NCBI GenBank assembly: GCA_017519865.1
Contig: JAFWRQ010000006.1
Span: 1 to 57,789 of the forward strand
Origin: Bacteroidales bacterium
GTDB taxonomy: Bacteria > Bacteroidota > Bacteroidia > Bacteroidales > UBA932
Reading direction: 5' to 3'
DNA length: 57,789 nucleotides
The notes under the pieces are model-generated. The model ran no database searches. It saw nothing but the letters and a program-made list of their open reading frames with translations, and was not told the origin of the DNA. Each line of letters begins with the position of its first letter. Within the stretch, counting starts at the first letter, position 1. This document shows, piece after piece, positions 1 to 57,789 of this stretch. A program made the position numbers and the translations under genes.

Positions 1-675
1 GCCAACGGCGTTATCGACTTCAATGATAAGAGTGTCACCGAGAACACCCGCGTGAGCTACCCGATCTACCACATCGAGAAGATCGTCCGTCCGCTTTCCC
101 AGGGTCCCGCCGCCAAGCAGGTCATCTTCCTGTCCGCCGACGCTTTCGGTGTCCTCCCTCCGGTCTCCATCCTCACCCCTGAGCAGACCAAGTACTACTT
201 CCTGAGCGGCTTCACCGCCAAGCTCGCAGGTACAGAGCGCGGTATCACCGAGCCCACCCCGACCTTCTCCGCCTGCTTCGGCCAGGCCTTCCTTGAGCTC
301 CACCCGACCAAGTACGCCGAGGAGCTTGTGAAGCGCATGGAAATGAGCGGCGCCAAGGCTTACCTCGTGAACACCGGTTGGAACGGTACTGGCAAGCGCA
401 TCTCGATCCGCGACACCCGCGGCATCATCGACGCCATCCTCGACCACTCCATCGACGAGGCTCCGACCAAGCAGATCCCTTACTTCGACTTCACCGTCCC
501 TACCCTCCTCAAGGGCGTCGACACCGGTATCCTCGATCCTCGCGACACCTACAAGTGCGCATGCGAGTGGGAGGAGAAGGCCAAGGATCTCGCCGGCCGC
601 TTCATCAAGAACTTCAAGAAATACGAGTCCAACGAAGCCGGAAAGGCCCTCGTAGCCGCCGGCCCGAAGCTCTAG
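1..675 (+). CDS. pckA: Phosphoenolpyruvate carboxykinase (ATP), C-terminal part
   Basis: The reading frame is open from base 1, so the gene is cut by the window edge; 224 C-terminal residues of a protein usually about 535 aa long are visible. The enzyme converts oxaloacetate and ATP to PEP, CO2 and ADP; in fermenting Bacteroidetes it often runs toward oxaloacetate for succinate formation. Family-typical segments are [14 protein letters not shown] (part of the metal and nucleotide site region) and [13 protein letters not shown] near the C-terminus. The GTG at 52 is internal, not a start. A strong hairpin terminator follows 20 bp after the stop. Identification is secure; nothing is unusual in the visible part. 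Confidence 0.97.
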
Positions 676-695
676 TTCTTACTGACAATATCGGG

Positions 696-732
696 AAGAC
701 CGACCTTTCAAAAAGGTCGGTCTTCTTTTTTA
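696..732. terminator. Bidirectional intrinsic terminator between pckA and the EamA transporter
   Basis: A perfect 13-bp stem (696-708 with 712-724; arm AAGACCGACCTTT) with a 3-nt loop is followed by a T-rich run on the plus strand. The A-rich left side makes it usable for the convergent minus-strand gene, whose stop lies within it. Confidence 0.9.
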
Positions 733-1653
733 TTTCTTCCCTGAAAGGATGACGCCAAGGACGATGGCCAGGGAACCGGCCGCCGAGACCAAAGTCATCC
801 TTTCGCCTAGGATGATCATCGAAGTGACAAGCGTGAAGAAGGGGTTGAGATACACGTAACAGGTGGACGTGAAATTGCCCAGCTTGGACATGACCTTGTT
901 CCAGACAATGAAGCAGGCCAGCGATGCGACGAGACCGAGGAAAAGCAGATTGAGTATAACAGAAGGCTGCGACAGAGCCGACAGGGCTGTCGCGCGGTCT
1001 CCGTTCAGGAGGAAAGGGATGATGGTCAAGAGACCATAGAAGAACACCTTGCGCGTGGCGAAAAGGGCGCCATACTGTGAAGTCATCTGGGCCATGAAGA
1101 TGCTGTAGAGGGCCCAGCATACAGCGGCGCCGATGGCGAAGAGGTCGCCCTTCGGCGACAGCTGCAGGGTCTGGCGCTCGAAGACGACCATGGCCATGCC
1201 CCCAAGGGCGAGGATCGTGCCGACTATCAAAGGCCATCTGAGCCTGATGTCCTCAAGTCCTTCCGCTATCCGTCCCTTTGCGAACCGCTTGACCACAATA
1301 GTCAGCAGCGCAGTGAACAGAGGAGCGCTGCAGACAAGGAAGGCGACGTTGCAGGCCTGGGTATAGACCAGTGCGGTATTCTCCGTAAGGAAATAGAAAG
1401 AGCCTCCGGTGATGCCCAGGAACACGAAGATGGCTTCGTCCAGAACAGTATCGGCGAAAAGCCTGGATGCCTGACCCTTGCGGAAGAGGCACACGGCCCA
1501 GATTCCGAGATATGCCAGCGCGAAGCGGATGGCGAATATCTGGGCCGGCATCAGGCCGGCGGCGATCAACAGCTTGGTACAGACGAAAGTGACGCCCCAG
1601 ATGGCGACTACTAGCAGGGCGAGGGCATGGAAACCCAGCAGGGATTTGTTCAT
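730..1653 (-). CDS. EamA/DMT-family transporter
   Basis: Encodes a 307-aa inner-membrane protein with about ten hydrophobic segments arranged as two EamA repeats, as in drug/metabolite (RhaT-like) exporters. The first helix carries the family-like segment AIWGVTFVCTKLLI and the second repeat ends in LAIVLGVILSGKK. Substrate is not predictable. The frame is open to 1695 through a TTG, but the ATG at 1653 (MNKSLLGFHAL) gives a normal short cytosolic lead before helix 1, so I chose it. It converges with pckA and is divergent from the MBL lipoprotein gene with an 80-bp gap. Confidence 0.9.
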   Translation of the reverse strand: MNKSLLGFHALALLVVAIWGVTFVCTKLLIAAGLMPAQIFAIRFALAYLGIWAVCLFRKGQASRLFADTVLDEAIFVFLGITGGSFYFLTENTALVYTQACNVAFLVCSAPLFTALLTIVVKRFAKGRIAEGLEDIRLRWPLIVGTILALGGMAMVVFERQTLQLSPKGDLFAIGAAVCWALYSIFMAQMTSQYGALFATRKVFFYGLLTIIPFLLNGDRATALSALSQPSVILNLLFLGLVASLACFIVWNKVMSKLGNFTSTCYVYLNPFFTLVTSMIILGERMTLVSAAGSLAIVLGVILSGKK

Positions 1654-1705
1654 CAATTCATTTATAACGGAGAGCAAATATAATGCATTTTTCAAAGAAT
1701 AATCT

Positions 1706-1713
1706 TACATTTG
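1706..1713 (+). promoter_or_regulatory. Bacteroidetes -7 promoter box for the MBL operon
   Basis: TACATTTG matches TAnnTTTG and lies 19 nt before the ATG at 1733. No convincing TTTG -33 box is seen. Confidence 0.5.
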
Positions 1714-1732
1714 CATATATAAATCTACGGAT

Positions 1733-2476
1733 ATGAAACACTTGACTTTACTGGCAGCAATCATCATGGTAGCAGCATGCTCCAACTCCCCCAAGGTGGA
1801 CAACCCCGATGTCGAAGTCTTCAAGGCAAAAGGCGGAAGCGTCCAGATCTCCTGCATCAACCACGGCTCCATTGCCGTCTCCTACAAGGACTATCTGATC
1901 CAGATCGACCCCGTCAAGAGTTATGGCGGCAAGGAACTTGATTATGAATCATTTCCCAAGGCTGACCTCATCCTGATCACCCACGAGCATGGCGACCACT
2001 ACAACAAGGAGACCATCGAACTGCTCTCCAAGGACGATACCCGCATCATCACCAACGGCAAGGTCCACGACATGCTGGGATATGGCGAGACCATGTCCAA
2101 CGGTCAGAGCACCGAGGCCGGAAAGGGCATCAAGATCGACGCTACCCCTGCCTACAACACCACCGAGGGCAGGACACAGTTCCATCCCAAGGGCAACGGC
2201 AACGGCTATCTGCTTACCATAGGCGGTCTGAGGGTTTTCGTCTCCGGCGATTCCGAGGACATCGAAGAGTATGCGCAGCTCAAGGACATCGACGTAGCCT
2301 TCCTTTCCGCCAACCAGCCTTACACGATGACCGTCGAGCAGTGCATCCACGCCGCCAAGGTCATCAAGCCCAAGGTACTTGTCCCCTACCACCTGGGCAA
2401 TACCGACATGCAGGCCATCAAGGATGGTCTGGAGGGCACGGGCATCGAAGTCCGCCTGCACGAGACTCTAAGATAG
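1733..2476 (+). CDS. MBL-fold metal-dependent hydrolase, lipoprotein (UlaG-like)
   Basis: 247 aa. The N-terminus is a lipoprotein signal with lipobox VAAC (Cys16), so the enzyme is probably membrane-anchored on the periplasmic side. The metal-binding motif HEHGDH (residues 84-89) sits after a beta-rich start, a later SGDSED supplies the bridging Asp, and PYHLGNTD resembles the final His region of UlaG/YtnP-like lactonase-type MBL proteins. Physiological substrate is unknown. It is the first gene of a likely operon: the ThrE-like gene starts 1 nt after its stop. The exported form is less common than cytosolic UlaG-like proteins. Confidence 0.88.
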   Translation: MKHLTLLAAIIMVAACSNSPKVDNPDVEVFKAKGGSVQISCINHGSIAVSYKDYLIQIDPVKSYGGKELDYESFPKADLILITHEHGDHYNKETIELLSKDDTRIITNGKVHDMLGYGETMSNGQSTEAGKGIKIDATPAYNTTEGRTQFHPKGNGNGYLLTIGGLRVFVSGDSEDIEEYAQLKDIDVAFLSANQPYTMTVEQCIHAAKVIKPKVLVPYHLGNTDMQAIKDGLEGTGIEVRLHETLR

Positions 2477-2477
2477 C

Positions 2478-3701
2478 ATGGATTCAGAGCGATCCACCGA
2501 AATCCTTAACCTGGCCTCGGACGCGGGCCATATCCTCCTCGAAAACGGGGCTGAGATATCCCGTGTCGAGGAGACCATGAAGCGCATAGCCAGTCACTAC
2601 GGCGAGGACCGGGAGCACTTCTTCGTCCTCAGCAACGGCATCTTCACTACCGGCCGGTCCTATGCCAACGTCGAGTTCATCCCCATCAAGGGTGCGAGGC
2701 TGGATATGGTCGTAGAAGTGAACCAGCTTTCGCGCGAGATCTCTGAAGGCAAATATACCCTCGAAGAGGCCCGTGCAAGGCTGGAGGAGATCCGCAGGCT
2801 CCCGGCGAAGCCCCTCTGGGAGTGCATCGCCGGGGCCGCGCTGGGCAGCGGCGCTTTCTGCGCCATTTTCGGAGGAAGCTTCATCGACTGTGCGGCAGCG
2901 CTGGTGACAGGAACCCTGACATTCCTGTCACTTATAGTGCTTTGTGCTCCGAGGATGTCCAAGGCCTTGGGCAACATCTGCTCGGGAGCTATCGGCACGC
3001 TGCTGTGCATACTTTTCTACCACCTGGGATTCGGAGAAAGCCTGGGCAACATGATCATCGGCACCCTGATTCCGCTGATTCCGGGAGTGGCGTTCACCAA
3101 TGGTCTGCGCGACATTGCAGACGAAGATTACCTGGCAGGCATCACGAGGCTTCTGGATGCGCTTCTTGTATTCCTTTCCATCGCCATCGGCGTATGCGTC
3201 ACCTTCCTGCTGCACAGTTACATAGCAGGAGGAATGATACAGCTCAGCGGCACTTCTACAGATCCGGTCACAGCCATTATTCCGATACAGATGATCGCAG
3301 CGCTGCTGGGCACGGCTTCTTTCGCTGTATTGTTCGGAGTCCCGCGGAAGTTTTATTTCCCGGCCGGAGTCGTTGGCATGCTTGGATGGCTTGCCTATCT
3401 TCTTGTAGCCCGATATACGCCACTGGCGGTAATCGGCGGCACGTTGGTGGCATCGCTCATAGTCGCATTCCTGTCACGGTTTTTCGCAGTGCATCTGAAG
3501 TGTCCCGGAACGGTCTTCCTCATCTGCGGCGAGTTCCCTCTCATCCCCGGTGCCGGGGTGTTCTGGAGTTCCTATTATGTAGTGTCGGAACAGATGACCG
3601 CCTCGCTTTCGGCAGGGTTCATGGCCGTCAAGGTTACCATCGCCATAGTCCTGGGCATCATAATCGCAGCCAACATCCTGCATTGGAAGAAGATGCTTTA
3701 G
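2478..3701 (+). CDS. Threonine/serine exporter family protein (ThrE type)
   Basis: 407 aa, matching the fused ThrE architecture. A cytosolic N-terminal domain of about 115 residues (ILLENGAEISRVEETMKRI is the typical opening) is followed by five membrane helices, then a second block of about 130 residues with four to five helices corresponding to the YjjB-like half (CPGTVFLICGEFPLIPGAGVF region). Known members export threonine/serine, or in the split YjjP/YjjB form succinate; succinate export would fit a fermentative Bacteroidales, but that is inference. The gene starts 1 nt after the MBL gene and is followed by the CPBP protease after 10 nt, so all three are probably co-transcribed. Confidence 0.9.
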   Translation: MDSERSTEILNLASDAGHILLENGAEISRVEETMKRIASHYGEDREHFFVLSNGIFTTGRSYANVEFIPIKGARLDMVVEVNQLSREISEGKYTLEEARARLEEIRRLPAKPLWECIAGAALGSGAFCAIFGGSFIDCAAALVTGTLTFLSLIVLCAPRMSKALGNICSGAIGTLLCILFYHLGFGESLGNMIIGTLIPLIPGVAFTNGLRDIADEDYLAGITRLLDALLVFLSIAIGVCVTFLLHSYIAGGMIQLSGTSTDPVTAIIPIQMIAALLGTASFAVLFGVPRKFYFPAGVVGMLGWLAYLLVARYTPLAVIGGTLVASLIVAFLSRFFAVHLKCPGTVFLICGEFPLIPGAGVFWSSYYVVSEQMTASLSAGFMAVKVTIAIVLGIIIAANILHWKKML

Positions 3702-3711
3702 CCTTCGTATT

Positions 3712-4560
3712 ATGTCTGACAGGAAAATGAAACTGATCGCCTGGATCCCCTGTCTTCTGCTGGGATTCCTGGTGTTCATGATCTGTTACGCCTTTACTCA
3801 GGGGGCCGGCGGCCTGGCCGGCAGGGCAGGCGCAGCCGCAGCCTGCGCGGCCTACGTCGCCGCCGGCGCCGCCACCCTCGGGCTCTACGAACTCTGGAAC
3901 CGGCTATGGGACAGGATTACCGGCGTCCACTGGGCAGACGACCTCTCCCTGAAACGATGCCTTCCCGACATTGGCAAGGGTTTTCTGACCGGCATCGTTT
4001 ACTTCGCAATCGTAGTCGGAATCATCGCCCTGTGCGGATGCTACCGCATCACAGACGTAAAGTTCGATCTTCTCCCCCAGCTCAAGGCCTTGACGCTTTT
4101 CTTCACCGTTGCAGTCTGCGAGGAGATCCTCTTCAGGGGCATCCTCTTCAAATTGATTGACAGGCAATTCAATACGGTGGCAGCGTATATCGTCTCCGCA
4201 CTTGTCTTCGGATTCGTCCACATCTCCAATCCCGGAGCCACTTGGTGGGCGGCGCTCGCCATCGCCGTCGAAGCCGGCATCATGCTCAGCGCCGCATACA
4301 AGTACTCCGGCAACCTCTGGATGCCCATCGGCATCCACTGGGCCTGGAACTACACCCAGGGCAACATCCTGGGCTTCAGGGTCTCCGGCGGCAATGCCGG
4401 CGAGAGCCTGTTCATCCCCGAGATCTCCGGTCCCGACATTGTCACCGGCGGCGCCTTCGGAGCCGAAGCTTCCATCGTCGCCTTCGCCATCGGCGCCCTC
4501 ATCTCCGTCCTTTTCATCCTCGCCTCCATCCGCCGCTCTCCCCGCCACCCCCTCTCCTGA
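3712..4560 (+). CDS. CPBP-family intramembrane metalloprotease
   Basis: 282 aa, polytopic. The CPBP/Abi signature is complete: CEEILFRG (Glu137-Glu138, Arg142), FGFVHISNP with its His, and GIHWAWNY with a further His, which together form the presumed metal site in the membrane. Family members process prenylated or small peptides or act in bacteriocin immunity; the target here is unknown. The start could also be the ATG at 3727 (MKLIAWIP). It is the last gene of the operon from 1733 and a small UUCG-loop terminator-like hairpin lies about 220 nt downstream. Confidence 0.9.
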   Translation: MSDRKMKLIAWIPCLLLGFLVFMICYAFTQGAGGLAGRAGAAAACAAYVAAGAATLGLYELWNRLWDRITGVHWADDLSLKRCLPDIGKGFLTGIVYFAIVVGIIALCGCYRITDVKFDLLPQLKALTLFFTVAVCEEILFRGILFKLIDRQFNTVAAYIVSALVFGFVHISNPGATWWAALAIAVEAGIMLSAAYKYSGNLWMPIGIHWAWNYTQGNILGFRVSGGNAGESLFIPEISGPDIVTGGAFGAEASIVAFAIGALISVLFILASIRRSPRHPLS

Positions 4561-4736
4561 CAGGCCTCTCTTCCCCGTTTTTTTTCCCCGCAGTTCTTCC
4601 CCGCTGCTCTCCTGCAGCAGTTCTCCAGTAGCAGACACTCATCCTAGAAAAAACGCCGTCAGCAGTCACTCCACCTATTACCCTTCTGCAGAGCCTAAGC
4701 GTCTCCCTTGATAAGCAAATCCCGAAACCGCTTTAT

Positions 4737-4757
4737 CCTTCGGGCTTTTCCCGAAGG
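4737..4757. repeat. Hairpin repeat, copy 1 (CCTTCGGG / CCCGAAGG)
   Basis: Perfect 8-bp stem (4737-4744 with 4750-4757) with a 5-nt loop. The same 21-nt unit recurs at 23810-23830 with 19 of 21 bases identical, also just downstream of a plus-strand gene. Confidence 0.7.
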
Positions 4758-4777
4758 AAACCCCTGCAACTTACCGT

Positions 4778-4795
4778 ACCCTTCGGGGTTTTTTG
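4778..4795 (+). terminator. Weak intrinsic terminator with UUCG loop
   Basis: ACCC-TTCG-GGGT (4778-4789) followed by a run of Ts. The short stem makes it marginal; an A/C-rich arm at 4759-4764 could compete by pairing with GGGGTT. Confidence 0.5.
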
Positions 4796-4805
4796 AAGGT
4801 ACTGG

Positions 4806-4919
4806 GCCACAGAATGAATGCTGGTTCTTACAGTTTCATTCTGTGGCAAGAAAAGCACTTCAAATGACCTATTTGCTGCCACAAAATGAATCATTCTGCT
4901 CCTAGGTTCATTCTGTGGC
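4806..4919. repeat. Two tandem palindromes (GCCACAGAATGA / TCATTCTGTGGC)
   Basis: Unit 1 (4806-4847) has a perfect 12-bp stem and an 18-nt loop. Unit 2 (4878-4919) has a 13-bp stem with one A-C mismatch and a 16-nt loop. Both units are exactly 42 bp and are separated by 30 bp. Outer arms are conserved while the loops differ. Confidence 0.85.
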
Positions 4920-5045
4920 TTGCGGAGTAACTTTTCAGGCAGATCCTCCAGTTCTCCCTTCAATTATCCTTTCTATTTCCAGCATTATACTCCTCTTATT
5001 TCCGGAATTCCTGCCCGGTGGTAGTTTTTTACCCTCTAACGACCC

Positions 5046-5195
5046 GGCAAATCGTCGAGAACGGCAAGGAGGCTCGGAGAGGGTTACAATGGGGTATTGT
5101 GTTCTAGACCCAGCGAAATTCACGAGAACGAGAACATCAAATAACCCTGGAGGGCCGTAGAAAGGGCGTCCACGTCCGCAACGATTTGCGGAGAA
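5046..5195 (+). ncRNA. 150-nt dispersed structured element, copy A (novel candidate)
   Basis: This aligns over its whole length with the reverse complement of 40215-40364, about 112 of 150 positions identical and no net gap. Visible pairings are nested: terminal stem 5047-5055 with 5181-5189 (GCAAATCGT/ACGATTTGC), stem 2 at 5061-5065 with 5154-5158 (ACGGC/GCCGT), stem 3 at 5080-5086 with 5142-5148 (AGGGTTA/TAACCCT). The matching stem 3 in the other copy is AGGGGCAT/ATGCCCCT, so pairing is kept while bases change. The block GTGTTCT-n-GACCC-nn-CGAAATTC is strongly conserved. It is either a structured RNA or a mobile element with inverted ends; it contains no ORF. I cannot assign it to a known family. 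Confidence 0.65.
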
Positions 5196-5282
5196 CCAGG
5201 TCATTAATTGGAGAAGGAGAGGAGTGCGAGAAAAGAAGATAAAGAATAAGAGAATGGTGGAGGAGAATTGGGGATAAATGTG

Positions 5283-5290
5283 TATATTTG
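5283..5290 (+). promoter_or_regulatory. -7 promoter box for the recG operon
   Basis: TATATTTG lies only 9 nt before the recG ATG at 5300, which predicts a leader of a few nucleotides. Confidence 0.55.
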
Positions 5291-5299
5291 TGCTAAAGG

Positions 5300-7498
5300 A
5301 TGACACAATTGGGATCGGACATACAGTACCTGCCGGGGGTGGGGCCGAAACGGGCGATGCTGCTCAAGAATGAGCTCGGGGTCGCCACGTTCAGCGACCT
5401 CATCCACCTGTATCCGTTCCGGTACATAGACAGGAGCAGCATCCAGCGCATCGCGGAGGTCACTCCCGACGTGGCGCACGTCCAGGTGATGGCTCGGGTA
5501 ATCCGCGCCACACTTTACGGCCCCGGCAGTTCCGTCTTCGTACAGCGCAACCAGGCCGGGGTGGAGATTGACAACTGCCCTGCCGACAAGAACGGTGTCA
5601 AAGTCCTGAGATTCAACGCAGTCAAACGTCTGAGCGTCATCGTTGCCGACAGTACCGGCGAGATGGAGATGGTGTTCTTCAAGGGCATCAAATGGAATTG
5701 GGACCGGCTCACTCCCGGAAGCGTCTTCGTGTTTTTCGGCAAGCCGCAGCTTTTCGGTAAAAGGCTGAACATCCTCCACCCCGAAGTGGACAATCCCCCC
5801 TCGCAGGCCGACATGCCAGGCAACGTCGGTACCCTCACCGGGGTCTATACAAGTACTGAGAAACTGAAAAACTCCGGTATCACCGGGAAAGTGATGAACC
5901 GCCTCCAGGCATCGGCCCTCAACGCCTGCCTCCCCGAGATCGAGGAAACACTGCCCGAATACATCCTCCGCGAAAAGGATCTGGTCCCTTTGCGCTTTGC
6001 CCTGCGCAACATCCACTTTCCGCAGGACGCCGACGCACTGACCAAAGCGTCATACAGACTGAAGTTCGAAGAACTGTTTTTCCTTCAGCTTTCACTCCTG
6101 AAACAGAAATACATACGAAGCCGCAGCGAAGTCGGTATCCGTATGCCCAAGGTCGGAGAGCCGTTCAATGCACTGTATAAGCGGCTCCCCTTCGACCTGA
6201 CCGGCGCCCAGAAGCGCGTCATCAAGGAGATCCGCGCCGACCTGACCAGCGGCCATCAGATGAACCGCCTGCTGCAGGGCGACGTCGGCTCCGGCAAGAC
6301 CATGGTTGCCGTGCTGAGTTGCCTGATCGCCTACGGCAACGGCTATCAGTCCTGCATAATGGCCCCGACGGAAGTCCTTTCGCAGCAGCATTACGCCAAC
6401 GTCAGCCGCTATCTGGAGGGCTCCGGCGTACGCTGCGCGCTCCTGACGGGCAGCAGCACCGCCAAGGAGCGCCGCGAGATCCACGCCGGCCTCGAGGACG
6501 GCAGCATCGCCATCCTCATCGGCACGCACGCGCTCATCGAGGAGGACGTCCGCTTCCGCGCGCTCGGCCTGGCAGTCATCGACGAGCAGCATCGCTTCGG
6601 CGTGGACCAGCGCTCGAAATTGTGGGCAAAGGGCCCCGGAGTGCCTCCGCACATCCTGGTGATGACGGCCACGCCTATCCCCAGGACGCTGGCCATGACG
6701 CTGTACGGCGACCTCGACGTCTCCGTCATCGACGAGCTGCCGCCCGGCCGCAAGCCTGTCCAGACAATGCTGATCGGACAGGGCAAGCGCCGCGCCCTGT
6801 ACAAGTTCATGCGCGACGAGATTGCCAAGGGCCGCCAGGTCTTCGTAGTCTATCCGCTGATATTCGAGAGCGAGAAAATGGACCTCAAGAACCTGGAGGA
6901 AGGCTATGAAGACATCGTCAAGGCATTCCCCCTCCCCGACTACAAGGTCGCCATCGTCCACGGCCAGCAGACCAACGAAGTCAAGAACTTCAATATGTCG
7001 GCATTCGCCGCAGGCCGGGCCGACATACTCGTCTCGACGACCGTAATCGAAGTCGGCGTAGACGTTCCCAACGCCTCCGTTATGGTCATCGAAAGCGCCC
7101 AGCGCTTCGGCCTCAGCCAGTTGCACCAGCTCCGCGGCAGGGTCGGGCGCGGCAGCGAGAAGTCGTTCTGCATCCTGGTCAAGGACGAAAAGGTATCGAA
7201 GGAATCCCAGCGCCGTCTCGACCTCATGTGCGCCACGGAGAACGGCTTCGAACTGGCCGAGGAGGACATGAAGATGCGCGGACCGGGAGACCTCGAAGGC
7301 ACGCAGCAAAGCGGCCTCCCCATCGCCCTGAACATAGCCTCGCTGGTGCGTGACGGCACCATCCTGAGCGAAGCGAGGGTCTACGCCGAACACATACTCG
7401 AGTCGGATCCATTCCTGTCTTCCCCCAGGAACCTCCCCCTCATGAAGGAACTCCAGAAAGACAAGTACAACATCAAGGACTATAGCAAGATAAGCTGA
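5300..7498 (+). CDS. recG: ATP-dependent DNA helicase RecG
   Basis: 732 aa, slightly longer than the usual 680-700. RecG unwinds and regresses stalled replication forks and branch-migrates Holliday junctions. N-terminal helix-hairpin (YLPGVGPKRAMLL) and OB-fold wedge domain occupy about residues 1-280. Walker A GDVGSGKT has Lys333, motif II is DEQH (428-431), motif III is MTATPIPRT, and motif VI with LHQLRGRVGRG is present, followed by the TRG region. The ATG at 5300 was chosen because the -7 box lies directly upstream. It is the first gene of a tight operon; its TGA overlaps the ATG of the WYL gene (ATGA). Confidence 0.98.
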   Translation: MTQLGSDIQYLPGVGPKRAMLLKNELGVATFSDLIHLYPFRYIDRSSIQRIAEVTPDVAHVQVMARVIRATLYGPGSSVFVQRNQAGVEIDNCPADKNGVKVLRFNAVKRLSVIVADSTGEMEMVFFKGIKWNWDRLTPGSVFVFFGKPQLFGKRLNILHPEVDNPPSQADMPGNVGTLTGVYTSTEKLKNSGITGKVMNRLQASALNACLPEIEETLPEYILREKDLVPLRFALRNIHFPQDADALTKASYRLKFEELFFLQLSLLKQKYIRSRSEVGIRMPKVGEPFNALYKRLPFDLTGAQKRVIKEIRADLTSGHQMNRLLQGDVGSGKTMVAVLSCLIAYGNGYQSCIMAPTEVLSQQHYANVSRYLEGSGVRCALLTGSSTAKERREIHAGLEDGSIAILIGTHALIEEDVRFRALGLAVIDEQHRFGVDQRSKLWAKGPGVPPHILVMTATPIPRTLAMTLYGDLDVSVIDELPPGRKPVQTMLIGQGKRRALYKFMRDEIAKGRQVFVVYPLIFESEKMDLKNLEEGYEDIVKAFPLPDYKVAIVHGQQTNEVKNFNMSAFAAGRADILVSTTVIEVGVDVPNASVMVIESAQRFGLSQLHQLRGRVGRGSEKSFCILVKDEKVSKESQRRLDLMCATENGFELAEEDMKMRGPGDLEGTQQSGLPIALNIASLVRDGTILSEARVYAEHILESDPFLSSPRNLPLMKELQKDKYNIKDYSKIS

Positions 7499-8403
7499 TG
7501 ATAACCGAGCTCATCGACAAATACATCTGGCTCATCCAGACATTCATAGACGTTGGAGAAACCGGTCTCACGCTGGACCAGGTCACCTCCCGCTGGGAGC
7601 GTCGCTACGGCACTCCGTATCACCGCAGGACCTTCAACAACCATCGCGAGGCCATAGCGGAGATCTTCGGAATCGAAATCGAATGCAACCGCAGCACCAA
7701 CCGCTATTTCATCCGTTACGGCGAGGACGCCATAGACCGTGAATCCTCCGTCGGCTGGCTGATCAACACCTTCACAGTCAACAACTTGCTCTCCCTCAGC
7801 CGGGAGCGCCTGACCGGCCGCGTATCGGTCGAGAACATCCCTTCCGGCCAGATCCACCTGACCGGAATCATCGCCGCGATGAAGGACGACCGCACCCTCG
7901 AAATAATGTACCGCAAATACGGCGAGGACGAAGGAGAGATGTTCCATGTCGACCCGTACGGCATCAAGGAGTACCAGCGGCGCTGGTACCTGCTCGGCTA
8001 CTGCCACGAGCGCGGCGCCGAGAGGGTCTATGCGCTGGACCGCATCAGCTCGCTGGTCGCTACCGGATGGACTTTCAAGATGCCCAGGGACTACGACATC
8101 GACGAACTCTACTCGCAGACCATCGGCATCTACCTCGACAACCATACCGAGCCGGAAAGCATATACCTCAAGGTTACCGAACATGAGGCGAATTTCCTCA
8201 GGGACCTGCCCCTGCACCCGTCCCAGTTCGAGCTTGGCCCGGAAGGAGAAGGGTACGTCAAATTCAGGATACGCGTGATCCCCAACGAAGACCTTTTCAT
8301 GGAGCTGAAGCGTCTGGGATCCGAAGTGGAGATCCTCTCCCCCCTCCATCTCCGCAAGAGGATGGCGAAGGAACTGCAGGAAGCGGCAGACAAATACAAA
8401 TAA
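7498..8403 (+). CDS. WYL-domain transcriptional regulator
   Basis: 301 aa. The N-terminal 75 residues contain a winged-helix-like region (TLDQVTSRWERRYGTPYHRRTFNNHREAI). The centre holds the WYL domain with RRWYLLGYC near residue 160 and the downstream RVYALDRI motif, and a C-terminal WCX-like extension follows. WYL proteins are ligand-sensing regulators, frequently tied to DNA damage or nucleic-acid signals, which fits the overlap with recG. The ATG overlaps the recG stop by one base, implying translational coupling; the S9 peptidase gene follows after 8 nt. Target genes are unknown. Confidence 0.92.
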   Translation: MITELIDKYIWLIQTFIDVGETGLTLDQVTSRWERRYGTPYHRRTFNNHREAIAEIFGIEIECNRSTNRYFIRYGEDAIDRESSVGWLINTFTVNNLLSLSRERLTGRVSVENIPSGQIHLTGIIAAMKDDRTLEIMYRKYGEDEGEMFHVDPYGIKEYQRRWYLLGYCHERGAERVYALDRISSLVATGWTFKMPRDYDIDELYSQTIGIYLDNHTEPESIYLKVTEHEANFLRDLPLHPSQFELGPEGEGYVKFRIRVIPNEDLFMELKRLGSEVEILSPLHLRKRMAKELQEAADKYK

Positions 8404-8411
8404 ACAAATAT

Positions 8412-10571
8412 ATGAGAATCAATCACCTGGGCACAGCCTGCTGCGCCATCGCAATCCTCCTCACCACAATGGGATGCAACAAAAGACAAGACAATGAAAG
8501 CGGATACATCGGACCTTCCGACATCACGGTCGACGACGGCCGGATGAGTCCCGAGGTCCTGCTGTCCCTCGGACGGCTCTCCGACCCGCAGATCTCTCCC
8601 GACGGCACCAAGGTGCTCTACGGAGTCAGTTACACATCCATAGCCGACAACCGCAGTTGCCGAAACCTCTTCCTGAGCAATATCGATGGCACCGACAAGG
8701 TCCAGTTGACACGCTACGCAAAGAGCGTCTCGAATGCACGCTGGTCCCTTGACGGCAAGGAAATCTATTTCCTTCAGGGCGGACAGATCTGGAAGGCTCC
8801 GCTCCAGGGTTCCAAACTCGGCAAGAAAGTCAAGATAAGCGACGTTCCCGCCGGCATCAGCGAGTTCAAACTCTCTCCTACCCAGAGCAATATCCTGTAC
8901 ATCAGTTCAGTACACAGTGCGCTCCAGACCCCTGTCGACAGCGATCCCGCACTTGACAAGGCAGAGGCATACGCTACTGAAGACCTGATGTACCGCCACT
9001 GGGACCACTGGGTGACGGAAACCCCGCGTACCTATGTCGCCCCCTTCGCCGGTGCAATGATCACTCCCGACAACTCCTTCGACCTGCTTGGCGATGAGCC
9101 GTACGAACTCCCGACCGAGCCGTTCGGAGGTGCCGAACAGCTCACCTGGAGTCCGGACGGCCGCTTTGTCGCATATAGCTGCCGCAAGGCTGTCGGCAAG
9201 GAGTATGCATTCTCAACCGATACTGAGATCTATGTCTACTGCATCCTCACGGGAGAATGCAAGCGCATCGAGATGGACGGAGGCTACGACACCGACCCGG
9301 TCTGGTCCCCTGACGGCAAGCGCATAGCATGGCTCAGCATGGAGCGCCAGGGCTACGAGTCCGACAAATCCCGCATAATGGTGCAGGAGATCGCTATCGA
9401 CGGCAACCAGTTCTCGTTCGGCGAGCGCTGGGAACTGACCTCCGGTTTCAAGTACAACGCCGCCGGCCTGGTATGGGGCGAGAATAGCCACGAGCTGTAT
9501 TTCAACGCCCTTGCCGAAGGCCTCCAGGCCATCTACAGGGCCGATTTCGACGGTGATGCATGGAGCATCTGGCGCATCACCGGAGACAGCCTGTGGTACG
9601 ACTTCGACTCTCCCTGGGCCGTTGTGGAGAATGACGGCGTCCTCACGTTGCTCACGAGTTACTGCTCGATGGACTTCCCGAACGAACTCGTGGCCGTTCC
9701 TCTGGACGGAAGCGCCCCGAAGCGCATCACCCACGAAAACGACCGCATTCTCGGCCAGCTGGACGACCACCGCACCGAGATGCGCTATGTCAAGACCATA
9801 GACGGCAAGGACATGCTCACCTGGGTGCTCTATCCCCCGAAATTCGACGAGTCCAAAAAGTATCCGGCCATCGAGATCTGCCTCGGCGGCCCTCAGGGCA
9901 CCCTCAGCCAGGGCTGGTCGTACCGCTGGAACTACAGGCTGATGTGTTCCCAGGGCTATGTCGTCGTCCTGCCCAACCGCCGTGGAACCACCGCGTTCGG
10001 ACAGGAATGGTGCGAACAGATCTCAGGTGACTACAGCGGCCTGAACATCCAGGACTACCTCAGCGCCGCCCGTGACATCAAGGCAGAGCCCTTCATCGAC
10101 AAGATCGCAGCCTGCGGTGCCAGTTACGGCGGCTACTCCGTCTACTACCTTGCGGGAATGCACGAGAACACTTTCGACTGCTTCATCGCACACGCGGGCA
10201 TCTTCGACGAGGAGGCCCTGTACTATACCACGGAGGAAATGTGGTTCGCCGACTGGGACAACGGCGGCCTAGGTCGCGGCTATCTCAGCGGCTCGCCCTG
10301 GAGCGAGTTCCCCGAGGCCGTACGCCACTACGCCCACAACCCCAAACTGTTCGTGGAGAAATGGAACACCCCCATCCTCTGCATCCACGGAGGAATGGAC
10401 TTCCGTATCCCTTACACCCAGGGAATGGCTGCATTCAACTGCGCCCAGATGATGGGCGTTCCCTCCAAGCTCGTGGTGTTCCCGGAGGAGACCCACTGGA
10501 TCCTCCAGCCGCAGAACGCCCTCTACTGGCACAGGACCTATTTTGACTGGCTCGAAAGATGGATAAAGTAA
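8412..10571 (+). CDS. S9-family prolyl oligopeptidase-type peptidase, lipoprotein
   Basis: 719 aa. The lipoprotein signal ends in TMGC (Cys22), so the enzyme is anchored in a membrane facing the periplasm or surface. Residues of about 40-440 form a WD40/TolB-like beta-propeller (repeats such as WSPDGKRIAWLS and LSPTQSNILYIS). The C-terminal alpha/beta-hydrolase domain has the nucleophile in CGASYGG (Ser571), Asp663 in GGMDFRIP and His695 in EETHW, a full triad. Members cleave peptides, often after proline, from the N-terminus. The family includes DPP4-like and acylaminoacyl peptidases; the exact specificity is open. The gene lies within the recG operon, 4 nt before the phosphatase gene. Confidence 0.93.
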   Translation: MRINHLGTACCAIAILLTTMGCNKRQDNESGYIGPSDITVDDGRMSPEVLLSLGRLSDPQISPDGTKVLYGVSYTSIADNRSCRNLFLSNIDGTDKVQLTRYAKSVSNARWSLDGKEIYFLQGGQIWKAPLQGSKLGKKVKISDVPAGISEFKLSPTQSNILYISSVHSALQTPVDSDPALDKAEAYATEDLMYRHWDHWVTETPRTYVAPFAGAMITPDNSFDLLGDEPYELPTEPFGGAEQLTWSPDGRFVAYSCRKAVGKEYAFSTDTEIYVYCILTGECKRIEMDGGYDTDPVWSPDGKRIAWLSMERQGYESDKSRIMVQEIAIDGNQFSFGERWELTSGFKYNAAGLVWGENSHELYFNALAEGLQAIYRADFDGDAWSIWRITGDSLWYDFDSPWAVVENDGVLTLLTSYCSMDFPNELVAVPLDGSAPKRITHENDRILGQLDDHRTEMRYVKTIDGKDMLTWVLYPPKFDESKKYPAIEICLGGPQGTLSQGWSYRWNYRLMCSQGYVVVLPNRRGTTAFGQEWCEQISGDYSGLNIQDYLSAARDIKAEPFIDKIAACGASYGGYSVYYLAGMHENTFDCFIAHAGIFDEEALYYTTEEMWFADWDNGGLGRGYLSGSPWSEFPEAVRHYAHNPKLFVEKWNTPILCIHGGMDFRIPYTQGMAAFNCAQMMGVPSKLVVFPEETHWILQPQNALYWHRTYFDWLERWIK

Positions 10572-10575
10572 CAAT

Positions 10576-11844
10576 ATGAAAAGGCTCATTATCACCCTGC
10601 TGGCTTTCACGGCATTCCTGTGCGCCGGCGCCCAGAACTACAACGTACTCGACATCGTGCGTTCCGACCGCAGGCTCGTGTCAGGCTGCGAAGGACCCTA
10701 CCGCTTCGAAGAGACGGTGCAGACACCTGCTCCCAGGGGCTTCAAACCTTTCTATATCAGCCATTACGGCCGCCACGGTTCACGCTACGCGTGGAACGCC
10801 GGCACCTACACGACCATCCAGAGAGTGCTGGCTGCAGCGGCTTCAGTTGAAGCGCTCACTCCCCGCGGCATAAAGTTTTTCGGGGATTTCACGGCATTCT
10901 ACGAGGTACCTCTTATGAACGCCGGCGACCTGGTGGAACTCGGAGAGCAGCAGCATCGCGAGATCGCGAGAATGATGGTGAGGGACTTCCCCAAGGTCTT
11001 CGCCGACGGGGGCAAGGTCCTGGCCATGTCTTCCACGTCGCAGCGGGCAATCGTCAGCATGAACGCCTTCTGCGTGAGCCTCCAGAAATATGCCCCGAAG
11101 GTTGACATCGAAGGGAACTCCCTCCACACCAATATGCTGTTCATCAACCCCACCAGCGCTCCGAGGGAGATCCGTCAGCAACGGGAGGGCAATGTGCCCC
11201 TGCCGGAGACTCTCGAACAGTTCCGCAACAGGAAATACATCGTCGACGACGTTCTGAACCGCCTTTTCACCGATACCAGTTTCCTGGATGAAGTGGGAGG
11301 AAAGACTCAGTTCCTCTCGGAACTGGCGATGCTCTGGAGGGGTTACCACAACTACTGCGACGACGACTGGATGGAGGACATCTTCACACCGGAGGAGGCT
11401 CTTGCCTACTGGGAGGTCGACAACTACGACTGCTACGTCGGACACGGAGCACAGCGCTACCAGCAGATCCCGCTGGTTCTGGACATAGTCAACCGTGCCG
11501 ATGAGGCAATAGCCGGAAGCGGATATAAGGCCCATCTGCGTTTCGGTCACGATACCGTTGTCAACGCGGTATGCCCGCTGCTGAACATCGACGGCTGCGG
11601 CCAGATAGTCGACAAGGCCGACGACGTGAAGTACTGGTTCCAGAACTACGACACGCCGATGGCGGCCAACATCCAGTTCATCCTCTACCGCTCAAAGAGG
11701 GACTCGCGCATTCTTTTCAAGTTGCTGCGCAACGGCCACGAGGCCACCCTGCCCCAGCTGACTCCCGTCAGCGGGCCGTACTACGACTGGAACGACTTCA
11801 GGGCCTGGGTGCAGCGTCTCGACGCCGAGCACCCCGTCAGATAG
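10576..11844 (+). CDS. Histidine acid phosphatase, exported (MINPP/phytase-like)
   Basis: 422 aa with a cleavable signal peptide (MKRLIITLLAFTAFLCAGAQ). The catalytic motif is YGRHGSRY (His67 nucleophile, Arg66 and Arg70), the usual RHGxRxP with a Tyr in place of Pro. The proton donor motif is GHD (His325, Asp326), as in multiple inositol polyphosphate phosphatase and related branch-2 histidine phosphatases rather than HAE-type phytases. A periplasmic phosphomonoesterase acting on inositol phosphates or other phosphoesters is likely but the substrate is not proven. It starts 4 nt after the peptidase gene and ends 1 nt before hrpB. Confidence 0.88.
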   Translation: MKRLIITLLAFTAFLCAGAQNYNVLDIVRSDRRLVSGCEGPYRFEETVQTPAPRGFKPFYISHYGRHGSRYAWNAGTYTTIQRVLAAAASVEALTPRGIKFFGDFTAFYEVPLMNAGDLVELGEQQHREIARMMVRDFPKVFADGGKVLAMSSTSQRAIVSMNAFCVSLQKYAPKVDIEGNSLHTNMLFINPTSAPREIRQQREGNVPLPETLEQFRNRKYIVDDVLNRLFTDTSFLDEVGGKTQFLSELAMLWRGYHNYCDDDWMEDIFTPEEALAYWEVDNYDCYVGHGAQRYQQIPLVLDIVNRADEAIAGSGYKAHLRFGHDTVVNAVCPLLNIDGCGQIVDKADDVKYWFQNYDTPMAANIQFILYRSKRDSRILFKLLRNGHEATLPQLTPVSGPYYDWNDFRAWVQRLDAEHPVR

Positions 11845-11845
11845 G

Positions 11846-14356
11846 ATGGACATCTCCAGGGTGATGGAGCGGGCGGGAAAACTGCCCGTGGCAGAGATCG
11901 CCGGCACCGTGGGCGCGCTGCTCGGAGAGCACGCGTGCCTGGTGGTGACGGCCCCGCCCGGCGCGGGCAAGTCCACGCTGCTGCCCATCACGATACTGGA
12001 AGATTTGAGTGAAGGAAAGATCCTGATGCTCGAGCCCAGGCGCCTGGCTGCCAGGCAGATAGCGGAGCGGATGGCCTGGCTGCTCGGGGAGCCCGTAGGG
12101 CGCACCTCCGGCTACCGCATCCGGTTCGAGTCCAAAGTCTCGTCATCAACTCGTATCGAAGTACTTACGGAGGGCATCCTCACCAGGATGATCGAGGAAG
12201 ACCCTACGCTGGAAGGCGTTTCAGCCGTCATCTTCGACGAATTCCACGAAAGGAGCCTCAACAGCGACCTCGCCCTTGCACTGACCCGTGAAACGCAGTC
12301 CCAACTTAGGCCGGACCTGAAGATAGTCATAATGTCCGCCACCATCGACACGGATACGGTCTGCAGGGAACTCGATGCACCCCTCGTGGAAGGCAAGGGA
12401 AAGATGTTTCCGGTGCAGATCATTTCCGAGGAGCCGGAGGCTACGGAGGCGAACGCCGCCGAAGCTGTGGCGCGCGCCGTCAGGAAAGCGCACCGGGAGC
12501 AGGAAGGCGACATACTGGCCTTCCTGCCCGGCGAGGCGGACATCCGGCGCTGCGTGGATCTTCTCGGCGAGACGCTCGGCGGCACGGAGGTTCATCCCCT
12601 ATACGGTATGCTGCCACCGGAGGCACAGCGCAGGGCAATCGCTCCAGGTGCAAACCGGAAAGTCGTCCTGGCAACCCCAATAGCAGAGACATCCCTCACC
12701 ATTGAGAACGTACGCATAGTCGTAGACTCCGGCCTGTGCCGCAAACCGGTATTCGACCCGCAGAGCGGGCTGAGCCGGCTGGAGACGGTGCGCATCAGCC
12801 GGGACATGGCCCGGCAGCGCACCGGTCGCGCCGGCCGCGTAGCCCCGGGCGTCTGCTACCGGCTATGGGGCCCAGGCACAGAAGCCCGTATGGAAGAGAA
12901 CCGCAAACCGGAGATTCTCGAAGCGGACCTGTCGCAGACGATGCTGTCAATAGCCTCCTGGGGTGGCGGAGAAGCGGAGTCTATGCCATGGCTTACTCCG
13001 CCTCCGGCAGCCGCCCTGAGGCAGGCCCGCGGCCTGCTGGCGACCCTGGGCGCCGTCGGCGAAGGCGGCATCACCGCCATAGGCCGAAGGATGGCCGCAC
13101 TCCCCTGCCATCCCCGCATATCGCACATGCTCGTCAAAGCGCAAAATCCTGAAGAGAAGGCACTTGCCGCCGATATTGCAGCATTGCTCGAAGAGAAGGA
13201 CCCTATGGCACTGGATAATGCCGGGACCGATATGGGAGCACGGGTCTCCGCCCTGCGCCGGGCCCGGCGCGAACACCGTGAAGGCCGCGCCTGGGGGCGC
13301 ATCGCCCGAGTCGCCGAACAATACAGGAGCCTTACAAGATGCGCCGAAGACAATACCGATCCCGACCCGTATTCCATCGGAACCCTGGTCGCGGCAGCCT
13401 ATCCGGAAAGGATAGCCAAAGCGCATCAGGACGGCTGCGGCCGCTTCCTGCTCGCCTGCGGCGACATGGCGTTCACGGACAGGGATGACCCGATGTCCGC
13501 ATATGAATGGCTTGCCGTCGCAAGCCTCAACGTCCGCGAGGGCGCCGACGGGCGCATCTTCCTGGCAGCTCCTCTTGACCCGGACGACCTCGGCGATATG
13601 CGCACGGAGCGCGATAACGTAGCCTGGGACAGCCGGCGCGGCACAGTCGTCGCCCAGCGCGAAACGCGTATCGGCGGACTCGTCGTAGCCGCGCGCCCCA
13701 TCAGCGACATCCCCCGCGAAAAGGTAGACCGCATCATCTGCGAAGCGGCTGCGCGCGACGGCCGCAGCATGCTGGACTTCTCCGACGAGGTCGGAAACCT
13801 CCAGCGCCGCGTCGCCGCCGTCGCCGCCTGGCATCCGGAACTCGGTCTTCCCGACCTTTCCACCGACTCCGTCCTTAAGCGTGCAAACGAATGGCTCCAG
13901 CCTTTCCTCGGCAAAGCCATAAGCACTCAGGAACTCAAGAAGATAGACTTGATGCAAGCCCTATGGACGCTGTTGGACTACACCCAGCAGCAGGCCGTCG
14001 AGAGGCTAGCGCCTTCGCACATCGCCGTCCCTACGGGCAGCCGCATACGCGTGGAGTACCGCCAGGGGGCGGAACTCCCCGTCCTGCGCGTCCGCCTTCA
14101 GGAGTGCTTTGGCCTTACCGACACCCCAAAGGTGGACGACGGCCGGCGCCCCGTCCTGATGGAACTGCTCTCCCCCGGCTTCAAGCCAGTCCAGCTGACG
14201 CAGGACCTGCACAGTTTCTGGGAGAACACGTATTTCGAAGTTAGGAAAGAACTCCGCCGCCGCTATCCAAAACACTCCTGGCCGGACAACCCTCTTGAAG
14301 CCCCCCCTGTCCGCGGCACCGGCCGCCATCCTACAAACACCGCAGCACCCAAATAA
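11846..14356 (+). CDS. hrpB: ATP-dependent helicase HrpB
   Basis: 836 aa, the normal length. This is a DEAH-box helicase of the HrpA/HrpB group. Walker A is APPGAGKS (Lys42), motif II is the HrpB-type DEFH within IFDEFHERSLNSDLALAL, motif III is MSATID, motif VI is RQRTGRAGRVAPGVCYRL, and the C-terminal HrpB-specific domain ends with HSWPDNPLEAPP, a typical ending. Its cellular RNA substrate is not well established even in model bacteria. It is the last gene of the recG operon and starts 1 nt after the phosphatase stop. Confidence 0.96.
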   Translation: MDISRVMERAGKLPVAEIAGTVGALLGEHACLVVTAPPGAGKSTLLPITILEDLSEGKILMLEPRRLAARQIAERMAWLLGEPVGRTSGYRIRFESKVSSSTRIEVLTEGILTRMIEEDPTLEGVSAVIFDEFHERSLNSDLALALTRETQSQLRPDLKIVIMSATIDTDTVCRELDAPLVEGKGKMFPVQIISEEPEATEANAAEAVARAVRKAHREQEGDILAFLPGEADIRRCVDLLGETLGGTEVHPLYGMLPPEAQRRAIAPGANRKVVLATPIAETSLTIENVRIVVDSGLCRKPVFDPQSGLSRLETVRISRDMARQRTGRAGRVAPGVCYRLWGPGTEARMEENRKPEILEADLSQTMLSIASWGGGEAESMPWLTPPPAAALRQARGLLATLGAVGEGGITAIGRRMAALPCHPRISHMLVKAQNPEEKALAADIAALLEEKDPMALDNAGTDMGARVSALRRARREHREGRAWGRIARVAEQYRSLTRCAEDNTDPDPYSIGTLVAAAYPERIAKAHQDGCGRFLLACGDMAFTDRDDPMSAYEWLAVASLNVREGADGRIFLAAPLDPDDLGDMRTERDNVAWDSRRGTVVAQRETRIGGLVVAARPISDIPREKVDRIICEAAARDGRSMLDFSDEVGNLQRRVAAVAAWHPELGLPDLSTDSVLKRANEWLQPFLGKAISTQELKKIDLMQALWTLLDYTQQQAVERLAPSHIAVPTGSRIRVEYRQGAELPVLRVRLQECFGLTDTPKVDDGRRPVLMELLSPGFKPVQLTQDLHSFWENTYFEVRKELRRRYPKHSWPDNPLEAPPVRGTGRHPTNTAAPK

Positions 14357-14375
14357 TTGACAATCAACAAAATCG

Positions 14376-14413
14376 TATAGTCGCCCAACCAGAAACAGGT
14401 GGTAGCGACTATA
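14376..14413. repeat. Perfect 9-bp inverted repeat (TATAGTCGC / GCGACTATA)
   Basis: Arms at 14376-14384 and 14405-14413 enclose a 20-nt loop. It lies just after hrpB, at the edge of the AT-richer segment. It has no T-tract on the plus strand, so it is not an obvious terminator for hrpB. Confidence 0.6.
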
Positions 14414-14529
14414 TTAATGCCTTGATTCACAGGCAGTGACGTGCCGCGCGTCATGTCCCCATCCCCGCGCTTCATACCTCTACATTGAAATGGACCTTGT
14501 TTGGACCTGATGGCAAACTAAAAAGGGAC

Positions 14530-14537
14530 TACTTTTG
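14530..14537 (+). promoter_or_regulatory. -7 promoter box and leader for the small peptide/fimbrillin operon
   Basis: TACTTTTG. The predicted leader up to 14595 contains a small hairpin (GGAGT at 14546-14550, ACTCC at 14557-14561). The nearest upstream TTTG is 26 nt away, longer than usual. Confidence 0.45.
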
Positions 14538-14595
14538 TGACCGTGGAGTCCTGGCACTCCTGAGTTTTCAACGTTTAATGTCAATTGCATTACAA

Positions 14596-14718
14596 ATGAA
14601 CCAAGAAGACAAAAAGGCCTATGAGGTTCCTCAAGCTGAGTATATCCTGGTCGTCCCTAAGTCCATACTTATGACTTCCGATGAAAACGAACCTATCATA
14701 CCCGGTCCTGATTATTAG
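14596..14718 (+). CDS. Small 40-aa protein upstream of a surface lipoprotein
   Basis: MNQEDKKAYEVPQAEYILVV begins a 40-residue peptide ending in PIIPGPDY. It has no signal peptide and no Cys. I take ATG 14596 rather than the longer frame from 14485 because the promoter box at 14530-14537 lies inside that longer frame. Short proteins of the form (K)xYExPxxExI-V-n-S are, from general knowledge, frequent just upstream of exported proteins in Bacteroidales, with no established function. It is followed after 30 nt by the fimbrillin-like lipoprotein gene, so the two are probably co-transcribed. A leader peptide or a small secreted factor are both possible; neither can be shown here. Confidence 0.6.
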   Translation: MNQEDKKAYEVPQAEYILVVPKSILMTSDENEPIIPGPDY

Positions 14719-14748
14719 AAGCACTCAAAATACTAATCACAAATAACA

Positions 14749-17070
14749 ATGAAAGGATATCGTTTGATTCCTGTCGCCCTGGCAATGCTGGCGGCAGGCA
14801 GTTGTTCCATTGAAAATCCCGATACACACTTTGACAACGCATTCGTCTATGGCGAGGAAATGACATTTACGGCAGGGTTCGCTGCACCTGACACAAAGAC
14901 TGAAATGCACGGAGAATCCGCTATATGGTGGACACCCGGTGATGAAATCTGCATCTGGTTCGGTTCATCCGGCGAAGGAAACCGCTTCATATCCCAGGAA
15001 ACTGAATCCACAAACAAGGCCCGCTTCAATGGAACAATTTCCGCTTTCACAGGTGTTAATGAAGGTGGAGAGCAGAACTATTTCTGGGCGGTCTATCCCT
15101 ATGAATCTGCCATTAGTTTCGATGGCTGTTCCGTCGTAGCAAGACTGGCAGAACAGCAGATTGCTAAGGCCGGTTCTTTTGAAACCAACACCAACGTCAC
15201 GTTGGCAAAATCGACAGGTTTGTCATTGTCTTTCTACAACATATGCTCCGGTATCCGTTTTTCAGTAACACATGAAGGCATTAAATCCGTGACTTTTCGC
15301 GGAAACAATAATGAAGACATAGCCGGCACATTCCGAGTCTCTATGGGTGAAAACGGAAAGCCAACGACCCCTGAAGTAATAAATGGAAAGAAAGAGATAA
15401 TACTCAGTGTTCCAAATGGAGGGACGTTTGAGGTCGGTCCTCTATATTATATTGAGATCCTCCCTCAGACCTTGACGAAAGGCTTTACTATGACATTCAC
15501 CACTGAGACGGCGTCCGGAAGTCGTTCAATAGATGTAAGTGCACCGTTTGAGAGAAGCGTTTTCAGTAGTGGACTCGATTTCGACCAAACCATATCGTTC
15601 ATCCCCTTCATTTCTTATGAAAGGCCTGAATTAGTTGATCTTGGCCTAAGTGTAAAATGGGCGACATGGAATATCGGAGCGACAAAGCCGGAAGAGTTGG
15701 GAGACTATTTTGCCTGGGGAGAGTTACAACCTAAGAACAACTATTCCTGGTCCAATTACCGATTCGGTTCGTCGAGAAGCTTAACAAAGTATTGCTATAA
15801 TGCCGACTATGGAGCTAATGGCTTTACAGACATGAAGTATGAATTAGATCCAGAGGACGATGTCGCTTATATCAACTTCGGGGAGAACTGGAGGATACCT
15901 TCAAGAGACATGTTGATCGAGTTATTGGACAATTGCTCATGGTCATGGAAAACCGTAAATAAAGTAAAAGGATATCAAATCACAAGTAAGATAAACGGGA
16001 ACAGTATCTTCATGCCTGCATCTGGATATTATTCAGGGAGCGTAATTTCACTTGAATCCGAACTCGACTACTGGATGTCAAGTCTATACTCCAATAATAG
16101 TGCATATGTCATTTCTGTTACTACATCCTCATCTTCCAAGCCAGGAGAATACAACTACATAAGCCGAAGCGCCGGTTTACAGATCCGTCCAGTGTACGGG
16201 AACTCTATCCCTGTTGAAAGTATCTCTATGGTCAAATCACAGATTACACTTCCGGTTTCGAGTTCTTGTAAATTGGATGCTGAGATCTATCCTTCCAATG
16301 CTACGAATAAGCGTCTTTCATGGTCATCAAGCAAGTCATCCGTAGCTAAGATAGATTCAAAAGGTGTTGTCACGGCTGTCGCAGAAGGAACGGCTATCCT
16401 TAAAGCGACGTCTGAGGATGGTGGTCTTGTCGCTACATGTGGCATTACAGTTACAAACGAGGACCCCACTCCTACCCCAGTCGATCTTGGGCTATCAGTT
16501 AAATGGGCATCCAAGAATGTCGGAGCAATCCTTCCAGAGGACTTTGGATCTTATTTTGCATGGGGAGAGATTGAGACGAAACAAGCATATTCATGGGGCA
16601 ACTATAAATGGGGGACCGGCACGGAGTATCATTTCACTAAGTACAACTATGATAACTATTATGGCGATATCATAGATAACCAAAAAGTACTTTTAAGTGA
16701 CGATGATATCGCGACTCAGAAATATGGTGGAAGATGGCATATCCCTACATATTCTGAAATGAATGAACTGGTCACGAAATGTGACTGGGAACATACTACT
16801 GTAAACGGAGTCAATGGTTTTCTCATAAAAAGCAGAAAGAATACAAACAGTATTTTCTTACCCCTTGCCGGTCATAAGACCGACATGGATTATGTTTTCA
16901 CCAACTTTTCAGGAGATTATTGGTCATCTTCCCTCTTGACTCCAACGATACAGCCGGATGGTGGCAGCCCAATGTATGGTTGCGCATTTGTGAATTTATG
17001 TGAAGGCTGGATTAACATAGAGGGATTTTTCCGAACCAATGGGTTACCTGTCCGGGCAGTGTATAAATAG
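14749..17070 (+). CDS. Modular surface lipoprotein: fimbrillin-like, two Fib_succ_major-type modules, BIG2 domain
   Basis: 773 aa. The lipobox is AAGSC (Cys19). Residues of about 35-290 are a fimbrillin-like beta-sandwich (AIWWTPGDEICIWF, later IEILPQTLTKGFTMTF). Then come two copies of a module opening with VDLGLSVKWA, at about 297-490 and 583-773; each has FAWGE, a W-x-IP motif (NWRIPS, RWHIPT) and ends with RPVYG or RAVYK, the pattern of the Fibrobacter succinogenes major paralogous domain. Between them is a BIG2 Ig-like domain of about 80 residues (SWSSSKSSVAKIDSKGVVTA). A surface-exposed adhesin or pilus-associated role is inferred. Base composition is clearly AT-richer than all neighbours, suggesting transfer. 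Confidence 0.85.
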   Translation: MKGYRLIPVALAMLAAGSCSIENPDTHFDNAFVYGEEMTFTAGFAAPDTKTEMHGESAIWWTPGDEICIWFGSSGEGNRFISQETESTNKARFNGTISAFTGVNEGGEQNYFWAVYPYESAISFDGCSVVARLAEQQIAKAGSFETNTNVTLAKSTGLSLSFYNICSGIRFSVTHEGIKSVTFRGNNNEDIAGTFRVSMGENGKPTTPEVINGKKEIILSVPNGGTFEVGPLYYIEILPQTLTKGFTMTFTTETASGSRSIDVSAPFERSVFSSGLDFDQTISFIPFISYERPELVDLGLSVKWATWNIGATKPEELGDYFAWGELQPKNNYSWSNYRFGSSRSLTKYCYNADYGANGFTDMKYELDPEDDVAYINFGENWRIPSRDMLIELLDNCSWSWKTVNKVKGYQITSKINGNSIFMPASGYYSGSVISLESELDYWMSSLYSNNSAYVISVTTSSSSKPGEYNYISRSAGLQIRPVYGNSIPVESISMVKSQITLPVSSSCKLDAEIYPSNATNKRLSWSSSKSSVAKIDSKGVVTAVAEGTAILKATSEDGGLVATCGITVTNEDPTPTPVDLGLSVKWASKNVGAILPEDFGSYFAWGEIETKQAYSWGNYKWGTGTEYHFTKYNYDNYYGDIIDNQKVLLSDDDIATQKYGGRWHIPTYSEMNELVTKCDWEHTTVNGVNGFLIKSRKNTNSIFLPLAGHKTDMDYVFTNFSGDYWSSSLLTPTIQPDGGSPMYGCAFVNLCEGWINIEGFFRTNGLPVRAVYK

Positions 17071-17137
17071 CCTTGGCGTAAGCGACCGGTGAAATATTAT
17101 GGTACGGTTTATCGTTGGGAATTGCGCCGCATTTCGG

Positions 17138-17145
17138 TATATTTG
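17138..17145 (+). promoter_or_regulatory. -7 box directly before the LRR lipoprotein start
   Basis: TATATTTG is separated from ATG 17152 by only 6 nt, predicting an almost leaderless mRNA. Confidence 0.55.
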
Positions 17146-17151
17146 CATAAT

Positions 17152-18195
17152 ATGAAAAAAAAGCAAAATTATCTGGGATATATCGTCTTCAGCCTGTGTG
17201 CGCTGCTTGCGATACAGTGTACACAGGCTCCTGATGCCGATATGCGGGCTCCTGTACCCATAGCATTCAGCGAGGTAGTTGACAACTCGTCTGTCAAACT
17301 CACGGCTACTTTCGACCATACGGGGAACCTGAGTTCCGCCGGATTCGAAGTATGGCAGGTTGAGGGGGAGATATTTCGGAAAGAAGGAGATCTTGAAGGA
17401 AACACCCTGTCAGCCTTATTGACGGGGCTTGAATCAGAAACCGAGTACAGTTATGCCGTGTTTTACGGTAACGGTGAGGAAGTACGCGTTTCGGAAGCAC
17501 ATTCCTTCCGAACGCTGGCAGCACCGGAACCGGAGCCGGGAACCGATCCGCAGCCCGGTCAGGATCCCGAACCGGGTCCTGAGCCGCAACCGGTATCTCC
17601 CGATCTGTTTGACCCTGCGCTCTGGAGATTCCTGGTGAAGAATCACGATGCTGACGGAGACGGAGTAATGTCCGATGTCGAACTGGAGAACATACTGGAT
17701 ATCAACCTTTGCGGAGTGGCGCTTGACACACTGAAAGGACTGGAACTGCTGTCGAACCTAGAGTCACTCTCTTTAGGAGACAACACGCTAAGCCATATTG
17801 ACGTATCCAACAACAAGAAGCTTCAGTTCCTATCAGTAATGGACGAGCGTTATCTGGAAGGGATAGTACTTGACAATCCTGCCCTATTCCAGACATATTT
17901 CGTGAATATACCTTGCCTCAAGCACCTGGATGTATCAAAGTGTCCGGAGATGTATATCTGCGAATGGTGGGAAGTGTCCCTTGAGGGAACTGTCGATTTT
18001 TCGAACTGTCCAAACCTGCACGCATTGCGCTTCGGAGGCACGAACCTCGTCGAACTGGACCTTTCGTCCAATCACAAGCTTCTCCATCTGAACGCTCCCG
18101 ACAATCCTGAACTCAAAACGATATGGCTGTGGGAGAAGATAAGGCTCGAATCCCTCGAAGTGGACCCTCAAGTAGAGATTAAGTATAAGAAATGA
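17152..18195 (+). CDS. LRR lipoprotein with Fn3-like N-domain, Pro/Glu linker and EF-hand-like loop
   Basis: 347 aa. The signal ends in LAIQC (Cys23), giving a lipoprotein. About 30-120 is a beta-sandwich resembling fibronectin type III (TATFDHTGNLSSAGFEVW, ESETEYSYAVFY). A Pro/Glu/Gly-rich linker of about 25 residues follows. Residues 166-177 (DADGDGVMSDVE) form a calcium-loop-like DxDxDG motif, and the remainder is a short leucine-rich-repeat region (LSNLESLSLGDN, LVELDLSSNHKLLHLNA). The frame is open from a GTG at 17089, but only ATG 17152 gives a correct signal peptide. The stop overlaps the next ATG by 4 nt. A surface binding role is inferred; ligand unknown. Confidence 0.85.
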   Translation: MKKKQNYLGYIVFSLCALLAIQCTQAPDADMRAPVPIAFSEVVDNSSVKLTATFDHTGNLSSAGFEVWQVEGEIFRKEGDLEGNTLSALLTGLESETEYSYAVFYGNGEEVRVSEAHSFRTLAAPEPEPGTDPQPGQDPEPGPEPQPVSPDLFDPALWRFLVKNHDADGDGVMSDVELENILDINLCGVALDTLKGLELLSNLESLSLGDNTLSHIDVSNNKKLQFLSVMDERYLEGIVLDNPALFQTYFVNIPCLKHLDVSKCPEMYICEWWEVSLEGTVDFSNCPNLHALRFGGTNLVELDLSSNHKLLHLNAPDNPELKTIWLWEKIRLESLEVDPQVEIKYKK

Positions 18196-18749
18196 TGGAA
18201 ACGAAACTTGAACACGTATTTCTGAAACAGGCTGTCGAGCGCAAATTCGCGAACAGGCTGACGACATCGGCCGATTTCGTACGCCTGTCCGAAGATATGG
18301 ACGACCGGGTCTCCCCCTCCACGCTGAAACGCCTCTGGGGCTATGTCGGCATGCAGGTTGAACCAAGGCCTGCGACGCTGGACGCATTGTCCAAATACGT
18401 CGGATTCAGAGACTACAGGGCATTCCTTGAGGACCTCAGGTCATCCAGGATGGCATCTTCCGGATACTTCAACTCCGCCCGGCTGGACGCAGCTACGCTC
18501 CAATCGGGTGATATGTTCAAGATCGAATGGAGACCGGACCGCATCGTTACTCTGAGATATCTGGGTGGCAACCGTTTCCGAGTCATCTCATCCGAGCATT
18601 CAAAACTGCGGGAAGGTGACGAGTTCGAGGCTCCCACGATTATGAAAGGATTCCCGCTGATACTTCCGGAGATAATCAGGAACGGGGAAAAGACTTCTTC
18701 CTACATAGCTGGCAGAGATGGCGGGATCGTATTCATCGTTTCGGCGTAG
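18192..18749 (+). CDS. Conserved Bacteroidetes-type protein with putative DNA-binding N-terminal domain
   Basis: 185 aa, soluble, no signal. The N-terminal 80 residues (TTSADFVRLSEDMDDRVSPS, then TLKRLWGY, later RPATLDALSKYVGFRDYRAF) match a pattern I recall from many Bacteroides/Prevotella regulators that look helix-turn-helix-like; the function of that domain is not firmly established. The C-terminal 100 residues are predicted small beta-rich (GDMFKIEWRPDRIVTLRYLG). Starts at ATGATG overlapping the LRR lipoprotein stop, so the two are translationally coupled. Its 3' end overlaps the convergent kinase gene by 17 nt. A role in regulating or being regulated by the kinase is inference from position only. 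Confidence 0.7.
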   Translation: MMETKLEHVFLKQAVERKFANRLTTSADFVRLSEDMDDRVSPSTLKRLWGYVGMQVEPRPATLDALSKYVGFRDYRAFLEDLRSSRMASSGYFNSARLDAATLQSGDMFKIEWRPDRIVTLRYLGGNRFRVISSEHSKLREGDEFEAPTIMKGFPLILPEIIRNGEKTSSYIAGRDGGIVFIVSA

Positions 18750-19614
18750 AAGCCTGCCGGACTTGTTCCACCGCCTCCTGGAAAAGCTTTTCGACCGGGT
18801 CGTCGCGCCTGAGAAAAAGCACGGCCGCCAGGCATGCGGCAAGGAGCACAGAGAGAAGCACGACAGGAAGCACCGGACGGATATGCCCCGTTTTTTCCAA
18901 ATCCCTGCGGACAGCCTCTGCGGACGGATACCGTTTGTCGATGTCCTCAGCGGAGCATTTATGGGCAATCCCGGCAAAAGCCGGTCCCATCTGCTGCATG
19001 ATCTTTCCCAAGGAATAGATGTCGCTTCCAGCCTCGGCCTTCCCACCTGCCCTGACCTCCGGAGCGGCATATTGCCAAGTCCCTGCCGGGTCCTTCCCCG
19101 TCAGGATGGAATCGGTGTCGGACAATCCGAAATCGATGATCTTGGGATAGAACCCGTAACGGGTTATCAAGATGTTCTCAGGCTTCAGATCCTTATGGAT
19201 CACCTGCTTACGATGAAGGTAAGCAAGGGCGTCGCAAAGGTCGGCCAGAATCCTCCGGCGCTGGGCGAAATCCCCTGGATGTCCGGCAAGCCACCCGTCC
19301 AGAGTACACCCGTCGATGAACTCCATCTCGATGCTGTCCCCATAACCAGGAAGCCTTGTCCAAGCCAGGATCTCGCAGATACCGGGATGCTTGAGGGAAA
19401 TGCCGATCTCATACTCGCGACGAAGCATCCGCTGATAGACGGGGTCTTCAGCGTATTCAGGCTTCAAGACCTTGTAAACGACCATCCTGTCATTGCGATG
19501 CCCCTTGAAGAGCAAACTGTGCCCGTCCTTCGTCTCATGCAACAACTCAAGTCCGGGATCGGGAATCTCGGGCATAGGTTGCGGGTCTTTGAAGAAACCG
19601 GACGACTGGATCAT
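18733..19614 (-). CDS. Membrane-anchored eukaryotic-like Ser/Thr protein kinase
   Basis: 293 aa. The Hanks-type catalytic domain has Lys48 (VVYKVLKPE), helix-C Glu68, catalytic loop HKDLKPEN (Asp142, Asn147; HKD instead of HRD), DFG at 161-163 and APE at 184-186, so it looks catalytically competent. The nucleotide-anchoring glycine-rich loop at about 26-38 is degenerate (LLHETKDGHSLLFKG lacks the GxGxxG pattern). One transmembrane helix spans about 248-268, followed by a 25-residue periplasmic tail with no sensor domain such as PASTA. Such kinases are sparse in Bacteroidetes. Convergent overlap with the gene at 18192 and divergent, shared promoter zone with 19674 place it in a local signalling cluster. 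Confidence 0.9.
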   Translation of the reverse strand: MIQSSGFFKDPQPMPEIPDPGLELLHETKDGHSLLFKGHRNDRMVVYKVLKPEYAEDPVYQRMLRREYEIGISLKHPGICEILAWTRLPGYGDSIEMEFIDGCTLDGWLAGHPGDFAQRRRILADLCDALAYLHRKQVIHKDLKPENILITRYGFYPKIIDFGLSDTDSILTGKDPAGTWQYAAPEVRAGGKAEAGSDIYSLGKIMQQMGPAFAGIAHKCSAEDIDKRYPSAEAVRRDLEKTGHIRPVLPVVLLSVLLAACLAAVLFLRRDDPVEKLFQEAVEQVRQASTPKR

Positions 19615-19636
19615 GCTTACAGTTGTTTCTGTTTTG

Positions 19637-19644
19637 CAAATTTA
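19637..19644 (-). promoter_or_regulatory. -7 box for the kinase gene
   Basis: On the minus strand this reads TAAATTTG, 22 nt before the kinase ATG. It lies within 30 nt of the start of the divergent lipoprotein gene, so both promoters must overlap. Confidence 0.5.
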
Positions 19645-19673
19645 AGCTATTTTGCTTAAAATTGAAGTATCAA

Positions 19674-20246
19674 ATGTGCCGTTTACTCCCATACTTCCTC
19701 TTGCTTCCATGGTTGTTCCTCGCGGGCTGCAACCAGCATTCGGCCGTTTCCGGAACGGACGGGCAGAAGGTCCACTATGAGGACTCGATATACTGTTTCA
19801 ACGGGAGGTCCATCGTGTCCCTGGACGGCTTATGGGGACTTCTCGACAGTGACGGCGGCGTCATCCTTGAGCCAGCCTGGGATGCCATAGTCTTTCTCAG
19901 CGACGATGTCGCGATGCTTCAGCGCTCCGGCCTGTACTACCTGTGTACGCGCGACGGACGGGTATTCGCCGAGAACACCGACCCGGACGTCCTTGAGAAC
20001 TCTTTCCAGGAACTGTTGACAGACTTGGAGTATGCGGACCGCCAGAAATGGGACCAGGTACTGGACCGGCTCGAGTCCCTTTGCGATGCTTGTATCGATG
20101 ACGCACGGCGTAAGCCCGACAAAAGGATCCTTCAGGAGAAAGAAGCCTTGCAGTCACAGCTGAATGGTGTTTCAGGGCAAATGACCAGACAGCAGGAACG
20201 GCGCTTGGAACAGATTGTGGAAAAGTTCAATTCTCACTACAGATGA
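19674..20246 (+). CDS. WG-repeat-like lipoprotein
   Basis: 190 aa from ATG 19674; the frame is open to 19623 but only this start gives a lipoprotein signal (lipobox LAGC, Cys19). The middle has WG-repeat-like strands (SLDGLWGLLDSDGGVILEP, then SGLYYLCTRDGRVF), and the C-terminal 75 residues are predicted helical and charged. WG repeats are poorly understood and occur on surface or sensor proteins. It is divergent from the kinase and its stop overlaps the start of 20243 by 4 nt, so it forms a two-gene operon. It could be a partner or sensor for the kinase, which lacks its own sensory domain; this is inference. Confidence 0.7.
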   Translation: MCRLLPYFLLLPWLFLAGCNQHSAVSGTDGQKVHYEDSIYCFNGRSIVSLDGLWGLLDSDGGVILEPAWDAIVFLSDDVAMLQRSGLYYLCTRDGRVFAENTDPDVLENSFQELLTDLEYADRQKWDQVLDRLESLCDACIDDARRKPDKRILQEKEALQSQLNGVSGQMTRQQERRLEQIVEKFNSHYR

Positions 20247-21487
20247 TACGGCGTTTTATCCTGATCGTTTCGGCCCTTATGCTTTCCTGCTTTGCTGTAG
20301 CCCAGACAGCAAGGAACATAAAGGAAGACCCATCCATGATATGGGCTGAAGGAAGCGGAAATACCGGGTCGGATGCCGACAGGGCCGCCTTGGACGGGCT
20401 TGTTCGGATGCTGGCTGCAACCGATATCATCAGCGTCTCCCCTTCCGTCAGACTGCAGATATGGCAGACCTACCTCCCGGACATCCGGCGCAGCAGCGAA
20501 ACGGTCTCATCAGCGTCCGGGTCCGTCATTAGGTATATCCCATGGGCGCGTATCAATGACATTTTCGAATCGCGTCTGCAGAAAGTCAAGGAGTTGTACA
20601 ACTATGCGGAGCAGACCGCCGCCCGCGGACAATTCAGCACGGCAAGGACATACTGCGGATGGGCTGAGACCTATCTCCTGTCCCTGCCATCCGACCAGGA
20701 CGCACTGAGGGAACGTGTGGCAGGCCTGCGCAGGCGTTTGGGAGAAGGAGAGAGTGCCGCGGTCAACCTGAGGAATATAGAGACGGAGGTGCAGGCCATC
20801 AGACATGCGCTTTCTTCGGCTGACTCGAGAGCGGAGACAATCCCTCCCAGACAGCCGGTCGTTGAAGTTGACGAAGATACAGGGACAGCCGTCATCGAAA
20901 GAGGGACGGTTCCGGAATTGGCCATGGGAAGCAGGATATACCCCGACCCTATGGCTATCCCGCCTGTTTCCCCTCCCATACGGTTCAGAGCATCCACGCC
21001 GCCTGTCACTGAAACAGAGCATGCATGGCAATGGTCAATCATAACCCTGGCAGACATTGGTCCAACTCCGTCTTTCGGATGCATGCTCGTTTCAAGCAGC
21101 AGGGTTATAGGAGGTTATGTGTCCATGCGTTCAAACTTCATCATGGAAAAGACAGCCTACTCATGCCAAAGCGACGGGACAACGGACTTTGGTTATATCT
21201 GGACTACAGGGAAGGCTAAAGGCAGCCGATGGGTTGCAGGCGCCGGACTGACCGTCCGCATCGCCACTCCACTGCGGCTTTTCGCGGGAAGCGGGTACGG
21301 AAGCCGTTCGCTGCTTTGGGAGGATGATTCGTCGCGTTGGGCCAGGGTTGATGACCTGTCCGTTTGCGGCATCACAGCCGAATGCGGCCTTTTATATGAT
21401 TTCCACCGCTTTACCGCCGCGGCAGGCATATCTTCGACTGGATTCAGACAATGCTCGGTCCTTCTGGGCTGCGGCTATTCTTTTTGA
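20243..21487 (+). CDS. Exported protein with LPP20-like N-domain and C-terminal beta-barrel-like region
   Basis: 414 aa with cleavable signal (MIRRFILIVSALMLSCFAVA). Residues of about 30-180 resemble LPP20-like proteins (SMIWAEGSGNTGSDADRAAL, then a helical segment with TPR-like TARTYCGWAETYLL). After a helical and Pro-rich linker, the last 150 residues are alternating hydrophobic strands ending in LLGCGYSF; a terminal Phe is usual for outer-membrane beta-strand proteins. I do not recognise a named family. Coupled to the WG lipoprotein by an ATGA overlap. Its stop is 23 nt from that of the convergent isomerase gene. Confidence 0.65.
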   Translation: MIRRFILIVSALMLSCFAVAQTARNIKEDPSMIWAEGSGNTGSDADRAALDGLVRMLAATDIISVSPSVRLQIWQTYLPDIRRSSETVSSASGSVIRYIPWARINDIFESRLQKVKELYNYAEQTAARGQFSTARTYCGWAETYLLSLPSDQDALRERVAGLRRRLGEGESAAVNLRNIETEVQAIRHALSSADSRAETIPPRQPVVEVDEDTGTAVIERGTVPELAMGSRIYPDPMAIPPVSPPIRFRASTPPVTETEHAWQWSIITLADIGPTPSFGCMLVSSSRVIGGYVSMRSNFIMEKTAYSCQSDGTTDFGYIWTTGKAKGSRWVAGAGLTVRIATPLRLFAGSGYGSRSLLWEDDSSRWARVDDLSVCGITAECGLLYDFHRFTAAAGISSTGFRQCSVLLGCGYSF

Positions 21488-21510
21488 CAGCAGCGAAAAG
21501 CTTCAGATGC

Positions 21511-22452
21511 CTACAGCAAGCCGTTCTCGCGGAGCCAGACGATGCTCTGCGCGGGGCCCTCGAACCAGTCGGAGGCTCCTTCGGCGGGATCGTCCTGCTC
21601 GACGCACAGCCAGCGGACACCGCTGGCCAGGCTGACGTCGACCAAGGCGGGAAGGTCCATTATGCCCGCGCCGAGAGGCCGGAATTCGAACTTTCCGCCG
21701 GCATCCTTCTTCCCGCTGTCACCTTCGATGCCGATGAGGGCATAGGGATCGCTGCTGAGCTCGCCTTCCTTGTAATAATCCTTGATGTGAATGACGGGAA
21801 TGCGGCCTTTGTACTTTGGAATGATCTGGTCGCACTTGTATCCTGCATAGTCCGCCCAGCAGGCGTCAAGTTCCACCATCACGTCGCCTGGAGCGGTAGA
21901 TGAGAAGATATAGTCGTGTCCAAGCGTGCCGTCTGGCAACTTGACGAACTCGAAGTCGTGGTTGTGGTACAACAACTGGAAACCTGCCTGCTTGACCTTG
22001 GCGCCAATTTCGCCAATCCTGACGACGGTCTCCTTGAACTTGTCGGGGTCGACACCGGGTCTGCTCGCCTCGTCCATATACGGGAAGGTAATGTACTGAA
22101 CGCCGAGGATGGTATTCTCTTCGATGACCCTGTCGAGATCGTCCATCATCACCTGGAACGGAACGTGATTGGAGAACGGAATGAGGCCGAGTTCGGTACA
22201 CATCCTCTTGACATCCACGATGGAGTTGCCTGCATACTCGTTGTAAAACTCCACTCCGGTATAACCAAGGTCCCTGACCTTCTTGAGCGTTCCGTAGAAG
22301 TCCTTCTCAAGGTCGTTCCTGACGCTATAGAGCTGGAAACCTATGGAGTAAGGGTGGACGCCGTCGCTGGAAGCGACGGACTTGGTCCCGGTCGTCTTGC
22401 AACCGGAAAGGACGAATGCAGCCATAATGGAAAGGAAAAGCAGTTTTTTCAT
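21511..22452 (-). CDS. Sugar phosphate isomerase/epimerase-like TIM-barrel lipoprotein
   Basis: 313 aa. The lipobox LSGC (Cys18) makes it a lipoprotein. The rest is an AP-endonuclease-2/xylose isomerase-like TIM barrel: FQLYSVRNDLEKDFYGTL at the start, YNEYAGNSI, LLYHNHDFEFVKL with metal-type His, MVELDACWADYAG and IHIKDYYKEGEL. Exported members of this group are common in Bacteroidetes beside glycan utilisation genes, but none are adjacent here. Substrate unknown. The start was fixed by the signal peptide. Confidence 0.88.
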   Translation of the reverse strand: MKKLLFLSIMAAFVLSGCKTTGTKSVASSDGVHPYSIGFQLYSVRNDLEKDFYGTLKKVRDLGYTGVEFYNEYAGNSIVDVKRMCTELGLIPFSNHVPFQVMMDDLDRVIEENTILGVQYITFPYMDEASRPGVDPDKFKETVVRIGEIGAKVKQAGFQLLYHNHDFEFVKLPDGTLGHDYIFSSTAPGDVMVELDACWADYAGYKCDQIIPKYKGRIPVIHIKDYYKEGELSSDPYALIGIEGDSGKKDAGGKFEFRPLGAGIMDLPALVDVSLASGVRWLCVEQDDPAEGASDWFEGPAQSIVWLRENGLL

Positions 22453-22511
22453 AGCGATTGAAATTTAATTCATTAACGTACCCGTCGTCTCACTGAACCG
22501 TCGGATCCTTA

Positions 22512-22519
22512 CAAATTTA
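22512..22519 (-). promoter_or_regulatory. -7 box for the isomerase lipoprotein
   Basis: Reads TAAATTTG on the minus strand, 59 nt before the ATG, giving a leader of about 55 nt. Confidence 0.45.
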
Positions 22520-22573
22520 ACTATTTTTGGGGCATAGACAATGAGTATGGCGCAAGTCGGCGTTTTTATTCAT

Positions 22574-22581
22574 TATCTTTG
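22574..22581 (+). promoter_or_regulatory. -7 box for the aldo/keto reductase
   Basis: TATCTTTG, 18 nt before ATG 22600. The open frame's nominal TTG start at 22579 lies inside this box, which rules that start out. Confidence 0.6.
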
Positions 22582-22599
22582 CAGTCAAACCCGGCGAAT

Positions 22600-23793
22600 A
22601 TGCAATACAGAACTGACAAATACGGCAACCCTCTGTCCGTCCTCGGATACGGATGCATGCGTTTCAGCCGCAAAGGGGCTGGAATCGATATTGACAAGAC
22701 AGAGAAAGAGATCCTGGAGGCTTACTGGGCAGGCGTCAACTACTTCGACACAGCCTACATCTATCCTGGCAGCGAAGCCGCATTGGGCGAGATTCTCGCG
22801 CGCAACGGCATCCGCGACAAGGTCAACATCGCCACCAAGCTCCCGCAATATATGGTTCGGAACCTTGCTTCGATAGAGAAGTATTTCGCCGAGGAGCTTT
22901 CACGTCTCAAGACGGACCGGGTGGATTACTACCTGATGCACCATCTGACGGACATCTCGCAGTGGGAAAGGCTCAAGGAACTTGGTATAATTGACTGGAT
23001 ATCAAGCAAGAAAACCTCAGGAGCCATCCGCAATATCGGCTTCTCGTACCACGGCAATACCACCAATTTCCTCAAGATCCTGGAGGACTATGACTGGGAC
23101 TTCTGCCAAATCCAGTACAACTACCTGGACGAGACTTCGCAGGCTGGCGTCGCCGGGCTGAAGGCCGCAGCGGCGCGCGGCATCCCGGTGGTCATAATGG
23201 AGCCGCTCCGCGGCGGAAAGCTTATCACCCTGCTGCCGGAAGGCGCCAGGAAGGCGATCGCGCGCAGCGAGCGCGGCTGGACCCCGGCCCAGTGGGGCCT
23301 GCGCTGGCTTTACAACCAGCCCGAAGTCACGGTCGTGCTTTCCGGAATGAACTCAGTCGAAATGGTACGCGAGAATGTCGCCACGGCGTCGGACGCCTCC
23401 GTCGGCGACTTCAGCAAAGAAGACTTCGCACTCATCGACGAAGTGAAGCGTCAGTTCCGTGAAAAGGAGAAAGTGCCATGCACCGGCTGCGGCTACTGCA
23501 TGCCCTGCCCCAAGGGAGTGGACATCCCTGGGAACTTCCTCAGTTACAACACGATGCATATGGAGTCAAAAAGAGCCGGCTGGTTCCAGTTCGGCCAGAC
23601 CGTGGCTCTTACGAAAGAACCTGCCTTCGCCTCCCAATGCATCCAGTGCGGCAAATGCGAGAAGCATTGCCCGCAGGGCATCCCCATCCGCGAGAAGCTC
23701 AAGGAGGCGGACAAGGCCCTGCGCCCCCTCCCCCTGCGCTTGGTCTTCTCCCTCACCCGCAAGGTGATGCTCCGTCGCGCTCCCCAACCCTAG
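22600..23793 (+). CDS. Aldo/keto reductase with C-terminal 2x[4Fe-4S] ferredoxin domain
   Basis: 397 aa. The N-terminal 270 residues are an aldo/keto reductase barrel: GYGCMRFSR, DTAYIYPGSEAALGEIL (Asp, Tyr of the active site), YLMHHLTD and GFSYHGN. The C-terminal 100 residues add two cysteine clusters, CTGCGYCMPCPKGVDIP and CIQCGKCEKHCPQGIPI, typical of the Bacteroidetes/Firmicutes subfamily that may couple ferredoxin to a reduction. Substrate is unknown. The start at 22600 follows a promoter box and gives MQYRTDKYGNPLSVLGYG, the family's usual opening. Monocistronic; downstream DNA is repeats and a tRNA on the other strand. Confidence 0.93.
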   Translation: MQYRTDKYGNPLSVLGYGCMRFSRKGAGIDIDKTEKEILEAYWAGVNYFDTAYIYPGSEAALGEILARNGIRDKVNIATKLPQYMVRNLASIEKYFAEELSRLKTDRVDYYLMHHLTDISQWERLKELGIIDWISSKKTSGAIRNIGFSYHGNTTNFLKILEDYDWDFCQIQYNYLDETSQAGVAGLKAAAARGIPVVIMEPLRGGKLITLLPEGARKAIARSERGWTPAQWGLRWLYNQPEVTVVLSGMNSVEMVRENVATASDASVGDFSKEDFALIDEVKRQFREKEKVPCTGCGYCMPCPKGVDIPGNFLSYNTMHMESKRAGWFQFGQTVALTKEPAFASQCIQCGKCEKHCPQGIPIREKLKEADKALRPLPLRLVFSLTRKVMLRRAPQP

Positions 23794-23809
23794 CCTCCCC
23801 TCCCCCCAA

Positions 23810-23830
23810 CCTTCGGGCATTTCCCGAACG
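23810..23830. repeat. Hairpin repeat, copy 2 (TTCGGG / CCCGAA)
   Basis: 6-bp stem 23812-23817 with 23823-23828. It matches 4737-4757 at 19 of 21 positions. Confidence 0.65.
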
Positions 23831-23872
23831 ATACCGCCTTTTCGCCCGCTTCCTTCGGGCATTCGCGCATCG

Positions 23873-24000
23873 GTGTGCGAAAGTGGCGGTTTTGCACACC
23901 TGCAGGCAGTTGGAGACGAGTTGGTGTGCGAAATTGGCGTATTTGCACACGGGAGGCTGGTGGAGACGAGTTGGTGTGCGAAAGTGGCGGTTTCGCACAC
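23873..24000. repeat. Three 27-bp palindromic repeats with similar 23-24 bp spacers
   Basis: Units at 23873-23899, 23924-23950 and 23974-24000 each read GTGTGCGAA...TTTGCACAC (third TTTCGCACAC) around a central TGGCG. The two spacers are also related (GGAGACGAGTTG in both), so the array is a tandem duplication with a period of 50-51 bp. Each unit can form a 9-10 bp stem. Confidence 0.85.
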
Positions 24001-24077
24001 GGGAGGCTGTCAGGAGAGAGATGAGGCGCAGACAGAAAAAGCGGAAGCTCCGGGAAATGTTGGAACCTCCGCTTGTG

Positions 24078-24149
24078 TACCCCCATGGCGAATCGAACGC
24101 CAATCGTAGGAACCGGAATCCTAAATTCTATCCATTAAACTATGGGGGC
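24078..24149 (-). tRNA. tRNA-Arg(CCG)
   Basis: 72 nt cloverleaf. The acceptor GCCCCCA (24149-24143) pairs with TGGGGGT with a G-U at the first pair. The D-arm region is TAGTTTAATGGATAGAAT, the anticodon arm TAGGA-TTCCGGT-TCCTA gives anticodon CCG, and the T-arm is TGGCG-TTCGATT-CGCCA. Discriminator is A; CCA is not encoded. It reads CGG codons. Confidence 0.95.
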
Positions 24150-24208
24150 GAATGGACTGCAAATATAAGAATATTTGGCGACGATTTCACATTCTCAGGC
24201 TTATTTCT

Positions 24209-24216
24209 TACTTTTG
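24209..24216 (+). promoter_or_regulatory. -7 box for fabD
   Basis: TACTTTTG, 20 nt upstream of ATG 24237. Confidence 0.5.
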
Positions 24217-24236
24217 TCGGACTTAATGGGACTATT

Positions 24237-25127
24237 ATGAAGAAAGCATATGTTTTCCCCGGACAGGGGGCACAGTTCCCGGGCATGGCCAAGGGACTTT
24301 ATGACAATGACACCAGGGCACGGGAGTTCTTCGAAAGGGCCGACGAGATACTCGGTTTCGAGATCACCCGCATCATGTTCGAGGGCACGGAAGAGGACCT
24401 GAAGGCCACCAGGGTGACCCAGCCGGCCATTTTCCTGCACTCGACCATCCTCGCCGCGTGCACTGACAACTTCCGCCCGGACATGGTGGCGGGCCACTCG
24501 CTAGGCGAGTTCTCCGCCCTTGCGGCTGCGGGCGCGATGTCCTTCGACGACGCCCTGCGCCTGGTCGCAATCCGCGCCAGCGAGATGCAGAAGTGCTGCG
24601 AGGCAGTCCCTGGCACGATGGCGGCCGTCATCGCGCTTCCTGACGACAAGGTCGAGGAGATCTGCGCATCAGTGGACGGGCTCGTCATCGCCGCCAATTT
24701 CAACTGTGACGGCCAGGTCGTCATTTCCGGCGAAAAAGCCGCCGTCGAGGAGGCTTGCGCCAGGATGAAAGAGGCGGGCGCGAAGCGCGCGCTGCCGCTC
24801 GCAGTCAGCGGAGCGTTCCACTCCCCTCTCATGGAGCCCGCCCGCCTCGCCCTCGGCAAGGCCATCGAGGCTACGCCGTTCGTCGAGCCGGTATGCCCGG
24901 TCTACCAGAACGTCACTGCCCTCCCGGAGACCGATCCGGAAAGGATCAAGGCCAACCTGCTTGCCCAGCTCACCTCCCCGGTCCGCTGGACACAGTCCGT
25001 CAAGGCGATGATCGCAGACGGCGCGGACTGCTTCGTCGAGATGGGCCCCGGATCCGTCCTGCAGGGCCTCGTGAAGCGTATCGCCGGAGCCATCGGAGCC
25101 GAAGTCGCCATCGAAGGAAAACAGTGA
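24237..25127 (+). CDS. fabD: Malonyl CoA-acyl carrier protein transacylase
   Basis: 296 aa, normal length. It transfers malonyl from CoA to ACP for fatty-acid elongation in the cytosol. Opening MKKAYVFPGQGAQFPGM is diagnostic, the nucleophile elbow is GHSLGEF, the catalytic His is in AVSGAFHSPLM, and the QLTSPVRWTQSV segment near the end is conserved. ATG 24237 is the start; the open frame to 23478 is chance readthrough of GC-rich repeats and the tRNA complement. nifJ follows after 90 nt with its own promoter. Confidence 0.97.
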   Translation: MKKAYVFPGQGAQFPGMAKGLYDNDTRAREFFERADEILGFEITRIMFEGTEEDLKATRVTQPAIFLHSTILAACTDNFRPDMVAGHSLGEFSALAAAGAMSFDDALRLVAIRASEMQKCCEAVPGTMAAVIALPDDKVEEICASVDGLVIAANFNCDGQVVISGEKAAVEEACARMKEAGAKRALPLAVSGAFHSPLMEPARLALGKAIEATPFVEPVCPVYQNVTALPETDPERIKANLLAQLTSPVRWTQSVKAMIADGADCFVEMGPGSVLQGLVKRIAGAIGAEVAIEGKQ

Positions 25128-25159
25128 CGAAATCGACGGGATAATTCGATTATTATTGT

Positions 25160-25167
25160 TATATTTG
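25160..25167 (+). promoter_or_regulatory. -7 box for nifJ
   Basis: TATATTTG, 50 nt before ATG 25218. A TGTATTTG follows at about 25170, so a second start is possible. Confidence 0.5.
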
Positions 25168-25217
25168 TCTGTATTTGTGCTTGATTGAATTCTAAACACT
25201 AACCGATATCATTTAAT

Positions 25218-28742
<3,525 letters not shown>

Positions 28743-28755
28743 TCAGGTAACAATC

Positions 28756-28786
28756 AAAAAAGCCGGCTTTCGAGCCGGCTTTTTTT
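28756..28786. terminator. Bidirectional terminator between nifJ and the symporter
   Basis: AGCCGGCT-TTCG-AGCCGGCT (28761-28780), extended by A and T runs on both sides. It serves nifJ (+) and the minus-strand operon ending at 28789. Confidence 0.95.
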
Positions 28787-28788
28787 CG

Positions 28789-29985
28789 TTAAGACAAGTC
28801 CTTGTCCGTCATCGCGCAGACGCATGAGTCGGACCAGACATTCTCGGCCGTTTCGACCATGTCCACTATAGTATAGATCGGCAGGATCATTCCCATCACC
28901 TCGACCGGAGCACCGATGCCGGTGAGCAGCGAGACCGTCAGGAAGAAGCATCCCATAGGAACGCCGGCATTGCCGACGGCTGCGATGACCGAGACCAGCG
29001 TCCACAGGAGCATCTGCCAGATGCTCAGTTCAATGCCCCCGCAACTCATCACGAAAAGCGAAGTAACGAGGATGAAAGCGGCGCAGCCGTTCATATTGAT
29101 GGTGGTGCAGATCGGAAGGACAAAGCGGGAGACCTTGGGGTTCACGCCCAGTCGCTCCTCGGCCGATGAAAGCGTGACGGGAAGCGTAGCGGCTGAACTC
29201 TTGGTGAAAAGGGCCATCATCACCGCAGGGCTCATCGCCCTGAAGACGCGTAGCGGATTGATGCCACGCACCAGGAGGAAGAGCGGCAGGACGATGAAGA
29301 ACTGTGAGAGGTTGCCGGCAAGGATGACCGCGGTCCACTTGCCCAGCGAGCCGAGGATAAGCCCGCCGCTGAGCTGCGCGGCAAGCTGCGCGGCAAAAGC
29401 CGCGATGCCGAGGGGCAGCGTGCGGATAAGGGCCCGGATCAGGATGAAGAAGAGTTCCTGGACCCCCTCAACTCCCTTGACCAGCACGTTCTTGCGGTCG
29501 GATTCGGGCATCACGGAGATGCCGAGTCCGAAAGCGATGGCGACCAAAAGGATGGACAGGATGTTACCCGACAGGACCGGCTGGATGACATTGTTCGGAA
29601 TCACGGAGACAACGTGGTCATAGAACGTCGTACTGTTCTCCACATCGGCTGCCGAAGAGGACAGCATCGAATGGGGAATGGGGTCCGGAGACACGAGCAG
29701 GTACAGCCCAAGACCGACAAGGGCTGCAGCGAAAGTGGTCAGCAGCGTATAGGTCAGCGTATGCGTGAATGCCTTGCGCGTGCTCTTCTGCCGTCCGAAC
29801 GAGATGAGCGTCGTCATGATGGCTAACGCCACGGTAGGGATGGCAAGGAACTGGAATAGACGTGTATATACCGTCGCGATGAAGTCGCAGACAGCATTGA
29901 CTGCCGGAATATGCAGAAGCCCCAGGATTACACCCAGGGCTAAAGCAGACAGCCACCATATCAGCTGTTTGTTTTCCTTTTTCAT
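28789..29985 (-). CDS. Dicarboxylate/amino acid:cation symporter (DAACS family)
   Basis: 398 aa with eight hydrophobic segments and hairpin loops. Family signatures are visible: serine-rich re-entrant region FTKSSAATLPVTL, the core NMNGCAAFILVTSLFVMS and the C-terminal VGNAGVPMGCFFLTVSLLTGIG. GltP/SstT/DctA relatives take up glutamate, serine/threonine or C4-dicarboxylates with Na+ or H+; which one is not decidable here. It is the last gene of the minus-strand operon from 34129, starting 13 nt after the acyltransferase stop. Confidence 0.93.
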   Translation of the reverse strand: MKKENKQLIWWLSALALGVILGLLHIPAVNAVCDFIATVYTRLFQFLAIPTVALAIMTTLISFGRQKSTRKAFTHTLTYTLLTTFAAALVGLGLYLLVSPDPIPHSMLSSSAADVENSTTFYDHVVSVIPNNVIQPVLSGNILSILLVAIAFGLGISVMPESDRKNVLVKGVEGVQELFFILIRALIRTLPLGIAAFAAQLAAQLSGGLILGSLGKWTAVILAGNLSQFFIVLPLFLLVRGINPLRVFRAMSPAVMMALFTKSSAATLPVTLSSAEERLGVNPKVSRFVLPICTTINMNGCAAFILVTSLFVMSCGGIELSIWQMLLWTLVSVIAAVGNAGVPMGCFFLTVSLLTGIGAPVEVMGMILPIYTIVDMVETAENVWSDSCVCAMTDKDLS

Positions 29986-29998
29986 AGTAAGGATTTAG

Positions 29999-31303
29999 TT
30001 ATGCAAGCTCCTTGAACTTGCGGAAAGCTTTTCTCAGGTCTTTACGGAACAGAAGTTTGAGGTCGGAAACCCATACCCTGTAGGCCTCCAGGCCGCGGTA
30101 GAACGCGGGGAATGCCAGATAGCCAAGGACTATGGAAGCGACCAGTGAAACCCAGAATCCGAGATGGAAAACGAAAGTTCCGAGGAGGATCCAGAGAATG
30201 AGGGTCAGTGGATATCCCAGGGAATAAAGCCCATATCGGAACGAGTTGTAGAACGCCTCGTCCTTGATGACGTGTGCCTTGATCATATACTCAGCAGGAG
30301 CGATCTGCAGCATTGCAAAGACTCCGCAGAACAGCTGCAGGGGCAGCCAGACCAGAAGGAGCAGGGTCTTGAGCAGGAAACGCCCGAGGCCGCCGTTTCC
30401 GAGCGACAGGACGGAGATGCCGGCGTCGTGGAGCCTGCGGTCAAGGTCGAGGGCGGCGGAGAGTTTCTCCGCGTTCCCGGGCGCGTCGGCGGGCTGGACG
30501 GAGGCTATGGCCCGGCGGTTCACCGCCAGCCTCTCCGTCAGCGCCCCGCGCCTGCGCCCGACGGTCGCGAGCTTGGTATAAGCCCAGGTTCCGTCGTAGT
30601 TCTCGTCATCGGGAATGAAAGTGAAGAGTCCGGACATACGGTCAAGCAGCAACGTTGTCAGCCCGCGGTAGAGCTCGGCATCGCCGGCTTCGGGGCGGGA
30701 CTTGACGTACTCCGTCACGTTGATCGGCTCGCCGAACTGCACCAGCGATGTACCCGAATAGCGGAAATAGTCGCTATAGTCGATGCCGACCGGAACGACA
30801 TATACCGGCTTGTCGAAACGCTGGGCAGCCGCCACCGCGATACGGAACACTCCCTTCCCTACCGGGAGCAGGGAATGTTTCGCGCGGTGAGTACCTTCCG
30901 CGAACATGCAGAACGGCACTCCGTCTTCGAGAACCGTGATGATATCCTCCTGGATATCAAGATTCTGGAGGACCTTGCGGACTCCGTCACGCTTGCGCAC
31001 CATCGGGACTATCTTGAGGAAAGTCAGGAGTTTGGCAAGTATCGGGGTCTGGAAAAGGTCGGCTCGGGCGCCATAGACGGTGGGTTCCTTGCGCGTGCGC
31101 AGGATCACCATCGCGTCCATCAGCGCGTTGCTGTGGTTGGGGGCCAGGATGACGGATCCATCCTTGGGGATGTTTTCCAGGCCTGTGACCTGGAACTTCC
31201 TGTAGGAAAGCCAGGTGCACAGGTCGCCGTGGAAACGTACAATACGGTATCTGCGACCGTTGCGGTGGATCCGGGTACGGATTCTCTTCACTTTTGATTC
31301 CAT
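29999..31303 (-). CDS. PlsC-type glycerol-phosphate acyltransferase
   Basis: 434 aa, long for 1-acylglycerol-3-phosphate acyltransferase but normal for the Bacteroidetes long form. The acceptor motif is ILAPNHSNALMDAMVI (NHx5D rather than the classical NHx4D), followed by the FAEGTHR block (EGTxR). Two or three hydrophobic helices lie at about 320-395. It would acylate lysophosphatidic acid or a related glycerol lipid at the inner membrane. It sits 6 nt downstream of the M16 gene and 13 nt upstream of the symporter. Confidence 0.88.
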   Translation of the reverse strand: MESKVKRIRTRIHRNGRRYRIVRFHGDLCTWLSYRKFQVTGLENIPKDGSVILAPNHSNALMDAMVILRTRKEPTVYGARADLFQTPILAKLLTFLKIVPMVRKRDGVRKVLQNLDIQEDIITVLEDGVPFCMFAEGTHRAKHSLLPVGKGVFRIAVAAAQRFDKPVYVVPVGIDYSDYFRYSGTSLVQFGEPINVTEYVKSRPEAGDAELYRGLTTLLLDRMSGLFTFIPDDENYDGTWAYTKLATVGRRRGALTERLAVNRRAIASVQPADAPGNAEKLSAALDLDRRLHDAGISVLSLGNGGLGRFLLKTLLLLVWLPLQLFCGVFAMLQIAPAEYMIKAHVIKDEAFYNSFRYGLYSLGYPLTLILWILLGTFVFHLGFWVSLVASIVLGYLAFPAFYRGLEAYRVWVSDLKLLFRKDLRKAFRKFKELA

Positions 31304-31309
31304 AGTGTT

Positions 31310-34129
31310 TTATTCAGATTCGGCAGTCTTGTCAGGACGCATCACGATCTCGATGAGGTTGCCTTCGGAGAGGATCCTGGCGGCCAGGGCCTTGACCTTC
31401 TCGGGAGTGAGGACGCTGAGAGCCGAATCATACAGCTTGTCGACATCCTCGCCGTAGTCGTTCCAGTTCTTGATGGCGCGCATCCAGTAGGAATTGGAGA
31501 TGCGGCGCTCCGGGATATTCTTCTCGAGATTCTTGACTGTCTTGTCGAACTGCTCGGCGGTAGGGCCTTCAGAGGCGACCTTGCGCAGGCCGTCAAGGGC
31601 CAGCTGGCGGAGCTTGTCGGCTGACGAAGGATTGGTCTGATAGACGATCTGAAGGATTCCGTACTCCTTGGGCTCGCGGGAAAGCGATGCGCTGACGCTG
31701 GCGCCGTAGGTGCCGCCCTCGTCCTCACGCAAGGTCTCGATGTACATCATGTTCAGGATGTACTCCAGGGCGCTGTAGACGATCTGGTTCTCGAAGGAGT
31801 ATTTGTCATCCATGCGATAGATCTGCGCGACGGTTGTCATAGGGGTCTGCATGTCGACCGCGAAGTCGTTCACGACGTTCTTGCGGGTGACATCCTCATT
31901 CCTGTCGATCCACTTCGGAGCCTTCTTGCCCTTCGGCAGGCTGCCTACATACTTCTCTATCATGGGCTTGACCTCGTTGACGTCGAAGTCGCCGACCATG
32001 ATCAAAGTGGATCCGGCGGCATCCTTGAACAGGCTGCGGGTCACGCGCTCGATGGTAGCGAGGTTTGCCTTGTTGAGATTCTCCTCACTGATGAGGACAT
32101 TGCGGGGATTGTTGTCATAGACGGTGCCGAGGAGCTCCTTCTGGAGACGGTAGTCAGGCTGGCTGACATAGTTGGGCAGTATGGAGCGCAGGGTCTGCTC
32201 CGCCTGGTCGAAAGCGTCCTTGTCAAAACGCGGGTCGGTATAGAACAGGTAGAGAAGCTGGAGGGCCGTCTCAAGGTCCTTGCGGGTGGAATTGCCTGCC
32301 AGACCCGTATTGAGGGCGGTGATATTGGTGCTGACGGACAGCTGTTTGCCGGCGAGCATCTTCGACACGGTGGTTCCCGGGAACTGCGACACTCCGTTGT
32401 ACTGGGTGAAGAGCTGGAAGAGGTTGGACTCGAACGAAGGCAGGTCCGCGGTCTCGATCAGGCTGGTTCCGCCCATCTTGTAAAGCGAGAAGGTGACGCG
32501 GTCTTTCTCATAATCCGTAGGAAGGAGGATTACCTTGACACCGTTCTTGAGTGTCCACTCGGTAGCGCCGTAGATGGTGCTCTTGCTCTTCTTCACCTTG
32601 GACCCCTTGAGGGTGGAAGGATCGAGGAATTCGGTGGCGACGGCCTCGGTTGCAGGAGCCTCGATCTCGGCGTTCTCAACCTCCTTGATCACGGAAAGCA
32701 GTTCGGACTCGGAAGGATGGGTGAGACCTTCCTTCTCGGGTCCCTTGTACAGCACGACCATATTCTCGGCGGTGATCATCTGCGAAGCCAGCATATTGAG
32801 TACTTCTGCATTGACCTGGGAAAGAAGCATCTGGGCAACCTGATACTCCGTCGCAGGCTCCATGTAGGCGTAGCTGTCGAAGAAGTTGCTGATGAGGTCG
32901 GGGACGAACTCAGAGTTCTGACGGGTCTCTGCCCTCTTGGCGCGGGTCTCGTAGATGGACTCTATCTCGGTCTTGGCGCGGTTGACTTCGTCGTCAGTGA
33001 AACCGAAGCGCTTCATCTTTTCGATCTCGGTAAGGAATGCGCGCAGGCCGGTGACAGCCTCGCCGTCCTTGACGGCCACACCGCCGATCACGGCCTCGCA
33101 GGTCTCGCAGAGATTGCCGACTTCGAGCTGGGCGGCAAAGAACGGAGCGCCGGGCTTGGAGACGATCTCATCGAAACGCTCGCCCATTATCCGGGAGGCC
33201 AAGTCGATGACGAGGTCCAGGAGCATGCCCTGGACAGTGCCGTTCATCTCCTCGGGACGTGCGTCGCTCTTCCACAGCACCTCGAGCTGGGTGTTGGAAA
33301 CCTCAGGGTCGGTGAGTACGGCAACGATGGGCTCCTCGTTTCCGGGGATCATGATGACGTCCTTGGCCTTGGGATTCTCGGCCGCAGGGATATCTGCAAA
33401 GATGGTCTTGATCTTCTGCTCCACCTTGTCGACGTCCACGTCACCAACCACGATAACCGCCTGCATGTCAGGACGGTACCAGGTGCGATAGAAGTTCACC
33501 AGGCTTTCGGGCTTGAAGTTCTGCAGGCTCTCGAGCTGGCCGATAAGGGTGCACTCGCCGTACTTGGTGTCACCATAGTAGTAAGGAAGGGACTTCTCGT
33601 GCAGGCGCCAGGAGGCGTTGCGGCGGGAGCGGCGCTCCTCGATGATGACGCCGCGCTCCTTGTCGACCTCCTCAGGATCGTTGGTGACGAAATGGGAATA
33701 GTCGTGGAGGATAAGGAGGCAGGTGTCGACAACGGTCTCGCGGACAAGCGGGATGTTGTTCAGCATGTACTGGGTCTCCTCGACGCCGGTGGAAGCATTG
33801 ACATTGCCGCCGAAGGAGGCGCCGATGCTCTCAAGCCAGTTGAGGATGCCCTTGCCGGGGAAATTCTTGGTGCCGTTGAAGCACATGTGCTCGAGGAAGT
33901 GAGCCAGTCCGTCCTGGTCGGGCTCTTCCTGGATAGCACCGACGTTGGTGGCGAGGTAGAACTCGGCACGCTTCTCAGGCTTTTCGTTATGACGGATGTA
34001 ATAGGTCAGGCCGTTCTCAAGCTTACCCGTGCGCACTGCAGGGTCGTTGGGAAGCTGCTGGAGTTGCTGCGCGCCGGCGAAAGGAAGCGCGGCGACGAAC
34101 AAGGCAGCGATAAGGAAAAATCTTTTCAT
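31310..34129 (-). CDS. M16-family zinc metallopeptidase (pitrilysin-like), exported
   Basis: 939 aa with a signal peptide (MKRFFLIAALFVAALPFAGA). The inverted zinc motif HFLEH (His77, Glu80, His81) and a downstream Glu of the EERRSRRNA region match M16. The protein has two M16 halves; the second (about 500-939) lacks the HxxEH and is the regulatory half, giving the clamshell in one chain. It probably degrades peptides in the periplasm. It is the first gene of a three-gene operon with the acyltransferase and the symporter. Confidence 0.95.
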   Translation of the reverse strand: MKRFFLIAALFVAALPFAGAQQLQQLPNDPAVRTGKLENGLTYYIRHNEKPEKRAEFYLATNVGAIQEEPDQDGLAHFLEHMCFNGTKNFPGKGILNWLESIGASFGGNVNASTGVEETQYMLNNIPLVRETVVDTCLLILHDYSHFVTNDPEEVDKERGVIIEERRSRRNASWRLHEKSLPYYYGDTKYGECTLIGQLESLQNFKPESLVNFYRTWYRPDMQAVIVVGDVDVDKVEQKIKTIFADIPAAENPKAKDVIMIPGNEEPIVAVLTDPEVSNTQLEVLWKSDARPEEMNGTVQGMLLDLVIDLASRIMGERFDEIVSKPGAPFFAAQLEVGNLCETCEAVIGGVAVKDGEAVTGLRAFLTEIEKMKRFGFTDDEVNRAKTEIESIYETRAKRAETRQNSEFVPDLISNFFDSYAYMEPATEYQVAQMLLSQVNAEVLNMLASQMITAENMVVLYKGPEKEGLTHPSESELLSVIKEVENAEIEAPATEAVATEFLDPSTLKGSKVKKSKSTIYGATEWTLKNGVKVILLPTDYEKDRVTFSLYKMGGTSLIETADLPSFESNLFQLFTQYNGVSQFPGTTVSKMLAGKQLSVSTNITALNTGLAGNSTRKDLETALQLLYLFYTDPRFDKDAFDQAEQTLRSILPNYVSQPDYRLQKELLGTVYDNNPRNVLISEENLNKANLATIERVTRSLFKDAAGSTLIMVGDFDVNEVKPMIEKYVGSLPKGKKAPKWIDRNEDVTRKNVVNDFAVDMQTPMTTVAQIYRMDDKYSFENQIVYSALEYILNMMYIETLREDEGGTYGASVSASLSREPKEYGILQIVYQTNPSSADKLRQLALDGLRKVASEGPTAEQFDKTVKNLEKNIPERRISNSYWMRAIKNWNDYGEDVDKLYDSALSVLTPEKVKALAARILSEGNLIEIVMRPDKTAESE

Positions 34130-34211
34130 CTTAAAAAACTTCGAATTAGATTTATGATTTGCAAACTTACAAATTTACACAAATAATAGGTATTATTTGC
34201 AAAAAGCGACT

Positions 34212-34219
34212 TATCTTTG
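34212..34219 (+). promoter_or_regulatory. -7 box for the LysR-type gene
   Basis: TATCTTTG, 22 nt before ATG 34242. Confidence 0.5.
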
Positions 34220-34241
34220 AAAACTATAAGGGATACTTATC

Positions 34242-34697
34242 ATGTTCGAAGATTCAAGGATAAACATTTTCATGGCTGTAAGCGAGGAAGGCAGTTTCAC
34301 CAAAGCTGCCAGGAAGATGGGCATCAGCCAGCCTGCAGTAAGCCAGAACATCTCCGAGATCGAGAGAGAGGTCGGGGCCCGCCTTTTCGACCGCAACCGC
34401 AACTCTGTGATTCTCACGGAAGACGGGAAACTGTTCAGGGAGTTCGCGAAGCAGATACTTTACTGGTACAAGACGGCTTCAGAGAGTTTCAGGACCGGGA
34501 CTGCGGAACGTCTTGCAAGGGGCGAACGCCCCACCAAAGACCTGCGTATCGGCATAAGCGAAGGTTATCGCTGCTTCCTGGTACCGCAGGGCTCGGAGGA
34601 CGTGGACATAGACATCGAAAGCATGGGGAAAGGCATGAGCGTCAGGGTATTACAAAAAGTGACGGAGCCTGAAGACTCCGCCACTCTACTCTTCTGA
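34242..34697 (+). CDS. Short LysR-type regulator without effector domain
   Basis: 151 aa. Residues 1-60 are a canonical LysR winged helix (FMAVSEEGSFTKAARKMGIS, QPAVSQNISEIEREVGARLF) and the linker helix follows. The chain then begins the effector domain (DLRIGISEG) but breaks off and ends about 50 residues later, where a full LysR would continue for another 150. There is no open frame continuing it; the convergent ferredoxin gene ends 10 nt away. Either a stable short form with DNA-binding and dimerisation only, or an old truncation. No frameshift is obvious. Confidence 0.85.
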   Translation: MFEDSRINIFMAVSEEGSFTKAARKMGISQPAVSQNISEIEREVGARLFDRNRNSVILTEDGKLFREFAKQILYWYKTASESFRTGTAERLARGERPTKDLRIGISEGYRCFLVPQGSEDVDIDIESMGKGMSVRVLQKVTEPEDSATLLF

Positions 34698-34706
34698 GAC
34701 CGGCTG

Positions 34707-34877
34707 CTACTCAGCGCTGATGGCGCCCATGGGGCAGGCATCTGCACAAGCTCCGCAGTCGATGCACATATCCGGGTTGATGCTGTAGACATCGCCCTCG
34801 GAGATGGCGCCCTGAGGGCACTCCGACTGACAGGAACCGCAAGCAACACAGATATCAGGATCAATTTTGTGTGCCAT
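34707..34877 (-). CDS. 2x[4Fe-4S] ferredoxin
   Basis: 56 aa read directly from the minus strand; it begins MAHKIDPDICVACGSC and ends GAISAE. Two CxxCxxCxxxCP motifs (CVACGSCQSECP and CIDCGACADACP) bind two [4Fe-4S] clusters, the clostridial-type layout, with PQGAISEG and PMGAISAE after each. It is the natural electron carrier for PFOR and for the ferredoxin-containing aldo/keto reductase in this window. The gene has a full consensus promoter 50 nt upstream and converges with the LysR-type gene. Confidence 0.95.
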   Translation of the reverse strand: MAHKIDPDICVACGSCQSECPQGAISEGDVYSINPDMCIDCGACADACPMGAISAE

Positions 34878-34928
34878 AGTGATGTCAAATTAAGGTTAAC
34901 AATTCCAAATTCTTCAAATTCGATGCCG

Positions 34929-34960
34929 CAAATGTATGCGATTTAATTGGATTTATCAAA
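34929..34960 (-). promoter_or_regulatory. Full Bacteroidetes promoter for the ferredoxin gene
   Basis: On the minus strand TTTG (34960-34957), 20 nt spacer, then TACATTTG (34936-34929). It matches both -33 and -7 elements. Confidence 0.75.
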
Positions 34961-34982
34961 TGATTGGAAAGATTTTTGTTAT

Positions 34983-34990
34983 TACCTTTG
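34983..34990 (+). promoter_or_regulatory. -7 box directly before the DUF1573 gene
   Basis: TACCTTTG ends 4 nt before ATG 34995, predicting a leaderless or nearly leaderless mRNA. Confidence 0.55.
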
Positions 34991-34994
34991 TATC

Positions 34995-36170
34995 ATGAAA
35001 AAGACGAATACAATATTTAGCATTTTCGCGGCCGCTTTCCTGTTCATGGCCGCCAGCGCTTCCGCCCAGTCCACATTCGACAAAGTGGTCAGCGTCGACA
35101 AGGTTGTCCATGACTTCGGCGACATCTTCACCGACCAGGGAGCCGTCTCCTGCACATTCACATTCAAGAATATAAGCGACAAGCCCATCCTTCTCCTCCA
35201 GGCCGTGTCCTCCTGCGGATGCACGACGACCGAGTGGACCCGCGAGCCGCTGCAGCCCGGCAAGACCGGCACCGTCAGCGCCACCTTCGACAACGAAGAC
35301 GGCCCCTATCCTTTCGACAAGACCGTTACGGTTTATGTCAACGAGGTCAAGAAGCCCATCGTCCTGCACCTCCGCGGCACGGCACACGAGAACGCCAAGC
35401 CCCTCAAGGAGACCTATTCCCTCAAGATCGGCAACATGGGCATCAAGAACCTTGAGATCAAGGCCGGCAACATCTCCCAGCGCGAGACCAAGAGCGGTAC
35501 CGTCGCCATCGCCAATGTCGGCGTAACCCCCATGAAAGTGGAGTTCAAGAACGTTTCCGACGGCCTGACCGTACAGGTCTTCCCCAACCCCGTACCCGCC
35601 AAGAGCGTCGCTACGATGACCTATACCATCACCGCCAGCCGCGAGCGCTGGGGCAAGAACTGGTACTACGCCACCCCTGTCATCGACGGGCGCGAGTTCA
35701 AGGCCATCGGCTCCCTGCCGGACCCCGAGGAACCCGTGGATGACCTTCACTTCTATTCCCAGCCTAATACCAGGATCGGCATAGGCAAGGGCGAGATCGC
35801 GTTCTGGGCTGTCACTAAGGAGAATTTTTCGTCGCTCCCCAAGGACTACAAGGACGACATGGCCAATCCCACCTTCACCAAAAGCACCGTCAACTTCGGC
35901 AAGCTTGCTTCCGGCGCCAAGACCAGCCTTACCTTCGAATACACCAACAAAGGCAAGATGGACTCCAAGTTCTTCAAACTCGACGCCGACTGCAGCAACG
36001 TCACGGTCAAGGAGATGGAGGATACCGCCCCCGGCAAGAAAGGCCGGATAGTGGTCGAACTCGACACCAAGGGCATGCCCAAGGGCGACAACATCATCGC
36101 CCTCAATCTTTTCACGAATTCGCCCTTCAGGCCAGTCATATCGCTGCAAATCGCCGGAACTATCCAATAA
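34995..36170 (+). CDS. DUF1573-domain exported protein
   Basis: 391 aa from ATG 34995, which gives a clean signal peptide (SIFAAAFLFMAASASAQ). DUF1573 is an Ig-like beta-sandwich common in Bacteroidetes exported proteins. The first copy (about 30-125) shows KVVHDFGDIF, FKNISDKPILLLQAVSSCGC and GTVSATFD. A second related domain is at about 290-391 (STVNFGKLASGAKTSLTFEY). A conserved CGCT follows strand 3 in the first copy, as usual for the family. Biochemical role is not known. The frame is open from 34947 but that extension would destroy the signal. Confidence 0.85.
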   Translation: MKKTNTIFSIFAAAFLFMAASASAQSTFDKVVSVDKVVHDFGDIFTDQGAVSCTFTFKNISDKPILLLQAVSSCGCTTTEWTREPLQPGKTGTVSATFDNEDGPYPFDKTVTVYVNEVKKPIVLHLRGTAHENAKPLKETYSLKIGNMGIKNLEIKAGNISQRETKSGTVAIANVGVTPMKVEFKNVSDGLTVQVFPNPVPAKSVATMTYTITASRERWGKNWYYATPVIDGREFKAIGSLPDPEEPVDDLHFYSQPNTRIGIGKGEIAFWAVTKENFSSLPKDYKDDMANPTFTKSTVNFGKLASGAKTSLTFEYTNKGKMDSKFFKLDADCSNVTVKEMEDTAPGKKGRIVVELDTKGMPKGDNIIALNLFTNSPFRPVISLQIAGTIQ

Positions 36171-36176
36171 TTTCCG

Positions 36177-36184
36177 TATATTTG
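36177..36184 (+). promoter_or_regulatory. -7 box for parE
   Basis: TATATTTG, 22 nt before ATG 36207. Confidence 0.55.
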
Positions 36185-36206
36185 CGAAAATATCGCGAAT
36201 AGTACC

Positions 36207-38117
36207 ATGGCAGCCAATACACCCGTCACAAACTACACCGACGACAACATAAAAACCATCGAAGGAGTCGAGCACATCCGGCTTCGTCCCGGCATGTACA
36301 TCGGTAGGCTCGGAGACGGCAGCAAGGAAGGTGACGGCATATATGTCCTGCTCAAGGAGATCGTCGACAACTCCATCGACGAGTACGCCATGGGCTTCGG
36401 AAAGCAGATCCAGATCAACATAGAGAACGACGAGGTGACCGTCCGAGACTTCGGGCGCGGCATCCCGCTCGATTCCGTGATCAAAGCCACCAGCATCCTC
36501 AACACCGGCGGCAAATTCGACGACAAGGCCTTCAAGAAGTCCGTAGGACTCAACGGCGTCGGCACCAAGGCCGTCAACGCCCTTTCCGAGACCTTCTACG
36601 TCTGCTCTTTCCGCGACGGCGAATGCTCCTGGGCCAGCTTCGAGCGGGGCGAGCTCAAGGACAGCGGACGCGGCGACACCAAGGAGAAGAACGGCACCCT
36701 GGTCCGCTTCAAGCCGGACTCCATGATGTTCAGCAAGTTCTCTTACAACCTGGACTATGTCCAGACCATGGTCAAGAACTACTCCTACCTCAAGAAAGGC
36801 CTGACGCTCGTCCTCAACGGCGAGTCATACAAGTCCGAAAACGGCCTCCTGGACCTCGTGAACGAGAATCTCTCCGAAGCTCCGCTCTATCCGCCCATCC
36901 ACCTCGAAGGCGAGGACATCGAGATAGTCCTCTCGCACGGCAACGCCTACGGCGAGAACATCTCCTCGTTCGTCAACGGCCAGAATACCAGGGACGGAGG
37001 CACGCACCTCGCCGCATACCGCGAAGCGGTCGCCAAGACCCTCAAGGAGTTCCTCAAGAAGAACTACGACCCGGTGGACTGCCGCCAGGGCATCGTTGGA
37101 GCCATCAGCATACAGATCCAGGAGCCCAATTTCGAGGGCCAGACCAAGACCAAGCTCGGTTCCACATATATGTGGGAGAAGCAGGTCAAGGGTAAGGACG
37201 GCGTGCTCACGACGGACATAGGCCCTACCATCCGCAGCTTCGTCAACGACTTCATCTCGAAGAACCTCAACAATTACCTGACCATCCACAAGGAGCTCCA
37301 GCCCGTCATAGAAGAGAAGATCAAGGCCTCACAGAAGGAGCGCGAGGAGATCTCCAGCATACAGAAAAAGACCCGCGAGCGCAACAAGCGCGCCAACGTC
37401 TACAACCGCAAGCTGCGTGACTGCCGCTACCATTTCAACGACAAGGTCACGGACAAGACCGCCGACGACATCGAGAAGTCCAGCATCTTCATCACCGAGG
37501 GCGACTCCGCAAGCGGAACCATCACCAAGGTCCGCAATGCCAACAACCAGGCCGTATTCAGCCTGCGCGGAAAACCCATCAACTGCTATAAGGAGAGCCG
37601 CAAGAAAGTTGCTGAGAACGAGGAGCTTAACCTATTGATTTCAGCCCTCGGAGTCGAGGACGACCTTGAGAATCTCCGCTACAACAACATCATCGTGGCG
37701 ACGGATGCCGACGATGACGGCATGCACATCCGCATGCTGGTGCTGACCTTCATTATGAAGTATTATCCCGACCTCATCCGAAGGGGCCACGTCCATATCC
37801 TCCAGACTCCCCTGTTCCGCGTCCGCAACAAAAAGTCCACGCGCTACTGCTACTCAGTGGACGAGAAAGAAGCCGCGGTCAAGGAGTTGAAGACCGGAGT
37901 GGAGATCACGCGGTTCAAGGGCCTGGGAGAGATCTCGTCCAACGAATTCGTGGATTTCATCGGCGAGGACATGAGGCTCGACCCTGTGAAGCTCTCGGAC
38001 GAGGAGTCCATCTCCGACATCATGTCGTTCTATATGGGCGACAACACCATCGAGCGCCAGAACTTCATCCGGGAGAACCTCCGCTCCGAAGAGGAGCTCG
38101 AGGACGTAAACATCTGA
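36207..38117 (+). CDS. parE: DNA topoisomerase IV subunit B
   Basis: 636 aa. GHKL ATPase domain (EIVDNSIDEYAMGFG, DFGRGIPLD, GLNGVGTKAVNALS), transducer domain, then TOPRIM with EGDSASGT and DADDDGMHI, and the C-terminal ERQNFIRENL. The GLNGVGTKAVNALS form and the length point to ParE rather than GyrB (which normally has GLHGVG-S-VNALS). It decatenates chromosomes with ParC. parC is not next to it here; the ribosomal operon follows after 107 nt. Confidence 0.93.
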   Translation: MAANTPVTNYTDDNIKTIEGVEHIRLRPGMYIGRLGDGSKEGDGIYVLLKEIVDNSIDEYAMGFGKQIQINIENDEVTVRDFGRGIPLDSVIKATSILNTGGKFDDKAFKKSVGLNGVGTKAVNALSETFYVCSFRDGECSWASFERGELKDSGRGDTKEKNGTLVRFKPDSMMFSKFSYNLDYVQTMVKNYSYLKKGLTLVLNGESYKSENGLLDLVNENLSEAPLYPPIHLEGEDIEIVLSHGNAYGENISSFVNGQNTRDGGTHLAAYREAVAKTLKEFLKKNYDPVDCRQGIVGAISIQIQEPNFEGQTKTKLGSTYMWEKQVKGKDGVLTTDIGPTIRSFVNDFISKNLNNYLTIHKELQPVIEEKIKASQKEREEISSIQKKTRERNKRANVYNRKLRDCRYHFNDKVTDKTADDIEKSSIFITEGDSASGTITKVRNANNQAVFSLRGKPINCYKESRKKVAENEELNLLISALGVEDDLENLRYNNIIVATDADDDGMHIRMLVLTFIMKYYPDLIRRGHVHILQTPLFRVRNKKSTRYCYSVDEKEAAVKELKTGVEITRFKGLGEISSNEFVDFIGEDMRLDPVKLSDEESISDIMSFYMGDNTIERQNFIRENLRSEEELEDVNI

Positions 38118-38123
38118 AAAAGT

Positions 38124-38155
38124 TTTGGTTTTCACCAAAATAAACCCTATATTTG
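38124..38155 (+). promoter_or_regulatory. Full promoter of the rpsF-rpsR-rplI operon
   Basis: TTTG (38124-38127), 20-nt spacer, TATATTTG (38148-38155). The 5' leader of about 65 nt can form AGCCCTT/AAGGGCT (38158-38164 with 38182-38188), with CGGUCCCG in the loop side. Confidence 0.8.
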
Positions 38156-38224
38156 CAGCCCTTTGCGGATTTAACGGTCCCGAAGGGCTGAATAATTTAT
38201 ATTAAATCATTAATCTACAACAAG

Positions 38225-38623
38225 ATGTTGAAACAGTACGAAACCGTATTCATTGCAACTCCCGTTTTGTCTGATGTTCAGATGAAGGATGCGGTTGCCA
38301 AGTACACCGATCTCATCAAGGCCAACGGCGGCGAGGTCGTGTACGAAGAGGACTGGGGTCTCAAGCAGCTTGCTTACTCCATCCAGCACAAGACATCAGG
38401 GTTCTACTACCTGATCGAGTTCAAGGCCGACCCTCAGTTCATCGGCACCCTTGAGACTCAGTATCGTCGTGACGAGCGGATCCTCCGCTACCTCACCGTG
38501 GCTCTCGACAGCAATGCTGTCGCTTATGCCGAGAAGAGAAGGAACAACAAGCTCAACCCCAAGGCCGCTCCCGAGCAGGAAGAGGCTCCCAAGGTTGAGG
38601 AAGAAACCGTAACCGAAGAATAA
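38225..38623 (+). CDS. rpsF: 30S ribosomal protein S6
   Basis: 132 aa. Typical opening MLKQYETVFIATPVLSD and YRRDERILRYLTVAL. It pairs with S18 in the central domain of the small subunit. The acidic C-terminal tail (Glu-rich, about 20 residues) is longer than in many species but usual in this phylum. First gene of a three-gene operon; rpsR follows after 15 nt. Confidence 0.98.
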   Translation: MLKQYETVFIATPVLSDVQMKDAVAKYTDLIKANGGEVVYEEDWGLKQLAYSIQHKTSGFYYLIEFKADPQFIGTLETQYRRDERILRYLTVALDSNAVAYAEKRRNNKLNPKAAPEQEEAPKVEEETVTEE

Positions 38624-38638
38624 TCAGGAGGAATCATT

Positions 38639-38914
38639 ATGGCACAGAACAACAACAATGGTGAGATCCGTTACCTGAACCCTCCTACCGTAGAGGTTCG
38701 CAAGAAGAAATACTGCCGCTTCAAGAAGGCCGGTATCAAGTATGTCGATTACAAGGACGCCGAGTTCCTCAAGAAGTTCCTCAACGAGCAGGGCAAGATC
38801 CTCCCCCGCCGCATCACCGGCACTTCCCTCAAGTTCCAGAGAAAGGTCGCCCAGGCCATCAAGAGGGCCCGTTCGATCGCTCTGCTTCCGTATGTTACTG
38901 ACCTCCTTAAATAA
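38639..38914 (+). CDS. rpsR: 30S ribosomal protein S18
   Basis: 91 aa. Conserved [20 protein letters not shown], then [20 protein letters not shown] and [13 protein letters not shown]. It binds S6 and the central domain of 16S rRNA. It lies between rpsF and rplI, the usual order. N-terminal extension of about 20 residues is family-typical. Confidence 0.98.
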
Positions 38915-38923
38915 TTGAGAGTT

Positions 38924-39373
38924 ATGAAGATCATTTTGAAGAAAGACGTTGCGAATCTCGGCGAGGCCGGTGAAATCGTAGAAGTTAAGACTGGTTACGC
39001 TCTCAATTACCTCGTTCCCCAGGGCTTTGCCTGCATCGGCACCCCTTCCGCCATCAAGCAGCACGAGGAGACCATCCGCCAGCGCGCACACAAAGAGGCC
39101 AAGAACATCGCCGAGGCCCAGGCTTATGCCGAGAAGATCGCCTCTTCCCTCGTCAAGATCCCTGTGAAGGTCAACGAGGACGGCAAGATCTATGGCTCCG
39201 TCACCGCTGCCCAGATCGCCGAGGCTCTCGTCGCCGCAGGCTTCGAGGTTGACAAGAAGAACATCGAGATCGTCTCCGAGGAAGTCAAGGAGCTCGGTGT
39301 CTACGATGCCAAGGTCAAGTGCTACAAGGGCGTTTTCGCCGACCTCAAGTTCGAGGCCGTCGCCGCCGAGTAG
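38924..39373 (+). CDS. rplI: 50S ribosomal protein L9
   Basis: 149 aa from ATG 38924 (MKIILKKDVANLGEAGEIVE). A TTG 9 nt earlier keeps the frame open but adds nothing family-like. N-terminal globular domain with GYALNYLVPQGFA, long helix (TIRQRAHKEAKNIAEAQAYA) and C-terminal RNA-binding domain with GKIYGSVTAAQIAEAL. Last gene of the operon; a terminator follows. Confidence 0.98.
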   Translation: MKIILKKDVANLGEAGEIVEVKTGYALNYLVPQGFACIGTPSAIKQHEETIRQRAHKEAKNIAEAQAYAEKIASSLVKIPVKVNEDGKIYGSVTAAQIAEALVAAGFEVDKKNIEIVSEEVKELGVYDAKVKCYKGVFADLKFEAVAAE

Positions 39374-39393
39374 TCAACTATACTTACTGATTG

Positions 39394-39428
39394 ATAACCG
39401 GTTCCTTATGGAGCCGGTTATTTTTTTA
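39394..39428. terminator. Terminator after rplI
   Basis: A 12-bp stem with one G-U (ATAACCGGTTCC, loop TTAT, GGAGCCGGTTAT; 39394-39421) is followed by seven Ts. It overlaps the stop of the convergent AlkD-like gene, so it may serve both. Confidence 0.92.
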
Positions 39429-40128
39429 GATACTCCGCACGCTCCTCTTCCGGGAACTTCTCGATGGCGTAGCGGAGCATCGTGCGGGGCATGCCCGCGC
39501 AGCGGGGGGCAAGCCAGGCGACAAGGGCTTCCTTGTCGCGCTTGCCCGCCTCGCGGAGCATCCAGCCCACGGCCTTATGGATAAGGTCGTGGGGGTGGTG
39601 AAGGAGGATGTCCGCGATGCGGAACGTATCCTCCAGCTCCCCGTGACGGATGAACTGCATCGTGGTGACGATGCCTATCCGCTGCTCCCAGACAGTCTTG
39701 CCTCTCTCTGCCAGTTCATAGAGTATGCCCCTGTCCCTATTCAACAGGTGGTTACCGAGCAGGGGATAACAGCTCAGGTCCACCAGGTCCCAATTGTTAA
39801 TCCTCTCAGTGTGGGAAAGATAGAACTCCACGCAGCGCTGCTGCAGGACTGCGTCCTTCTTCGCGTGAGCGTATATCTCGACCAGGACCAGCAGCGCCGC
39901 CAGCCTCACCTCGTGAAACCCGCTCGCAATGCACCGCTCCAACTCCTCAAAGTCGGTGTCCCTCCAACACTCCTTCACTACCTGCCTCGTAACCGGCACC
40001 TTGATCCCTAGGAACACATCTCCCTCCCCATACTGTCCCGGCCCCGTCTTGAAGAACCTTGACAACCCTTCCACCTGCCCAGGATCCCTCCTGGCAATCA
40101 TCTCATCATACAGAACCTTCTTTTCCAT
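39418..40128 (-). CDS. DNA alkylation repair protein (AlkD-like HEAT-repeat glycosylase family)
   Basis: 236 aa. Helical HEAT-like repeats throughout; typical segments are FLGIKVPVTRQVVKECW, NNWDLVDLSC (the conserved WD-x-D motif of AlkC/AlkD proteins), KTVWEQRIGIVTTMQFI and HKAVGWMLREAGK. AlkD removes N3- and N7-alkylpurines. ATG 40128 (MEKKVLYDEM) was chosen: upstream codons in the open frame run through the structured repeat, and a -7 box ends 4 nt before this ATG. Confidence 0.93.
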   Translation of the reverse strand: MEKKVLYDEMIARRDPGQVEGLSRFFKTGPGQYGEGDVFLGIKVPVTRQVVKECWRDTDFEELERCIASGFHEVRLAALLVLVEIYAHAKKDAVLQQRCVEFYLSHTERINNWDLVDLSCYPLLGNHLLNRDRGILYELAERGKTVWEQRIGIVTTMQFIRHGELEDTFRIADILLHHPHDLIHKAVGWMLREAGKRDKEALVAWLAPRCAGMPRTMLRYAIEKFPEEERAEYLKK

Positions 40129-40132
40129 ACTC

Positions 40133-40140
40133 CAAATATA
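40133..40140 (-). promoter_or_regulatory. -7 box directly before the AlkD-like gene
   Basis: TATATTTG on the minus strand ends 4 nt before ATG 40128, again predicting almost no leader. Confidence 0.55.
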
Positions 40141-40214
40141 ATCATTTTCCCCCACTCTCCCCATCCCGAGTTGCCACGGACGCCTGTAACCCCGGTGAGG
40201 GAACGGCCCGTCGA

Positions 40215-40364
40215 TTCTCCGCAAATCGTCGTGAACACAGACCACTCTTCTACGGCCTTCCAGGGGCATCTGCTGTTCACGTCCCCGGGAATTTCGTCGG
40301 GTCGAGAACACGAAAACCCATTACATGCCCCTCTGAGGCCCATAGCCGTTCGAGACGATTTGCG
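40215..40364 (-). ncRNA. 150-nt dispersed structured element, copy B (novel candidate)
   Basis: The reverse complement aligns with 5046-5195 over all 150 positions (about 75 percent identity). Terminal stem CGCAAATCGTC/GACGATTTGCG pairs 40364-40354 with 40230-40220; with the flanking CT the inverted end is 14 bp. Stem 2 is ACGGC/GCCGT, as in copy A. Stem 3 is AGGGGCAT/ATGCCCCT (40332-40325 with 40269-40262), differing from copy A in sequence and shifted by two positions but still fully paired. It points upstream of, not into, the AlkD-like gene. No ORF. Confidence 0.65.
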
Positions 40365-40427
40365 GAGGACGGGATGAAGCGGGAAAGAGAAGAAGTTAGG
40401 GGAAGCCGAGAGACGGGGGAAAACAAT

Positions 40428-40452
40428 ACCCTGCGGCGGAGTGCCGCAGGGT
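40428..40452 (-). terminator. Terminator of the POT transporter gene
   Basis: Perfect 10-bp stem ACCCTGCGGC/GCCGCAGGGT with a 5-nt loop. On the minus strand it is followed by ATTGTTTT, a moderate T-tract. Confidence 0.75.
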
Positions 40453-40498
40453 AAGGTGATTTCGAGGATGTCCTGAGAGGGCTGACCCTAAGAGTGGA

Positions 40499-42178
40499 CT
40501 AGGAGGTTGCTGCCTCGAGCTTCTTGAGGAAGGAGAACATCACGAGGCCGGAGATGACGCAGAGCGACATCAGGACTACCCAGTTGACCCAGAGCGGGAC
40601 GTGGGCCCAGAGGCTCGAGGGCACTGAGGCAAGGTAGTTGCCGATGGCGGTGGCGGCGAACCAGCAGCCCATCATAAGGCCCTTGTACTTGGGCGGAGCG
40701 ACCTTGGACACGAAGGAGATACCCATCGGGCTGAGGAGCAACTCGGCGAAGGTGAGCACAAGGTAAGTGCTGATGAGGTAGGTCGGGACCACAGGGTCGG
40801 GCGAGACGCCGCCGACGGCGGTGAGCGCCGAAGGCGCAGGCTGGCCCTTGGAGGCGGCGAGCATGATGAGGTAACCGAGGGCGGCCACGAACATTCCGAG
40901 ACCGATCTTCTTAGGAGCGGAAGGTTCCTTGCCCTTCTTGGCGAGGGCGCCGAAGAGGGCCATCGACACAGGGGTGAGGGCTACGACGAAGAACGGGTTG
41001 AACTGCTGGAACTGCTGGGGAAGGATGTTGAGCGTAGGAGCCATACCGGAATAGATCCAGTAGGCGCCACCCCAGAGAAGGAGCGTGACAGCCGCGCAAG
41101 CGACCTTGGAAGTGAATGCTTCGGACTGGAAGATGCCGAACAGCGTGTACACGGACACGGCGATCAGGAACAGGGGCCAGATATTGAAGCCTATCCTGAG
41201 CGGTCCGGAAACAGTAGCCTGAGTGTAGTCACGTGCGAAGTAAGTCAGCGACAGACCGTTCTGGTGGAAGGCCATCCAGAAGAAGATGACGACGGCGAAC
41301 ACGAAGATAAGGGCGACGATGCGGTCCTTGGTCTGCTTGGGAGTAAGCTCGACGACGTTCTCATTGGCGGCAGCGGCCTGCTTGGCGTTGACGTCAGTGT
41401 GCTTGAACCAGGAACGGAAGCCGAAATAGATGGCCATCGAGAAGATCAGGGACACGCAAGCCACGGCGAAACCGAGGTTGTAGGCCGTAGCGAGGTGGTT
41501 GATATAATACTGGCTGAAATCGGTCAGGTTCATCGCGGCCACGTCGGAGCCGGGCATCGCGGCCTGGAGCTCCTGCAGGAGCGACGGGTCCTGGAGCGTG
41601 CCGTCGATGCACTGGTGCGCAAGGGCGGGGATATCGGCCTTGTAGATGAGGCCGGACTTAGCCAGATGGCTGTTGGTCAATGCAGTAGCGGCGGTAGGAG
41701 CAAACATGGCGCCGACATTGATGGCCATGTAGAAGAGGCTGAAGCCGGAGTCGCGCTTGGCGCTGTATGCGGGATCGTCATAGAGGTTGCCCGTCATCAC
41801 CTGGAGATTGCCCTTGAACAGGCCCGTACCCACGGCAATGAGCAGCAGGGCGCCGATCATCATGGTGAGGGCGAGGCCGCGGTTGGCGAAGGCGTCGGTA
41901 GGGATGGCCAGGAGCAGATAGCCAAGGAACATCACCGATACGCCGGTGACGACGCACTTGCCGAAGCCGATCTTGTCGGCGAGCCATCCGCCGAGAACCG
42001 GCATGAAGTAGACGGCCGCAAGGAAAATGGCATAGAACTGACCCGCCGCAGCGGCGGTGAAGCCGAACTTCGCCTGCAGGAACAGGAGGAAGATGGCCAG
42101 CATGGTGTAGTACCCGAAACGTTCGCCGGTATTGGCGAGTGCCAGGGCATAGAGACCTTTCGGTTGACCTTTGAACAT
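40499..42178 (-). CDS. POT-family peptide MFS transporter
   Basis: 559 aa, about 14 membrane helices. The N-terminal POT signature is present (GYYTMLAIFLLFLQAKFGFT and LGGWLADKIGFGKCV), then AINVGAMFAPT, and FTFAELLLSPMGISF-like FAELLLSPMGISFVSKVAPP late in the protein. It is a proton-coupled uptake system for di- and tripeptides in the inner membrane. A long loop of about 60 residues after helix 6 is typical of Bacteroidetes members. Divergent from the acyltransferase gene with 75 bp between starts. pepD lies two genes further along, which fits peptide use. Confidence 0.93.
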   Translation of the reverse strand: MFKGQPKGLYALALANTGERFGYYTMLAIFLLFLQAKFGFTAAAAGQFYAIFLAAVYFMPVLGGWLADKIGFGKCVVTGVSVMFLGYLLLAIPTDAFANRGLALTMMIGALLLIAVGTGLFKGNLQVMTGNLYDDPAYSAKRDSGFSLFYMAINVGAMFAPTAATALTNSHLAKSGLIYKADIPALAHQCIDGTLQDPSLLQELQAAMPGSDVAAMNLTDFSQYYINHLATAYNLGFAVACVSLIFSMAIYFGFRSWFKHTDVNAKQAAAANENVVELTPKQTKDRIVALIFVFAVVIFFWMAFHQNGLSLTYFARDYTQATVSGPLRIGFNIWPLFLIAVSVYTLFGIFQSEAFTSKVACAAVTLLLWGGAYWIYSGMAPTLNILPQQFQQFNPFFVVALTPVSMALFGALAKKGKEPSAPKKIGLGMFVAALGYLIMLAASKGQPAPSALTAVGGVSPDPVVPTYLISTYLVLTFAELLLSPMGISFVSKVAPPKYKGLMMGCWFAATAIGNYLASVPSSLWAHVPLWVNWVVLMSLCVISGLVMFSFLKKLEAATS

Positions 42179-42221
42179 ATAGAGAGTGTTTTAAGTGATA
42201 TTATACACGTGTGCAAGTACA

Positions 42222-42229
42222 CAAAGATA
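42222..42229 (-). promoter_or_regulatory. -7 box for the POT transporter
   Basis: TATCTTTG on the minus strand, about 43 nt before ATG 42178. It is 11 bp from the oppositely oriented box at 42241, so the two promoters overlap in their upstream halves. Confidence 0.5.
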
Positions 42230-42240
42230 ATTATTTTTGG

Positions 42241-42248
42241 TATATTTG
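42241..42248 (+). promoter_or_regulatory. -7 box for the lipid A-type acyltransferase
   Basis: TATATTTG, 5 nt before ATG 42254 or 20 nt before ATG 42269. Confidence 0.55.
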
Positions 42249-42253
42249 TCAAA

Positions 42254-43183
42254 ATGGACGTGACAGTGATGAAGAAAATTTGCGCACATATCGTCACCGG
42301 GTGCATGAGGCTGCTGGCCCTGCTGCCGCTCGAAGTCCATTATGCGCTGGGAGCATGCCTGGCATGGCTCATGCGCTGCGTCGTGCGCTACAGGAGGAAA
42401 GTCGTGGAGACCAACCTCCTGCACTCCTTCCCGGACAAGGGTCCGGAGGAGAGGAATGACATACTCAAAGGCTTCTACAGGCATTTCGGAGAGATAATCG
42501 CCGAGGCCGTGTGGTTCGGCGGCACGCGCTCGAAGGAGCGCCTGCGCCGCCGTCACCTCTGCGAGTTCGCAGGTCTCGACGAACACCGCAAGGACCTGGA
42601 AGGCACCAAGGGCGTGATGTACCTCACGTCTCACTGCGGCAACTGGGAGATCTTCGGAGGATGGTTCCAGTACGCGCCCGAGGGCGCTCTACCCTACCGC
42701 GAGGACGAAGTCATCGCGGTGTACAAGCGCCTGAGCAGCGATGTCTGGGAGGATGTGATGGCCGGGAACCGCTTCTGGCCGATGGCTGGGTTCGGAGGCT
42801 ACGTCGAGTCCCGCAGCGTGCTCCGCTTCACGCTGGAGCACCGCGACAGGAAGGCGTTCCTCTTCAACACCGACCAGTACCCCTACAAAGGAGCCCAAGG
42901 GCACGAAGTGGACTTCCTTCACCAGCGGACGCTCGCCATGACAGGCGGCGCGGCCATAGCCTGCAAGATGGGCCTGGCCGCCGTGTACGTCGGCTTCGAG
43001 AATATCTCGAAGGGCCACTACCGGATGAGGTTCACAACCATCGCCCGCGATGCGTCGCAGCTGTCCCCCGGCGAGATCATGGACAGGTATTACGCCCTGC
43101 TCCAGAAGGACATCGAAGCACAGCCCTGGAACTACCTCTGGAGCCACAAGAGATGGAAAAACCTGTATGATTATAAACGATAA
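42254..43183 (+). CDS. Lysophospholipid/Kdo2-lipid A acyltransferase family protein (LpxL-like)
   Basis: 309 aa. One N-terminal membrane segment (LLALLPLEVHYALGACLAWL). The acyl-acceptor motif is LTSHCGNWEIFG (Hx4E), with FLFNTDQYPYKG and the later AAVYVGFENISKGHYRMRF blocks of the HtrB/LpxL family. It adds a secondary acyl chain to lipid A at the inner membrane. ATG 42254 (MDVTVMKK) lies 5 nt after the -7 box; ATG 42269 (MKKICAHIV) is an equally good start and would give a normal leader. Confidence 0.9.
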   Translation: MDVTVMKKICAHIVTGCMRLLALLPLEVHYALGACLAWLMRCVVRYRRKVVETNLLHSFPDKGPEERNDILKGFYRHFGEIIAEAVWFGGTRSKERLRRRHLCEFAGLDEHRKDLEGTKGVMYLTSHCGNWEIFGGWFQYAPEGALPYREDEVIAVYKRLSSDVWEDVMAGNRFWPMAGFGGYVESRSVLRFTLEHRDRKAFLFNTDQYPYKGAQGHEVDFLHQRTLAMTGGAAIACKMGLAAVYVGFENISKGHYRMRFTTIARDASQLSPGEIMDRYYALLQKDIEAQPWNYLWSHKRWKNLYDYKR

Positions 43184-43204
43184 CCAGCATAAAACACTGA
43201 AAAA

Positions 43205-44692
43205 ATGACTATCAAAGATTTGGAACCGAAAGTCGTGTGGAACAACTTCTACCAGCTCACACGCATCCCTCGTCCCTCAAAGCACGAGGAAAAAGTCAGA
43301 CAATATCTCCTTGACTGGGGCAAGTCCAAAGGATTCGAAACCTTTGCCGACAAGACCGGCAACGTCATTATCCGCGTTCCCGCCACCCCCGGCTTCGAGA
43401 ACCGCAAGGGAGTCATCCTGCAGGGGCACATGGACATGGTCCCGCAGAAGAACAACGATACCGTGCATGATTTCAAGAAGGATCCCATCGAGACCTGGGT
43501 CGACGGCGAATGGCTCCGTGCCAAGGGCACGACGCTCGGCGCCGACAACGGTCTCGGCGTGGCCATGGGTCTCTCCGTGCTCGAGGACAAGTCCGTCAAG
43601 CACGGCCCCATCGAGGTCCTCGTCACCTATGACGAGGAGACCGGCATGACGGGCGCACGCGCCCTCGAGCCGGGCATCCTCAAGGGCGACATCCTCATCA
43701 ACCTCGACTCCGAGACCGAGGGCGAGCTGTACGTCGGCTGCGCCGGCGGACTCGACGCCGTCGCCAAGGCAACGTACGAGCCCCAGCCCTGGCCGGAGAA
43801 AGGCTACGCCTGCTATGAACTGGCCGTCAAGGGCTGCCAGGGCGGACACTCCGGAATGGACATCATCCTCTGCCGCGCCAACGCCAACAAAGTGGCGGCG
43901 CGCGTACTCCTTCCGCTTCTGCGCGACTGCGGCGCCAAACTCATCGACCTCGAAGGCGGCACCCTCCGCAACGCCATCCCCCGCGAGGCTTTCGCCACGC
44001 TCTACGTCCCTGAGGACGGCATAGCCAAGGCCCAGGCCGTCGTCGACAAGGTGGCAGCCGAGGTCAGGAACGAGCACTCAGTCACCGACCCCAACATGGA
44101 GTTCGTCTTCAAGCCCTACGAGTGCAAGGACGGCGAGTGCTGCGACCACGGCGACGACTGCAAGTACGTCCCCGAGGCCGACGCTCTCCGCTTCGTCCGC
44201 GCCATCCTCGCCTGCCCTGACGGCGTCGACCGCATGAGCGACCAGATGCCCGGCCTCGTGGAGACCTCCAACAACATGGCCATGGTCAGGATCGAGAAGG
44301 GTGAGTTCTGCGTCGTCTCCCTGATGCGCAGCTCGGTCGACTCCGGCAAGGAATTCCTCGCCACCAAGCTCGAGTCCGTCTTCGAACTCGCCGGTGCCAA
44401 GGTCACCTTCGAGGGCGGATACTCCGGATGGGCCCCGAACAGCGCTTCGCCCATCCTCCATACGATGAAGAAGGTCTACAACGACCTCTACGGCAAGGAG
44501 CCCCTCGTAATGGCCATCCACGCCGGCCTCGAGTGCGGCATTCTCGGAGGCATCTATCCCGACTGGGACATGGTCTCCTGCGGTCCCACCCTCCTGAGCC
44601 CGCACTCCCCCGACGAGCGCGCCAACATCCCTTCCGTCCAGAAGGCCTGGGACTTCCTCAAGGCGGTCCTGGAGAATATCCCCGAAAAATAG
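43205..44692 (+). CDS. pepD: Aminoacyl-histidine dipeptidase (Xaa-His dipeptidase)
   Basis: 495 aa, M20 family clan MH. Metal-site blocks are ILQGHMDMVPQKN, TTLGADNGLGVAM, TYDEETGMTGARAL and LINLDSETEG; the lid domain follows with GCQGGHSGMDI, and HAGLECGILGG near the C-terminus supplies the last His/Glu. It cleaves dipeptides in the cytosol and would complement the POT peptide importer next door. An unusual Cys/Asp-rich loop (KDGECCDHGDDC) occurs at about residue 310. The next gene starts 1 nt after the stop. Confidence 0.95.
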   Translation: MTIKDLEPKVVWNNFYQLTRIPRPSKHEEKVRQYLLDWGKSKGFETFADKTGNVIIRVPATPGFENRKGVILQGHMDMVPQKNNDTVHDFKKDPIETWVDGEWLRAKGTTLGADNGLGVAMGLSVLEDKSVKHGPIEVLVTYDEETGMTGARALEPGILKGDILINLDSETEGELYVGCAGGLDAVAKATYEPQPWPEKGYACYELAVKGCQGGHSGMDIILCRANANKVAARVLLPLLRDCGAKLIDLEGGTLRNAIPREAFATLYVPEDGIAKAQAVVDKVAAEVRNEHSVTDPNMEFVFKPYECKDGECCDHGDDCKYVPEADALRFVRAILACPDGVDRMSDQMPGLVETSNNMAMVRIEKGEFCVVSLMRSSVDSGKEFLATKLESVFELAGAKVTFEGGYSGWAPNSASPILHTMKKVYNDLYGKEPLVMAIHAGLECGILGGIYPDWDMVSCGPTLLSPHSPDERANIPSVQKAWDFLKAVLENIPEK

Positions 44693-44693
44693 T

Positions 44694-45398
44694 ATGAAAG
44701 AATCGACCCGGAACCAGCTCATCGAATGGGCTGAGAAATACAATGACCCGGAGTACTTCCGGGAAGACCCCGTCATGTTCCCGCGAAAATTCGCGGAGGA
44801 CATGGCGGAGGGCCGGGCCGTACTTCAGGACGTCGAGATCGCCGCGCTCTTCGCGGCCCATTTCGCCTGGGGGCGCCGCGAGATGATCATCCGCGACTGC
44901 AACCGCCTCATGGACGAGATGGAGTGGCGCCCGTTCGACTATGTCAAGGCCGGAGCCTGGCGCGACGACGAGACGAGCATCCACCGCACCACCAAGTGGA
45001 TCGATGTGGCCCGGATATGTAAACGCCTGAAGGAATGGTACTTCTGGCATCCTTCGCTAGAGTCGCTCACTCAGGACGAGTTCCGCACCACCATCTTCCG
45101 CCAGAAGTCCGACCCCAAGGCGCCCAACAAGAAGATCAACATGATGCGCCGCTGGATGGTGCGCGACGACGGCAAGGTCGACCTCGGCCTGTGGAAGAAG
45201 ATCAAGAAGACCGACCTCATCATCCCGCTCGACGTGCACGTGTACAACCGTGCCGTCGCCTGCGGCCTGACCCGCCGCAAGCAGCGCGACCTGAAGACCG
45301 CGCTGCAGATCACGGACGCATTCCGGGACATTTTCCCGGACGACCCGTGCCTCGGAGACTTCGCTCTCTTCGGATACGACATAGACAAGGATGCCTAG
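44694..45398 (+). CDS. TIGR02757/DUF2400 family protein
   Basis: 234 aa, soluble. Matches the conserved Bacteroidetes DUF2400 family: the opening KYNDPEYFREDPVMFPRKF, AAHFAWGRREMIIRDC, then MMRRWMVRDDGKVDLGLW and IPLDVHVYNRAVACGLTRRK. The last motif resembles HhH-type DNA-glycosylase-like folds, but no activity is established. It overlaps the next gene by 8 nt and so is part of the pepD-to-tldE run. Confidence 0.9.
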   Translation: MKESTRNQLIEWAEKYNDPEYFREDPVMFPRKFAEDMAEGRAVLQDVEIAALFAAHFAWGRREMIIRDCNRLMDEMEWRPFDYVKAGAWRDDETSIHRTTKWIDVARICKRLKEWYFWHPSLESLTQDEFRTTIFRQKSDPKAPNKKINMMRRWMVRDDGKVDLGLWKKIKKTDLIIPLDVHVYNRAVACGLTRRKQRDLKTALQITDAFRDIFPDDPCLGDFALFGYDIDKDA

Positions 45399-45999
45399 GC
45401 TGTTCATCATATCCGGGTGCAACGGCTCCGGCAAGACCACGGCCTCCTACTCCGTCCTTCCCGAGATGCTCGAATGCTCCCAGTACGTGAACTCCGACGA
45501 GTTCGCGAAGAGCCTTGCGCCCTTCGACCCGGACTCGGCATCGGTACGCGCAGGGCGCTACATGCTGATGCGCATCAACTACCTCTTCAACCGCAAGGAA
45601 GACTTCTGCATCGAGAGCACCCTGGCGACACGCTCCCTCCTCAGGATGGTGCGCGAGGCCAAGGAGAACGGTTACACCGTTACCATCATTTACCTGTGGC
45701 TCAATTCTCCCGATCTGGCGATAGCCCGCGTCAAGGACAGGGTCGCCTCAGGTGGCCACAACATTCCCGAGCCCATCATCCGCCGCAGGTTCCTGATGGG
45801 GCTCAAGTATTTCTTCGACGAGTACATCCCCGAATGCGACCGCTGGATACTCGCCGACAACTCCAAGTCTCCGTTTACCGTAATAGCGGAAGGGAGCAAT
45901 TCTATGGTCCACATCCGTGACAGCGAGAAATACGCCCTCACCTGGGCCATCGCCCATCCCCCGGAGACAGAAGAAAACACGGACAATGATCTACGATAG
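45391..45999 (+). CDS. Zeta-toxin-like P-loop kinase
   Basis: 202 aa. Walker A is GCNGSGKTT (residues 9-17), followed by VNSDEFAKSLAPFD (the zeta-type substrate Asp region), FCIESTLATRSLL (Glu of the zeta fold) and IYLWLNSPDLAIARVKDRV with GGHNIPEPIIRRRF, the arginine-rich lid. Zeta toxins phosphorylate UDP-GlcNAc, but many single chromosomal homologues without antitoxin are thought to have housekeeping kinase roles. No epsilon-like antitoxin gene is adjacent. It overlaps DUF2400 by 8 nt and tldD by 14 nt, so expression is tied to those genes. Confidence 0.88.
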   Translation: MPRLFIISGCNGSGKTTASYSVLPEMLECSQYVNSDEFAKSLAPFDPDSASVRAGRYMLMRINYLFNRKEDFCIESTLATRSLLRMVREAKENGYTVTIIYLWLNSPDLAIARVKDRVASGGHNIPEPIIRRRFLMGLKYFFDEYIPECDRWILADNSKSPFTVIAEGSNSMVHIRDSEKYALTWAIAHPPETEENTDNDLR

Positions 46000-47425
46000 A
46001 CAATACTATCTCGATACTTTCGGGGTCACGGAGCGTGACATCGCCGAGCTCGCGGCCGAAGGCCTCAGGAGCGGCGGGGACTTCTGCGACCTGTTCTTCG
46101 AGAACACATCCTACCGCGACATCCTCCTCCGCGACGGAGAGGTCAGTTCCGGAGGATTCCACATAGACTACGGCGTAGGCATCAGGGTGCTCTGCGGCGA
46201 AAAGACCGGCTACGCCTATTCCGAGAGCACCGACATGCCGTCCATGCGGGCGGCGGCACGGGCCGCAGCCGCCATCACGGCGGGTGTCGCGGCTGTCGGC
46301 GACCGCCGCACCAGCGACCACCGCCACTTCGGCCGGCCCAATCCCGCCGCCGACCGCTATCCCATGCTCCAGGACTGGAGGACCGCCGACGTAGCGGCCC
46401 AACTCCCTATGCTCCAGAAGCTTGAGAGCCTGATCCGCGCCAAGGACGCAAGGGTGGTCAAGGTCATAGCGATGCTCTCCTCGCAGGTCAGCGACATACT
46501 GATGTACAACTCGTTCGAGGAGATGAAATACGACACCAGGCCCATGGGAAGCCTGGTCGCCTCGGTGGTCTTCGCCCAGGACGGCGCCATCGAGAACAAA
46601 TCGGTCTCGCGGAGTTTCCGCAAGGGCGGAGAGATGCTCACGGACGCGCTGCTCGAAGAGCTAGCGTCACAGGCCGTGCAGGGCATCGACGAGCGCTTCG
46701 CCGCCCGGCGGCCCAAAGGCGGGCGGATGCCCGTCGTCATGGGCGCCGGGGCTTCCGGTATCCTCCTGCACGAAGCCATGGGTCACGCCTTCGAGGCCGA
46801 CTTCAACCGCAAGGGACAGTCGGTATTCTCCGGAAGGATGGGCGAAAGGATATGCCGCCAGGGCATCACCATCGTCGACGACGGCACCATCCGCGGCAAC
46901 CGCGGAGCGGTCAATTTCGACGACGAGGGCGTGCCCGGACAGTACACCGTGATGGTCGAGGACGGAATACTCACCTCCTATCTCCACGACCGCATCAGCG
47001 CCAAATACTACGGCGTCGCGCCCACGGGCAACGGACGCCGCGAGTCATTCCGTTACAACCCCATCCCGCGCATGCGCGCCACGTATATGGAGAGCGGAGA
47101 GGGTTCGGCGGAGGACATCATCGCGTCCGTGAAGAAAGGCATCTACGTGGACCAGTTCGCCAACGGCCAGGTCAAGATCGGTGAAGGCGACTTCACCTTC
47201 TACGTCAAGAGCGGCTTCCTCATCGAGGACGGTCGCCTGACGATGCCCGTCAAGGACGTAAACATCATCGGCAACGGCCCCCAGGCCCTGGCCGACATAG
47301 TGGCCGTCGCCGACGATCTCAAGATCGACGACGGCACCTGGACCTGCGGCAAGGAGCAGAGTTGCCCCGTATCGTGCGGCATACCGACCGTGCTGGTTAA
47401 CAATCTGACAGTGGGAGGAGAATGA
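45986..47425 (+). CDS. tldD: Metalloprotease TldD
   Basis: 479 aa from ATG 45986 (MIYDRQYYLDTFGVTERDIA). The zinc motif HEAMGH (HExxxH, residues 262-267) is intact. DVNIIGNGPQALADIVAVA near the end is typical. With TldE it forms a heterodimeric peptidase that processes RiPP precursors and unfolded peptides and is needed for antitoxin CcdA turnover in E. coli. The tldE gene starts at the TldD stop (4-nt overlap), a normal pairing. The longer frame from 45917 overlaps the zeta-like gene more and is not family-like. Confidence 0.95.
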   Translation: MIYDRQYYLDTFGVTERDIAELAAEGLRSGGDFCDLFFENTSYRDILLRDGEVSSGGFHIDYGVGIRVLCGEKTGYAYSESTDMPSMRAAARAAAAITAGVAAVGDRRTSDHRHFGRPNPAADRYPMLQDWRTADVAAQLPMLQKLESLIRAKDARVVKVIAMLSSQVSDILMYNSFEEMKYDTRPMGSLVASVVFAQDGAIENKSVSRSFRKGGEMLTDALLEELASQAVQGIDERFAARRPKGGRMPVVMGAGASGILLHEAMGHAFEADFNRKGQSVFSGRMGERICRQGITIVDDGTIRGNRGAVNFDDEGVPGQYTVMVEDGILTSYLHDRISAKYYGVAPTGNGRRESFRYNPIPRMRATYMESGEGSAEDIIASVKKGIYVDQFANGQVKIGEGDFTFYVKSGFLIEDGRLTMPVKDVNIIGNGPQALADIVAVADDLKIDDGTWTCGKEQSCPVSCGIPTVLVNNLTVGGE

Positions 47426-48777
47426 TGGACCACACATTGACTGCACAGGAAAGGGCCCTCGCGGCAAGATGCCTCGAGATAGCACGCGCCAAAGGCGCGC
47501 AGAAAGCCCGCGTCACGCTCAACAAGAGCTGCATGGACCTCATCGGCACCCTCAACGGCGAAGTCGACAAGGTCAGCCACTGCCTCGACCGCTCCATCAG
47601 CATAGCGCTTTTCGTCGACGGAAAGTTCGGTAGCTTTTCCATCAACCGTCTGGAAGAGAGCGCATTGGAGGATTTCATCGACAAGGCCATCGCCACGGCG
47701 CGCCTGCTGGAGGCAGACCCCTGCCGTGACCTGCCGGACCCGGCGCGCACGGCCAGGGACGCGACCGGAGGCCGCGAACTCGGCCTCTACGACGAAGCCT
47801 GCCTCGCGATGGACGCCGGGCGCAGGCTCGAACTCGCCCTCGGCGCCTCCATCTTCAAGGAGACGGCGCCGGGCGACAACTGGACCCTGGTCTCGGAGGA
47901 AGCCGAGTACTCCGACAGCGTGTTCGACACTCTCGTGATGGACACCCAGGGGCTCTCCTGCCGCCACACCGAAACCTCGTTCGAATACGGGGTGGAGATG
48001 ACCATACAGGATTCTGAAGGCAACAGATACAGCGGCTACTGGTGGAACTCCAAGCCGCGCCTGGCGGAGCTCGGCGCCGACGGCATCTGCGCCGTAGCGC
48101 TTGAGCGCGCAGTGGCGCAGATCGGGCCGCAGAGCCTGCGCAGCGGCAAGTACCGCTGCGTAGTGGACACGGAGTGCGCCTCCAGGCTGGTCACTCCCCT
48201 GCTTAACGCCCTCGGAGCCTACGCAGTACAGCAGAACAACAGTTTCCTCTGCGGCAAACTGGGGGAAAAGGTCTTCTCCGAAGGCCTTACCATAATGGAC
48301 GAATGCCGCAGATGCGGCGAGACCGGCTCGCGCCTCTTCGACTCCGAAGGGGTCGCGACGACCGAGCATGAAATAGTCTCGCAAGGCATCGTAAATGAGT
48401 ATTTCATAAACACTTACATGTCCAACAAGATGCAGATGCCGCCCAACGTCGAGGACGCCATCCGGCCGAAGGTCAAGCCTTGGCCGAAGGCCGGCCTGGA
48501 CCGGGAGGCGCTGATGCGCCGCTGCGGCGAGGGCATCCTCGTCACGGGCTTCAACGGAGGCAACTCCAACTCTTCGACCGGCGACTACTCCTTCGGCATC
48601 GAAGGCTTCGCATTCAAGGACGGGCGCATCACGCATCCGGTCCGGGAGATGCTGATGACCGGCAATCTCATCGGCCTGTGGAACAGCCTGCTGGCGGTCG
48701 GAGACGACGCACGTGCATGCAAGTCAAAACTTATTCCTACCTTAGCGTTTGAAAACGTGGATATTTCCGGAGAATAG
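47422..48777 (+). CDS. tldE: TldE/PmbA family metalloprotease subunit
   Basis: 451 aa; the two alternative ATGs at 47422 and 47425 are adjacent. It has the PmbA fold without the HExxxH zinc motif. Typical blocks are FVDGKFGSFSINRLEESALE, RYSGYWWNSKPRLAELGADG, and the C-terminal GFNGGNSNSSTGDYSFGIEG. It shields and orients peptides for TldD. Its position directly after tldD supports the call. SlyD follows after 4 nt. Confidence 0.94.
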   Translation: MMDHTLTAQERALAARCLEIARAKGAQKARVTLNKSCMDLIGTLNGEVDKVSHCLDRSISIALFVDGKFGSFSINRLEESALEDFIDKAIATARLLEADPCRDLPDPARTARDATGGRELGLYDEACLAMDAGRRLELALGASIFKETAPGDNWTLVSEEAEYSDSVFDTLVMDTQGLSCRHTETSFEYGVEMTIQDSEGNRYSGYWWNSKPRLAELGADGICAVALERAVAQIGPQSLRSGKYRCVVDTECASRLVTPLLNALGAYAVQQNNSFLCGKLGEKVFSEGLTIMDECRRCGETGSRLFDSEGVATTEHEIVSQGIVNEYFINTYMSNKMQMPPNVEDAIRPKVKPWPKAGLDREALMRRCGEGILVTGFNGGNSNSSTGDYSFGIEGFAFKDGRITHPVREMLMTGNLIGLWNSLLAVGDDARACKSKLIPTLAFENVDISGE

Positions 48778-48781
48778 AGAT

Positions 48782-49411
48782 ATGAAGATTGAAGACAAGA
48801 AAGTCGTAGCCATCAGCTACGAAGTGGAAGTGGAAGGAAAGGTGGTCGACAGTGCCACCGAAGAGAAGCCCCTGGACTACATCCAGGGCATGAGGATGAT
48901 CATCCCGATGCTCGAGGCCGCCCTGGAGGGCAAGGAAGAAGGAGAATCCTTCTCCTGCACCATCCCTCCGGAGGAGGCCTACGGCGATTACGACCTCTCG
49001 AAGGTGTTCGACATACCCAAGAGTTCGTTCGAGTTCAAGGGCAAACTCCGCGAAGACCTCATGGAGATCGGCAAATACGTCCCGATGCTCAACTCTGCCG
49101 GCGAAGTTTGCCACGGAATGGTCGTGGCGGTCAAGGACGACAAGGTCACGATGGACTTCAACGCCCCGATGGCCGGTAAAACCCTGAATTTCAAGGGGAA
49201 AGTCCTGTCCGTACGAGATGCCACCGAGAAGGAGCTCACCGAGGGCCTGCATGGCGAATTCCTCCCTCCGGAGGAGGGCTGCCACTGCCACGGAGGATGC
49301 CACGGCGGCGGACATCACCACGAGGACGGTGAATGCTGCCACAAGGGCGAAGGCCACGGCGAAGGATGCTGCCACGAAGGAGGCGAAGGATGCTGCCACC
49401 ACGATGAATAG
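48782..49411 (+). CDS. slyD: FKBP-type peptidyl-prolyl isomerase SlyD-like with metal-binding tail
   Basis: 209 aa from ATG 48782 (MKIEDKKVVAISYEVE). FKBP half 1-70, IF (insert-in-flap) chaperone domain about 70-130, FKBP half 130-160 with GKTLNFKGKVLSVRDATEKE. The last 45 residues carry 9 Cys and 11 His in repeated CCH/HGE patterns, longer and more Cys-rich than usual SlyD tails. SlyD delivers Ni2+ or senses Zn/Cu. The tail contains near-identical short DNA repeats (GAAGGATGCTGCCAC twice). Confidence 0.93.
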   Translation: MKIEDKKVVAISYEVEVEGKVVDSATEEKPLDYIQGMRMIIPMLEAALEGKEEGESFSCTIPPEEAYGDYDLSKVFDIPKSSFEFKGKLREDLMEIGKYVPMLNSAGEVCHGMVVAVKDDKVTMDFNAPMAGKTLNFKGKVLSVRDATEKELTEGLHGEFLPPEEGCHCHGGCHGGGHHHEDGECCHKGEGHGEGCCHEGGEGCCHHDE

Positions 49412-50485
49412 ATGAAGACAGCCGTAGTCATACTGAACTGGAACACCAAGGGATTCCTGGAGAGATTCCTCCCCGGACTGCTGGAAAGCGTCCGGGAGGA
49501 GGACGCCTGCGTCATCGTCGCCGACAGCGCCTCCACCGACGGGTCGATGGAGATGATGCAGGAACGTTTCCCGGATGTCCGGACCATCATCCTGGACCAG
49601 AACTACGGCTTCACAGGCGGCTACAACCGCGCCCTTGCGCAGGTAGACGCCGAGTATTACGTATTGATAAACAGCGACATAGAGGTTACGCAGGGATGGC
49701 TGCGTCCGCTCACGGAGTGGATGGACGCGCATCCGGACTGCGGCGCGTGCGGACCGAAACTCCGGTCCTGGCAGGACCGGGGACGTTTCGAGTACGCAGG
49801 AGCAGCAGGCGGCCGCATCGACAGATGGGGCTATCCCTTCTGCCGCGGCAGGATCCTCTCCCGCACGGAGGAGGACAAGGGGCAGTACGACTCCCCCTCC
49901 GACGTGTTCTGGGCCTCCGGCGCCTGCCTGATGACGCGGAGCGTCCTCTGGCGCAGGCTGGGAGGCCTGGACGACCGTTTCTTCGCCCACATGGAGGAGA
50001 TCGACTACTGCTGGCGCCTCCAGCTCGAAGGCTGGCGCGTATGCTGCGTGCCCGCCTCTGTGGTGTACCACGTAGGCGGCGGCACGCTGCCCAAGAGTTC
50101 CCCGTGGAAGCTCAAACTAAACTACCGCAACAACCTCCTGATGCTGGAAAACAATCTTGCCCGCACCTATGCCGCAGGCGGAGAGGCTCCGAAAAAGGCC
50201 CTTGCGCACGCGCGCAGGACCATTTTCGGGCGCAAGTGCCTGGACGGCCTGTCGGCGGCAGTGTATTTCCTGACAGGGAAGTTCAAGTCCTTCCGCGCCG
50301 TTTGGGACGCCCACCGCGAAGCGGGCCGGCTGCGCACGCGCACGGATGCCGCAGCCCTCGCGCAATGGCGCGAGGCGCATCCCGGCGCCCGCATCGCCGG
50401 CCTCTACCAGGGTAGCGTCATCGTGGCATCGCTCTTGAAGGGAAAGGGAGTTTTCGACTACATTGAATCAAAGATGGTATTATGA
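49412..50485 (+). CDS. Glycosyltransferase family 2 (rhamnosyltransferase-like)
   Basis: 357 aa; the ATG directly follows the SlyD stop. GT-A opening MKTAVVILNWNTKGFLERFL with ADSASTDGSMEMM, then INSDIEV (DxD-like Asp), and the WASGACLMTRSVLWRRLGGL and EEIDYCWRLQLEGW blocks of GT2 enzymes that build cell-surface rhamnan or O-antigen. Sugar donor not predictable. The stop overlaps trkA by 4 nt. Confidence 0.9.
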   Translation: MKTAVVILNWNTKGFLERFLPGLLESVREEDACVIVADSASTDGSMEMMQERFPDVRTIILDQNYGFTGGYNRALAQVDAEYYVLINSDIEVTQGWLRPLTEWMDAHPDCGACGPKLRSWQDRGRFEYAGAAGGRIDRWGYPFCRGRILSRTEEDKGQYDSPSDVFWASGACLMTRSVLWRRLGGLDDRFFAHMEEIDYCWRLQLEGWRVCCVPASVVYHVGGGTLPKSSPWKLKLNYRNNLLMLENNLARTYAAGGEAPKKALAHARRTIFGRKCLDGLSAAVYFLTGKFKSFRAVWDAHREAGRLRTRTDAAALAQWREAHPGARIAGLYQGSVIVASLLKGKGVFDYIESKMVL

Positions 50486-51840
50486 GAATAGTCATTGAAG
50501 GAGCCGGACAGGTGGGATCGCACCTGGCAAAGATGCTCAGCCGCGAGGCCAACGAGATCACCGTAATCGACAACGACGCCAAGAGGCTGTCGCAACTGAC
50601 CGCAATAGCAGACGTTGTGGGCATCCAGGGCACATCCTCCTCTATTAAGATAATGAGGAGCGCAGGCGTGCCCGGCTGCGACCTCTTCATCGCGGTCAAC
50701 CCCTTCGTCTCGCAGGAGGTCAACATAGTCAGCGCCCTGCTGGCCAAGAAAATCGGTGCCAAGAAAGTCACAGCACGCCTCGAGGACGAGGAGTTCCTCT
50801 CACCTGAGAACAAACTGATGTTCAAGGAGATGGGCATCGACCTGATGTTCTTCCCCGAGAAGATCGCGGCCGAGGAGATCATCGACCAGCTCAAGCATTC
50901 GGCATCGACCGACTCGATGGATTTCGCCCACGGCAAACTCCAGATGGCGGTCTTCAAGGTCGAGGAAACCTCCCCCATGCTGGACATGAAACTAGGCGAA
51001 TTCGTCGCCCAGACCTCCGCCGAAGGCCTTCAGTTCCGCATCATCGCCATCGCCCGCGGCGACGACACCATCATCCCGAAGGTGGACACCCACTTCCGCT
51101 ACCACGACCTCGTCTTCACCATCGCCAAGCGCGAGGGCATGCCCCTGCTGATGAAGTATTTCGGCAAGAGCAACGTCGAAGTCGACCGCATCATGATACT
51201 TGGAGGCAGCGAGATCGCAGAACAGCTGGCCAAGACCATCGCCCGCCAGGTCAGCGAAGTCAAGATCATCGAGAAGGACAAGCAGCGCTGCATGGAACTC
51301 ATCGAGATGCTTCCCGGCAACGTCTCCGTGGTCCACGGCGACGGGCGCAACTCCGACCTGCTGGCCGACGAGGACATCAAATCCTACGACGCCTTCGTGG
51401 CCGCGTGCGGCAGCGACGAGACCAACGTCCTGGCCTGCGTCGTAGCCAAGAAATTCGGGGTGGAGCGCGTCATTGCCCAGGTGGAAAACGTTGAGTACCT
51501 GCGACTTGCAGAGGAACTCGGCGTCGACACCGTCATCAACAAGAAACTCCTCACCGCAGCGCGCATGCTCAAGTTCACCCTCAGCGGCAAGGCCCGGACC
51601 ATCAAGTACATGAGCGGCACCAAGGCCGAGGTGCTCGAGTACACCGTCGCGCCCGGCAGCGCCATCACCCGCGGTCCCCTCAAGAACATGGGCTTCCCGC
51701 GCAACGCCATCGTGGGCGGAGTCATCCGCGGCAGCGAGTCATTCATCGCCGTGGGCGACACGGTCATCGAAGCGTACGACCGCGTAGCGGTGTTCGCGTT
51801 GCCGGAGGCCGTCAAGGAAGTCGACAGATTCTTCAAATAA
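50482..51840 (+). CDS. trkA: Trk potassium transport regulatory protein TrkA
   Basis: 452 aa. Two RCK repeats: GxGxxG of the first is IEGAGQVGSHLAKML, the second ILGGSEIAEQLAKTI, each followed by an RCK_C lobe (VVGIQGTSSSIKIMRS; SAITRGPLKNMGFPRNAIV). It binds NAD(H) and gates the TrkH/TrkG channel. No trkH is visible in this window. Coupled by ATGA to the glycosyltransferase gene; the stop TAA overlaps the ABC-F ATG by one base. Confidence 0.95.
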   Translation: MRIVIEGAGQVGSHLAKMLSREANEITVIDNDAKRLSQLTAIADVVGIQGTSSSIKIMRSAGVPGCDLFIAVNPFVSQEVNIVSALLAKKIGAKKVTARLEDEEFLSPENKLMFKEMGIDLMFFPEKIAAEEIIDQLKHSASTDSMDFAHGKLQMAVFKVEETSPMLDMKLGEFVAQTSAEGLQFRIIAIARGDDTIIPKVDTHFRYHDLVFTIAKREGMPLLMKYFGKSNVEVDRIMILGGSEIAEQLAKTIARQVSEVKIIEKDKQRCMELIEMLPGNVSVVHGDGRNSDLLADEDIKSYDAFVAACGSDETNVLACVVAKKFGVERVIAQVENVEYLRLAEELGVDTVINKKLLTAARMLKFTLSGKARTIKYMSGTKAEVLEYTVAPGSAITRGPLKNMGFPRNAIVGGVIRGSESFIAVGDTVIEAYDRVAVFALPEAVKEVDRFFK

Positions 51841-53615
51841 TGGCTTCGTATCTCCAGATCGAGAACATTTCGAAGTCGTACGGCCCAAAGGTCCTCTTCG
51901 AGAATATCGGCTTCAACATCAACGAAGGCGACAAGATCGCCCTTATCGCTCCCAACGGCACCGGCAAGACTTCCCTGATGCGCATCCTCGCCGGCAAGGA
52001 CAAGTCCGACTCCGGCGGACGCATCATGTTCCTCAAGCAGATACGCATAGCATTCCTTGAGCAGGAGTACGACTTCGACCCTCAGAAGACTGTGCGGCAG
52101 CAGATCATGGACTCGTCCGAGGCTTTCACCGAAGGCCTTGACGAGGACCATCTGTTCGAGTACGGGCTGCGCGTGACGCGCATCCTCACGGACTTCGGGC
52201 TGGACGGGGAGAAGAGGATGGGCGACCTGTCTGGCGGCGAGGTCAAGCGCGTTGCGCTGACGCAGATGCTCGCCTCCGAGGCCGAATTCTTCATAATGGA
52301 CGAGCCGACAAACCACCTCGACACCGATGCCATCGAGTATCTGGAGGGCTATCTGTCGCACTCGCGCTGCACCCTGTTCATGGTCACGCACGACCGCTAT
52401 TTCCTTGACAGAGTGTGCAATACGGTGATGGAGATGGACCACGGAGCCATCTACATCTACAAGGGAGACTACGAGAACTACCTGGTGAAACGCCAGGAAC
52501 GCATCGACAACTACAACGCCGAGACGGACAAAGTCAGGAACGTCCTGCGCCGCGAGTTGGAGTGGATACACGCCACTCCCTGCGCCCGTTCCGGAAAGGC
52601 GAAGTACAGGATCAACGCCTTCCACGAGTTGAAGGACAGGGCCGAGCAGGTATACAGCACTAAGCAGATAAGCATAGGGCCGGACGTCGGGCAGGCCTCG
52701 CGCCTGGGCTCCAAGATCATCAACTGCAAGGACGTCAGTTTCATGTACGGCGACCAATACTACCTGTCGCACTTCACCTACAACTTCCAGAGGTACGAGA
52801 AGGTCGGCATCGTGGGGCGCAACGGCGTGGGCAAGAGCACGTTCCTGAGCCTGCTGACCGGAGAACTGGAGCCGACGTCGGGAGTGATAGAGCGCGGCGA
52901 ATCGCTGAAGGTCGGATACTACCGCCAGGAAGGGATGGCTTTCGACGAGAGCCAGACCGTGCTGGAGACGGTCAACGACACCAGGCTGCTGGGGCAGTTC
53001 CTCTTCCCCCACGACATGCTGAACAACCGCATCTCGCGCCTGTCGGGCGGCGAGAAGCGCAGGCTCTACCTGCTCACCATCCTTATGAAGCAGCCCAACC
53101 TGCTCATACTCGACGAGCCGACCAATGACCTGGACATCGTGACACTCAACATCTTGGAGGAATACCTCAAGGAGTTCAAGGGCACGCTCGTGATAGTATC
53201 GCACGACAGGCATTTCCTGGACAGGCTCGTGGACCATCTGTTCGTATTCTGCGGCGACGGAGTCGTCAAGGACTTCATAGGAGGCTACACCGAGTACCGG
53301 AGTTTCATGAAGGATTACGAGGCGGAGCAGCGGCGCGCGGCTGAAGCGCAGCGGAAGCCGGCAGCGCCGCGGGCGGAGCCGCCCAAGCCGGCACGGCGCA
53401 AACTGACCTGGAAGGAGCAGCGAGAGTTGGAGCAACTGGAGAAGGATATGGAGGAACTCAACGCCGAGAAAGCGCGCATCGAAGCGCTGCTCTCCGGCGG
53501 GACCGCCTCCGTAGACGAAATCGCCGGAGCGTCTGCACGCTTCGGCGAAGTAAGCGACCTTCTCGACGAGAAGGAGATGCGATGGCTTGAGCTCTCCGAG
53601 CTCGCCGGACAGTAA
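51840..53615 (+). CDS. ABC-F family ATP-binding protein (Uup-like)
   Basis: 591 aa. Two ABC domains: Walker A APNGTGKTSLM and GRNGVGKSTFL, signatures LSGGEVKRVAL and LSGGEKRRLYL, Walker B FFIMDEPTNHLDT and LLILDEPTNDLDI. The inter-ABC linker (about 220-290) contains the charged ABC-F helix. The C-terminal 75 residues after a Pro/Ala-rich stretch form a coiled coil, as in Uup. No membrane segments; ABC-F proteins act on the ribosome in translation control or antibiotic protection. The end is immediately next to the convergent queF. Confidence 0.93.
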   Translation: MASYLQIENISKSYGPKVLFENIGFNINEGDKIALIAPNGTGKTSLMRILAGKDKSDSGGRIMFLKQIRIAFLEQEYDFDPQKTVRQQIMDSSEAFTEGLDEDHLFEYGLRVTRILTDFGLDGEKRMGDLSGGEVKRVALTQMLASEAEFFIMDEPTNHLDTDAIEYLEGYLSHSRCTLFMVTHDRYFLDRVCNTVMEMDHGAIYIYKGDYENYLVKRQERIDNYNAETDKVRNVLRRELEWIHATPCARSGKAKYRINAFHELKDRAEQVYSTKQISIGPDVGQASRLGSKIINCKDVSFMYGDQYYLSHFTYNFQRYEKVGIVGRNGVGKSTFLSLLTGELEPTSGVIERGESLKVGYYRQEGMAFDESQTVLETVNDTRLLGQFLFPHDMLNNRISRLSGGEKRRLYLLTILMKQPNLLILDEPTNDLDIVTLNILEEYLKEFKGTLVIVSHDRHFLDRLVDHLFVFCGDGVVKDFIGGYTEYRSFMKDYEAEQRRAAEAQRKPAAPRAEPPKPARRKLTWKEQRELEQLEKDMEELNAEKARIEALLSGGTASVDEIAGASARFGEVSDLLDEKEMRWLELSELAGQ

Positions 53616-54077
53616 CTATTCGTGCGTGGCGAAGCGCTGCTCCGCCAGACGCTCGAATTTCGTCCCCGGACGGCCGTAATTGGCGTAAGGATGGATGGAG
53701 ATGCCTCCGCGCGGGACAAAGAATCCTGTAACTTCAATATACTTCGGATCCATCAGTTTGATGAGGTCCTTCATTATCACGTTCACACAGTCCTCGTGGA
53801 AGCCGCCGTGGTTGCGGAAACTGAAGAGATAGAGTTTAAGGCTCTTGCTCTCTACCATCCTGACGTCAGGAACGTACGAGATGCGGATCTCGGCGAAGTC
53901 GGGCTGGCCGGTGATGGGGCATAAAGTGGTGAACTCCGGGCAGTTGAAACGGACCCAGTAGTCGTTGTCCTGATGCTGGTTCTCGAAAGCCTCCAGCACT
54001 GAAGGGTCGTAGCCTTTGCTGTAAGCGGTCTCGTGGCCAAGGGCCTTGAGGCCTTCTTCCTTTCTACTCTTAGGCAT
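53616..54077 (-). CDS. queF: NADPH-dependent 7-cyano-7-deazaguanine reductase (preQ1 synthase)
   Basis: 153 aa, short (YkvM-type) QueF. Catalytic Cys in [13 protein letters not shown], the NADPH/nitrile motif [21 protein letters not shown], and [12 protein letters not shown] at the end. It makes preQ1 for queuosine in tRNA. ATG 54077 (MPKSRKEEG) overlaps the queuosine-precursor transporter gene by 8 nt; ATG 54086 is a possible alternative. Stop adjoins the ABC-F stop. Confidence 0.96.
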
Positions 54078-54720
54078 AGTTGACATCGTTTTCTTTCTTC
54101 TTAAGGATACGGACGATAAGGGCGGTGAGCGGGAGCACCACCAACTCATAGAGGGTCTTGCAGACGACCTGGGTCACGACGAGGGTAATGATGCCCATCA
54201 GCGGCATGATGCCCGCAAAGACGATGGGGAAGAAGATCAGCGAATCGACGCTCTCGCCTCCCAGCGAAGAGAGGATGGCACGCCAGCCGAAGCCCTTCTC
54301 GCCTGATTTCTCCTTCATCAGGCTCATGATGCGCGCGTTGACGGTCGAGCCGGCGAAGAAGGCCAGGAGCGAAGCGACGGCCGTTCGCGGCGCAAGACCG
54401 AACAGCGCGTTGAACGACTCGGAGAGCGAAAGGTTGTCCTCGTAGAGAGGTGCCGGAAGTTTGGTCACAAGGCCGGCCATAAGGCTGATGAACAGGCTCA
54501 TGACAAAGCCCATAATGATGACCTTCATAGCGGCCTTATAGCCGTATATCTCAGTTAAACAGTCATTTACGATATAGGAAATCGGAAAGACGAGGATGGC
54601 TCCGGAAAGTTGGAGCGGGAGGGACCCCACCTGCCAGGTACGGGGTACGAAAAGGTTTGAAGAGACGAGGCATACGCAGAATATCACTGCGAGCCACACG
54701 TAAGTAGTGGAATGTTTCAT
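54070..54720 (-). CDS. Queuosine precursor transporter (YhhQ/VUT family)
   Basis: 216 aa, about six membrane helices. Signature [18 protein letters not shown] and the [12 protein letters not shown] and [15 protein letters not shown] segments match the ECF-type VUT family that imports preQ0/preQ1 or queuine. The frame is open to 54888 but ATG 54720 gives the normal start. Overlap with queF shows the two are co-transcribed, so import and reduction of the precursor are coupled. A structured 57-nt leader precedes it. Confidence 0.93.
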
Positions 54721-54788
54721 TTTCTTGTTTTTATAGTGGTGCCAAGTACACTTGACCGGCATGCTGCACCGATCTCGCCGCAAAGATA
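54721..54788 (-). promoter_or_regulatory. -7 box and structured leader of the queuosine operon
   Basis: TATCTTTG at 54788-54781 (minus strand), then a leader of about 57 nt. It can form GGTGC/GCACC enclosing CAAG-tgta-CTTG, followed by ACTATAAAAACAAG just before the ATG. The stem plus A-rich tail resembles the outline of a preQ1-I riboswitch, but the conserved core is not convincingly present. Confidence 0.4.
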
Positions 54789-54881
54789 TATAAAAAATCT
54801 GACAAAGTGTCAGCCACGGTGCCGTTGGCAGATTATTTGTGCAAATAAATAATAAAACAAGGAAAGAAAAACATACACAAT

Positions 54882-55484
54882 ATGGCAACAGAAGATATCA
54901 AGAATCCCGAAGTGAAGGAAGAAGTGAAGAAGGAAGAGCCCCAGCCCTCGAAGAAAGAGTTGAAGAAAGAGGCCAAGAAGATTGAAGAGTTGGAAAAGAA
55001 ACTGGCCGAGAGCCTGAAGAAGGCTGAAGAGAGCGAGAAGAAGGCCGAGGCGGCCGAAGCCCGCTGCAAGGACGCCAAGGACGACTACCTCAGGCTGATG
55101 GCCGAGTTCGAGACCTTCAGGCGCAGGAGCGCCGAGGACAGGCTCAATCTCGTCGGCTCCGCTTCTGCCGATACCATCAAGGGGCTGCTCCCCGTCCTGG
55201 ACGATTTCGAGCGCGCGATGGCGATGCTCGCCGAGTCCAGCGACGAAGCGGCGAAGGAAGGTACCAACCTGATCTACAACAAGTTGATGGCGTATCTCAA
55301 GAGCAAGGGTCTAAGCGTTATCGAGGCCAAGGGCGAGAAATTCGACGTGGACTTCCACGAAGCCGTCACGCAGTTCCCCGCCCCGGACGAGTCACAGAAA
55401 GGCATGGTCATCGATGTCGTGCAGACCGGATATCTCCTGAACGGAAAGGTTTTGCGCTACGCAAAAGTAGTGGTTGGAGCATAG
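54882..55484 (+). CDS. grpE: Nucleotide exchange factor GrpE
   Basis: 200 aa. Long charged N-terminal coiled coil (Lys/Glu-rich, about 1-85), then the conserved LRLMAEFETFRRRSAEDR, LLPVLDDFERAM and the beta-wing with VDVVQTGYLLNGKVLRYAKV-type sequence. It releases ADP from DnaK. It is the first gene before dnaJ (4-nt gap); dnaK is not in this window. Divergent from the queuosine operon. Confidence 0.97.
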   Translation: MATEDIKNPEVKEEVKKEEPQPSKKELKKEAKKIEELEKKLAESLKKAEESEKKAEAAEARCKDAKDDYLRLMAEFETFRRRSAEDRLNLVGSASADTIKGLLPVLDDFERAMAMLAESSDEAAKEGTNLIYNKLMAYLKSKGLSVIEAKGEKFDVDFHEAVTQFPAPDESQKGMVIDVVQTGYLLNGKVLRYAKVVVGA

Positions 55485-55488
55485 CATC

Positions 55489-56688
55489 ATGGCAGAGAGA
55501 AGAGACTATTACGAAGTGCTTGGCGTTGACAGGAACGCCGCGCCGGACGACATAAAGGGCGCCTACAGGAAGGCCGCCCTCAAATGGCATCCCGACCGCT
55601 GGGTCAGCGGAACGGAGCAGGAGAAGAAGACCGCCGAGGAGAAATTCAAGGAGGCCTCCGAGGCCTATTCCGTGCTCAGCGACCCTGACAAGAAAGCCCG
55701 CTACGACCAGTTCGGATTTGCCGGCACCGACGGCGCCGGCGGCGCTCCGGACTGGAGCCAGGGCTTCGGCAACCTCAACGACATACTCAACGACCTCTTC
55801 GGAGGGCGTTTCGGAGGCTTCAGCGGCTTCGGTAACGGCGGCTTCGGCGGCTTCGGTTTCGGCGGCGGACAGCCCCAGCAGCGCGTTTTCCGCGGCAGGG
55901 ACATCCGCACGAGCGTGAGCCTCACCCTCGAGGAGATCGCCGCAGGCGTCGAGAAAGAGGTCACCATCGAGCGCAACCGTCCCTGCCCGGACTGCCAGGG
56001 CAAGGGCACGCGCAACTCGTCGGACATCAAGACCTGCCCCACCTGCAAGGGCTCCGGACAGGTCCAGAACATCACCAATTCGCTCTTCGGGCGCACGGTG
56101 GCGTACTCCACCTGCCCGCAGTGCCAAGGCGAAGGCAAGGTTGTTTCCAACCCTTGCCGTACCTGCAGCGGCACGGGCCTCGTACGGCGGAGGGAGACCG
56201 TAAAGGTCAAGATTCCCGCCGGCGTCGAGGAGGGCATGCAGCTCACCGTACGCAGCGAAGGCCATTCCGCACCGCACAACGGCACGAACGGCGACCTGCT
56301 GGTAGTCATCAAGGAGACCCAGCATCCGCAGTTTCGCCGCCAGGGCATGAACCTGTATTATACACAGATAATCAGCGTCCCTGACGCCATGCTCGGCTGC
56401 GAGGTTACCATCCCCTGCCTCGACGGGCCTTACCGCCTTAAGATCGATGCCGGAACACAGTCCGGCACGACTGTCAGGCTGCGCGGCAAAGGCCTGCCCG
56501 CTGTAAGCGGGTACGGCTCCGGCCGCGGCGACCTCTTCGTCCAGATCATGGTCTGGATCCCGAAGAAGCTCAACCGCGACGAGCGCAGGGCCATCGAGGA
56601 CATGCGTGGCAGCGACAGTTTCCGTCCCAGCCTCAGCCGTGACGACAAGAATCTTTTTGAAAAAATAGGAAAAAAGTTTGAGGAATAG
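55489..56688 (+). CDS. dnaJ: Chaperone DnaJ
   Basis: 399 aa from ATG 55489 (MAERRDYYEVLGVDRNA). J-domain with HPD (KWHPDRW), Gly/Phe-rich region at about 85-130, four zinc-finger repeats CPDCQGKG, CPTCKGSG, CPQCQGEG, CRTCSGTG, and the C-terminal substrate domains (GRDIRTSVSLTLEEIAAG, GYGSGRGDLFVQI). It delivers substrates to DnaK. The -33 box of rplS lies inside its last codons. Confidence 0.98.
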   Translation: MAERRDYYEVLGVDRNAAPDDIKGAYRKAALKWHPDRWVSGTEQEKKTAEEKFKEASEAYSVLSDPDKKARYDQFGFAGTDGAGGAPDWSQGFGNLNDILNDLFGGRFGGFSGFGNGGFGGFGFGGGQPQQRVFRGRDIRTSVSLTLEEIAAGVEKEVTIERNRPCPDCQGKGTRNSSDIKTCPTCKGSGQVQNITNSLFGRTVAYSTCPQCQGEGKVVSNPCRTCSGTGLVRRRETVKVKIPAGVEEGMQLTVRSEGHSAPHNGTNGDLLVVIKETQHPQFRRQGMNLYYTQIISVPDAMLGCEVTIPCLDGPYRLKIDAGTQSGTTVRLRGKGLPAVSGYGSGRGDLFVQIMVWIPKKLNRDERRAIEDMRGSDSFRPSLSRDDKNLFEKIGKKFEE

Positions 56689-56707
56689 AAAAAATTGTAT
56701 ACCTTTG
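56677..56707 (+). promoter_or_regulatory. Full promoter of rplS
   Basis: TTTG (56677-56680), 19-nt spacer, TACCTTTG (56700-56707). The leader to 56788 is about 78 nt and U/A-rich. Confidence 0.75.
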
Positions 56708-56788
56708 CAGTCCACAAAAAGCAACCTCTTACTGTTTTAGGGTTTAGTTATTTGGTAATGTTGCACTTGATATAGATTATTGACTGTT

Positions 56789-57166
56789 ATGGATTACATC
56801 AAGATTGTAGAGCAGGCATTCTCTCAGAACAAAGCCGCTTCCTACCCTGAGTTCAAGGCCGGTGACACCATCACCGTTACCTACAGGATCAAGGAAGGAG
56901 ACAAGGAAAGACTTCAGAAGTTCAAGGGCGTCGTCATCCAGATTTGCGGAGCAACCCCGTTCACCAGGACTTTCACCATCCGCAAGGTTTCCGGCGGCAT
57001 CGGAGTCGAGAGAATCTTCCCTTACGAGCTTCCGTCCATCGAGTCCATCGAGCTCAACAAGGTAGGTAAGGTCCGCAGGGCCCGCATCTTCTACCTCAGG
57101 AACCTCTCCGGCAAGAAGGCCAGGATCAAGGAGAAGAAGTTCGTTGCGAAGAAAGCCGACGAGTAG
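56789..57166 (+). CDS. rplS: 50S ribosomal protein L19
   Basis: 125 aa from ATG 56789 (MDYIKIVEQAFSQNK); an in-frame TTG 9 nt upstream is not used. Conserved FKAGDTITVTYRIKEGDKE, RLQKFKGVVIQICG, FTIRKVSGGIGVERIFP and RRARIFYLRNLSGKKARIKE. It lies at the 30S-50S interface. tRNA-Arg follows 26 nt after the stop. Confidence 0.98.
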   Translation: MDYIKIVEQAFSQNKAASYPEFKAGDTITVTYRIKEGDKERLQKFKGVVIQICGATPFTRTFTIRKVSGGIGVERIFPYELPSIESIELNKVGKVRRARIFYLRNLSGKKARIKEKKFVAKKADE

Positions 57167-57192
57167 CATAAAGGGCCCAAGGCCCTAATGAC

Positions 57193-57266
57193 GGCTCCTT
57201 AGCTCAACTGAATAGAGCACTTGACTACGGATCAAGAGGTTACAGGTTTGAATCCTGTAGGAGTCA
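57193..57266 (+). tRNA. tRNA-Arg(ACG)
   Basis: 74 nt. Acceptor GGCTCCT/AGGAGTC with one G-U, D-arm AGCTCAACTGAATAGAGC, anticodon arm CTTGA-CTACGGA-TCAAG (anticodon ACG), T-arm TACAGGTTTGAATCCTGTA. Discriminator A, CCA not encoded. The wobble A would be deaminated to inosine to read CGU/C/A. A terminator follows 5 nt later. Confidence 0.96.
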
Positions 57267-57270
57267 CGAT

Positions 57271-57310
57271 AAAACCGCATTAGAGACATCTCCAGTGCGG
57301 TTTTTCTTTT
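57271..57310 (+). terminator. Terminator after tRNA-Arg(ACG)
   Basis: AAAACCGCA (57271-57279) pairs with TGCGGTTTT (57296-57304), followed by more Ts. Confidence 0.85.
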
Positions 57311-57494
57311 TTACTTAACCACAACTTAACCACCAAATCTTTCTGGGACCATTGCGCGCGATTGCATGAATTCACTATCCAACTAATTAGCTAGCAATTA
57401 GTTATATTAATATTTGCCTATCTTTGCCACAGCTCGGTCGAGTTGTGGCTTTTCGCCATACGGACCGGGATGTTTAACGATAACTATCTAGACT
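57311..57494. other. AT-rich spacer after the tRNA with palindrome, promoter box and hairpin
   Basis: No gene. It has an 8-bp inverted repeat AACTAATT (57381-57388)/AATTAGTT (57396-57403), a -7 box TATCTTTG (57419-57426) and a 10-bp hairpin with one G-U (57426-57435 with 57440-57449). Its composition is lower in GC than the core genes. Confidence 0.7.
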
Positions 57495-57785
57495 ATGGCG
57501 AAGAAAAAGAAACTCAAGCGGAAAGCTCAATCCCATCCCACTAATTCCCTAGCGACTCCCCCATCCCCTACTCCGGAAGAGCAGAGGAAAATCCTCCGCG
57601 AGGCACAGAACGTCAACCGTGGACATCCACGGAAGGGCGAGACGCGCGAGGAACTCAGGCAAATCAACGTCAGTTGTCTCGCGAGCATTGGAGAACAGTT
57701 CACGGATCTCTCACTTAAGACCGGCAGGACCAAGCGGGCCCTTCTCGAGGAAGCCATCACACACTTGGTTCGGAAGTATGCCTAG
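57495..57785 (+). CDS. Ribbon-helix-helix-like small protein
   Basis: 96 aa. Very basic N-terminus (MAKKKKLKRKAQS), then a Pro-rich stretch and a C-terminal 40-residue ribbon-helix-helix pattern: strand-like REELRQINVSCLA, helix IGEQFTDLSLKTG, turn, helix TKRALLEEAITHLVRKY. RHH proteins bind DNA as dimers and are frequent regulators on plasmids and integrative elements. Its position just downstream of a tRNA-Arg gene, a usual integration site, suggests it may be the first gene of an accessory element extending past the window edge. Family not recognised. Ends 4 bp before the window edge. Confidence 0.65.
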   Translation: MAKKKKLKRKAQSHPTNSLATPPSPTPEEQRKILREAQNVNRGHPRKGETREELRQINVSCLASIGEQFTDLSLKTGRTKRALLEEAITHLVRKYA

Positions 57786-57789
57786 CGGC

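Follow-up and report, generated by a model that had tools for sequence, protein, structure and literature searches.

What is the 150-nucleotide intergenic sequence that occurs twice, on opposite strands, in a 57,789-nucleotide stretch of a Bacteroidales genome (contig JAFWRQ010000006.1, hereafter the window): a structured RNA or a small piece of mobile DNA? Positions 5046-5195 align colinearly with the reverse complement of 40215-40364 at 112 of 150 identical positions, as a sequence-only reading of this DNA had claimed, and a BLAST search within the window's own genome (G000) gives the pair an E value of 3.1e-23. The complementary ends described for both copies are likewise real. Copy A separates a gene for a CAAX-protease-like protein from recG, and copy B separates a POT-family transporter gene from a DNA alkylation repair gene. 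Overall, the sequence is most likely mobile DNA, a small element of unusually long and regular form, rather than a new RNA, because relatives of this scattered palindromic repeat adjoin genes for hairpin-cutting transposases. We put a probability of about 80% on its being a non-autonomous REP/BIME- or 'TIR'-type repeat of RAYTs (REP-associated tyrosine transposases), which are TnpA_REP-like HUH enzymes.

The element carries the motif GTYnnGRAC four times, at a spacing of 47/26/47. With their extensions, the arms of copy A (5041..5200, forward strand) lie at 5048-5062, 5101-5115, 5121-5135 and 5174-5188, and those of copy B (40210..40369, reverse strand) at 40348-40362, 40295-40309, 40275-40289 and 40222-40236. 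Scanning the whole window for this four-arm geometry with up to six mismatches returned only 5054 and 40228; at three or fewer neither copy was recovered, so both are degenerate. Four arms were found in 6/6 full elements of G000, each with a score reached by 0/40 shuffles, at a best-scoring spacing of 47/20/47 for copy A and 47/26/47 or 47/26/46 for the others. Twelve copies (five from G000 and seven from a related genome, G105) could be aligned almost without gaps over 160 columns. They are only 45-74% identical, and the conserved columns belong mostly to the four arms and the centre. GTYnnGRAC describes every one of the 48 arms (G14 in 46, T15 in 40, G19 in 47, A21 in 47 and C22 in 48), with the middle two bases free, and the outer arms extend to CAAATCGTYnnGRAC. 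The block GTGTTCT..GACCC..CGAAATTC, previously described as conserved and unpaired, is indeed conserved; it is not unpaired, however, since it comprises the inner arm pair and the centre of a longer palindrome.

In a broader set of 75 elements from many arm families, selected for good arms, AAAT, ATTT or AATT occupies 47 of the centres, where 4.0 are expected, and 84 of 150 outer ends, where 21.9 are expected, compared with 24 of 150 inter-arm stretches (27.1 expected). The four-arm plan, together with the excess of these tetranucleotides at centres and outer ends but not in inter-arm stretches, identifies the element as two palindromic units in tandem. The unit can also be repeated many times: at one locus of another genome (L108, G141:C66), a single RAYT gene has extended arrays, 73 bases in period, on both sides, at L108 574-1351 and 2399-2738. 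Minimum free energy folding preferred one long hairpin over two in 72/75 elements with RNA parameters and 64/75 with DNA parameters; these elements were picked for good arms, so the result does not by itself demonstrate that they fold this way in vivo. Among the 12 aligned copies the long-hairpin form is 80.6% paired (82.0% in shuffles) and the two-hairpin form 75.0% (77.5% in shuffles); neither exceeds its shuffles, and the counts favour neither form.

Copy A also has a neighbour of similar architecture. An element at 4806..4919, with no strand assigned and 127 bp before copy A, bears the arms TTCATTCTGTGGC at four places with a spacing of 29/43/29 and a period of 72, and is distinct from the family of copies A and B. 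At one mismatch or fewer, TTCATTCTGTGGC occurs at 37 sites in G000 (reversed control, 0) and flanks a RAYT-like gene, C2:27912-28574, on both sides. A short palindrome at about 4735-4760, CCTTCGGG..CCCGAAGG, with several more at a locus on contig C26 (L018), is perhaps a further repeat family.

How widely is the element distributed? The G000 assembly spans 2.1 Mb in 37 contigs, of which the window is C36, and is 75% complete. Motif and model searches found five full copies with the window arm motif (C36:5041-5200, C36:40210-40369, C23:1841-2000, C16:129318-129477 and C12:15439-15602), a one-unit copy (C8:3340-3431) and two end fragments (near C9:169847 and C26:106858). Another full element, at C25:57465-57623, has the same build with other arms. 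Related elements were detected with a covariance model (E <= 0.01) in 22 of 121 genus genomes including G000, a lower bound given the strict filters of that search. Further copies thus exist both within the genome and in relatives, an outcome on which the earlier proposal had staked itself. The window arm motif CAAATCGTYNNGRAC has 13 exact sites in G000 and 12 in G105 (RUG13108); elsewhere among the 121 genomes it occurs once in each of 13 and is absent from 106. When G000 and 60 relatives (61 genomes) were searched at the nucleotide level, there was one short match outside G000, with no element visible by eye. One-unit forms occur in G000, G105 and G100. In G105, a full element (C6:23543-23687) and a one-unit element (C6:27976-28053) 4.3 kb apart share end sequences, and the shorter appears to have arisen from the longer by loss of its central part. 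In G022, G036, G083 and G112 several elements are close to a contig end, a few hundred bases away at most, as though breaking the assemblies.

Might these elements instead be clusters of binding sites for a host protein, RAYT-derived and now kept for chromosome organisation or gene regulation? Such a role would fit an arm motif that is conserved while the inter-arm stretches vary, and would also fit the nine RAYT loci examined in G000 (of 12 matches), none of which is bracketed by the window arm motif in this 75% complete assembly. A motif read by a RAYT would, however, be conserved likewise, and positions are not shared among species. Upstream of recG, 0 of 28 testable loci from other genus species carry a four-arm element at up to five mismatches, and one does at six; of the 29 loci fetched, three have 341-710 bases of upstream sequence and a fourth, with 123, was excluded. 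The other neighbouring gene of copy A was not found beside recG in any of the 29. One locus (L218) has a single CAAATCGT upstream of recG. We regard a retained host function as unlikely. The family looks old in G000, where the full copies are 49-72% identical to one another and no RAYT was found bracketed by its arms.

The proposal of a fold-conserved non-coding RNA of about 150 nt, one of two possibilities raised from the sequence alone, draws on the strong predicted folds noted above and on the pairing of arms and centre, which drops from 80.6% of cells to 36-48% once partners are slid by up to 3 columns. This collapse establishes that the palindrome is real. In contrast, no measure of covariation could be distinguished from shuffles in the 12-copy alignment, an outcome that the earlier proposal had named as refuting and which speaks against an RNA; the palindrome is maintained through conservation of one motif and not through compensatory change. 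The third stem, thought to have kept its pairing while its bases changed, fails across the family: the inter-arm stretches pair in 50.2% of cells compared with 54.7% in shuffles, and 500 of 500 shuffles equal or exceed the observed value. Nor does the suggested 2-base register shift rescue it (47.5% at +2, 41.2% at -2), and the in-register value, set against 33-48% for slid partners, reflects a weak shared palindrome. Stem mismatches in the 75 elements comprise 100 G.T and 124 A.C (38 and 39 among the elements lying upstream of RAYT genes); with G.T not above A.C, there is no RNA-like wobble tolerance on either strand. The element is also nearly symmetric, so that the covariance model matches both strands of its four source copies, of the C12 copy and of the one-unit copy in G000. 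No Rfam family reached its gathering score over the elements, in line with the sequence-only reading; the window yielded two tRNAs only, and a scan of nine loci returned one SRP RNA and one tRNA, which both belong to locus L060 but fall outside the element there. No sigma-70-like promoter was found in 4561-5320, a search whose consensus does not cover Bacteroidales promoters. Taken together, these results make a structured RNA highly improbable. They also show that, when two copies alone are compared, palindromic mobile repeats can be mistaken for structured RNAs whose stems seem 'compensatory'.

The mobile-element reading is supported by an association with RAYT genes. Across the 450-bp flanks of 79 RAYT loci, four-arm elements with three or fewer mismatches occur in 32/153 flanks, in contrast to 0/153 dinucleotide shuffles and 0/138 distant flanks taken 900-1350 bp away. 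At six or fewer mismatches, the corresponding numbers are 55, 0 and 1. Dropping three loci that had been fetched because they hold elements, along with one near-duplicate, leaves 27/145 flanks and 21/75 loci. Most RAYT flanks (121/153) have no four-arm element at three mismatches. Elements occur on one or both sides of the genes; their arm sequences vary from locus to locus and are mutually similar where both sides are occupied. Arm and protein similarity are weakly linked over 28 loci (rho 0.18; 6/2000 permutations), clearly only above 70% protein identity, where 8.1 of 9 arm positions match versus 6.1-6.4. The frequency of the pattern AACCCATTGGACC shows no excess over its reversed control (12/12 versus 13/11), and this pattern is tied to the architecture solely by paired exact sites beside the RAYT gene at C37 and at C25. 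Flanks from outside the genus and a subgroup with a shorter period were scanned with a wide geometry but no control, and that scan is excluded from these counts; in it some other G000 RAYTs scored best at periods of 50-52 bases.

For the window family itself, such bracketing was seen in one genome only, G105, where two CAAATCGT elements stand on either side of a RAYT gene. Both are degenerate, with arm scores reached by 18/40 and 7/40 shuffles, and were detected via the covariance model after being missed by the four-arm scan. The best G000 homologue of this RAYT is 35% identical and adjoins another arm family, and two further relatives (40-41% identical) have no such element. In G000, an end fragment of the window family lies near the RAYT gene at C9:170074. 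That gene (L139) belongs to a more distant subgroup and has GGTGTGCAG..GCACACCG repeats on both sides, at L139 1320-1460 and 2480-2550.

The proteins encoded beside or between the elements are HUH-tyrosine enzymes that match RAYTs by profile and by fold, including the TnpA_REP fold (4er8). The HUH motif, the catalytic tyrosine and this fold were found for the genus taken as a whole, and the window family is linked to them solely by way of G105. Scans of two single proteins against Pfam and NCBIfam gave no RAYT match, and a PDB sequence search returned nothing better than weak matches to ISDra2 TnpA (E about 0.4); the RAYT profile signal emerged across 61 homologues. By profile match G000 has 12 RAYT-like genes. 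Among 198 genomes sampled across the order, 22 have a RAYT profile match, which covers the whole length only in the two matching genus members (G000 and G145) and reaches at most 199/291 in the others. The median length is 299 aa (80 proteins), laid out as the core plus about 140 further residues; this C-terminal extension is modelled with a pLDDT of 85.2 and matched no solved structure at E <= 0.001. A MITE derived from a conventional DDE-type insertion sequence would account for the long inverted ends and for dispersed copies that carry no gene, but terminal repeats alone do not need internal arms in which the terminal motif recurs on a fixed plan of four, and the genes identified next to these elements or flanked by them encode HUH-tyrosine proteins, leaving this option with very little likelihood. 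The earlier description 'MITE-like' thus holds insofar as the element is dispersed and non-autonomous, and is amended with respect to its partner enzyme.

By analogy with TnpA_REP (PMC8266576, PMC2817692), RAYTs would move these elements as hairpins. When a locus becomes single-stranded during replication or transcription, the element could fold back on itself; a RAYT would then bind the folded arms and nick one strand using its HUH and tyrosine residues, after which the element would be copied or transferred into a new intergenic location. The two free bases within each arm may play a role like that of the bulge read by E. coli TnpA_REP. A broader proposal, which we advance tentatively and with the odds somewhat against it, is that the genus hosts a radiation of long RAYTs, many of whose loci have their own four-arm, two-unit palindrome that is read via the split arm motif and not via a GTAG guide. 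If so, HUH transposases would have a further, new way of recognising their targets, and the genus would supply a natural library in which enzymes are paired with hairpins. With as many as 12 RAYT-like genes in a single genome (G000) and element families whose arm motifs are clear, the recognition rules are readable from sequence and testable in vitro. RAYT/REP systems have been called the first domesticated bacterial transposases, and the spread of their repeats is described as poorly understood (PMC8266576).

None of the papers listed by our literature searches deals with four-arm repeats of the present Bacteroidales genus, and the closest known systems each share part of the pattern. E. coli REP/BIME sequences and TnpA_REP resemble the present case in protein fold (4er8), in paired inverted palindromes and in arms interrupted by mismatches (PMC8266576, PMC2817692), and here too palindromic repeats flank RAYT genes (32/153 flanks) and have dispersed copies. 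However, E. coli REPs are 29-37 nt long, have a GTAG foot and often exceed 100 copies, compared with about 150 nt, no foot and fewer than 10 copies found here. The canonical GT[AG]G is in fact depleted at the arm feet (12/449 versus 29.5 expected from shuffles), and exact motif sites number 13 in the 75% complete assembly, against the more than 100 copies per genome usual for REPs. RAYT subclass 2.6 (RAYT group 5) of Bacteroidetes is flanked, like the genes here, by 'atypical secondary structures' without a GT[AG]G foot and with copies elsewhere in the genome. Its proteins have a median length of 179 aa, versus 299 aa here, and its repeats are termed weaker secondary structures; the likeness is one of description (PMC6006769). 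Similarly, TIRtrons comprise RAYT-like (TIRYT) genes between long terminal inverted repeats that lack GTAG and are unrelated to GTAG REPs. Some of those repeats form moderately abundant dispersed families, as dimers or clusters, some of them self-complementary (PMC3733652), and the present repeats share the RAYT-like gene, the non-GTAG inverted repeats and the moderate dispersed families. The accessible part of the TIRtron description gives the motif GGGGWSAS and no fixed four-arm unit with a 72-74-base period, which is present here (PMC3733652). Since non-GTAG cases have already been described (PMC3733652, PMC6006769), the elements are of a known kind and not wholly new; what is new relative to those cases is the long, regular, two-unit form, diversified within one genus.
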